A stretch of DNA of 35,992 nucleotides, from NCBI GenBank assembly GCA_017447875.1, contig JAFSMP010000038.1, positions 1-35,992 on the forward strand, read 5' to 3'. Source of the DNA: Paludibacteraceae bacterium (GTDB lineage Bacteria > Bacteroidota > Bacteroidia > Bacteroidales > Paludibacteraceae). The translations under genes were made by a program, and so were the position numbers. The notes under the pieces were generated by a model. That model made no database searches and was not told the origin of the DNA. It was given only the letters and a program-made list of their open reading frames with translations. Shown here piece by piece: positions 1 to 35,992 of this stretch. Position 1 is the stretch's first letter, and every line of letters starts with the position of its first letter.

Positions 1-1
1 G

Positions 2-211
2 ACCGTCCTGCTCTGCAACGCCGCCCTTGCCGACGCGATCTCTGTTTTGCCGGAGCAGACGCGGGAAGAAATCCTGCGCTATTACTTTCTGCGCCAGCCG
101 CAGCGCGTGATCGGCGCGTGTATTGGCCGGTCACGCAGCACAGCGGGGCGGCATATCCAGCTTGCCTTGCAGCGGCTACGCGAAGAAATGGGGGTGAGCC
201 GGTATGAGTAG
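2..211 (+). CDS. Sigma-70 family RNA polymerase sigma factor, C-terminal part (5' end outside window)
   Basis: The frame starting at base 2 is open and ends in TAG at 209-211, giving 69 residues. It contains a sigma region-4-like helix-turn-helix: LPEQTREEILRYYFL, then a turn and a second helix around IGRSRSTAGRHIQLAL, ending LQRLREEM. This matches the last domain of the small sigma-like regulators found near conjugative and mobilizable elements, where they read element-specific promoters. The start is upstream of the window. The stop overlaps the start of the next gene by 8 bases, so the two are translationally coupled. The target promoters are unknown. Confidence 0.75.
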   Translation, partial: TVLLCNAALADAISVLPEQTREEILRYYFLRQPQRVIGACIGRSRSTAGRHIQLALQRLREEMGVSRYE

Positions 212-416
212 ACTTCTCCCCTATGAAACAATCCTCAAAGCCCGTGAGGGCGACCCAGAAGCCGTGAACGCTGTCCTGCTCCACTACGCCGGATATATCC
301 GCTATTTCTCAAAAGTGAACGGGCAGGTCAACGCCGAGGTGGAGGACTATGTAAAGCAGCGGTTAATTGACTGTCAATTCAAGTTCCGGCTTGACGAACC
401 ACCGGACAAGTCATAA
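204..416 (+). CDS. Small helix-turn-helix conjugative-transposon-type protein
   Basis: This 70-residue protein begins MSRLLPYETILKAREGDPEA and contains the pattern of the short HTH proteins (ILKAREGDPEAVNAVLLHYAGYI) that accompany the sigma-like gene in Tn916-like and related elements. The family is thought to be regulatory, perhaps as a partner of the sigma factor. GGTGAGCC just upstream is a weak ribosome site, so translation probably depends on coupling to the preceding gene, which it overlaps by 8 bases. It is followed within 40 bases by a clear terminator, so it closes the operon. Its function is inferred only from family context. Confidence 0.75.
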   Translation: MSRLLPYETILKAREGDPEAVNAVLLHYAGYIRYFSKVNGQVNAEVEDYVKQRLIDCQFKFRLDEPPDKS

Positions 417-451
417 AAACTGAATACCAGCCGCCACCGACGCGGCCAGCG

Positions 452-489
452 AAAGCAGTAAGTCTTGAAAAAGATTTACTGCTTTTTTT
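452..489 (+). terminator. Rho-independent terminator
   Basis: AGCAGTAAGTCTT at 454-466 pairs with AAGATTTACTGCT at 471-483 around a GAAA loop, with a single G-T wobble, and runs straight into a T tract (483-489). It ends the sigma/HTH operon and separates it from the mobilization genes. Confidence 0.9.
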
Positions 490-1006
490 GTTGTCCGGCT
501 CCGCTCCCGGCCATTTTGCCCCCTGCCGGTTGTAGTAGTAAGCGAGGAGGGAATTTTTCTGCCCTGGTGTTTGGCATTTGGAGCATTTACCCGTAGTAGA
601 GGGCAAAGAGAAAGGATTTCTCCAACACCGGGTAGAAACCACTGCGTCCGGTGTCATTTTAGCGAAAGCGGGCAGGAATGCCCTTTACAGGATTAGTAGT
701 AGCAGAAAAAGAGAAACAAACTTTTGTGGTTGCAGTTTTCCAAAAAAGTGGCGGACGGAAGTGAGAGAAAGTTTGCAGTCACGGAGAGCAAGATTCTACC
801 GCAGTACCAAAATTCGCTTATCGCTCATTTTGCCCCTGCGGGAATCTTGTTGGGGAGTGCCTTCCCCAAACCCTGCTTATGCGGCTTACGCCGCTGGAAA
901 ATCCCTCAAAATAATTTTTCGGATTTTTCAAAAACAGTTCCGCTTTACACCCTGTTTTTCTCCTATTAGTGAGAGGACACCACGCACAGCCGAAGGAGGT
1001 TTTACC
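490..1006. other. Long non-coding region upstream of mobC
   Basis: I see no supportable gene in these roughly 500 bases. A frame is open in phase with mobC from 578, but it reads as non-conserved sequence and has no ribosome site before 990. The stretch is rich in short repeats (GTAGTAGTA near 531, TTAGTAGTAGCAG near 692) and contains the oriT-like hairpin described separately. A perfect ribosome site (AAGGAGG) lies at its end, serving mobC at 1007. Confidence 0.6.
850..894 (+). other. oriT: Candidate origin of transfer (oriT) of the IME
   Basis: TTGGGGA (850-856) and TCCCCAA (863-869) form an inverted repeat. Two bases later comes CCCTGC (871-876), similar to the YATCCTG^Y nick consensus known for MOB-P relaxases, with a cut predicted between 875 and 876. 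A second small hairpin, GCGGC/GCCGC, follows at 881-894. The site lies about 110 bases upstream of mobC and the relaxase gene, where oriTs usually lie. This is an architectural inference; the nick-site match is partial (CCCTGC rather than ATCCTGC). Confidence 0.5.
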
Positions 1007-1405
1007 ATGCGAAAACGATATAACACGCCGCACCGCAGCCGGGTAGTCAAGACACGCATGACCGAGGAAGAATACGCCGAGTTTGCGGAAAGGCTTTCTG
1101 CTTACAACATGAGCCAAGCCGAGTTTATCCGGCAAGCCATAACCGGGGCAGCCATACGCCCCATCATAACCGTTTCCCCCGTCAATGACGAGTTGCTTGC
1201 CGCTGTCGGGAAGCTGACCGCCGAATACGGCAGGATCGGCGGCAACTTAAACCAGATAGCCCGGACGCTGAACGAGTGGCACAGCCCCTACCCGCAGCTT
1301 GCCGGGGAGGTACGGGCGGCGGTTTCCGACCTTGCTGCCCTAAAGTTTGAAGTCTTGCAGAAAGTGGGTGACGCTGTTGGCAACATTCAAACATATCAGC
1401 TCTAA
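1007..1405 (+). CDS. mobC: MobC-like mobilization/relaxosome accessory protein of the IME
   Basis: This 132-residue protein starts at an ATG with an excellent ribosome site (GAAGGAGG, 7 bases upstream). The N-terminal half (VVKTRMTEEEYAEFAERL, then NMSQAEFIRQAI) looks like a ribbon-helix-helix DNA-binding fold. The C-terminal half carries the MobC signature GRIGGNLNQIARTLNEW. MobC proteins bind near oriT and help the relaxase open the strands. The gene overlaps the relaxase start by about 30 bases, so the pair are coupled. A second, diverged MobC of the host ICE is at 31185. Confidence 0.9.
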   Translation: MRKRYNTPHRSRVVKTRMTEEEYAEFAERLSAYNMSQAEFIRQAITGAAIRPIITVSPVNDELLAAVGKLTAEYGRIGGNLNQIARTLNEWHSPYPQLAGEVRAAVSDLAALKFEVLQKVGDAVGNIQTYQL

Positions 1406-2999
1406 AAATGCGGACTATGGCGCAGCGGAAGCCTATCTCACATTTGAGCATGACGAGTTTACCATGAAGCCCACCCTTGATGAAAACGGGCGGCTGATAC
1501 CGAGGGAGGATTACCGCATTTCTTCCCTCAACTGTGGGGGCGAGGATTTCGCTGTTGCCTGTATGCGGGCTAATCTCCGCTATGAGAAAAACCAAAAACG
1601 GGAAGATGTGAAAAGCCACCACTATATCATCAGCTTTGACCCACGGGACGGGACAGACAACGGCTTGACCGTAGACCGGGCGCAGGAGCTGGGCGAGCAG
1701 TTCTGTAAAGAGCATTTCCCCGGACACCAAGCCTTAGTCTGCACCCACCCGGACGGGCATAACCACAGCGGCAATATCCATGTGCATATCGTCATCAACT
1801 CCCTGCGGATTTATGAAGTCCCGCTTCTGCCCTACATGGACAGACCAGCCGACACACGGGAGGGCTGCAAGCACCGCTGCACCAACGCCGCTATGGAATA
1901 TTTCAAGAGTGAAGTCATGGAGATGTGCCACCGGGAGGGGCTTTACCAAATCGACCTCCTAAGCGGCAGCAAGGAACGGATAACCGAACGGGAATACTGG
2001 GCGGCAAAGAAAGGACAGCTTGCCCTTGATAAAGAGAACGCTGTCAGAGAAGCCGCAGGACAGCCGACCAAGCCCACCAAGTTTGAAACGGACAAGGCGA
2101 AGCTGCGCCGGACGATACGGCAGGCACTTTCCCAAGCTGGCAGCTTTGACGAATTTTCTTCCCTTTTGCTGCGGGAGGGTGTGACCGTCAAGGAGAGCCG
2201 GGGGCGGCTTTCCTACCTCACGCCGGACAGGACAAAGCCTATCACAGCCCGGAAGCTGGGGGACGATTTTGACAAGGCTGCTGTCCTTGTCCTGCTTACG
2301 CAGAACGCCCACAGAGCCGCCGAACAGAGCAAAGCCATACTCGAATACCCTGCCGCGGTTAAAAAGCTGTCACAAGGGGAAAAAACCACAAAAACCACCC
2401 CGGCAGACAACACCTTGCAGCGCATGGTTGACCGGGAAGCCAAGCGAGCCGAGGGCAAGGGCGTGGGCTATGACCGCTGGGCGGCAAAGCACAACCTAAA
2501 GCAAATGGCAGCTACCGTTACCGCCTATCAGCAGTACGGCTTTTCTTCCCCGGAGGAACTGGACGAAGCCTGTTCTGCCGCCTATACCGCCATGCGGGAA
2601 AGCCTTACAGAGCTGAAGCAGATGGAAAAGACGCTGAACGGGAAAAAGGAGCTGCAACGGCAGGTGCTTGCCTATTCCAAGACCCGCCCTGTCCGGGACG
2701 GGCTGAAACAGCAGAAAAACGCCAAAGCAAAAGCAGCCTACCGTCAGAAGTACGAAAGCGACTTTATCATAGCAGACGCAGCCGCCCGCTATTTCAGGGA
2801 AAACGGCATTTCCAAGCTGCCGAGCTATAAAGCCCTGCAAGCAGAGATTGAAACCCTTATCCAAGAGAAAAACAGCGGCTACAACGATTACCGGGCAAAA
2901 CGGGAGGAATACCGCCGCTTACAGACTGTCAAGGGCAATATCGACCAGATTTTACACCGGGAGCGCAAGCCTGTGAAAAGGCAGGAACAGGAACGATAA
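1377..2999 (+). CDS. MobA/MobL-type relaxase of the IME
   Basis: The relaxase nicks oriT and covalently leads the strand during transfer. The N-terminal HUH domain has HHYIISF near residue 80 and the metal-binding motif HSGNIHVHIVINS (His135 and His137 from the chosen start). The C-terminal third is charged and coiled, and clearly resembles the C-terminus of the ICE relaxase at 31601 (GKGVGYDRWA...NLKQMA, then YAKTR/YSKTR, AARYF/AKRHF, NIEQIL/NIDQIL). I chose TTG at 1377 because family members as I remember them begin MATFKHISSKNA; ATG at 1347 and GTG at 1368 are open in frame. It has 540 residues and appears intact. Confidence 0.85.
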   Translation: MATFKHISSKNADYGAAEAYLTFEHDEFTMKPTLDENGRLIPREDYRISSLNCGGEDFAVACMRANLRYEKNQKREDVKSHHYIISFDPRDGTDNGLTVDRAQELGEQFCKEHFPGHQALVCTHPDGHNHSGNIHVHIVINSLRIYEVPLLPYMDRPADTREGCKHRCTNAAMEYFKSEVMEMCHREGLYQIDLLSGSKERITEREYWAAKKGQLALDKENAVREAAGQPTKPTKFETDKAKLRRTIRQALSQAGSFDEFSSLLLREGVTVKESRGRLSYLTPDRTKPITARKLGDDFDKAAVLVLLTQNAHRAAEQSKAILEYPAAVKKLSQGEKTTKTTPADNTLQRMVDREAKRAEGKGVGYDRWAAKHNLKQMAATVTAYQQYGFSSPEELDEACSAAYTAMRESLTELKQMEKTLNGKKELQRQVLAYSKTRPVRDGLKQQKNAKAKAAYRQKYESDFIIADAAARYFRENGISKLPSYKALQAEIETLIQEKNSGYNDYRAKREEYRRLQTVKGNIDQILHRERKPVKRQEQER

Positions 3000-3184
3000 A
3001 AACCGCCCCAAAATGTACCCGAACCTATACAGAACAAGGGGGCTGCCCCGTACCCTATCCGCAAATACCAAAGGATTTTTTAACGGGCTTATAGGGCAGA
3101 AAAAACCCGAAAATGATACCGAGATGATACAGAATTACCGCCGATACCGCCACACCAGCGGAAACGGCAGAAAGGAGCGCACCC

Positions 3185-3397
3185 ATGCCAAGAATGAGCA
3201 AGAAACGGCGGCTGGAATGGTCTTTTTTCCTGCGGCAAGTGAAAGTCGGGAATTCCACCTGCGATCGTATCACATACAATGACCTCTGCCGGGGCTGTAC
3301 CCATAGCTGCAAGCAGAGCTTCCGGGCGGTTATCATACTCTGCCCCCACTACTACTCCAAACGCCGGAAAAAGGAGGACAGGGACAATGGCAGATAA
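3185..3397 (+). CDS. Small cysteine-rich basic protein of the IME
   Basis: This 70-residue protein begins MPRMSKKRRLEWSFF and has AAGGAGCG upstream. Cysteines in DLCRGCTHSC plus a later Cys in ILCPHYYSKR could form a small zinc site. Short proteins of this pattern recur between the relaxase and replication genes in related elements; I know of no assigned function. It overlaps the next gene by 11 bases. An overlapping frame from 3013 gives a low-quality peptide that I consider a shadow. Confidence 0.65.
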   Translation: MPRMSKKRRLEWSFFLRQVKVGNSTCDRITYNDLCRGCTHSCKQSFRAVIILCPHYYSKRRKKEDRDNGR

Positions 3398-4136
3398 CCG
3401 CAAGTATTACTACCTCAAGCTGAAAGAGAACTTTTTTGACAGCGACTCCATTGTGCTGCTGGAAGATATGAAAGACGGGATTTTATACTCCAATATCCTC
3501 TTGAAGCTGTACTTAAAATCGCTGAAAAACGGCGGGAAATTGCAGCTTGACGAGCATATCCCCTACACAGCGCAGATGATAGCGACACTGACCCGCCACC
3601 AGATAGGGACGGTTGAGAGGGCTTTAGAGATTTTCCGGCAGTTGGGGCTTGTGGAGCAGCTTGACAGCGGGGCTTTCTATATGACCGACATTGAGCTGAT
3701 GATAGGACAGTCCTCTACCGAAGCCGAGCGGAAACGGGCTGCAAGACTGGAAAACAAGGCACTTTTACCGCCCCGGACAAAAGGCGGACATTTGTCCGAC
3801 ATTCGTCCACCAGAGATAGAGATAGAGTTAGAGAAAGAGATAGAGATAGAAAAAGAGAGAGAGGGAGAAACGGGACACCCCGCCCCCGCCGCTTATGGCA
3901 GATACAACAATGTGATACTGACCGATACAGAGCTTTCCGGGCTAAAAACAGAGTTGCCCGACAAGTGGGAGTATTATATTGACCGGCTTTCCTGCCATAT
4001 CGCTTCCACCGGGAAACAGTACCACAGCCATGCAGCCACCATTTACAAGTGGGCGCAGGAGGACGCTGCCAAAGGCAAGGCTGCCCCGAAACAGGGCATA
4101 CCCGATTATTCATGCAAGGAGGGCGAGAGCTTATGA
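3387..4136 (+). CDS. Replication initiator / phage replisome organizer N-terminal domain protein (RepA-like)
   Basis: This 249-residue protein starts at the ATG after AAAAGGAGGA. Residues 1-115 (YYYLKLKENFFDS, then GILYSNILLKLYLKSLKNGGKL) match the winged-helix N-terminal domain of phage replisome organizers and IME RepA proteins, which bind an origin. A Glu/Ile/Lys-only linker lies at about residues 142-165, encoded by a purine-only GAGATA-like repeat (3811-3866). The C-terminal part (ILTDTELSGLKTELPDKWEYYIDRL, YKWAQED) resembles the helper-loader-interacting tail. Its stop overlaps the next start (ATGA). With the DnaC-like neighbour it probably gives the excised circle autonomous replication. 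Confidence 0.8.
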   Translation: MADNRKYYYLKLKENFFDSDSIVLLEDMKDGILYSNILLKLYLKSLKNGGKLQLDEHIPYTAQMIATLTRHQIGTVERALEIFRQLGLVEQLDSGAFYMTDIELMIGQSSTEAERKRAARLENKALLPPRTKGGHLSDIRPPEIEIELEKEIEIEKEREGETGHPAPAAYGRYNNVILTDTELSGLKTELPDKWEYYIDRLSCHIASTGKQYHSHAATIYKWAQEDAAKGKAAPKQGIPDYSCKEGESL

Positions 4137-4987
4137 AAAACGGAATTGAAGCTATGATTACGGACATTACAGCCACTACCGCCGAAGCGGAGGACTACAC
4201 AGGCGAGGACGGGCTTTTATACTGCGGTAAGTGCCATACGCCCAAAGAAGCCTATTTTGCAGAGGGAAAGACTTGTTTCGGGCGTGACCGCCACCCGGCA
4301 GAGTGCGACTGCCAGCGGGCAGCCCGTGAAAAGCAGCAAGCCGCCGAAAGCCGACAGAAGCACCTTGAAAAAGTGGAGGACTTGAAACGCCGGGGCTTTA
4401 CCGACCCTGCTATGCGGAACTGGACATTTGAGCATGACAACGGCAGAAACCCGCAGACCGAAACCGCCCGCTTTTATGTGGAGAGCTGGGAAACCATGCA
4501 GGCTGAAAATATCGGCTACCTGTTTTGGGGCGGCGTGGGGACGGGAAAAAGCTACCTTGCCGCCTGTATCGCCAACGCCCTTATGGAAAAAGAGGTTGCC
4601 GTCTGCATGACAAACTTTGCAACGATACTGGGTGACCTTGCCGCCAGCTTTGAGGGCAGGAACGAATATATTTCCCGCCTTTGCAGCTACCCTCTGCTGA
4701 TACTTGATGATTTCGGTATGGAGCGAGGAACAGAATACGGGCTGGAACAGGTTTACAGCGTGATTGACAGCCGTTACCGAAGCGGCAAGCCGCTGATCGC
4801 CACGACCAACCTCACGCTGGAGGAATTGCAGCACCCGCAGGACACGCCCCACGCCCGTATCTATGACAGGCTGACTTCCATGTGCGCCCCCGTCCGCTTC
4901 ACGGGCAGCAACTTCCGAAAGGAAACCGCACAGGAAAAGCTGGAACGCTTAAAGCAACTGATGAAGCAGCGAAAGGAGAGCCTATGA
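4133..4987 (+). CDS. DnaC/IstB-like AAA+ helicase loader
   Basis: This 284-residue protein has an N-terminal Cys cluster (YCGKCHTP near residue 31, then CDCQ near residue 62), probably a zinc finger. Walker A is GGVGTGKS near residues 133-141 and Walker B is LLILDDFG near residue 190, with a sensor region IATTNLT. DnaC-type ATPases load the replicative helicase at an initiator-opened origin, and the partner initiator lies directly upstream with an ATGA overlap. The next gene, tnpW, also starts inside its stop codon, so these are one operon. It is full length for the family. Confidence 0.88.
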   Translation: MKNGIEAMITDITATTAEAEDYTGEDGLLYCGKCHTPKEAYFAEGKTCFGRDRHPAECDCQRAAREKQQAAESRQKHLEKVEDLKRRGFTDPAMRNWTFEHDNGRNPQTETARFYVESWETMQAENIGYLFWGGVGTGKSYLAACIANALMEKEVAVCMTNFATILGDLAASFEGRNEYISRLCSYPLLILDDFGMERGTEYGLEQVYSVIDSRYRSGKPLIATTNLTLEELQHPQDTPHARIYDRLTSMCAPVRFTGSNFRKETAQEKLERLKQLMKQRKESL

Positions 4988-5172
4988 CAGAAACGAAACA
5001 GACAAGCACCACCAAAACAGACCGCCGCCCGGACTGTGTGACGGAAATCCGCATGGGCAACTCCGTCCTTACCGTTTCCGGCTTCTTCAAGCAGGGCGCA
5101 ACCGACACCGCAGCCGACAAGATGATGAAAGTGCTGGAAGCGGAAGCTGCTACACAAAAAACGGCGATTTGA
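4984..5172 (+). CDS. tnpW: Transposon-encoded protein TnpW
   Basis: This 62-residue protein begins MTETKQTSTTKTDRRPDCVT and contains the TnpW-like core VTEIRMGNSVLTVSGFF and a C-terminal amphipathic stretch (TAADKMMKVLEAEA). The family is named from Tn4451-type elements; its biochemical role is not established. The start overlaps the stop of the DnaC-like gene. The ribosome site (AAAGGAGAGCCT) is good. It sits immediately upstream of the recombinase promoter region, typical of this element type. Confidence 0.8.
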   Translation: MTETKQTSTTKTDRRPDCVTEIRMGNSVLTVSGFFKQGATDTAADKMMKVLEAEAATQKTAI

Positions 5173-5214
5173 CCGACCATAAAGAAGCAGATTTGACGCT
5201 TTTGCCGCTATACA

Positions 5215-5267
5215 GACAGCCGCCCCATGTGGTACAATCAAGGTACGGAATAGTGGGGCTGGCTGTC
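5215..5267. promoter_or_regulatory. Inverted repeat upstream of the serine recombinase
   Basis: GACAGCCGCCCCA (5215-5227) pairs with TGGGGCTGGCTGTC (5254-5267) with a one-base bulge. Between the arms lie TACAAT (5233-5238), a possible -10 box, and two GGTAC copies. I see no good -35. The arms end 16 bases before the recombinase ATG. If TACAAT is the -10, the left arm would not be transcribed, so the repeat would act as a DNA-level operator rather than an RNA hairpin. Its function is inferred. Confidence 0.5.
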
Positions 5268-5283
5268 GGAAACGGAGGATTTT

Positions 5284-6894
5284 ATGTTAAGACAGACCAA
5301 CCAACAACCAATTACCGCCCTTTACCCAAGACTATCCCATGAGGACGAGCTGCAAGGCGAAAGCAATTCCATTTCCAATCAGAAGCGTATCCTTGAAACC
5401 TATGCAAAGCAGAACGGCTTTTCCAATCTGCGCTGGTACACGGACGACGGTTATTCTGGTGCGAACTTTCAAAGACCCGGTTTTCAAGCCATGCTTGCGG
5501 ACATTGAAGCCGGAAAAGTCGGGACAGTTATCGTAAAGGATATGTCGAGGTTAGGGCGAAACTACCTGCAAGTGGGAATGTACACGGAAATGATTTTCCC
5601 ACAGAAAGGTGTCCGCTTCATCGCTATCAATGACGGAGTGGACAGCGCACAGGGCGACAATGACTTTGCCCCGCTGCGGAATATCTTTAACGAATGGCTG
5701 GTGAGAGATACGAGCAAGAAAATCAAAGCAGTAAAACGCTCAAAAGGCATGAATGGCAAGCCCATCACAAGCAAGCCTGTGTATGGCTACCTCATGGACG
5801 AGGATGAAAATTTCATTATTGACGAGGAAGCTGCACCCGTAGTCAAGCAGATATACAACCTCTGTCTTGCCGGGAATGGTCCGACCAAGATAGCCCGTAT
5901 GCTCACAGAGCAGCAAATCCCCACGCCGGGAACGCTTGAATACCGCAGGACGGGCAGCACCCGCCGCTACCACCCCGGCTATGAGTGCAAGTGGGCGACC
6001 AATACCGTAGTGCATATCCTTGAAAACCGGGAATACACAGGCTGTCTGGTAAATTTCAAGACAGAAAAACTTTCTTACAAAGTCAAGCACAGTGTAGAAA
6101 ATCCCCCGGAAAAGCAAGTGATTTTCGAGAACCACCACGAGCCTATCATAGACACCCAAACATGGGAACGGGTGCAGGAGCTTCGCAAACAGCGCAAACG
6201 CCCAAACCGCTATGATGAAGTGGGTTTGTTCTCCGGCATACTGTTCTGTGCGGACTGCGGCAGCGTGATGTATCAGCAGCGATACCAGACGGACAAGCGC
6301 AAGCAGGACTGTTATATCTGCGGCAACTACAAGAAACGCACCCATGACTGTACGGCGCACTTTATCCGCACCGACCTCTTGACCGCTGGTGTACTCTCCA
6401 ATCTGCGGAAAGTGACCAGCTATGCGGCAAAGCATGAAGCCCGGTTTATGAAACTCTTGATTGAGCAGAACGAGGACGGGGGCAAACGCAGGAACGCCGC
6501 CAAGAAAAAGGAACTGGAAGCCTCCGAGAAACGCATAGCCGAGTTATCCGCTATCTTCAAGCGGCTGTATGAGGACAGCGTGACCGGGCGCATATCAGAC
6601 GAGCGTTTCACAGAGCTGTCGGCAGACTATGAAGCAGAGCAACGGGAGCTGAAAGAAAGAGCCGCTGCTATTCAAGCGGAGCTTTCCAAAGCACAGGAAG
6701 CCACCGTGAACGCAGAAAAGTTTATGAATGTTGTCCGGCGGCATACCAGCTTTGAAGAACTTACCCCTACTCTGCTGCGGGAGTTTGTAGAGAAAATCGT
6801 TGTGCATGAGTGCAGCTATGACGAGAACAAGACCCGCAGACAGGACATTGAGATTTATTATTCTTTTGTTGGCAAGGTGGACTTGCCCGAATAA
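5284..6894 (+). CDS. Large serine recombinase (TnpX/TndX-type integrase of the IME)
   Basis: This 536-residue protein catalyses integration and excision of the IME. The resolvase domain is at residues 10-155, with the nucleophile Ser18 in LYPRLS and the conserved DMSRLGRNY arginines. The recombinase domain follows (YGYLMDEDENF, then the zinc ribbon FCADCGS...DCYICGNY...HDC at about 321-358). A coiled coil and a DUF4368-like C-terminus (LREFVEKIVVHECSYDENKTRRQDIEIYYSF, given here as a region near 495-530) finish it. The start has ACGGAGGA upstream. It reads toward the right attachment site, about 90 bases after its stop. Confidence 0.92.
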   Translation: MLRQTNQQPITALYPRLSHEDELQGESNSISNQKRILETYAKQNGFSNLRWYTDDGYSGANFQRPGFQAMLADIEAGKVGTVIVKDMSRLGRNYLQVGMYTEMIFPQKGVRFIAINDGVDSAQGDNDFAPLRNIFNEWLVRDTSKKIKAVKRSKGMNGKPITSKPVYGYLMDEDENFIIDEEAAPVVKQIYNLCLAGNGPTKIARMLTEQQIPTPGTLEYRRTGSTRRYHPGYECKWATNTVVHILENREYTGCLVNFKTEKLSYKVKHSVENPPEKQVIFENHHEPIIDTQTWERVQELRKQRKRPNRYDEVGLFSGILFCADCGSVMYQQRYQTDKRKQDCYICGNYKKRTHDCTAHFIRTDLLTAGVLSNLRKVTSYAAKHEARFMKLLIEQNEDGGKRRNAAKKKELEASEKRIAELSAIFKRLYEDSVTGRISDERFTELSADYEAEQRELKERAAAIQAELSKAQEATVNAEKFMNVVRRHTSFEELTPTLLREFVEKIVVHECSYDENKTRRQDIEIYYSFVGKVDLPE

Positions 6895-6902
6895 CCGCCC
6901 GA

Positions 6903-6945
6903 CCTATCCGACACAATGCGCAAGTGCCGGATAGGAACGGCAAAA
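6903..6945 (+). terminator. Probable terminator after the recombinase
   Basis: CCTATCCG (6903-6910) pairs with CGGATAGG (6928-6935). An inner CAC/GTG pairing shortens the loop. A weak T run (ATTTTTTAC) begins about 10 bases later. It lies between the recombinase stop and the element end. The distance to the T run makes it less certain than the other terminators here. Confidence 0.55.
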
Positions 6946-6979
6946 TTTTTTACACTTCTATTACTTCTTTATCGCACAT

Positions 6980-6996
6980 CAGTAAAAAGCCAGGGC
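6980..6996. other. attR: Right attachment junction (attR) of the IME in maff2
   Basis: To the left is AT-rich, non-coding IME end sequence. From about 6985 the frame reads KSQGMKQLMAG, the conserved C-terminal part of Maff2-family proteins, without any start codon of its own. The switch from element to gene therefore lies at or just before AAAAGCCAGGGC. The core dinucleotide cannot be fixed without the left junction. Confidence 0.65.
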
Positions 6997-7077
6997 ATGA
7001 AGCAGCTTATGGCCGGTGCCGGTGTCGCGCTGGTCGGCATCACCCTCGTCCCCCTGCTCACCGGTCTCTTTGGCTGA
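6985..7077 (+). pseudogene. 3' fragment of maff2 (Maff2-family small membrane protein) split by the IME
   Basis: Thirty codons plus TGA encode KSQGMKQLMAGAG, then a hydrophobic segment VALVGITLVPLLTGLFG. Maff2 proteins are roughly 70-residue, two-helix membrane proteins lying directly before the VirB6-like gene in this ICE family, which is exactly this position. The 5' half should lie on the far side of the IME, outside the window. The fragment has no start or ribosome site of its own, so the gene is inactive unless the IME excises precisely. Confidence 0.8.
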
Positions 7078-7100
7078 TTGAAGCAGAACCACAATCCTGT

Positions 7101-7127
7101 GGGGGTCTCCCGGCAAGGGAGGCCCCC
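7101..7127 (+). other. GC-rich hairpin just before the virB6-like gene
   Basis: GGGGGTCTCCC (7101-7111) pairs with GGGAGGCCCCC (7117-7127) around GGCAA, with one T-G wobble. No T tract follows; the ribosome site (TAGGAGGG) begins 4 bases later. It may be an mRNA-stabilising or processing element between maff2 and virB6, or may modulate ribosome access. Confidence 0.5.
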
Positions 7128-7149
7128 GGTTAGGAGGGATTCAACGTAA

Positions 7150-8022
7150 ATGGAAATGATAAAGCAGGCCATTATCGAATGGCTGCGTGAAATCCTCGTT
7201 GGGGGCATTTTGAGCAATCTCTCCGGCCTGTTCGATAACGTCAACCAAAAGGTGGGCGAAATAGCCGGTCAGGTCGGCACAACGCCCCAGGCTTGGAACA
7301 GCAGCATCTTCAACATGATCCACACGCTTTCCGACAACGTGATGCTGCCAATCGCCGGTCTCATCCTCGCCTTCGTGATGACGCTGGAGCTGATCCAGAT
7401 GGTCACGGAGAAGAACAACATGCACGGTGACGTGGATACCTGGATGTTCTTCAAGTGGATGTTCAAGACGGCGGCGGCAGTTCTCATCGTTTCAAACACA
7501 TGGAATATCGTCATGGGTGTTTTCGATGTTGCGCAGAGCATCGTGTCAAATGCTGCTGGCGTGGTCATCGGAAACACGGCGATCAATATAGATTCTGTGG
7601 TCGTGAATCTTGAAGACCGGCTCATGGAGATGGACATTGGGCCTCTGTTCGGTCTGTGGTTTCAGTCCGTCATCGTTGGCATTACGATGTGGGCGCTCTC
7701 CATCTGTATTTTCATCGTGGTCTACGGTAGAATGATCGAAATCTACCTCGTAACCTCGGTAGCGCCGATCCCAATGGCGACCATGCTCAACCGGGAGTCC
7801 GGCAGTATGGGGCAAAACTATCTGCGCTCCCTCGCCGCCCTGGGGCTGCAAGCCTTCCTGATTATCGTCTGCGTGGCGATCTACGCCGTCCTGGTTCAAA
7901 ACATTGCCGTGACGGAGGACATCAGCGCCGCGATCTGGACGTGTATGGGATATACGGTACTGCTTTGCTTCACACTCTTCAAGACCGGCTCGATGGCGAA
8001 GAGCGTCCTGAGTGCCCATTGA
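7150..8022 (+). CDS. VirB6/TrbL-like conjugal transfer membrane protein
   Basis: This 290-residue polytopic protein has hydrophobic segments at about 68-88, 99-118, 168-196, 200-214, 221-247 and 256-275. The segment YLVTSVAPIPMATMLNRESGSMGQNYLRSLAALGLQ (near 200-235) is the hallmark of the VirB6-like channel component of Gram-positive type IV secretion systems in this ICE family. It forms part of the inner-membrane channel for DNA transfer. The start follows TAGGAGGG. Its upstream partner, maff2, is broken here by the IME, which could affect transcription reaching this gene. Confidence 0.88.
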   Translation: MEMIKQAIIEWLREILVGGILSNLSGLFDNVNQKVGEIAGQVGTTPQAWNSSIFNMIHTLSDNVMLPIAGLILAFVMTLELIQMVTEKNNMHGDVDTWMFFKWMFKTAAAVLIVSNTWNIVMGVFDVAQSIVSNAAGVVIGNTAINIDSVVVNLEDRLMEMDIGPLFGLWFQSVIVGITMWALSICIFIVVYGRMIEIYLVTSVAPIPMATMLNRESGSMGQNYLRSLAALGLQAFLIIVCVAIYAVLVQNIAVTEDISAAIWTCMGYTVLLCFTLFKTGSMAKSVLSAH

Positions 8023-8034
8023 CGGTGCTGTGCA

Positions 8035-8475
8035 ATGCTGAAACTGATCCCCGTCTCACTCGCAGACGCCAATGCCTTTGTCGCGGAGCATCACCGGCAT
8101 CACAAGCCGGTGCGCGGCCATAAGTTTTCTCTCGGCTGTGAACAGGACGGAGCCCTCGTCGGCGTGGCCATTGTCGGCAGGCCGGTCAGTCGGTATCTGG
8201 ATGATGGAAGGACACTGGAAGTAAACCGGCTGTGTACTACCGGGGAGAGAAACGCTTGCAGCTTTCTCTACGGAGCGGCGGCGCGAGCGGCAAAGGCCCT
8301 CGGCTATCGAAAGATCATCACCTATACCCTCGACACGGAACCCGGCGTGAGTCTCCGCGCCGCAGGCTGGAGCTGCGCCGGTATCGCCGGAGGAAAACGC
8401 TGGACAGGTGTGCGCTGCCCGAAGGAGGACCTATACCCGGCGCAAATGAAGCTGCGCTATGAAAAATATCTGTAA
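8035..8475 (+). CDS. XF1762 family protein (GNAT-like fold)
   Basis: This 146-residue protein contains FVAEHHRHHKPVRGHKFSLG, VGRPVSRYLDDG, LEVNRLCTTGERNACSFLYG and KIITYTLDTEPGVSLRAAGW, the ordered motifs of the XF1762 family. These proteins resemble acetyltransferases and are frequent in conjugative elements and phages; no substrate is established. It lies 12 bases after virB6 and directly before the PrgI gene. It has no strong ribosome site, so it may be co-translated with its neighbours. Confidence 0.8.
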   Translation: MLKLIPVSLADANAFVAEHHRHHKPVRGHKFSLGCEQDGALVGVAIVGRPVSRYLDDGRTLEVNRLCTTGERNACSFLYGAAARAAKALGYRKIITYTLDTEPGVSLRAAGWSCAGIAGGKRWTGVRCPKEDLYPAQMKLRYEKYL

Positions 8476-8489
8476 GGGGGTGTATTCCC

Positions 8490-8921
8490 ATCGCATACGT
8501 CAGCGTCCCCAAGGACCTCAATACCGTCAAGACCAAAGTGCTGTTCAATTTGACCAAACGGCAGCTTATCTGCTTCGGAAGCGGTGCGCTCATCGGCGTC
8601 CCGCTTTTCTTCATGCTCCGAACGCATATCAGCAACAGCGCAGCGGCCATGACGATGATCGTGGTGATGCTCCCATTCTTCCTGCTCGCCATGTATGAGA
8701 AGAACGGACAGCCGCTGGAAAGGATCATACGCAATATCATTCAGGTCTGCTTCCTCCGGCCAAAGGTGCGTCCCTACGAGACAAACAACTTCTATGCCGT
8801 GCTGGAACGGCAGGCAAATCTGGACAAGGAGGTACACGCCATTGTCTACGGCAAGAAAACTCACACGCGCAGAACGCCGCCAGATCGAGGCGGCAATCGC
8901 AAGAGCAAAAAAGCAAGATAA
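8490..8921 (+). CDS. prgI: PrgI family mating-pore protein, probable non-standard ATC start
   Basis: The product reads (M)AYVSVPKDLNTVKTKVLFNL, then two hydrophobic helices (about residues 31-47 and 53-70) and a basic tail. PrgI-family proteins are small VirB3-like membrane partners of VirB4. The conserved N-terminus extends upstream of the first GTG (8538). The only suitable in-frame codon behind the ribosome site AAGGGGG (8474-8480) is ATC at 8490, 9 bases downstream. ATC is a permitted rare initiator. If GTG 8538 were used, the conserved VPKDL segment would be lost. It overlaps virB4 by 80 bases. Confidence 0.75.
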   Translation: MAYVSVPKDLNTVKTKVLFNLTKRQLICFGSGALIGVPLFFMLRTHISNSAAAMTMIVVMLPFFLLAMYEKNGQPLERIIRNIIQVCFLRPKVRPYETNNFYAVLERQANLDKEVHAIVYGKKTHTRRTPPDRGGNRKSKKAR

Positions 8922-11229
8922 AAACAAGAAATCCGCCCAGGACAGCATCCCCATGCAGCGGATGTATCCTGACGGCATCTGCCGCGTGGTGGATAACTAC
9001 TACACAAAAACGATCCAGTTCCAGGACATCAACTATCAGCTCTGCCAGAATGAGGACCAGCAGGCCATCTTCGGGGGCTGGTGCTCCTTCCTCAACTACT
9101 TCGACGCCACAGTGCGCTTCCAGTTTTCCTTTGTGAATCTGTCCGCGACGAAAGAGACCTTCGCCGGGAGCATTGTCATTCCCCGCTGCGGCAACGATGA
9201 CGACAGCATCCGGGAGGAATACGAGGGCTTCCTGCAAGGTCAGTATGCGAAGGGCAATCACGGCAAGCTCAAAACCAAGTATCTGACCTTCGGCATCGAG
9301 GCGGAGTCCCTGAAAGCAGCAAAGCCCCGGCTGGAGCGCCTGGAGATGGATATTCTCAACAACTACAAGCAGCTCGGCGTTATCGCGGAGCCCCTGAACG
9401 GCAGCGAGCGTCTCCGCGTCATGCACGATATGCTCCACCCGGACGAGCCGGAGCCCTTCAACTTCCGCTGGGAGTGGCTGGCTCCTTCCGGTCTGTCCGT
9501 CAAGGACTTTATCGCGCCCACGTCTTTCACCTTCAAGACCGGCAACACCTTCGGCATCGGCAGAAAGATCGGCGCGGTATCCTTCCTGCAAATCCTCGCG
9601 CCGGAGCTCAGTGACCGGATGCTGGCGGACTTCCTGGATATGGAGAGTTCCCTCGTGGTGTCCATGCACGTCCAGTCCGTCGATCAGGTCAAGGCCATCA
9701 AAACCATCAAGCGGAAGATCACTGACCTTCAGAAAATGACCATTGAGGAACAGAAAAAGGCTGTCCGGTCCGGCTACGATATGGACATCATTCCCTCCGA
9801 CCTTGCCACCTACGGCGACGAGGCAAAAAAGCTCCTGCAAGAGCTCCAGAGCCGCAACGAGCGGATGTTCCTGCTGACGTTCACGGTCCTGAACATTGCG
9901 GACAACAAGCGGCAGCTTGACAACAACGTGTTCCAGGCTTCCAGCATCGCACAGAAGTACAACTGTGCGCTGACCCGGCTGGACTTCCGGCAGGAAGAGG
10001 GTCTGATGTCCGCTCTGCCCCTGGCCTACAATCAGATCGAGATTCAGCGGGGGCTGACCACCTCCAGCGTGGCGATCTTCATTCCGTTTACTACCCAAGA
10101 GCTGTTCCAGAGCGGAAAGGAGGCCCTGTACTGTGGGCTCAACGCCCTCTCCAACAACATCATCATGGTGGATCGGAAGCTCCTGAAGAACCCCAACGGT
10201 CTGATCCTCGGCACCCCCGGCAGCGGCAAGTCCTTCTCCGCAAAGCGGGAAATCAGCAACGTCTACTTCGTGACGGACGATGACATCATCATTTGCGACC
10301 CCGAAGCGGAATACGGGGCGCTGGTGGAGCGTCTGCACGGTCAGGTCATCCGTATTTCCCCGGTCTCCGAGGACTATATCAATCCGATGGACCTGAATAT
10401 GAACTACAGCGAGGAAGAGAATCCGCTTTCTCTGAAATCAGACTTCATCCTTTCTCTCTGTGAGCTCATTGTCGGCGGCAAGGACGGGCTGAAGCCTGTG
10501 GAGAAGACCATCATTGATCGCTGCGTCCGTATCGTCTATCAGGACTACCTCAATGACCCGCGCCCGGAGAAGATGCCGATCCTGGAGGACCTCTACAATG
10601 AGCTGCGGAAACAGGATGAAAAGGAAGCGCAGTACATCGCTACGGCTCTTGAAATCTATGTCACCGGCTCTCTGAACGTCTTTAACCACCGCACCAACGT
10701 GGATATTCACAGCCGGATCGTGTCCTACGACATCAAGGAGCTGGGAAAGCAGCTCAAAAAGATCGGTATGCTCATCGTCCAGGATCAGGTCTGGAACCGC
10801 GTGACGGTCAACCGGGAGGCGCACAAGTCCACCCGCTACTTCATTGACGAGATGCACCTGCTGCTGAAGGAGGAACAGACCGCCGCTTACACGGTGGAAA
10901 TCTGGAAGCGGTTCCGTAAATGGGGCGGCATCCCCACTGGCATCACGCAGAATGTGAAGGACCTTCTTTCCTCCCGCGAGGTGGAGAACATCTTTGAGAA
11001 CTCGGACTATATCTATATGCTCAACCAGGCGGCGGGAGACCGGCAGATTCTGGCCAAGCAGCTCAATATCTCCCCGCACCAGCTCTCCTATGTGACCCAT
11101 TCCGGCGAGGGCGAAGGTCTGCTGTTCTATGGCAATACCATCATTCCCTTTGTGGACCATTTCCCGAAGGACACGGAGCTTTACCGGATCATGACCACCA
11201 AATTGCAGGAGACCGCCCCGGCCTCCTGA
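8842..11229 (+). CDS. virB4: VirB4-like conjugation ATPase
   Basis: This 795-residue protein powers the type IV secretion apparatus. Walker A is GTPGSGKS at 457-464 and Walker B is YFIDEMHLLL near 667-676, followed by the conserved GITQNVKDLL region and a C-terminal QLSYVTHSGEGEGLLF. The start is TTG at 8842 because AAGGAGG lies 9 bases upstream and conserved sequence (STARKLTRAERRQIEAAIAR) begins there; the open frame extends to 8695 but reads as a shadow of prgI. It ends 31 bases before the NlpC/P60 gene, within the mating-pore operon. Confidence 0.92.
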   Translation: MSTARKLTRAERRQIEAAIARAKKQDKNKKSAQDSIPMQRMYPDGICRVVDNYYTKTIQFQDINYQLCQNEDQQAIFGGWCSFLNYFDATVRFQFSFVNLSATKETFAGSIVIPRCGNDDDSIREEYEGFLQGQYAKGNHGKLKTKYLTFGIEAESLKAAKPRLERLEMDILNNYKQLGVIAEPLNGSERLRVMHDMLHPDEPEPFNFRWEWLAPSGLSVKDFIAPTSFTFKTGNTFGIGRKIGAVSFLQILAPELSDRMLADFLDMESSLVVSMHVQSVDQVKAIKTIKRKITDLQKMTIEEQKKAVRSGYDMDIIPSDLATYGDEAKKLLQELQSRNERMFLLTFTVLNIADNKRQLDNNVFQASSIAQKYNCALTRLDFRQEEGLMSALPLAYNQIEIQRGLTTSSVAIFIPFTTQELFQSGKEALYCGLNALSNNIIMVDRKLLKNPNGLILGTPGSGKSFSAKREISNVYFVTDDDIIICDPEAEYGALVERLHGQVIRISPVSEDYINPMDLNMNYSEEENPLSLKSDFILSLCELIVGGKDGLKPVEKTIIDRCVRIVYQDYLNDPRPEKMPILEDLYNELRKQDEKEAQYIATALEIYVTGSLNVFNHRTNVDIHSRIVSYDIKELGKQLKKIGMLIVQDQVWNRVTVNREAHKSTRYFIDEMHLLLKEEQTAAYTVEIWKRFRKWGGIPTGITQNVKDLLSSREVENIFENSDYIYMLNQAAGDRQILAKQLNISPHQLSYVTHSGEGEGLLFYGNTIIPFVDHFPKDTELYRIMTTKLQETAPAS

Positions 11230-11260
11230 TTATGCTCTGAAAGAATGGAAGTGATTTGAA

Positions 11261-12991
11261 ATGAGCACCCGTAGTCCCAAGCTCCGGTTCACCAAGGAGG
11301 AACTGGAGGCCCCCGCAGTCAAGCGGGCGGCGGCAAAGGCAGACAAAGCGAAGCGGAAGCTGGATAAGGCCGAGGCGAAAATTCCGAAAAAGGCAGCGAA
11401 ACCAGCGGAGCGTGTGATTGACCCGGACACGGGAAAGTCCACGGTCAAGCTGGCCTTCCAGGAGAAAACGCCCCCGGTCTCCGGCCTTGCTCGCACGGCA
11501 ACCGTGGCACCCGGCATCGCCCTCTCCGCTGCGGCGCATCGAAAGGTCAGTGAGACGGAGCATGACAATGTGGGCGTAGAAAGCGCCCAGCGTCTTTCGG
11601 AAACTGCGGAGGGCGGCGTCCGACTGACGGAAGCGGCGTACCGCAACCACCGGCTACGTCCATACCGAAATGCGGAACAAGCGGCGGTCAGAGCGGACAG
11701 AGCGAATCTGTCCGCTCTGAATAAAGCCGCTTCCACCAAAGACCCGCAGTTTTCCAGCAATCCTTTCTCACGGATGCAGCAGCGGCGTCAGATCAAGCAG
11801 CAGTATGCGGCGGCGAAACGCGCCGGGGCTGACGCGATCAATGCCTCGGAGGTCATTGGAAAAGCTGGGGAAAAGGCAGCGGCGGCAACAAAGAAGGCCG
11901 GAGAGTTTGTCCGTAAGCATAAGAAGGGCTTTTTGGTCGTCGGTATGCTCGCCGTTCTGCTCGTCATGTTTATGAACATGATGTCCTCCTGCTCTGTACT
12001 GACAGAGGGTGCTCTTGGAGCGGTTGGTATTTCCACCTATCCCAGCAGCGACGATGCTATGCTCGGCGCGGAGGCCGCATATTGCCAAATGGAAGCGGAG
12101 CTGCAAGAATATCTGGACAACTATGAGAGCACCCACGACTATGACGAGTACCACTACGACCTGGACAGCATCCAACATGACCCCTATGTGCTCATTTCCA
12201 TGATTACCGCGCTGAAAGGGGGCGAATGGACGCTGGACGAGGTACAGGGCATCCTCTCCATGCTCTTTGAAAAGCAGTATATCCTCACGGAGAATGTGAC
12301 CACGGAGACCCGCTACCGCACAGAGACCCGCACAGGCACAAGAACGGTCACGGACCCGGAGACCGGCGAGAGCTCGGAGGAAGAGTACGAGTACGATGTG
12401 GAGGTCCCCTATACCTATTATATTTGTACCGTGACGCTGGAAAACTTCAATCTGAGCCATGTGCCGGTCTATATCATGTCGCAGGATCAGCTTTCCATGT
12501 ACGCCACCTATATGGCCACGCTGGGCAATCGCAGCGATCTGTTTCCCACATCTGCGTATGTCGGCAGGTATAATGGCAGCTACCAAACCTATGAGATACC
12601 CCCGGAGGCCCTGGCCGATGAAACCTTTGCCGCAATGATGGCAGAAGCGGAGAAATATCTCGGCTACCCCTATGTATGGGGCGGCAGTTCTCCCAGCACG
12701 TCCTTTGACTGCTCCGGCTTTGTGTCCTGGGTCATCAATCACAGCGGCTGGAATGTCGGGCGGCTGGGCGCTCAGGGGCTTTATAATATCTGTACTCCGG
12801 TATCTCCTGCCAATGCGAGACCCGGCGACCTGGTATTCTTCCAGGGAACCTATGATACGGATGGCATGAGCCACGTGGGTATTTATGTCGGCAACTCTAC
12901 AATGTTGCACTGCGGCGATCCGATCTCTTTTACAAATCTCAATTCAAGCTATTGGCAGGCTCATTTTGCAGCCTATGGACGCCTGCCTTGA
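11261..12991 (+). CDS. Membrane-anchored NlpC/P60 cell-wall hydrolase of the conjugation system
   Basis: This 576-residue protein opens a path through peptidoglycan for the mating channel. Residues 1-220 are very basic (Lys/Arg/Ala-rich, cytoplasmic). One transmembrane helix (FLVVGMLAVLLVMFMNMM) lies near 225-242, and an extracellular acidic region follows. The C-terminal NlpC/P60 domain (about 465-576) has YVWGG, catalytic Cys484 in DCSGF, His538 in SHVGIYVG and a third polar residue near His550. All catalytic positions are present. It belongs to the CD1107-like NlpC/P60 proteins of clostridial ICEs. Translation of the next gene starts just after its stop. Confidence 0.9.
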   Translation: MSTRSPKLRFTKEELEAPAVKRAAAKADKAKRKLDKAEAKIPKKAAKPAERVIDPDTGKSTVKLAFQEKTPPVSGLARTATVAPGIALSAAAHRKVSETEHDNVGVESAQRLSETAEGGVRLTEAAYRNHRLRPYRNAEQAAVRADRANLSALNKAASTKDPQFSSNPFSRMQQRRQIKQQYAAAKRAGADAINASEVIGKAGEKAAAATKKAGEFVRKHKKGFLVVGMLAVLLVMFMNMMSSCSVLTEGALGAVGISTYPSSDDAMLGAEAAYCQMEAELQEYLDNYESTHDYDEYHYDLDSIQHDPYVLISMITALKGGEWTLDEVQGILSMLFEKQYILTENVTTETRYRTETRTGTRTVTDPETGESSEEEYEYDVEVPYTYYICTVTLENFNLSHVPVYIMSQDQLSMYATYMATLGNRSDLFPTSAYVGRYNGSYQTYEIPPEALADETFAAMMAEAEKYLGYPYVWGGSSPSTSFDCSGFVSWVINHSGWNVGRLGAQGLYNICTPVSPANARPGDLVFFQGTYDTDGMSHVGIYVGNSTMLHCGDPISFTNLNSSYWQAHFAAYGRLP

Positions 12992-13005
12992 AAGGAGGGC
13001 AGCCC

Positions 13006-13245
13006 TTGAATCCCAAGATCGAAAAGTACCGTCAGGAGCGGGAGAAAAACAGAGAAAAGATTTCCCGGCTCCAGGCCCGGAACCGTGTGCTGGACGCAAA
13101 GATTCTGGAGCTGGAAAATACGGAAATTGTGGGTATGGTACGCACCCAGGGGATGAATCTGGAGGAGTTTGCCTCCATGCTGCAAGCCCTGAAAGCGCCG
13201 AATACTACGCCTGTGAAGGAGGATTCTGCTGATGAGGAAGAATAA
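13006..13245 (+). CDS. DUF4315 family protein
   Basis: This 79-residue protein starts at TTG 13006, chosen because AAAGGAGGG lies 6 bases upstream and the family begins MNPKIEKYRQEREKN. It is mostly a coiled coil (EREKNREKISRLQARNRVLD), then MVRTQGMNLEEFASMLQAL and an acidic tail. DUF4315 proteins recur between the NlpC/P60 and DUF4366 genes in this ICE family; no activity is known. It overlaps the DUF4366 gene by 14 bases. Confidence 0.85.
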   Translation: MNPKIEKYRQEREKNREKISRLQARNRVLDAKILELENTEIVGMVRTQGMNLEEFASMLQALKAPNTTPVKEDSADEEE

Positions 13246-14107
13246 AATCCGCATCTTATTCTTGCTGTTTGCCGCTGTGCTCTGCATGGCGGCATTTTCT
13301 TTGACCGCCCTGGCCGATGGGGGCGACTATTACGATTCCGAGCTTCCACTGGAGACGCCGGAGGTCGTGGAAACCGCTGAACCGGAACCTGTAGAGGAAG
13401 AGCCTGAGCCCGTAGAGGAAGAGCCCGTACAGGAACCAGAAGAAACGACTGGCGGTGTGGAAGAGCCGGTGGAACAGCCGGAAGAGCCAATCCCGGCGCT
13501 GACCCCGGATGGCAACCTCTCGCTGATCGACGATTTCTCCTTTGTTCGCTACGACGAGGACGGCAATCTGCTGAACAAGCAGTTTATCACCGTCCAGAGC
13601 AAGAGTGGCAATTACTTTTTTATCATCATCGACAGGTCCGCAGACGAGGAAAACGTCTATTTCCTGAACATGGTGGACGAGGCTGACCTGATGGCGCTGA
13701 TGGATAAGGAGGAAGAGGAAACGCCCGCCCCGGTGGTCTGCACCTGCAAGGATAAATGCTATGCCGGTCATGTGGATACCACCTGCCCGGTCTGCGCCAC
13801 CAATATGACTGAGTGTACCGGAAAGGAAGTCCTGCCGGAGCCGACTGCCGACCCCGATGAAGAGAAGGAACCCGATACACCTGCGAAGTCTAATAGCGCA
13901 CTTGGCGTCATTCTGCTTCTGCTGATCGGCGGCGGCGCTGGCGCTTTGTACTATTTCAAGCTCCGCAAGCCCAAGGCAGATACGAAGGGGCCGGATGACC
14001 TGGACGATTACGACTACGGCGAAGATGATGACACCGACTATGAAACGGAATCGGAGGAAGAAGAAACCTCCGGTGAAAACGATGCTGATGATGAGGACAG
14101 TCGCTGA
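13232..14107 (+). CDS. DUF4366 family membrane protein
   Basis: This 291-residue protein has an N-terminal signal segment (IRILFLLFAAVLCMAAFSL), a Pro/Glu repeat (EPVEEEPEPVEEEP, residues about 50-75), a folded domain (FVRYDEDGNLLNKQFITVQS...) and a Cys cluster (CTCKDKCYAGH...CPVC...C, about 169-190). A C-terminal transmembrane helix (LGVILLLLIGGGAGALYYF) and an acidic cytoplasmic tail complete it. It is probably exported and anchored as part of the mating apparatus. The Pro/Glu stretch looks like a wall-spanning spacer. Function is inferred from position only. Confidence 0.85.
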   Translation: MRKNKIRILFLLFAAVLCMAAFSLTALADGGDYYDSELPLETPEVVETAEPEPVEEEPEPVEEEPVQEPEETTGGVEEPVEQPEEPIPALTPDGNLSLIDDFSFVRYDEDGNLLNKQFITVQSKSGNYFFIIIDRSADEENVYFLNMVDEADLMALMDKEEEETPAPVVCTCKDKCYAGHVDTTCPVCATNMTECTGKEVLPEPTADPDEEKEPDTPAKSNSALGVILLLLIGGGAGALYYFKLRKPKADTKGPDDLDDYDYGEDDDTDYETESEEEETSGENDADDEDSR

Positions 14108-14151
14108 ACGCGGCTGCCCCATGAAGAAATAGAATTGAAGGAGGACAGTCT

Positions 14152-16203
14152 ATGAATCTGACTTTGGTGATCGCGGAAAAGCCCGCGGTTGGAATGAGCA
14201 TCGCCGCTGTGCTGGGCGCAAAGAGACGTGACAACGGTTTCGTGGAGGGCAACGGGTATCTCGTTTCCTGGTGCGTCGGCCACGTTGGGGAGTTTGCGGA
14301 GGCCAGCGCCTATGATGAACGCTATGAAAAGTGGCGCAGCGAGGACCTTCCCATTGTCCCTGAACAGTGGCGCTACAAGGTGAGCCGGGACAAGCATTCT
14401 CAGTATGAGGTGCTGAAAAAGCTGCTTTGCCGGGACGATGTTTCCACGGTGGTCAATGCCTGCGACGCCGGGCGTGAGGGGGAGCGCATTTTCCGCAGCG
14501 TCTACGCGCTGGCCGGATGCGACAAGCCGATCAAGCGCCTCTGGATTTCCTCGATGGAGGACGACGCCATTCGGAAAGGCTTTGATACTCTTCGCCCCGG
14601 CGAGGACTATGATCTTCTCTTTGCTGCCGCCGACTGCCGCGCAAAAGCGGATTGGCTGGTGGGCATCAATGCGACCCGGTTGTTCAGCGTACTCTATCAC
14701 CGGACCCTGAACGTGGGCCGGGTGGTATCCCCTACGCTGGCGCTCATCGTCCAGCGGGAAGCGGAAATCAGCGCGTTTCAACCGGAGCCGTTCTACACGG
14801 TGGAGCTGGGCTTGGAAGGTATGACCGCTTCCTCTGCGCGATTTGCCGAGATCACGGAGGCACAGAAGATCGTCGCAGCCTGCGGCGCGGATGCCACGGT
14901 GACGGCGATGGAGGCAAAGGAAAAGAGCGAAAAAGCCCCCGCCCTTTACGATCTGACCACCTTGCAGCGGGACGCGAACCGGATGCTGGGCTATACGGCG
15001 CAGCAAACCCTGGACTATGTTCAGGCACTCTATGAAAAGAAGCTCTGCACCTACCCCCGAACCGACGCCCGTTTCCTGACGGACGACATGGAGAGCACGG
15101 TCCCTGCGCTGGTGGATGCCGCCGCCTCTATCCTTGGAGCAAACGCTCCTGTGACGGTGTATGCGAAACAGGTCTGCAATAGCGGCAAGGTCAGTGACCA
15201 TCACGCCATCGTCCCCACCGTCAGCTCCATGAGAAGCGACCTCTCTGCACTTCCTGCCGGGGAGCGTGAGACGCTGCGCCTGATCGCCCGCCAGCTTTTG
15301 TGCGCCGTGAGCGCGGCGTATCAGTTCCGGGAGATCTCCGCAACGCTGCTCGGCGGCGGCACGGAATTCTCCGCAAAGGGAAAAACCGTGTTGGCTCCCG
15401 GCTGGAAAGTCTATATCAAGCAGGAACAGGAGGACAAGCCCCTGCCGGAGCTGGCAGAGGGACAGGTGCTTCCTGTGCGGATCGCTGATATTCACGAGGG
15501 CAAAACCACACCGCCTAAGCATTATACGGAGGATTCCCTTCTCTCCGCAATGGAGGTGGCCGGGGCAAAGGAAACGCCCGACGATGCCGAGCGCAAGGGC
15601 CTCGGCACACCGGCTACCCGCGCCGGGATCATCGAAAAGCTGGTGTCCTCCGGTTTCGTGGAGCGGAAGAAAGCGAAGAAGGCCGTCAACCTGATTCCGG
15701 CCCAGATCGGTGTCTCCCTGATTACCGTTCTGCCGGAACAGCTTCAGTCTCCGCTTTTGACTGCCGAGTGGGAGCAGAAACTCAAGCAGGTTGAGCGCGG
15801 AGAGCTGGCCCCGGACGTGTTTCTCCGGGAGATCACGGACATGGTGGGTGCATTGGTGCGAACCAGCAAGGCCATCCCCGGCGCGGAGGTGCTCTTTCCC
15901 TCCGGGCGCAAGGTCGTCGGCAAGTGTCCGCGCTGCGGTTCCGATGTGACGGAGAGCAAAAAGGGCTTTTTCTGTGAGCGGAACGACTGCCGCTTCGGTC
16001 TATGGAGGGACAACAAGTTCCTGACCGGGAAGAAGATCAACCTGACCGAGAAACTGGCGTCGGCGCTCCTGCGGGGAGAACCTGTGGCGGTCAAGGGCAT
16101 TTTCTCCGAGAAGACCGGAAAGACCTATGACGCGGACATCATCCTGGAGGACAATGGCAGCGCCGTTCGATACCGCCTTTCTTTCCCGGAGGGCGGGAAA
16201 TGA
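14152..16203 (+). CDS. topB: DNA topoisomerase III (type IA)
   Basis: This 683-residue enzyme relaxes and decatenates single-stranded regions during conjugative replication. The TOPRIM domain starts LTLVIAEKPAVGMSIA and carries NACDAGREGERIF near 102-115. The active-site tyrosine is Tyr301 in LCTYPRTDARFL, and SDHHAIVPT and GLGTPATRAGIIEKL are the usual later motifs. A C-terminal zinc ribbon (CPRCGSDV...CERNDCRFGLW) lies near 593-625. The ribosome site is GAAGGAGGA. Length is usual for ICE TopB. The next gene starts within its stop codon. Confidence 0.93.
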   Translation: MNLTLVIAEKPAVGMSIAAVLGAKRRDNGFVEGNGYLVSWCVGHVGEFAEASAYDERYEKWRSEDLPIVPEQWRYKVSRDKHSQYEVLKKLLCRDDVSTVVNACDAGREGERIFRSVYALAGCDKPIKRLWISSMEDDAIRKGFDTLRPGEDYDLLFAAADCRAKADWLVGINATRLFSVLYHRTLNVGRVVSPTLALIVQREAEISAFQPEPFYTVELGLEGMTASSARFAEITEAQKIVAACGADATVTAMEAKEKSEKAPALYDLTTLQRDANRMLGYTAQQTLDYVQALYEKKLCTYPRTDARFLTDDMESTVPALVDAAASILGANAPVTVYAKQVCNSGKVSDHHAIVPTVSSMRSDLSALPAGERETLRLIARQLLCAVSAAYQFREISATLLGGGTEFSAKGKTVLAPGWKVYIKQEQEDKPLPELAEGQVLPVRIADIHEGKTTPPKHYTEDSLLSAMEVAGAKETPDDAERKGLGTPATRAGIIEKLVSSGFVERKKAKKAVNLIPAQIGVSLITVLPEQLQSPLLTAEWEQKLKQVERGELAPDVFLREITDMVGALVRTSKAIPGAEVLFPSGRKVVGKCPRCGSDVTESKKGFFCERNDCRFGLWRDNKFLTGKKINLTEKLASALLRGEPVAVKGIFSEKTGKTYDADIILEDNGSAVRYRLSFPEGGK

Positions 16204-16496
16204 AGCTCACGGATGAAGAACGTGAAACCATCGTACTCTACAACCAAAAGGAGGCCACGGCCAGCGTTTATACCCATGACCCGAAGCTCCAGGAGAAGCT
16301 CCGGCGTCTTTCGGAGAAATACCCGGACTTGATCTATCCGGAGAAGAATATGCGCTCCGGTGCGGTCAGCTATATCGTTCCGAAGAAATGTGTCTGCATC
16401 AGGGAGCCCTACAGCCCGGAGCGCCGCAGAGTGCAGAGTGAACAGGCAAAGGCCGCTGGGCGCAAGCCGCCTGAAAGAAAGGAAAGACAGCAGTAA
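16200..16496 (+). CDS. Conserved ICE protein of unknown function downstream of topB
   Basis: This 98-residue protein contains EERETIVLYNQKEATASVYT, DPKLQEKLRRLSEKYPDL, a short beta-rich stretch (GAVSYIVPKKCVCIREPY) and a basic tail. It overlaps topB by 4 bases (ATGA). Proteins of this size and pattern commonly follow topB in clostridial ICEs, and I do not know a function. The basic tail would suit nucleic-acid binding. A strong hairpin follows. Confidence 0.75.
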   Translation: MKLTDEERETIVLYNQKEATASVYTHDPKLQEKLRRLSEKYPDLIYPEKNMRSGAVSYIVPKKCVCIREPYSPERRRVQSEQAKAAGRKPPERKERQQ

Positions 16497-16498
16497 GG

Positions 16499-16536
16499 GT
16501 GTACGCCCCGCGCTTACAGTGGCGCGGGGCGTACAT
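16499..16536 (+). other. Very strong 14-bp GC-rich hairpin between operon segments
   Basis: TGTACGCCCCGCGC (16500-16513) pairs perfectly with GCGCGGGGCGTACA (16522-16535) around TTACAGTG. The sequence after it (TAGTTCCGTTG) is not a T tract, so it is not a canonical intrinsic terminator. It sits 14 bases before the ribosome site of the next gene. It may stabilise the upstream mRNA end, pause polymerase or mark a processing site. Confidence 0.6.
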
Positions 16537-16559
16537 AGTTCCGTTGAAAGGAGTGCTAT

Positions 16560-19289
16560 ATGCCTGAAAACCAACCCCAAACCAACAAGGAACGGCTGAA
16601 GGAGATCACGGATGGCATAGAGGCCGGTATCCGGGATATGTTCCAATCGGAGAAGTATTTTCAATACCTCCGCACCATGAGCCGTTTTCACAAGTACAGC
16701 GTCAACAATACGATGCTGATCTATATGCAGCGTCCAAATGCCACCCTCGTGGCAGGTTTCAACAAGTGGCGCGACCAATTTGAGCGCCACGTCATAAAGG
16801 GCGAGCGCGGCATCCGCATTATCGCACCTACGCCATTCAAGAAGAAGATCGAAGCGGAAAAGCTCGACCCGGATACCCAGCTTCCTGTGTTAGACGCGGA
16901 GGGCAAGCCCGTCATGGAGGAAAAGTTCATCAAAATCCCCATGTATAAGCCTGTGACCGTTTTTGACGTTTCACAGACCTACGGAAAACCCCTCCCGCAT
17001 CTTGCCGATGAGCTGACCGGCGACGTGAAGAACTATGAGGTTTTTCTGGAGGCCCTGCGCCGATCTGCGCCGGTCCCTGTCAAATTCGCGGTACTGGAAA
17101 GCAATACGGACGGTTTTTTCAGCAGAGAATCCCAGGACATTACGCTCCGAGAAGGCATGAGCGAGGTTCAAACCGTCTGTGCCGCCGTTCACGAGATCGC
17201 CCACTCCATGCTCCACAATTACGAAAAAGAAAAAGCCGAGGCCGCTGCCGGCGATGAGAACGCGGAGCCGGTGAAACCCAAAGACAGGAACACCGAGGAG
17301 GTGGAGGCCGAGAGTATTTCCTTCTCGGTATGCGCGTACTACGGTATCGACACGGGCTCCAACAGCCTGGGCTATATCGCCACCTGGTCGAAGAACAAGG
17401 AACTGCCGGAGTTGAGGGCCAGCTTGGAGACCATCAACAGGACGGCATCCACGCTCATCACGGATATTGACCGCAACTATGCGGAAATCTGCAAGGAGCG
17501 CGGCATTGACCGTACCGAGGAGGAGAAAACCGAGGAAACCGTAGAAGACACGCCGGACCGCTTTGCCGATGACTTCTGCGACTTCTTGGATAAGGCCCAT
17601 GAAAGCAAGGCCATAGAAAAACCTTTCTCTATGGATGCAAAGGAAATGGTCCCGGAGGTCTCAAACCTGCTGCGCGGCGGCACATTTGAGGGAACACGGG
17701 AAACGCTGTTGAAAGCGGCACAGTCTGGTTATGACCCGCAGACTGTGAATGAACTGCTGAACCGGCTGGATGCGCTGGAAAAGCAATGGGAGGCGTCCCT
17801 ACAGTATCAGGTGAAGGATTACGAGTTGTCTTCCGGGGAGCATGACCTCTGCTGCATTTGGGAATACGCGCCCTCGGACGAGGGGCTTGCTTCTCGCGGC
17901 ATCGTCTTTGTAGGCTCAGCGGCGCTTTGTCAGGAGTTGGCGCAAAAGCTGAATGAGCATACCATGACGGCAAAGGAAGTCCGTGAAATGGAACCGGAAA
18001 CGTCTGATCTGCCTCCGGCAGAAAACAAGTCCTTTATCGACCACTTCTATGTGGTGGACGATCTGGAGCATCCGGGCAAGCTGAGTGTCCAGTTTTACGA
18101 CACGATTGAGGAAGCTCTTGACGCATACTTTGTGCTGCCCTCGGATAAGGTCAAGGCCCTCGGAATCGGAAATACAAACCGACTTCCCGGCAGTCTGGAC
18201 TTCATCCAATGCAAGGACGGAACAGATACGCCGATTGAGGATTACAAAACGGTGGAAGGCTGGGACAATCCTGAAATAAACGCCGTGGTTGCCAAGATCA
18301 GCGAAGAGCTCTCCCTCCGCTTGGAACAGGCGCGGGAAAAGCAGGAGGTTGTCAAACAGCCTGTTGACCCCAACCTGCCAGACCCGGCAATCAGCATTGA
18401 GGCCATGAACGCTTACGGATATTTGAGCGAGGATATGCTGCCTCTGACAAAGGAGATGGCAACGGAGCTCTTTGATCGGGGCTGTACCGTCTATATGCTC
18501 TACGAAGGAAACTCCGAGGGCATGGCCTTTGAGCCGGAGGACATTCAGATGCACACCGGCATCTTCGGCATCACCCGCGACGATTGGGAGGAAATTCGCC
18601 TCACGCTCCCGGCTCCGGCGAAGCAGGAGCAGACCCAGCAGATTGATCTGGAGCAAAAGTTCCTGGATGGCCGTGGGGACAGTTATCTGATTTACCAGCT
18701 CGGCCCCGGCGAAAGCAATCACGATATTCGGTTTATGAACATGGACTGGATGAAGGAGCATGACATGGAGATTCGCCGCGAGAATTATATCCCCGTCTAT
18801 ATGGGCGATCTTCCGAAATACGGTACGACGGAGGAAAAGCTGGAGCAGCTTTTCGAGAAGTTCAACATGGACAGACCGGCAGACTTCACCGGGCACAGTC
18901 TTTCCGTCAGCGACATCGTTGTGCTCCGGCAGGACGGCGTGTTATCTTCCCACTATGTAGACAGCATCGGCTTTTCTGAAGTCCAGAGGTTTCTTGCACC
19001 GGAGAATTATCTGAAAAATGCTGAAATGGCAATGGAGGACGATTACGGGATGATCGACGGGATCATCAACAACGGTCCCAAAGAGCCCACATCCGCAGAG
19101 CTGGAAGCCCAAGCAAAAGCGGGTCAAGCTGTTTCCGTCATGGAGATGGCCAACGCGCTGAGGCGTGAGCAGGGTCAGCAGAAAAAGCAGGACGGGAAGA
19201 AACCCTCGGTTTTGGCGAAGCTGAGAGCCTACAAAAGTATGCAGGCGGCACAGACGCCGGAGCGCAAAAGCGCAGAAAGGGAGCTATGA
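16560..19289 (+). CDS. ArdC-like ssDNA-binding / zinc metallopeptidase protein with YodL and DUF4316-type domains
   Basis: This 909-residue protein has an N-terminal ArdC-type domain (about 1-130; FHKYSVNNTMLIYMQRPNATLVAGFNKW). An HExxH zinc site follows, VHEIAHSML with His211, Glu212 and His215. Later regions are DUF4316-like (LDFIQCKDGTDTPIEDYKTVEGWDN, near 545-570) and YodL-like (LIYQLGPGESNHDIRFMNMDWM, near 705-800). ArdC family members protect incoming single-stranded DNA and blunt restriction. The ribosome site is AAAGGAGTG. It ends in an ATGA-type overlap with the next gene. Substrate and targets are unknown. Confidence 0.85.
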   Translation: MPENQPQTNKERLKEITDGIEAGIRDMFQSEKYFQYLRTMSRFHKYSVNNTMLIYMQRPNATLVAGFNKWRDQFERHVIKGERGIRIIAPTPFKKKIEAEKLDPDTQLPVLDAEGKPVMEEKFIKIPMYKPVTVFDVSQTYGKPLPHLADELTGDVKNYEVFLEALRRSAPVPVKFAVLESNTDGFFSRESQDITLREGMSEVQTVCAAVHEIAHSMLHNYEKEKAEAAAGDENAEPVKPKDRNTEEVEAESISFSVCAYYGIDTGSNSLGYIATWSKNKELPELRASLETINRTASTLITDIDRNYAEICKERGIDRTEEEKTEETVEDTPDRFADDFCDFLDKAHESKAIEKPFSMDAKEMVPEVSNLLRGGTFEGTRETLLKAAQSGYDPQTVNELLNRLDALEKQWEASLQYQVKDYELSSGEHDLCCIWEYAPSDEGLASRGIVFVGSAALCQELAQKLNEHTMTAKEVREMEPETSDLPPAENKSFIDHFYVVDDLEHPGKLSVQFYDTIEEALDAYFVLPSDKVKALGIGNTNRLPGSLDFIQCKDGTDTPIEDYKTVEGWDNPEINAVVAKISEELSLRLEQAREKQEVVKQPVDPNLPDPAISIEAMNAYGYLSEDMLPLTKEMATELFDRGCTVYMLYEGNSEGMAFEPEDIQMHTGIFGITRDDWEEIRLTLPAPAKQEQTQQIDLEQKFLDGRGDSYLIYQLGPGESNHDIRFMNMDWMKEHDMEIRRENYIPVYMGDLPKYGTTEEKLEQLFEKFNMDRPADFTGHSLSVSDIVVLRQDGVLSSHYVDSIGFSEVQRFLAPENYLKNAEMAMEDDYGMIDGIINNGPKEPTSAELEAQAKAGQAVSVMEMANALRREQGQQKKQDGKKPSVLAKLRAYKSMQAAQTPERKSAEREL

Positions 19290-19528
19290 TGAAAAACTTT
19301 ACCCATGATGAAATCAATCTGACGGCCATTTACGACACAGGCAGCCGCGAGGGAACGATCAAGTCTCTTGCGGATATGCGCGGGTATCTGGAGCAGGACG
19401 AGCAGGAGCTCCGCACCCTGACGGATTCCACGATAAGCAAGCTCGAAGCGATCTCCGATGCGGATTATGAGGCGCTTGACCTCTACCCGGAGTTCGGGGA
19501 AGATGAAGCAAGTGATAACGGCTCATAA
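19286..19528 (+). CDS. Transposon-transfer assisting family protein (TTRAP-like)
   Basis: This 80-residue acidic protein contains FTHDEINLTAIYDTGSREGT, MRGYLEQDEQELRTLTDSTI, SKLEAISDADYEALDLYPEF, the ordered pattern of the TTRAP-type family found beside ArdC/SNF2 genes in Firmicutes ICEs. It starts inside the stop of the preceding gene and has GGGAGCT as ribosome site. It is named for association with transfer; a mechanism is not established. Confidence 0.8.
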   Translation: MMKNFTHDEINLTAIYDTGSREGTIKSLADMRGYLEQDEQELRTLTDSTISKLEAISDADYEALDLYPEFGEDEASDNGS

Positions 19529-19550
19529 CACCACACTGAAACAGAGTTGG

Positions 19551-19573
19551 ACGGGGCGCTCAATGCGTCCCGT
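19551..19573 (+). terminator. Possible weak terminator or processing hairpin
   Basis: ACGGGGCG (19551-19558) pairs with CGTCCCGT (19566-19573), including one G-T wobble, around a CTCAATG loop, followed by the T-rich TCTGCTTTG. The T run is interrupted, so termination would be partial. It lies in the 135-base gap between the TTRAP-like gene and the DUF3789 gene, in which I see no other feature. Confidence 0.4.
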
Positions 19574-19663
19574 TCTGCTTTGATCTCTGAGAATCACGAT
19601 TCCCATATTCATTGTGCAGATATAAGGGAACCAATGATGCGCCAAGGGAAGGAGTTGAACACT

Positions 19664-19771
19664 ATGATCCCATTCATCATCGGTCTCATGGTCGGCGGTT
19701 TTGTCGGCGTCTCTACCATGTGCCTGTTTCAGATCAACCGCGACGAAAAACGAGACGATCTCGATAAATAA
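19664..19771 (+). CDS. DUF3789-type single-pass membrane peptide
   Basis: This is a 35-residue protein with one hydrophobic helix (FIIGLMVGGFVGVSTMCLF) and a charged tail. The GGGAAGGAG ribosome site lies about 10 bases upstream of the ATG. Tiny proteins of this type commonly precede the giant SNF2/methylase gene in this ICE family. No function is known; it may tether or regulate at the membrane. The annotation rests on the strong ribosome site and position. Confidence 0.75.
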   Translation: MIPFIIGLMVGGFVGVSTMCLFQINRDEKRDDLDK

Positions 19772-19796
19772 TTCTTTGCGATAGGAGGCTGAACGA

Positions 19797-22700
19797 ATGC
19801 CGAGCAAATTACAGGCGTACTCCCAAATGGCGGACCAGACGGCGGAGCAGATCACCGGCAGCTTTCAGAACTGGACCGCCTTTTTGGAGACCGCCGCACG
19901 ACTTTATAAATACCCCTACAATGAACAGCTCCTGATCTTTGCACAGCGCCCGGACGCCACGGCCTGCGCTGAATACGATCTTTGGAATAACCGGATGGGG
20001 CGCTATGTGCGCCGGGATTCCAAGGGCATTGCCCTCATCGACACCAGCGGCATGAAGCCGCGTCTAAAATATGTGTTCGATGTTTCAGACACCGGCGCAC
20101 GGCCCAACTCCCGCGCCGTCCAGTTGTGGGAATACCGCCCGGAGCATGAGGACGCCGTGAGCGCCATGCTGGAGCGCAGTTATGAGGTTACGAGCGATAG
20201 CGGCATCGAAGGGCAGGTAGAGCGGGTCGCCGCCCAGCTTGCGGATGAATACTGGAACGCAAATCAGAGGGACATCCTCGACATCGTTGCGGACTCCTTC
20301 CTGGAAGAGTATGATGATTTCAACATCGGAGTTGCTTTCAGAAATGCCGCCACCGTCAGCATCACCTACTCCATCCTGTCCCGATGCGGCTTGGAGCCCC
20401 GCGCCTACTTCGCACACGAGGATTTCCTCAACGTGTTTGATTTCAACACTCCGGCCACGGTAGGGGCGCTTGGTACTGCGGTCAGCCAGATCAATCAGCA
20501 GGTTTTGCGGCAAATCGAAGTCAGCGTCAAAAACTATGAGCGCGAACACAGCGCAGAAAGGATGGGCGACCATGACAGAACTGACCTACACCCGGAACGG
20601 GGACTATCTGATTCCCAATCTGACCCTGAGCGAAACGGAGGACGCGAGGCCGCTGGGCAAGTACGGACTGCTGCGGAAGGATTACCTGCGGGAGCACAGG
20701 CCGGTCCTGTGGAATCGCCTGCTTTTGAGCGAGAAGTTGTATCCCCACCTTCGGGAGATCGACGAGACAGCGCACCGGCGTTTGGACGAGATGATGCCGA
20801 AGCTGATGGAGCAGAACGGCGTGACGGAGGCGCTGAAGGCCAGCGATCCGATGCGCTGGACGGGCCTGATGAACAACCTGAAAGCGCAGGCCGAGGAGAC
20901 AATCCTGAACGAGCTGGTTTACAACTAAGCCCTGAGCCTCCTGTCACGGAACAATCCGAGCAATTAAGCCTCTTTCCCTCGGAGGCAGAGCAAATCCAGA
21001 GCATTGATGAAGCGGAGAGCGTGTTTTCGGACGCGCCCTTCGCTTTTTCTGTGCCGCAGGAGGTCATCGACGATCTTCTCCGTTTTGGAAGCAATACCGA
21101 CAACAGCCGCATGAGGATCGCTGCGGAGTTTTCCAAGGACAAGCCGGTGGTCGCAAAGGTGGGTTTTATAACCACCGAATACCACGGAGGATATGGCCTG
21201 AACACCCCGGACGGCAAGTATTCCGCATGGTATGCGGAGGACGGCATCCACATTTCCCGTGGAGAAACCGCCAGATACGCAAAGGGCGCACAGATCATTC
21301 CGTGGGCCGACGCCGTGGCCCGAATTGACGCGCTGCTTCTGTCGGGCGACTTTGCCAGCAATGTGGAGCTGGAGGAAGCCGGACTCCATGAGCGAAAGGA
21401 GATCGCGGAAACACTTTGGTTCCTTTACCGGGACTTCTCAGAGGAAGCGGAGCAAGCCGGTTATCTGACCTCCCTCCAGAACATCCGTGGCGGCGGTTTC
21501 CCCGATGAAACGGAGCGATTGGCACAGGCGCTTGCCGATACCAGCTTTCGTGCCGATCTGCTCCGGGAGTATCAGACCTTTTTCGAGGCATATCAGGCTG
21601 ACCAGGACCTTCTGCGCTTCCACTATCACCAGCCGGATGCTCTGCTGGAACGCCTGAGAGACCTTGACCTTCCTCGTCGGGTTTATTCTACTGACCGTGC
21701 GGAGCTTCCTTCGGTTTCCCCGTTCATCACGGAGGATGAAATCAATCAGTCCCTTTCCGGGGGCAGCGGCATGGCCGGTGGCCGCACACGGATTTACGAT
21801 TACTTTCAGGGAACCCATACGCCAAAGGAAAAAGAAAAGTTCCTGAAGGATGAATACGGAACCGGAGGCAGGTCACACGCACTGTCCAACGCCACCGGAA
21901 GCTCCGAGGATCACGGCAGCAAGGGTATCAAATTCAAGAAGTCCGGCTGTTATGACGTAGAGCTCCGATGGAGCCAGGTGGTCAAGCGGATTGATGCGCT
22001 GATCGCGCAAAACCGTTACCTGCCCGCAGCAGAAAGAGACCGCTATGAAGTCAGTGAACAGGCGGCATCCACGGAGCTGGATCAGGTCAAGGAAACCATC
22101 AATGAGTATTCTCATGCTGAATTTGACCATGATGCGGACTTCTCCGATCTCCATCGTGTTGACCTCGGCTTCAGCACCACGCAAGAAGGAGAGCGCCCCA
22201 TTCAAGTGACGGCAGATCTGCTGGACTATCGCCTGATCTATGAGGTGGACGGCCAAACGGTGGCAACTATTCAATGTGCCGATCTGGATGACCTGCACGG
22301 TATGTTGGCGTCCTTGAGCTTTTCGGAGCAAATTGCGATTGCAGAAGGAAATTGGCTGAAACAGCGTACCGCAGAGCCGGAACCTGCACCGACCCTGCCC
22401 CGAAAGCTGACACAGGATGATATAGACCAGCAGCTCCGCACCATGTTCCCAGACATTGAAACCAAACGGGCTGTTGTCCGCTACATGAACGAGCATGGCC
22501 GGGAAAAAGAAACGGCGGCATGGTTGGCACAGCAGTATTACGGCACGGACGTTTCTCAGCCCCTGCATATCGGATTTGCTGGACGGGAGGGGCAGCCCGG
22601 AGATGAGGTTGTTCTTCCCTGGCCGAAGGTCCAGCGCCGGATCGCGCAGCTTATCAAGGCGGATAACTTCTACACCCAGGAAGAATACGACAATCTGGAC

Positions 22701-25700
22701 GATGTGGACCCGATTGCTATTCGGGAGCATCTGGCACAGGCTGGGATCGTGAACGGCGAGGTGGTGGACCCGGAGGCGTTGAACCGTGATCCGTTCATTC
22801 AGCAGGTCATGGCCGACGCGGAGCGGATCGCCCAGGAGGAACAGGAACAATCATCGCCATCACAGGCTGCATCCGAACCCCCAAAGCGCCCTGGCCAGAC
22901 GCGGGTAGAGCGAAACTATCGCAATTTTGCCCGCCAGTTTCCGGAGATCGTCAGCGGCGAATACCGCTACCTGGAGTTGCGCGGCGCAGAGAACAGCGGC
23001 TATATGCCCCTTATTGTCCAGAGCATCGGGGACAACGAGATCGCTATCTCCCATACCTTTACCCAAGACGGCGACCTGATGTACGACCCGGAAATGACCT
23101 TCCGCATCGACACGGAGAAGGGAACGCTGGAGCCGCTGACCTTCCGGCAGGACGGCAGCATTGCGCTCTATCAGAAGGTGTATCCGGAGCCGGGAAAATG
23201 GATACCGCGACTGCGGAACGAGCTCAGTGCCTTTACCGATCAATGGCTGAAAAATATTGAGGAACAGGGCCGGACCCGGTATCGGGCAATCGCCGTCCGC
23301 GACGGCGAGGACGTGGTGCTGACCTTTAACGCTGAAGGACAGCCGGTGCCAGAGCTACCGGACGGAGAATCAGGACGGTCCCCTCGCTGGTCAGAGTATC
23401 AGACAGTGAAAAACGCCTACCCGGACAGCATCGTGCTGTACCAGGTGGGCGATTTCTTTGAAATGTATGGAGAGGACGCGCAAACAGCGGCGGAGTTGCT
23501 GGGCCTTGACCTCGGCACACGGCCCATCGTCGGGAGCGGACGCATCGAGTTCTGCGGCGTTCCGGAAAACAGGCTAGAGCAGACGATTGAAACGCTGCGG
23601 GATACCCATGACGTTGCGGTTTCCAGTATCAACGACGCTTCCGGTATGCGCACGACCCGCGCCTATCTCTCCATTGACCACGAAGCGGAACAGGCTATAG
23701 ACGCGCACGAAAGAGAGTTCGGCGCAGATGGGAGCCGTGTTTTTCGGGATACGGAGCCCGAACAGTATAAGACGCCGGGCGGGATCATCTATCAGGTTGG
23801 CGATGATGTGGATTCCACCGCTGCCGATGGAACCGTTGTGCGGATTCACATTGACCGGATCGACGATGATTACATTTGGTACACCTTCCCGGATATGCCG
23901 GAGCAGGAACCGGTCAATATCTACCGTGTGCATTTTGAGGACCATCTGGACGATGGACGCGATAGGATCGTTAGGTCAGAGCCTGTTTTGACCGCCGACG
24001 AAGGAGCGTCTGAACCAGCAACAGATACTCCCACACAGGAACCGGAGATACCGGACTCGGAGGACTACACGCCCTACCATGTGGGAGATATGGTCTATCT
24101 GGACGGCACGGAGTTTCGGATCGAGACGATCCGTGATTTCAGCGTGGAGCTGCTTGACCCTACATTGTTATACCCCATCTTCCGCGCAGAAAACAAATCC
24201 ACCTTTGAACAGCTCCTGCGACGTGATGATCGGAATAGCTATATCACCGACTTCCTCCCCGCAGAGCTGGACTTGACAGACAGTGATCTACAGGATGTGC
24301 TTGTGGGCGACGGCGGACTTCTGGAAAACGGCGACAAAGCGCAGATTTCCGCATATTTCTTCAACGGAGAGGACAATCCCCGGATTGCCCGCCGCATGGC
24401 GAACACCTATGCCGGAGTCTCCAACACCATGAGTCTGATCGGCGGCGAGGAAGCGGACTACTTTGCGTCGGAAAACGGTCTCCAGATCGAGCTTCAGGAC
24501 AAATACAGCACAAAGCTGTTCTTCTCCTGGGATGAGATCGTTCCCATTCTCCGCGCCATGTACCAACAGGAGCGGGACGGCTTTACCCATGATCCCAATG
24601 AGCTTGCGGGGTATGTTCCAAATCAGAACACACCGGAAGAAACGGAGGAAATTATCCCTGCAACAGAGCCCGTCGCAGAGAGCCGCCCTACCGCCACCAT
24701 CTATCCGGCGATACAAAACGGCCTGCCCTATGACATCGTGATCCAAACGATACCCACGCCGGAGCCGGAGTTGGCGCAGGAGGCTGAAGCTCCCGTTCCC
24801 ACCGCAGAGAACTTCCGCATCACGGACGATCATCTTGGCGAGGGCGGGCCGAAGGTGAAGTTTCGCCGCAACATGGACGCCATCAATCTTCTGCACGAGC
24901 TGGAGTTTGAGGGCAGAAGCGCAACGCCGGAGGAGCAGGAGGTACTTTTCCGGTATGTCGGCTGGGGCGGTCTTGCCGACGCTTTCGATGAACGAAAGCA
25001 AGGATGGTCCGATGAGTTCCGGGAGCTGTATGCAACGCTCAGCCCGGAGGAATACGCCGCCGCAAGAGCGTCCACGCTCAACGCGCACTATACCTCGCCC
25101 ACGGTCATCAAGGCCATGTATGAGGCCATCGGCAGCATGGGCTTCCAATCGGGCAACATCCTGGAGCCCTCCATGGGCGTCGGCAATTTCTTCGGTCTTC
25201 TCCCGGAGGAAATGTCGGAATCCCGGCTCTTTGGCGTGGAGCTGGACAGCATCACCGGCAGGATCGCAAAGCAGCTCTATCCCAACGCAGACATTACCGT
25301 GGCCGGTTTTGAAACCACGGACCGCAGGGACTTCTTCGACTTGGCCGTTGGCAACGTCCCGTTCGGAAACTACCAGGTAAACGACCCGGCCTATCGCAAG
25401 CTGGGCTTTTCCATTCACAACTATTTTTTCGCAAAAACGCTGGACCAGGTGCGTCCGGGCGGCGTGATCGCTTTTGTGACCTCTCGTTACACGATGGATT
25501 CCAAGGACCCGCAGGCGCGGCGCTATATCGCGGAGCGGGCGGATTTGCTCGGTGCGATCCGTCTCCCGAACAACGCTTTCAAGGCAAACGCGGGGACGGA
25601 GGTTGTTTCCGACATCATCTTCCTCCAGAAGCGGGACCACCCGATCAAAGAGGAACCGGATTGGGTGCATCTTGGGGAAAACAAGGACGGCTTTTCTATC

Positions 25701-28700
25701 AACAGCTACTTCGTGGAGCACCCGGATATGATCCTGGGCAGGGAGAGCTCCGAGAGTACGCAGTATGCCGGACAGGATTTCACGGTGGAGCCGCTGGAGG
25801 GTGCTCGTCTGGAGGACCTGCTGGCCGGAGCCATTCAGAACATCCGAGGGACCTATACGGAAGCGGAGCTGCCGGAGCTGGGCGAGGGCGAGGAGATCGA
25901 CACGTCCATTCCAGCGGACCCGGACGTGCGGAATTTCAGCTATACCGTAAAGGATGGCGAGGTCTATTACCGCAACAATTCCCGCATGGTCAAGCCGGAG
26001 TTGAATGCCACGGCCATTGAGCGCGTGAAGGGCATGGTCGCCATGCGGGATTGCGTACAGCACCTGATCGCGGAGCAGATGGACGGTTTTACCTCTGACG
26101 CTACCATTCAGGCATCCCAACGGGAGCTCAACCAGCTCTATGACAGCTTTACGGAGAAGTTCGGCCTTATCAACAGCCGAGGCAACGCCCTGGCCTTTTC
26201 CGATGACAGCTCCTATTATCTGCTGTGTTCTTTGGAGGAACTGGATGAGGATCGGCAGCTCAAACGAAAAGCGGATATGTTCACCAAGCGCACGATCAAG
26301 CCCCATCAGGTAGTAACCAGTGTGGATACGCCAGCGGAGGCGCTGGCGCTTTCCATTTCTGAGCGGGCGCGGGTGGATATGGCCTATATGTCCCAGCTTT
26401 GCGGCAAGACGGAGGAAGAGATCGCAAATGAGCTGCGGGGTGTCATCTTCCGGCTCCCGGAGCCGGTGGACCGGGACGGCAAGCCCCGGTATGTCACCGC
26501 TGACGAGTACCTGTCCGGCAACGTGCGTCAAAAGCTCCGGCGAGCGGAGCGGGCGGCGCAGGACTTCCCGGACTACTTCACGGCCAATGTGGAGGCGCTG
26601 CGGGCAGCGCAGCCCCGGGACCTGGACGCTTCGGAGATCGAAGTGCGGCTGGGGGCAACATGGATTGACAAGGAATACATCCAGCAATTCATGGAGGAGA
26701 CCTTTCATGTCCCGTACTACCTGCAAAGCCGCATTGAGGTCAACTATTCCGAGTTTACCGCAGAATGGAACATCAGCGGCAAAAACGCTTGCAGCTACAG
26801 CGACATCAACGCCTATGTGACCTACGGGACACAGAGAGCAAACGCCTTTAAGATTCTGGAGGACACCCTAAACCTCCGGGATGTGCGTATCTACGATACC
26901 GTGACCGACCCGGACGGCAAGGAGCGCCGTGTCCTCAATTCCAAGGAGACCACTCTGGCCCAGCAGAAGCAGCAGGCCATTAAGGATGCGTTTCAGGATT
27001 GGGTCTGGCGTGACCCGGACCGCCGCGCCGCCCTTGTCCAGCGATATAATGAGCTGTTCAACTCTACTAGGCCCCGTGAGTATGACGGACGGCACATCAC
27101 GTTTTCCGGCATGAACCCGGAGATCACGCTGCGGGAACATCAGCTCAATGCCGTAGCCCATATCCTCTATGGCGGCAACACCCTTCTGGCCCATGAGGTC
27201 GGCGCGGGCAAAACCTATGAAATGGTGGCCGCAGCCATGGAGAGCAAGCGCCTCGGCCTATGCCAGAAATCCCTGTTCGTCGTTCCCAACCACCTGATCG
27301 AACAGTGGTCCTCGGAGTTCCTTCGCCTGTACCCCTCTGCAAATATCCTGGTTGCTACCAAAAAGGACTTCGAGCCGCAGAACCGAAAGAAGTTCTGCGC
27401 CCGCATTGCCACCGGCGAATACGATGCGGTCATCATCGGACACAGCCAGTTTGAACGCATCCCGGTTTCTCTGGAGCGCCAGGAGAATCTTTTGGAGGAA
27501 CAGATCGGCGAGATCGAGGACGGCATCGCGGAGCTTAAAGCGAGCCGCGCTGAAAACTTCACCATCAAGCAGATGGAGCGCACAAAAAAACAGCTTGAAA
27601 CCAAGCTGCAAAAGCTGTTGGATGGAAAAAAGAAAGACGATGTGATAACCTTTGAGCAGCTCGGCGTCGATAGGCTCTATGTAGACGAGGCGCACGGGTA
27701 CAAAAACCTCTTCCTCTATACGAAAATGCGGAACGTCGCCGGCCTTTCCACCACGGACGCGCAGAAGTCCTCGGATATGTTCCTGAAGTGCCGGTATATC
27801 GATGAAATCACAGACAGTAAGGGCATTGTTTTCGCAACGGGAACGCCCGTCAGCAACTCCATGACCGAGCTCTACACCATGATGCGCTATCTCCAGCACG
27901 ACACCATTCGTCGGCAGGGGCTGGCGCATTTTGACTGTTGGGCCTCCACCTTTGGCGAGACCACGACGGCCATTGAGCTGGCCCCGGAGGGCACCGGCTA
28001 CCGGGCGCGGACACGCTTTGCGAAGTTCTTTAACCTCCCGGAGCTGATGAATCTCTTTAAGGAGGCAGCGGACATCAAAACCTCCGACCAGCTCAATCTT
28101 CCCACTCCGACGCCGATCTATCACAACGTCGTTGCCCAGCCCACGGAGATCCAGCGGGAAATGGTACAGCAGCTCTCCGAGCGGGCGGCGGAGGTTCATA
28201 CCGGAAAGATCGACCCATCCGTTGACAACATGCTCAAGATCACCTCGGATGGCCGGAAGTTGGGCCTCGACCAGCGCGTTATCAATCCCAATCTCCCGGA
28301 CGATCCCACAAGCAAGGTCAATATGTGCGTGGACAATGTGTTCAGGATATGGGAGGATGGTAAGGATCAAAAGCTGACCCAGCTCCTGTTTTGCGATCTC
28401 AGCACACCGAAAGCCCGCGCAACACAAGGAAAAAAAGCGGCGAAAGCGAGCGGTACGATCAACGGCACAGAGCTTCACGCACTGGAGGCCATGCTCGACA
28501 AGGAGATCACGGAGGAACCGGAGCAGCAGTTCACCATATATGATGACATCCGCGACAAGCTCATTGCCCGTGGTGTTCCCGCCGAGCAGATCGCTTATAT
28601 CCATGACGCAAATACGGAGGTCCGAAAGAAGGAGTTGTTCGCCAAGGTGCGCTCCGGCCAAGTGCGCGTCCTCATGGGCAGCACCTTCAAGATGGGCGCG

Positions 28701-29771
28701 GGCATGAACGTCCAGGACAGACTCATTGCGCTGCACGATCTGGATTGCCCCTGGAGGCCGGGAGATTTGGAGCAGCGCAGCGGGCGAATCATCCGGCAGG
28801 GCAATCAAAACCCGGAGGTACACATTTACCGTTATGTGACAGAATCAACATTTGACGCCTATTTGTGGCAGACTGTAGAGAATAAACAGAAGTTTATTTC
28901 GCAGATCATGACTTCAAAATCTCCGGTGCGCTCCTGTGAAGACATCGACGAAACCGCTCTTTCCTATGCAGAAATCAAGGCTTTGTGCGCCGGGGATGAA
29001 CGGATCAAGGAGAAGATGGACCTGGATATTGATGTGGCCCGCCTGAAGCTGATGAAGGCCAATCACCAGAGCCAGCAATACCGTCTGGAAGACAATCTCC
29101 TGAAAGGTTTTCCGGCGCAGATCGAGCAGTACAAGAGCTTTATTGAGGGTATCCAAAAGGATATGCAGACGTTAGCGGCTCATCCACACCCCGAAGAGGG
29201 ATTTGCCGGAATGACCGTGCGCGGCGATCATCTGACTGACAAGGAAAACGCCGGTGCCGCGCTGCTGGACGCCATGAAGGATGCAAAGGGCATGGAGCCG
29301 GTGCCTGTTGGCAGTTACCGGGGCTTTGAAATGTCTCTGTCCCTGGAAAACTTCGGTAAGGACTACATTCTCACCCTCAAAGGGGAAATGTCCCACCGGG
29401 CCACGCTGGGCAAGGACGCCAGAGGTAATCTGACCCGTATCGACAATTCCCTGAACGGGATGCAGTCCCGGTTGGACGCGGCCAAGGCCAAGCTGGATAA
29501 TGCATACGCACAGATGGAGACCGCCAAAGCGGAATTGGGCAAGCCCTTCCCCCAGGAGGAGGAATTGCGGACGAAAGCCGCACGGCTGGCCGAGCTGAAC
29601 ATCGAGCTGAACATCGACGACAGAACACCGCTGGAGGCGATGGCCGAGTCTACGGTTGCGAAGAAACGTCCCTCCGTGCTGGAAAAGCTCCATGCTGCCA
29701 AAGAGTTTACGCAGTCACAGCCCACGGATGGAAGCCGGAGCAAAACGAAAAGCCAGGATCAGGAGCGGTAA
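19797..29771 (+). CDS. Giant DNA methylase / SNF2-type helicase protein of the ICE
   Basis: This 3324-residue protein is one uninterrupted frame after ATAGGAGGC. Residues 1-210 resemble ArdC-like N-termini (FLETAARLYKYPYNEQLLIFAQRPDA). A low-complexity linker (about 259-385) is overprinted by tnpV. Four diverged copies of a 90-110 residue module lie near 414-520, 643-742, 869-958 and 1492-1592. A MutS-domain-I-like segment (YPDSIVLYQVGDFFEMYG) is near 1205. The N6-methylase-like domain has ILEPSMGVGNFFG near 1788 and NVPFGNY near 1853, in place of the usual NPPY/F. The SNF2 motor has HEVGAGKT near 2465, DEAH near 2629 and QRSGRIIRQG near 2992. A coiled-coil tail ends it. The family is thought to protect or process transferred DNA. 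Confidence 0.92.
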   Translation: MPSKLQAYSQMADQTAEQITGSFQNWTAFLETAARLYKYPYNEQLLIFAQRPDATACAEYDLWNNRMGRYVRRDSKGIALIDTSGMKPRLKYVFDVSDTGARPNSRAVQLWEYRPEHEDAVSAMLERSYEVTSDSGIEGQVERVAAQLADEYWNANQRDILDIVADSFLEEYDDFNIGVAFRNAATVSITYSILSRCGLEPRAYFAHEDFLNVFDFNTPATVGALGTAVSQINQQVLRQIEVSVKNYEREHSAERMGDHDRTDLHPERGLSDSQSDPERNGGREAAGQVRTAAEGLPAGAQAGPVESPAFEREVVSPPSGDRRDSAPAFGRDDAEADGAERRDGGAEGQRSDALDGPDEQPESAGRGDNPERAGLQLSPEPPVTEQSEQLSLFPSEAEQIQSIDEAESVFSDAPFAFSVPQEVIDDLLRFGSNTDNSRMRIAAEFSKDKPVVAKVGFITTEYHGGYGLNTPDGKYSAWYAEDGIHISRGETARYAKGAQIIPWADAVARIDALLLSGDFASNVELEEAGLHERKEIAETLWFLYRDFSEEAEQAGYLTSLQNIRGGGFPDETERLAQALADTSFRADLLREYQTFFEAYQADQDLLRFHYHQPDALLERLRDLDLPRRVYSTDRAELPSVSPFITEDEINQSLSGGSGMAGGRTRIYDYFQGTHTPKEKEKFLKDEYGTGGRSHALSNATGSSEDHGSKGIKFKKSGCYDVELRWSQVVKRIDALIAQNRYLPAAERDRYEVSEQAASTELDQVKETINEYSHAEFDHDADFSDLHRVDLGFSTTQEGERPIQVTADLLDYRLIYEVDGQTVATIQCADLDDLHGMLASLSFSEQIAIAEGNWLKQRTAEPEPAPTLPRKLTQDDIDQQLRTMFPDIETKRAVVRYMNEHGREKETAAWLAQQYYGTDVSQPLHIGFAGREGQPGDEVVLPWPKVQRRIAQLIKADNFYTQEEYDNLDDVDPIAIREHLAQAGIVNGEVVDPEALNRDPFIQQVMADAERIAQEEQEQSSPSQAASEPPKRPGQTRVERNYRNFARQFPEIVSGEYRYLELRGAENSGYMPLIVQSIGDNEIAISHTFTQDGDLMYDPEMTFRIDTEKGTLEPLTFRQDGSIALYQKVYPEPGKWIPRLRNELSAFTDQWLKNIEEQGRTRYRAIAVRDGEDVVLTFNAEGQPVPELPDGESGRSPRWSEYQTVKNAYPDSIVLYQVGDFFEMYGEDAQTAAELLGLDLGTRPIVGSGRIEFCGVPENRLEQTIETLRDTHDVAVSSINDASGMRTTRAYLSIDHEAEQAIDAHEREFGADGSRVFRDTEPEQYKTPGGIIYQVGDDVDSTAADGTVVRIHIDRIDDDYIWYTFPDMPEQEPVNIYRVHFEDHLDDGRDRIVRSEPVLTADEGASEPATDTPTQEPEIPDSEDYTPYHVGDMVYLDGTEFRIETIRDFSVELLDPTLLYPIFRAENKSTFEQLLRRDDRNSYITDFLPAELDLTDSDLQDVLVGDGGLLENGDKAQISAYFFNGEDNPRIARRMANTYAGVSNTMSLIGGEEADYFASENGLQIELQDKYSTKLFFSWDEIVPILRAMYQQERDGFTHDPNELAGYVPNQNTPEETEEIIPATEPVAESRPTATIYPAIQNGLPYDIVIQTIPTPEPELAQEAEAPVPTAENFRITDDHLGEGGPKVKFRRNMDAINLLHELEFEGRSATPEEQEVLFRYVGWGGLADAFDERKQGWSDEFRELYATLSPEEYAAARASTLNAHYTSPTVIKAMYEAIGSMGFQSGNILEPSMGVGNFFGLLPEEMSESRLFGVELDSITGRIAKQLYPNADITVAGFETTDRRDFFDLAVGNVPFGNYQVNDPAYRKLGFSIHNYFFAKTLDQVRPGGVIAFVTSRYTMDSKDPQARRYIAERADLLGAIRLPNNAFKANAGTEVVSDIIFLQKRDHPIKEEPDWVHLGENKDGFSINSYFVEHPDMILGRESSESTQYAGQDFTVEPLEGARLEDLLAGAIQNIRGTYTEAELPELGEGEEIDTSIPADPDVRNFSYTVKDGEVYYRNNSRMVKPELNATAIERVKGMVAMRDCVQHLIAEQMDGFTSDATIQASQRELNQLYDSFTEKFGLINSRGNALAFSDDSSYYLLCSLEELDEDRQLKRKADMFTKRTIKPHQVVTSVDTPAEALALSISERARVDMAYMSQLCGKTEEEIANELRGVIFRLPEPVDRDGKPRYVTADEYLSGNVRQKLRRAERAAQDFPDYFTANVEALRAAQPRDLDASEIEVRLGATWIDKEYIQQFMEETFHVPYYLQSRIEVNYSEFTAEWNISGKNACSYSDINAYVTYGTQRANAFKILEDTLNLRDVRIYDTVTDPDGKERRVLNSKETTLAQQKQQAIKDAFQDWVWRDPDRRAALVQRYNELFNSTRPREYDGRHITFSGMNPEITLREHQLNAVAHILYGGNTLLAHEVGAGKTYEMVAAAMESKRLGLCQKSLFVVPNHLIEQWSSEFLRLYPSANILVATKKDFEPQNRKKFCARIATGEYDAVIIGHSQFERIPVSLERQENLLEEQIGEIEDGIAELKASRAENFTIKQMERTKKQLETKLQKLLDGKKKDDVITFEQLGVDRLYVDEAHGYKNLFLYTKMRNVAGLSTTDAQKSSDMFLKCRYIDEITDSKGIVFATGTPVSNSMTELYTMMRYLQHDTIRRQGLAHFDCWASTFGETTTAIELAPEGTGYRARTRFAKFFNLPELMNLFKEAADIKTSDQLNLPTPTPIYHNVVAQPTEIQREMVQQLSERAAEVHTGKIDPSVDNMLKITSDGRKLGLDQRVINPNLPDDPTSKVNMCVDNVFRIWEDGKDQKLTQLLFCDLSTPKARATQGKKAAKASGTINGTELHALEAMLDKEITEEPEQQFTIYDDIRDKLIARGVPAEQIAYIHDANTEVRKKELFAKVRSGQVRVLMGSTFKMGAGMNVQDRLIALHDLDCPWRPGDLEQRSGRIIRQGNQNPEVHIYRYVTESTFDAYLWQTVENKQKFISQIMTSKSPVRSCEDIDETALSYAEIKALCAGDERIKEKMDLDIDVARLKLMKANHQSQQYRLEDNLLKGFPAQIEQYKSFIEGIQKDMQTLAAHPHPEEGFAGMTVRGDHLTDKENAGAALLDAMKDAKGMEPVPVGSYRGFEMSLSLENFGKDYILTLKGEMSHRATLGKDARGNLTRIDNSLNGMQSRLDAAKAKLDNAYAQMETAKAELGKPFPQEEELRTKAARLAELNIELNIDDRTPLEAMAESTVAKKRPSVLEKLHAAKEFTQSQPTDGSRSKTKSQDQER
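20572..20928 (+). CDS. tnpV: Transposon-encoded protein TnpV, overprinted in the +1 frame of the giant gene
   Basis: This 118-residue protein begins MTELTYTRNGDYLIPNLTLS and has the TnpV pattern: RPLGKYGLLRKDYLREHRPVLWNRLLLSEKLYPHLREID, split here as region 27-66, then WTGLMNNLKAQAEETILNELVYN at the end. The conserved, hydrophobic/charged-balanced sequence looks like a real protein. The giant protein's frame over the same bases is Gly/Arg/Glu/Asp/Pro-rich linker. AGAAAGGATG upstream is a modest ribosome site. Both frames are fully open over the overlap, so this is a nested gene. TnpV's role in transfer is not established. Confidence 0.75.
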   Translation: MTELTYTRNGDYLIPNLTLSETEDARPLGKYGLLRKDYLREHRPVLWNRLLLSEKLYPHLREIDETAHRRLDEMMPKLMEQNGVTEALKASDPMRWTGLMNNLKAQAEETILNELVYN

Positions 29772-29773
29772 GG

Positions 29774-29806
29774 TCAGGCGGGGTCATTCCCGCCTGATTT
29801 CTCTTT
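29774..29806 (+). terminator. Terminator of the giant gene, lying inside the 3' end of the opposite-strand gene
   Basis: TCAGGCGGG (29774-29782) pairs perfectly with CCCGCCTGA (29789-29797) around GTCATT and is followed by TTTCTCTTT. It begins 3 bases after the giant gene's stop. Its first three bases are also the stop codon (TGA on the minus strand) of the convergent gene. Confidence 0.75.
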
Positions 29807-30019
29807 CCGGCGCTGCTTCTGCGCTGTTTTTTTCTGGCGCTTTTCGTCCATGTCATGCAGCCAGTCCTTGACGGGAGCTTTCCACGGCTCGCTTTTGCTG
29901 GGGATGTTTTTGATGAGGCTCCGGGGATTCAGCCCCAGCCGCTTGGCAAGGGCGATGTCATCATTGTTCAGGCGGCACTTCTTTTTGGCCTCCTGCCATT
30001 CCTGTTCGCTGTATGCCAT
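29774..30019 (-). CDS. Small basic protein, convergent to the giant gene; unknown function
   Basis: This 81-residue protein begins MAYSEQEWQEAKKKCRLNN and continues DDIALAKRLGLNPRSLIKN, an HTH-like pair of helices, then IPSKSEPWKAPVKDWLHDM and a Lys/Arg-rich tail. GTGGGGGTG lies upstream as a modest ribosome site. The only leftward gene in the ICE backbone, it lies between the giant gene and the DUF3848 gene. The sequence has ordered secondary structure and I recall similar proteins at this locus in related ICEs. It could be a small DNA-binding regulator; that is a guess. Confidence 0.65.
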   Translation of the reverse strand: MAYSEQEWQEAKKKCRLNNDDIALAKRLGLNPRSLIKNIPSKSEPWKAPVKDWLHDMDEKRQKKTAQKQRRKEKSGGNDPA

Positions 30020-30088
30020 ACCGACACCCCCACTTGTTTTTTCTCATCATACCACAAAACTACTACGCTGGAAATGGAGGAATGCAAA

Positions 30089-31183
30089 TTGACCAACGAA
30101 GAACGCAATGCGGCGCTCCTGCAGAAAATGCAAGGCGAGCAGGAGCAGTACCGAAAATGGCTCTTGGCGCAAACGCCCGAAGAGATACTTTCTCACACCT
30201 TTGAATACACGGTCCGGCAGGATGTGCTGGCCGAGATGGAGGCGCTGAAGCTCTGCGATGAGCAGGCCGATGCGCTTTTGAGATCGGAAAGCCCGCTGGC
30301 CGATGTTTACAAGACCTTCCGCAACATGGATACGGAATATATGGACGTGATTCGCAGCAGCATTGAGGACCGGGCCAGTGCCAATATCCAGCGGGAGCGG
30401 GAACAGCGGGAAGCCCTGCGGAATCTGCCGGTCTACCGTTATCCTGCTGAGTATGCCCGTGAGCATGGGGAGCTGGATGCCTACCGTGCCTCCTATAAGG
30501 CAAATATCGCCTGCAAGGAGGCCATAGAACAGGCCATTGCAGACAACTACCGGGACAACTGCCTGGGGCGGGACGCTGTGAAGCAAGTGGTGGATGCCTT
30601 CGGATATGAGCGGACGCTTCACGTCCTGGCGAACACGATCAAGCACAAGGATTGGGATGGCCGTATCTCCGATGACAACAAGCGGTGGGCGGCAACCCAG
30701 CACGTTTTTGAGGATATGGACGGGTTCAGCACCGACAGAAATATCTATTATGTTGTGAGCAAGTCCCACACCGGCCTGATCGACCTGTTTGCGACCCAGG
30801 CGCGGCGGGATTATCTGATGACGATCCCCCTGAAGCGGGAGGACATCAAGGCCGAGGCGCTGAGAATCCTGTCCCAGCTTCAAAATGCGCGGGAGCCGAA
30901 CAGTCCCAACGGAACGCATTTCATGGTGAAGCTCTCGCAGAACTTCGTTGACCGGGCAAAGGACAAGGACCGGCAGCGCCTCATGGATATGCTCCCGTTT
31001 GCATCGCTTTCCCTTTCAACCCTAGAGGGGCGCCGGGGCATCTTCGCTTTGGTTTCCAAGGATGAGAACCGTTTTCAGAAGTTGCAGCTCCGCAAGCCCT
31101 CCGTTCTGAAGCAGCTCCGCGAGGCCGGGAAAGAGGTAAAACAGACCTCCGCACCCAAAAAGGCAAAGGAAATGGAGCTCTGA
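30089..31183 (+). CDS. DUF3848/DUF3849 domain protein
   Basis: This 364-residue protein starts at TTG 30089, chosen because GGAGG lies 8 bases upstream and the family begins (M)TNEERNAALLQKM. The frame stays open further upstream, with ATG at 30074. The DUF3848-like part (EILSHTFEYTVRQDVLAEME, about 30-110) precedes a DUF3849-like part (LPVYRYPAEYAREHGELDAYR and NYRDNCLGRDAVKQVVDAFG, about 115-210). The C-terminus ends in a basic LRKPSVLKQLREAGKEV segment resembling the 'PSVL.KL..AK' endings of the ArdC-like and giant proteins. Function is unknown. It abuts mobC. Confidence 0.82.
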   Translation: MTNEERNAALLQKMQGEQEQYRKWLLAQTPEEILSHTFEYTVRQDVLAEMEALKLCDEQADALLRSESPLADVYKTFRNMDTEYMDVIRSSIEDRASANIQREREQREALRNLPVYRYPAEYAREHGELDAYRASYKANIACKEAIEQAIADNYRDNCLGRDAVKQVVDAFGYERTLHVLANTIKHKDWDGRISDDNKRWAATQHVFEDMDGFSTDRNIYYVVSKSHTGLIDLFATQARRDYLMTIPLKREDIKAEALRILSQLQNAREPNSPNGTHFMVKLSQNFVDRAKDKDRQRLMDMLPFASLSLSTLEGRRGIFALVSKDENRFQKLQLRKPSVLKQLREAGKEVKQTSAPKKAKEMEL

Positions 31184-31184
31184 C

Positions 31185-31523
31185 ATGGCGCAGAGAAAAC
31201 GGGATGTTCCGATCCTGTTTCGCGTCTCGCCCGAAGAGAAGGAGCAGATCGACAGACGTATGACGGAGTTGGGCATCGTCAACATGGCCGCATATCTGCG
31301 AAAGATGGCCCTGGATGGGTACATTGTCAATCTGGACATCCCGGAGCTGCGGGAGTTGGTGTCCCTGATGCGGCGGTCCAGCAACAACCTGAATCAGATC
31401 GCCAAGCGAGTAAACACCACAGGTCGAATTTACGCCTCCGATATGGAGGATATGCTCCAGAAGCAGGAGCAGCTATGGGAGGCCGTGAATACGATCCTCC
31501 TGAAGCTGGCGTCCATCCGATGA
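31185..31523 (+). CDS. mobC: MobC-like relaxosome accessory protein of the ICE
   Basis: This 112-residue protein has a ribbon-helix-helix-like N-terminus (VPILFRVSPEEKEQIDRRMTE, then GIVNMAAYLRKMALDGYI) and the MobC signature RRSSNNLNQIAKRVNTTG. It lies one base after the DUF3848/3849 stop and upstream of the ICE relaxase, separated by a terminator-like hairpin. Paired with the relaxase it should bind the ICE oriT. It is the functional counterpart of the IME MobC at 1007 but is clearly diverged from it. Confidence 0.88.
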   Translation: MAQRKRDVPILFRVSPEEKEQIDRRMTELGIVNMAAYLRKMALDGYIVNLDIPELRELVSLMRRSSNNLNQIAKRVNTTGRIYASDMEDMLQKQEQLWEAVNTILLKLASIR

Positions 31524-31542
31524 CAGAGCGTATGTTCATTGC

Positions 31543-31585
31543 GGGGAGCAGTCATTGAAAAGATGGCTGTTCCCCATCTTTTTTT
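31543..31585 (+). terminator. Terminator with overlapping alternative hairpin between mobC and the relaxase gene
   Basis: AAAAGATGG (31558-31566) pairs with CCATCTTTT (31574-31582) and runs into a seven-T tract, a good intrinsic terminator. An alternative stem pairs GGGGAGCAG (31543-31551) with CTGTTCCCC (31567-31575) and would prevent it. The arrangement is that of an attenuator controlling relaxase expression; the regulation itself is inferred. Confidence 0.65.
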
Positions 31586-31600
31586 CGTAAGGAGAGAAAA

Positions 31601-33022
31601 ATGGCCACGACTCGTATCATTTCCATGCACGTCAATCAGGGCAAAACCATTGCCCAATGCCTGACGGACCGGACGGAGTATGCCAAGAACCCGGAGAAAA
31701 CAAAGGGCGGCGAACTGATTTCCTGCTATGCCTGTGACCCCCATACCGCCGATGCGGAGTTTCTACTATCCAAACAGCGGTACGCCATTCTGACCGGGCG
31801 GCGGCAGAAAAACGATGTGATTGCCTACCAGGTACGGCAGTCCTTTAAGCCCGGAGAGATTACGACGGAGGAAGCGAACAAGGTCGGTTATGAATTTGCC
31901 TCCCGGTTTTTGAAGGGAAAACACGCCTTTATCGTGGCGACCCATGTGGATAAGCGGCATATTCATAACCATATTATTTGGAACTCCACCACCCTGGATT
32001 GTACGCACAAATACAGGGATTTTCGGGGCTCCGGCAAAGCGGTTGCCCGTCTGAGCGATATGATCTGCATGGAGCACAGTCTGTCCGTTGTCGAGCATCC
32101 CCGGCTTGGGAACAACAGCTACAACAAATGGCTCGGAAATCGGGCAAAGCCTTCTAACCGGGATTTGCTCTGTAAGGCCATCGACGAGGCGCTGGCAAAG
32201 AAACCTGAATCCTTTGATGCGCTGCTGAAACTGCTGGAGGCAGAGGGCTATTCCATCCGGCGCGGGGCAAACATTACATTCTCCAAGGCCGGACAGAAGA
32301 ATATCCGGCTCCGATCACTTGGGGAAGCATACTCAGAGGCGGCGCTCCGTGCCGTGATTGCCGGTCAGCGGCACCATACGCCGAGGAAGAAACGTGCTGC
32401 CGCCGTGAAAGAGAAGCAGAAGCCCAGCCTCCTGATCGACATCCAGGCCAAGCTGGACGAGGGCAAGGGCGTCGGGTATCAGCGATGGGCGTCGGTGTTC
32501 AACCTGAAACAGATGGCCCAAACCGTGCTCTACTTGCAGGAGCATAGCTTCACAGATTATGAGGAGCTGGCAAGAAAGGCAGATTCCCTCACAGAGCAGG
32601 TGAAGGAGCTTCGGGATACGATCAAACGCTCGGAGCAGCGTATGTCAGAAATCCAAATCCTGAAGACCCATATCATCAACTACGCCAAGACGCGAAAGAC
32701 CTTTGCGGAGTACCGCAAATCCGGCTATGAGAAGTCGTTTTTGGAAGAGCATGAGTCGGAAATCCTGCTGCACCGCGCCGCAAAGCGGCATTTCAACGAG
32801 CTTGGGCTGAAAAAGCTGCCCGCCGTCAAGAGCCTGCAAACAGAATATGCGGAGCTGCTTGCCGCAAAGAAGGAGGCATACGCACAGCTCCATGCGCTCC
32901 GGGATGAGCAAAGGGAATTGCTGATTCACCGGGCCAACATCGAGCAAATCCTCGGCATCCAGAAGGAGCAAAGGGACAAGGAGCAGGAGCACAAAGAACC
33001 TGCGGAAATGAAGCATGAATAA
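31601..33022 (+). CDS. Relaxase of the ICE (MobP/MobA-type)
   Basis: This 473-residue protein has an N-terminal relaxase domain with ISMHVNQGKTIAQCLTDRTE, the early segment of this family, and the HUH metal site HIHNHIIWNS (His120, His122, His124). It has GSGKAVARLSDMICMEHSL and a linker around 200-270. The C-terminal region from about 285 (GKGVGYQRWASVFNLKQMAQ) is coiled and homologous to the IME relaxase C-terminus. The ribosome site is AAGGAGAG. It nicks the ICE oriT and pilots DNA to the mating pore. A strong terminator follows. Confidence 0.9.
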   Translation: MATTRIISMHVNQGKTIAQCLTDRTEYAKNPEKTKGGELISCYACDPHTADAEFLLSKQRYAILTGRRQKNDVIAYQVRQSFKPGEITTEEANKVGYEFASRFLKGKHAFIVATHVDKRHIHNHIIWNSTTLDCTHKYRDFRGSGKAVARLSDMICMEHSLSVVEHPRLGNNSYNKWLGNRAKPSNRDLLCKAIDEALAKKPESFDALLKLLEAEGYSIRRGANITFSKAGQKNIRLRSLGEAYSEAALRAVIAGQRHHTPRKKRAAAVKEKQKPSLLIDIQAKLDEGKGVGYQRWASVFNLKQMAQTVLYLQEHSFTDYEELARKADSLTEQVKELRDTIKRSEQRMSEIQILKTHIINYAKTRKTFAEYRKSGYEKSFLEEHESEILLHRAAKRHFNELGLKKLPAVKSLQTEYAELLAAKKEAYAQLHALRDEQRELLIHRANIEQILGIQKEQRDKEQEHKEPAEMKHE

Positions 33023-33028
33023 CGGCAT

Positions 33029-33074
33029 GACCGCCTGCGTGATGGAGCAATTCATCCCGCAGGCGGTCTTTTTT
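33029..33074 (+). terminator. Rho-independent terminator after the ICE relaxase
   Basis: GACCGCCTGCG (33029-33039) pairs perfectly with CGCAGGCGGTC (33058-33068), followed by six Ts. It ends the transfer operon and abuts the stop of the convergent XRE gene. Confidence 0.92.
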
Positions 33075-33403
33075 CATAGCAATTCGATCATTTTCAAGAC
33101 TCTTTGTTTCTTCTCAGCATCAAAGTATTTCAGTTTTCCCATGATCTGCCGGTCAAGCGTTTCTGCAACATCCTCCTGCTGGAAGGAATACTCTCCCTCC
33201 AGAAAGTAATCCACGCTGCACTGTAGAATGTTCGCAATCCGGACTAGCGTAGTCAAAGAAGGCTTCGCATGGCCGCACTCAATGTTTGATACATGGCTGG
33301 GATTTACATCCAACTGATTTGCAACGAATTCCTGGGTCATTCCCTGATGCTTCCGCCGTTCCTTGATCTTCAAGCCAATCGCTCGAAAATCCAAATCGTC
33401 CAT
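33074..33403 (-). CDS. XRE-family transcriptional repressor
   Basis: This 109-residue protein starts at the ATG at 33403 because GGAGG lies 8 bases upstream on the minus strand; the frame is open further back but has no better signal. The HTH is KIKERRKHQGMTQEFVANQL then NPSHVSNIECGHAKPSLTTL (about 10-55), typical of Cro/C1-type repressors. The C-terminus (YFLEGEYSFQQ...AEKKQRVLKMIELL) is a short dimerisation helix. It diverges from the SLOG gene across a palindrome at 33483-33506, its likely operator. It may keep the ICE or the recombinase module silent. Confidence 0.88.
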   Translation of the reverse strand: MDDLDFRAIGLKIKERRKHQGMTQEFVANQLDVNPSHVSNIECGHAKPSLTTLVRIANILQCSVDYFLEGEYSFQQEDVAETLDRQIMGKLKYFDAEKKQRVLKMIELL

Positions 33404-33482
33404 GTCCCCGCCTCCTCTCCTGAACCGAATATGTGCTAATTCTAATCTATTATTTGTATCAGGATAAGGAGCTAACACAAAA

Positions 33483-33517
33483 TAACATTTGCTATAGCTA
33501 ATGTTATGTGGTAAAAT
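33483..33517 (+). promoter_or_regulatory. Promoter of the SLOG gene with overlapping 24-bp palindromic operator
   Basis: The palindrome runs 33483-33506 (TAACATTTGCTA / TAGCTAATGTTA, with one mismatched pair in 12). It overlaps a -35 box TTGCTA (33489-33494), followed 17 bases later by a -10 box TAAAAT (33512-33517). A protein bound to the palindrome would block this promoter. The likely binder is the divergent XRE repressor; this is inferred from proximity. Extra half-site-like copies (TGCTAAT near 33433, GCTAAC near 33471) lie toward the XRE start. Confidence 0.65.
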
Positions 33518-33566
33518 AATATGGTGCGATTGAAGGTTTATGGAATATGGAATCTGGAGAAGGCCG

Positions 33567-34055
33567 GTGATTCGATTGAGGAACTATCTGGCAGAGAAAT
33601 CCTGCTGTTTCACGGGACATAGGCATATCACGGAGGAAGAGAGACCTATCCTTTGCTCTTGGTTGCGACATGCTATTAGAGAACTTATCACGACTGACGG
33701 TATCACTACCTTCTATGCGGGTGGAGCTTTAGGTTTCGACACTCTGGCCGCTACGATGGTCGTTGAAGCTCGTGAAGTTTTTCCAACTATACGCTTGGTT
33801 ATAGTCCTCCCTTATGCCAAACAAGAAGACCGATGGAGCGACGCAGATGAAGTTATCTGCCTCTCGGAGCAATACTACACTGGCTGCATGTTTGCCCGAA
33901 ACCGCTATCTTGTGGATCATAGTTCTATTTGCGTGTCATATCAAACAAGACAAAGCGGTGGCACGGCTTATACTGTAAAATATGCGACTGCGAGAGGGTT
34001 AAGGATTATAAACCTTGCGCAATTCCATAAGGCGAATACCATTTGTGTTATTTAA
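33567..34055 (+). CDS. SLOG-domain (DUF1273/YpsA-like) protein
   Basis: This is a 162-residue protein with the Rossmann-like SLOG signature: KSCCFTGHRHIT at the start, FYAGGALGFDTLAATMVVEA in the middle, VLPYAKQEDRW, and a late SGGTAYTVKYATARGLRIINL. SLOG proteins bind nucleotide-like ligands and some act in defence signalling; family members are common cargo of mobile elements. I prefer GTG 33567 because GGAG lies 7 bases upstream. ATG 33540 is also in frame but has only GAAGG three bases away. Base composition is markedly more AT-rich than the transfer genes. Confidence 0.8.
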   Translation: MIRLRNYLAEKSCCFTGHRHITEEERPILCSWLRHAIRELITTDGITTFYAGGALGFDTLAATMVVEAREVFPTIRLVIVLPYAKQEDRWSDADEVICLSEQYYTGCMFARNRYLVDHSSICVSYQTRQSGGTAYTVKYATARGLRIINLAQFHKANTICVI

Positions 34056-34101
34056 GCCTTGCGTCAAAGCACGTTGGAGAAATATTACTTTTTTCAATGC
34101 T

Positions 34102-34119
34102 CTATTAGAGCTATTAGAG
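34102..34119. repeat. Tandem 9-bp direct repeat
   Basis: CTATTAGAG occurs twice with no gap (34102-34110 and 34111-34119), and each copy is itself nearly symmetrical (CTC-TATTA-GAG with the preceding base). It lies between the SLOG stop and the leftward terminator. It could be a binding site for an accessory recombination protein; there is no direct evidence. Confidence 0.5.
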
Positions 34120-34127
34120 CGCAGAGC

Positions 34128-34164
34128 AAAAAATGGGATGTAAGCAAAAAAGCCTACATCCCAT
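34128..34164 (-). terminator. Leftward-facing rho-independent terminator outside the left inverted repeat
   Basis: On the minus strand ATGGGATGTA-GGC pairs with GC-TTACATCCCAT around TTTTTT (plus-strand arms 34133-34145 and 34152-34164) and is followed by TTTTT. On the plus strand no T run follows. No minus-strand gene lies to its right in the orientation seen, so its purpose is to stop transcription coming out of the 34224-35658 segment. Confidence 0.75.
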
Positions 34165-34177
34165 TATAGGAGTTTTA

Positions 34178-34231
34178 ATGGATATTAAACATATAGGTAA
34201 ACACGTGATTACCAACCTCTTGATTTCGTAG
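34178..34231 (+). CDS. Possible 17-residue peptide ending inside the left inverted repeat
   Basis: AGGAG sits 5 bases before an ATG that opens MDIKHIGKHVITNLLIS and stops at the TAG within the repeat arm. It could be a leader peptide, or chance. It is reported because the ribosome site is good and the stop is fixed by the recombination site. Confidence 0.25.
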   Translation: MDIKHIGKHVITNLLIS

Positions 34232-34250
34232 AGTGTTTTACCCTACGAAA
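34224..34250 (+). repeat. Left inverted recombination site
   Basis: Arms TTTCGTAGAG and CCCTACGAAA flank the asymmetric spacer TGTTTTA. The arms are complementary except for one position. With two more bases each side (GA...TC) the symmetry extends to 31 bp. It matches the reverse complement of the right site at 26 of 27 positions, while the flanking bases do not match. Short inverted arms around a 6-8 bp spacer are the usual layout of a tyrosine-recombinase core site. Confidence 0.85.
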
Positions 34251-34270
34251 TCGCCCTTGAAGTATTCATA

Positions 34271-34299
34271 ATTTTACACTATGACAAATAATTTGTCAA
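34271..34299 (-). promoter_or_regulatory. Near-consensus outward-facing promoter inside the invertible segment
   Basis: On the minus strand TTGACA (plus 34294-34299) and TAAAAT (plus 34271-34276) are separated by exactly 17 bases (34277-34293). This is 11 of 12 consensus positions for the housekeeping sigma factor. It points left, across the left inverted repeat, into a stretch with no leftward gene and a leftward terminator. It is the strongest promoter match I saw in this region. Confidence 0.75.
34282..34298. promoter_or_regulatory. Perfect 17-bp palindrome overlapping both -35 boxes
   Basis: TGACAAATAATTTGTCA has perfect 8-bp arms around one A. It covers the -35 of the rightward recombinase promoter and five of six bases of the leftward promoter's -35. 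A dimeric repressor bound here would shut both. One of the two XRE proteins nearby is a natural candidate; that assignment is inference. Confidence 0.65.
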
Positions 34300-34321
34300 G
34301 ATGCTCAAACTCAAATATTGT
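34293..34321 (+). promoter_or_regulatory. Probable promoter of the tyrosine recombinase
   Basis: TTGTCA (34293-34298), a 17-base spacer and TATTGT (34316-34321) face the recombinase gene. It is weaker than the opposed promoter and would give a leader of about 120 bases before the ATG at 34449. It lies inside the inverted repeats, so it always travels with the gene. Confidence 0.5.
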
Positions 34322-34448
34322 CAGAGAATGTAAATGTATGACGTTAAAAACCATATACAGTGCCGTGGAAGATGTACATCAGAAGATTGCCCATTGGTTA
34401 TTACCTCGCTTTCTCTGCCAAAATGGTTCTCGAAAGGAGGAAAAAACT

Positions 34449-35570
34449 ATGTCAAAACGTGGGAAAAACATCTACTTCAGAAAAGATGGGCGCTGGGAAG
34501 GGCGATACATCAAGAGCCGTATCAACGAAAAAGTGCAATACGGGTATGTCTTTGGTAAATCATTTGAGGATGTTGAATGCAAGTTGGAAGAGGCGATCAC
34601 TTCAATGACACCTCCTACATTGACGAACAATTTAACATTCAAGGAGTTATCAGCAGGTTACATGATATCTATGGCACCCCAACTGAAACCTTCAAGCGTT
34701 GCCAAGTACGAAAACATCCTGGATTTATATCTGCTCCCGACACTGGGAAAACAATTAATCTCAAGCATCGCACGAACTGATATTCTCTTGCTGCGTCGAA
34801 ATCTTCTTATTTCCGGTGGAACGAATTCTACTGGTTTAGCCCCTAAAACAGTGAACAGTGTCTTATCTCTACTGAAAAACATCCTAGAGTACGGCTCCAG
34901 AGAAAAAGGGCTTCCCATTGCTGACCTGGGCAAAATCTCCGTTCGACAGTCTCAGAAGCCTATGCGTATTCTAAGTAAGATGGAACAGCAACGACTGAGC
35001 GAATATCTTTGTGAGAACCAGTCAGCTTGTAATCTAGGAATACTGCTCTGTCTGTATACGGGATTGAGAATTGGCGAAATCTGTGCATTGAAATGGGGGG
35101 ATGTTCACATTGATGACAATTATCTCTATGTGCATCAAACCATGCAGCGGATACAGCGTAAAGGAAGCATTGAGAAAAAAACGGAGATTATCATTCAACC
35201 TCCCAAAAGTGACTGTTCTATCAGAATAATCCCCATCCCTTCTGAGCTATCTCAATTGCTCCTGCCAGAGGTGAAGGAAGACGAGGCTTTTTTCCTAACA
35301 GGTTGCCCCCATGTCTTTATCGAACCAAGATGCCTTGAGAACAAGTTCAAGAGCGTAACCATGGCATGTGGCATCGACAACTTAAACTTCCATGCCCTGA
35401 GACACTCATTTGCTACCCGCTGCGTAGAACTTGGCTTCGACATAAAAAGCCTGAGCGAGATTCTCGGTCATGCAAACGTAAATATCACCCTGAATCGCTA
35501 TGTCCACCCCTCAATGTCTCTCAAACAGGAGAATATGAACAAGCTGTCAGGTCTCTTGACCATATTATAA
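34449..35570 (+). CDS. Tyrosine recombinase (site-specific integrase/invertase)
   Basis: This 373-residue protein starts at the ATG after AAAGGAGG; the frame is open back to 34281 but the longer N-terminus is not family-like. Residues 1-40 (KRGKNIYFRKDGRWEGRYIK) form an AP2-like arm-binding domain, followed by a core-binding domain (LTFKELSAGYM...). The catalytic domain has Arg207 in YTGLRIGEICALKW, His315 and Arg318 in HALRHSFATR, His341 in LGHAN and the nucleophile Tyr351 in NRYVHPSM. All expected residues are present. It lies between inverted recombination-like sites, suggesting it inverts its own segment; it may instead be the ICE integrase. Confidence 0.93.
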   Translation: MSKRGKNIYFRKDGRWEGRYIKSRINEKVQYGYVFGKSFEDVECKLEEAITSMTPPTLTNNLTFKELSAGYMISMAPQLKPSSVAKYENILDLYLLPTLGKQLISSIARTDILLLRRNLLISGGTNSTGLAPKTVNSVLSLLKNILEYGSREKGLPIADLGKISVRQSQKPMRILSKMEQQRLSEYLCENQSACNLGILLCLYTGLRIGEICALKWGDVHIDDNYLYVHQTMQRIQRKGSIEKKTEIIIQPPKSDCSIRIIPIPSELSQLLLPEVKEDEAFFLTGCPHVFIEPRCLENKFKSVTMACGIDNLNFHALRHSFATRCVELGFDIKSLSEILGHANVNITLNRYVHPSMSLKQENMNKLSGLLTIL

Positions 35571-35631
35571 GCCGTCATCTTTGCCGTCACGATATCGTCC
35601 AGCTTTTGAAAACCAAAGGGAATAATGATCT

Positions 35632-35658
35632 TTTCGTAGAGTAAAACACTCTACGAAA
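35632..35658 (-). repeat. Right inverted recombination site
   Basis: Arms TTTCGTAGAG and CTCTACGAAA are perfectly complementary around spacer TAAAACA, the reverse complement of the left spacer TGTTTTA. It lies 61 bases after the recombinase stop and 39 bases before the XRE start codon. It differs from the left site at one position. Confidence 0.85.
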
Positions 35659-35697
35659 GATTTGATGACACATTTTCTGCTGGAGGGGATGACTGCT

Positions 35698-35992
35698 ATG
35701 GTTCAGGAAAGATATTTAGTAACTGAGGACTACAAAGTTGCCAGCACAGAAATTCTAGTCGAAAATCTGCCATCGTTAAGAGCAAGAATTGGCATCACAC
35801 AAGAAGAACTGGCGAATATCATTGGTATATCACGACAGACTTACTACTCTCTTGAAACCGGAAAACGAGAAATGTCATGGCCGATATTTCTTGCTATTGT
35901 CTTTATCTTCGACTCAGTAAAAGAGACCTCTGAAATGATAAGAGATTTGAGGATTTTTCCCATTGATCTTATTATGCAGTTTAACGGTGAGT
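35698..35992 (+). CDS. XRE-family regulator, 3' end outside window
   Basis: Ninety-eight codons are visible. The start has TGGAGGGG about 8 bases upstream. The HTH lies near 28-60: LPSLRARIGITQEELANIIG then ISRQTYYSLETGKREMSW. A hydrophobic stretch (PIFLAIVFIFDS) and IRDLRIFPIDLIMQF follow. I see no convincing sigma-70 promoter in the 127 bases between the recombinase stop and this start, apart from read-through. If the adjacent segment inverted, the strong promoter would sit about 60-75 bases upstream of this ATG. It is probably the first gene of a switched operon. Confidence 0.85.
   Translation, partial: MVQERYLVTEDYKVASTEILVENLPSLRARIGITQEELANIIGISRQTYYSLETGKREMSWPIFLAIVFIFDSVKETSEMIRDLRIFPIDLIMQFNGE

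Follow-up and report, generated by a model that had tools for sequence, protein, structure and literature searches.

The right end of contig JAFSMP010000038.1 from a Paludibacteraceae bacterium probably carries an invertible promoter cassette that is flipped by an enzyme encoded within it, a reading to which we give a probability of roughly 80% on the strength of the sequence and its homologues, and the cassette would be self-contained since the recombinase gene lies inside the segment. The window, that is, the whole stretch of DNA analyzed, is the entire contig (35,992 nucleotides), which belongs to an assembly of 70 contigs that is 76.7% complete. In the proposed mechanism, the recombinase would recombine two inverted 27-bp sites and thereby flip a 1.4-kb segment that holds its own gene and, diverging from it, a promoter that faces outwards. 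As assembled, this promoter would fire leftwards into a terminator, leaving the HTH gene beyond the opposite site without a predicted promoter (OFF). Inversion would bring the outward promoter just within the right site, from where it would transcribe the HTH gene and any operon behind it (ON).

The left recombination site, TTTCGTAGAG-TGTTTTA-CCCTACGAAA, occupies positions 34224 to 34250 on the forward strand and its inverted copy, the right site, positions 35632 to 35658 on the reverse strand, exactly where the original prediction had placed them; both were recovered by an inverted-repeat search and by a pattern scan. The two 27-nt sites are 96% complementary (26/27) with 1381 nt between them, and the other inverted pairs between positions 33000 and 35992, four in all, measure 14 to 22 nt each. 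Each site also has the predicted internal layout, an inverted repeat around an asymmetric 7-nt spacer, with arms that pair at 9/10 positions on the left and are perfectly palindromic (10/10) on the right. When both strands were scanned, the site pattern matched at these two places only, while 100 dinucleotide shuffles of the whole window averaged 0.00 matches, and no third copy was reported in a DNA search of the 70-contig assembly. As one spacer reads TGTTTTA and the other its reverse complement, the two sites have opposite polarity, and by established rules inverted sites of opposite spacer polarity give inversion and not excision. With 27 nt and 26/27 identity, the repeats fall within the 10 to 40 nt by which invertons are recognized in the accessible part of PMC11892184.

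The sole accepted gene between the sites (34449 to 35570, forward strand, 1122 bp) encodes a tyrosine recombinase of 373 aa, with Pfam matches to Phage_integrase (PF00589, 1.7e-24) and Phage_int_SAM_3 (8.2e-07), in which Pfam, an alignment, and a structural model place a predicted arm-binding-like N-terminal domain, a core-binding domain, and a catalytic domain. Residues R207, K253, H315, R318, H341, and Y351 are invariant in 13 sequences (the window protein and 12 homologues). We take these six to be the residues with catalytic roles in tyrosine recombinases, so that the predicted single gene with a complete catalytic set was indeed recovered. The nearest relative in both the structural comparison and the PDB sequence search, among the matches listed, was the Tn1549 integrase. 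The structural comparison mostly spans residues 59 to 348, the N-terminal domain being reached, among the matches listed, only by two structural matches to lambda integrase, and the first 60 aa had no PDB match by sequence. In the model, the N-terminus consists of three strands and a helix (E8-10, E16-25, E28-36, H39-52), and the order of these elements in the 60 aa would fit the arm-binding domain as described in the excerpted text of PMC8138268. The model also contains four strands between residues 225 and 262, which might correspond to the strand insertion that IntTn916-type integrases have between strands two and three of the catalytic domain.

Matches to the enzyme at 1e-40 occurred in 2 of 101 genus genomes (its own and G027), and matches at 1e-60 occurred in 2 of 358 family genomes and in 1 of 395 phylum-drawn genomes (its own). 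An order-level profile search over 393 genomes gave 16 matches, spread over 14 of them; 13 of these 16 begin no earlier than profile position 51 and therefore lack the N-terminal domain, which is spanned only by the two copies from the own genome and by L146. The second copy belongs to a diverged cassette in the same genome (L009, G000:C31:18035-19132), with a recombinase 34% identical to that of the window, a perfect inverted pair of 26-bp sites whose sequence is unlike the window's, and an adjoining lipoprotein-like gene.

Twenty nucleotides inside the left site, a near-consensus outward promoter is predicted on the reverse strand (34271 to 34299, TTGACA-17-TAAAAT, 11/12). Scanning positions 33900 to 35992 gave 11 promoter-like sites against a shuffle mean of 5.2, and only the one at 34299-34271 reached 11/12. 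Just outside the left site lies a predicted intrinsic terminator on the same strand (34132 to 34165), in which a 14-bp stem, the longest of the region, is followed by T's; the terminator scan found 4 stems against a shuffle mean of 1.4. A leftward transcript from the outward promoter would thus be expected to end after about 130 nt in the assembled orientation. On the other side, the promoter scan found no promoter for the HTH gene in the 39 bp between the right site and its start at 35698, and when the segment was reversed in silico, the −10 end of the outward promoter came to lie 87 nt before the ATG of the HTH gene. We therefore expect the orientation in the assembly to be OFF, given that the promoter aims leftwards into the terminator and that inversion would aim it at the HTH gene. 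An internal promoter that faces the neighbour once flipped, which is present here by sequence prediction, is likewise among the features of invertons in the available portion of PMC11892184. The original prediction held that the enzyme flips its own gene together with a promoter and so switches the gene at 35698; the predicted promoter and the terminator facing it were found, while the inversion itself stays at the level of a prediction. A 17-bp palindrome (TGACAAAT-A-ATTTGTCA, 34282 to 34298), a candidate operator, covers the −35 element of the outward promoter as well as that of a weak candidate promoter for the recombinase gene (34293 to 34321, forward strand).

The proposed target is an XRE-type HTH regulator gene (35698 to 35992, forward strand; HTH_3, 4.5e-08) that is truncated by the contig end, 334 bp beyond the right site, and whose product also shows a weak sub-cutoff match (9e-4) to the Xer recombination activation factor family. 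Six loci (the window, L011, L012, L025, L027, and L028) have a homologue of this gene on the right of the cassette, starting about 25 to 65 bp from the site, and operons follow wherever the contig continues. Behind the HTH gene we found HerA/DUF87 ATPases (L012 and L028), an SPFH/zinc-ribbon protein (L025), and, in L027, a protein of some 390 aa that had no match in Pfam, whereas the records of the window and L011 stop there. Among 29 loci with HTH homologues, L109 and L110 were read by eye and the others were checked just for a nearby recombinase. These two are free of the cassette and carry a fixed promoter directly upstream of the HTH gene (TTGACA-17-TAAAAT and TTGACA-17-TATAAT). Both fixed promoters, read by eye, have GACA at the ninth spacer base, a motif that is exact in L011 and L027 and has one mismatch in the other four invertible promoters. 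More speculatively, the switch might be under feedback from the HTH protein, through its binding at the promoter. In L109 (3764 to 3977), a serine-recombinase-like frame (by eye) adjoins the HTH gene with the fixed promoter between them and no cassette, and this locus is possibly a cassette-free counterpart of L025/L027.

In other loci the target place is taken by different genes, namely, by large secreted-looking proteins (L022 and L034) and a lipoprotein-like gene (L009), as judged from translations, an annotated WxL gene (L021), a TadZ-like gene (L013, 3009 to 4118) that possibly marks a Tad pilus locus, and a GTPase-like protein with a sub-cutoff Pfam match (L035). Because surface-protein or other genes occupy the same place elsewhere, the constant element is the promoter and not the HTH gene. 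In L031 the promoter side is occupied by an HKD+Snf2-type helicase gene (PADLOC, 1.4e-57) whose longest reading begins 57 bp beyond the site, an arrangement that would be expected of the ON state. Of 9 target-side proteins, 6 were without a PADLOC match. XRE genes to the left of several cassettes were considered as alternative targets and dropped; since a terminator stands between promoter and gene in L028, L012, L013, and L009, we treated them as neighbours, and no such terminator was found in L011 or L032. In L030, a phage tail-fibre-like coding sequence (after position 1456, by eye) lies to the right of the recombinase gene with a half-site match only (TTTCGYAGAG), and the switch may there act on the fibre gene.

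Homologues were gathered from genome contigs, genome searches, plasmid and phage records, and IMG/VR searched with a 13-protein profile (the best 80 of 190), and site pairs were sought as inverted repeats between 600 bp upstream and 600 bp downstream of each recombinase gene. Close homologues were defined by a tblastn score of at least 175 bits to the window enzyme, which gave 36 loci including the window, 33 of them with enough flank; this limit and the site score of 14 were both chosen after the data had been seen, and L135 to L148 lie outside the site-pair counts. An inverted site pair was present in 27 of the 33 close homologues compared to 3 of 51 distant ones (Fisher p 4e-13). The original prediction had named conservation of the recombinase without its sites as evidence against it, and the opposite was found in these 27 loci, which keep the pair even as its sequence changes: TTTCGTAGAGTGTTTTACCCTACGAAA in the window, TTGCGTAGAACTTTTACTTCTACGAA in L009, and others in Enterococcus, with the two copies agreeing within a locus. 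Six of the 33 have no clear pair (L023, L024, L026, L030, L008, and L014). L023 and L024 are identical over 9434 bases and have one side rearranged, the left flank of L026 ends with its contig, and the pair in L008 is weak. In L014, which was excluded from the 27, the surroundings of the recombinase gene yielded no short site pair; a 0.98-kb inverted duplication (2790 to 3768 and 5189 to 6168, 87%) brackets that gene, suggesting a putative two-target toggle.

The outward promoter at the left end was better than shuffles (p ≤ 0.05, 100 shuffles each) in 22 of the 27 site-bearing loci, the window included, and three control placements gave 1/27, 0/27, and 2/27. It was no better than shuffles in L034, L101, L103, L104, and L105, the last two of which are 98.9% alike across most of their length. 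A terminator facing the promoter and starting within 70 nt of the left site was found in 12/27 loci compared to 2/27 on the right side (p 0.004), where the two cases are a strong terminator in L016 and, in the window, a hairpin within the HTH gene. With its terminator on the far side, L016 looks like a locus caught ON. The shuffles behind the counts of site pairs, promoter placements, facing terminators, and the GTCA pairs described below preserve base composition only.

On a tree of 92 rows, the 26 site-bearing rows were clustered (10 changes against a shuffled mean of 23.0, with 0/500 as low), do not form one clade, and the deepest split is weakly supported. Homologous units were found in Ruminococcus, Vescimonas, and Enterococcus plasmids, an Erysipelotrichaceae MAG, and faecal phage-like contigs. 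In L015, L016, and L018, the recombinase gene extends at its 3′ end into the right site, which thus encodes the C-terminal residues of the enzyme. Downstream of its cassette, the Enterococcus faecalis plasmid locus L020 has a perfect tandem array (7528 to 9089) with a repeat unit of about 264 bp.

A GTCA-N8-GTCA pair (GTCATCTTTGCCGTCA, 35574 to 35589, forward strand) could, from its motif, be an arm-type site, and such a pair lies beside 24 of the 33 recombinase genes of close homologues. The motif had been spotted by eye in L007, L008, L024, L026, L030, and the window before it was counted, which makes the count post hoc; without those six loci and L023, an upstream pair remained in 15/26 loci and a downstream pair in 4/26. 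The pairs are perhaps arm-type binding sites of the N-terminal domain of the recombinase.

The window cassette seems to be hosted by an ICE-like element, as suggested by the CD1110-type VirB4 and topoisomerase III genes upstream of it, both above the NCBIfam cut-offs, and by a relaxase-like gene (31601 to 33022) below the cut-off. A large serine recombinase gene (5284 to 6894) and a second mobilisation-like ORF (1347 to 2999), the latter judged by its translation alone, are also present, and together with the relaxase-like gene they suggest nested elements. The non-target flank of the cassette carries two genes identified by Pfam, an SLOG gene (YspA/PF06908; 33540 to 34055, forward strand) and an XRE-type regulator gene (33074 to 33478, reverse strand). 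Distant homologues of the latter (29 to 33%) occur on the same side in L009, L011, and L028 and on the opposite side in L023/L024, a degree of resemblance that perhaps reflects general HTH likeness only.

The best case for inversion comes from comparing L011 with L024. The left flank of L011 (3272 to 3823) matches the right flank of L024 (6741 to 6194, minus strand) at 82% over 560 nt, running into the site, and in L024 the sequence as far as 6214 matches the 3′ part of the L011 recombinase gene together with its right site (to 5213). The junction within the site would be the join expected from inversion; L024 is without the other site and without the promoter. A flanking XRE gene also swaps sides between L011 or L028 and L023/L024 (86% and 72%) and between L012 and L026 (82%), and a more weakly matching one does so between L013 and L031 (36%). 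The SLOG gene of the window has its homologue across the recombinase, on the opposite side, in L026 (45% identity) and, more weakly, in L031 (32%). All of these cross-locus flips compare diverged loci and involve genes of common families. A flip between L015 and L016 was dropped, as a second flank gene lies on the same side in both, and one between L019 and L036, based on a serine-recombinase-like gene, is weak because the L036 record ends at its recombinase gene.

Near-identical cassettes of Enterococcus raffinosus were in one orientation in all copies (three cassettes with 3, 4, and 2 records, including the query); the 4 records of the second contain most of it, and one is 81% identical. The E. 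faecalis query L020 was covered by its own record only. No flipped form of the window locus was found among close relatives, that is, in family genomes searched with the left flank and in phage and plasmid records: the left flank (33030 to 34260) had no match longer than about 40 nt among the other 357 family genomes, phage records cover 5 to 6% of positions 33480 to 35992, and plasmid records had no match to that interval. Invertons as described in PMC11892184 show both orientations in reads from one population. The flipped form that was predicted to occur in related genomes was found between diverged homologous loci and not in this species or among E. raffinosus strains, and for that reason inversion of the window copy is still something that we infer. 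As read from the sequence, the recombinase would invert this copy and the outward promoter would be active.

The single orientation seen in this assembly, and likewise in the E. raffinosus cassettes, would also be expected of a locked relic, an ancestral cassette that no longer flips and whose HTH gene stays silent or receives transcription running on from the recombinase gene, and L023/L024 suggest that one site and the promoter can be lost. We consider this unlikely, since the 373-aa frame is intact with every catalytic residue, both sites are intact to 26/27, and the promoter and terminator are near-ideal. The kinship of the enzyme raises a different alternative, in which it is the integrase of a small mobile element and the repeats are the termini of that element and not inversion sites. 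Among the matches listed, Tn1549 integrase is its nearest relative in structure and in the PDB sequence search, its predicted arm-binding-like domain is typical of mobile-element integrases in the sections of PMC8138268 at hand, the flanks differ among many loci, and E. raffinosus Er676 matched one flank only of one cassette. Inverted sites of opposite spacer polarity should nevertheless yield inversion rather than excision, an outward promoter with a facing terminator is unexpected for an insertion element, and several diverged loci have the cassette in an unchanged position next to flank or target genes that are related, all of which makes a mobile element very improbable here.

The segment might instead invert for the sake of the recombinase itself, or to produce a leftward antisense or short RNA, with the HTH gene a mere neighbour or a regulator of recombination. 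The position of the 17-bp palindrome over both divergent promoter predictions is in line with this, as is the weak, sub-cutoff match of the HTH product to the Xer recombination activation factor family (9e-4), but, while six loci have an HTH gene about 25 to 65 bp from the site, with operons behind it where the contig continues, others have surface-protein or different genes there, so that the promoter is what stays constant, and this reading is very improbable. We therefore favour an invertible promoter cassette that acts on the adjoining gene.

Taken together, these loci might belong to one family of promoter cassettes that flip themselves, are portable and often insulated, and occur in Bacillota as well as in plasmids, ICE-like elements, and phage-like contigs, a generalization that we put forward tentatively and at somewhat less than even odds. 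In such a family, an arm-binding, integrase-type tyrosine recombinase would have turned into a dedicated invertase with its own promoter, core sites, and GTCA-N8-GTCA arm sites, and with a terminator alongside in many loci, providing phase variation for the adjoining gene (surface, WxL, pilus-type, HerA, SPFH, or helicase conflict operons), in some cases through a first-gene HTH regulator that may feed back. Enzyme, sites, and promoter would form one unit, and homologous units precede very different genes. This provides a search rule, by which inverted sites around an integrase-type gene with a divergent promoter point to phase-variable surface or defence-like operons. The rule could be useful in lineages with few reported invertons; for Firmicutes_A (Clostridia-like), one study gives a median of 3 per genome in the part of PMC11892184 that was accessible. 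It also predicts that some annotated "site-specific integrases" in such genomes are switches and not element integrases, and the cassette might serve as a compact part for synthetic ON/OFF control.

In the titles and abstract openings of the matches listed, from literature mostly without subscription papers, this cassette family was undescribed, and the portion of PMC6458436 that was available contained nothing on this kind of cassette. The arm-binding tyrosine recombinases treated in the excerpt of PMC8138268 are described as mobile-element enzymes. The integrases of Tn1549 and Tn916 (the IntTn916 subgroup) move elements, whereas the window gene lies between inverted sites, an arrangement that should not allow excision.

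Hin, a serine enzyme, is the classical case of a self-inverting segment, and the promoter of that segment faces the neighbouring operon in one orientation. As in the window, the recombinase gene of the Salmonella Hin/H segment lies inside the inverted DNA (PMC5903667, in part), and the Hin enzyme, of the serine type, is under the control of an enhancer to which Fis binds (PMC3798978, in part). Unlike Hin, the window enzyme is an unrelated tyrosine recombinase with the R-K-H-R-H-Y set (PF00589) and not a serine recombinase, and its cassette, built around an integrase-type enzyme, has sites of 27 bp, a GTCA pair, and a terminator that faces the promoter. The accessible text of PMC5903667 also describes, from sequencing reads, a putative 844-bp invertible segment of Providencia stuartii near a fimbrial locus that, like the window segment, encloses a recombinase gene, although it has 14-bp imperfect repeats, is shorter than the 1122-bp window gene alone, and comes from another phylum than the relatives named here.

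The fimS switch with FimB-FimE, the RecV switches of Clostridioides difficile, and the invertible promoters of Bacteroidales resemble the window in that inverted repeats enclose a promoter and expression is switched ON or OFF. The enzyme gene of the fimS and RecV switches lies outside the flipped DNA, and to our knowledge this is true of the known tyrosine-recombinase switches. In the invertible promoters of Bacteroidales, which in the case of resistance genes also ride on ICEs, the invertase gene adjoins the inverted DNA and is not within it, according to the accessible part of PMC8748976. What sets the window apart from these three systems is that its recombinase gene is located inside the segment that would be flipped.
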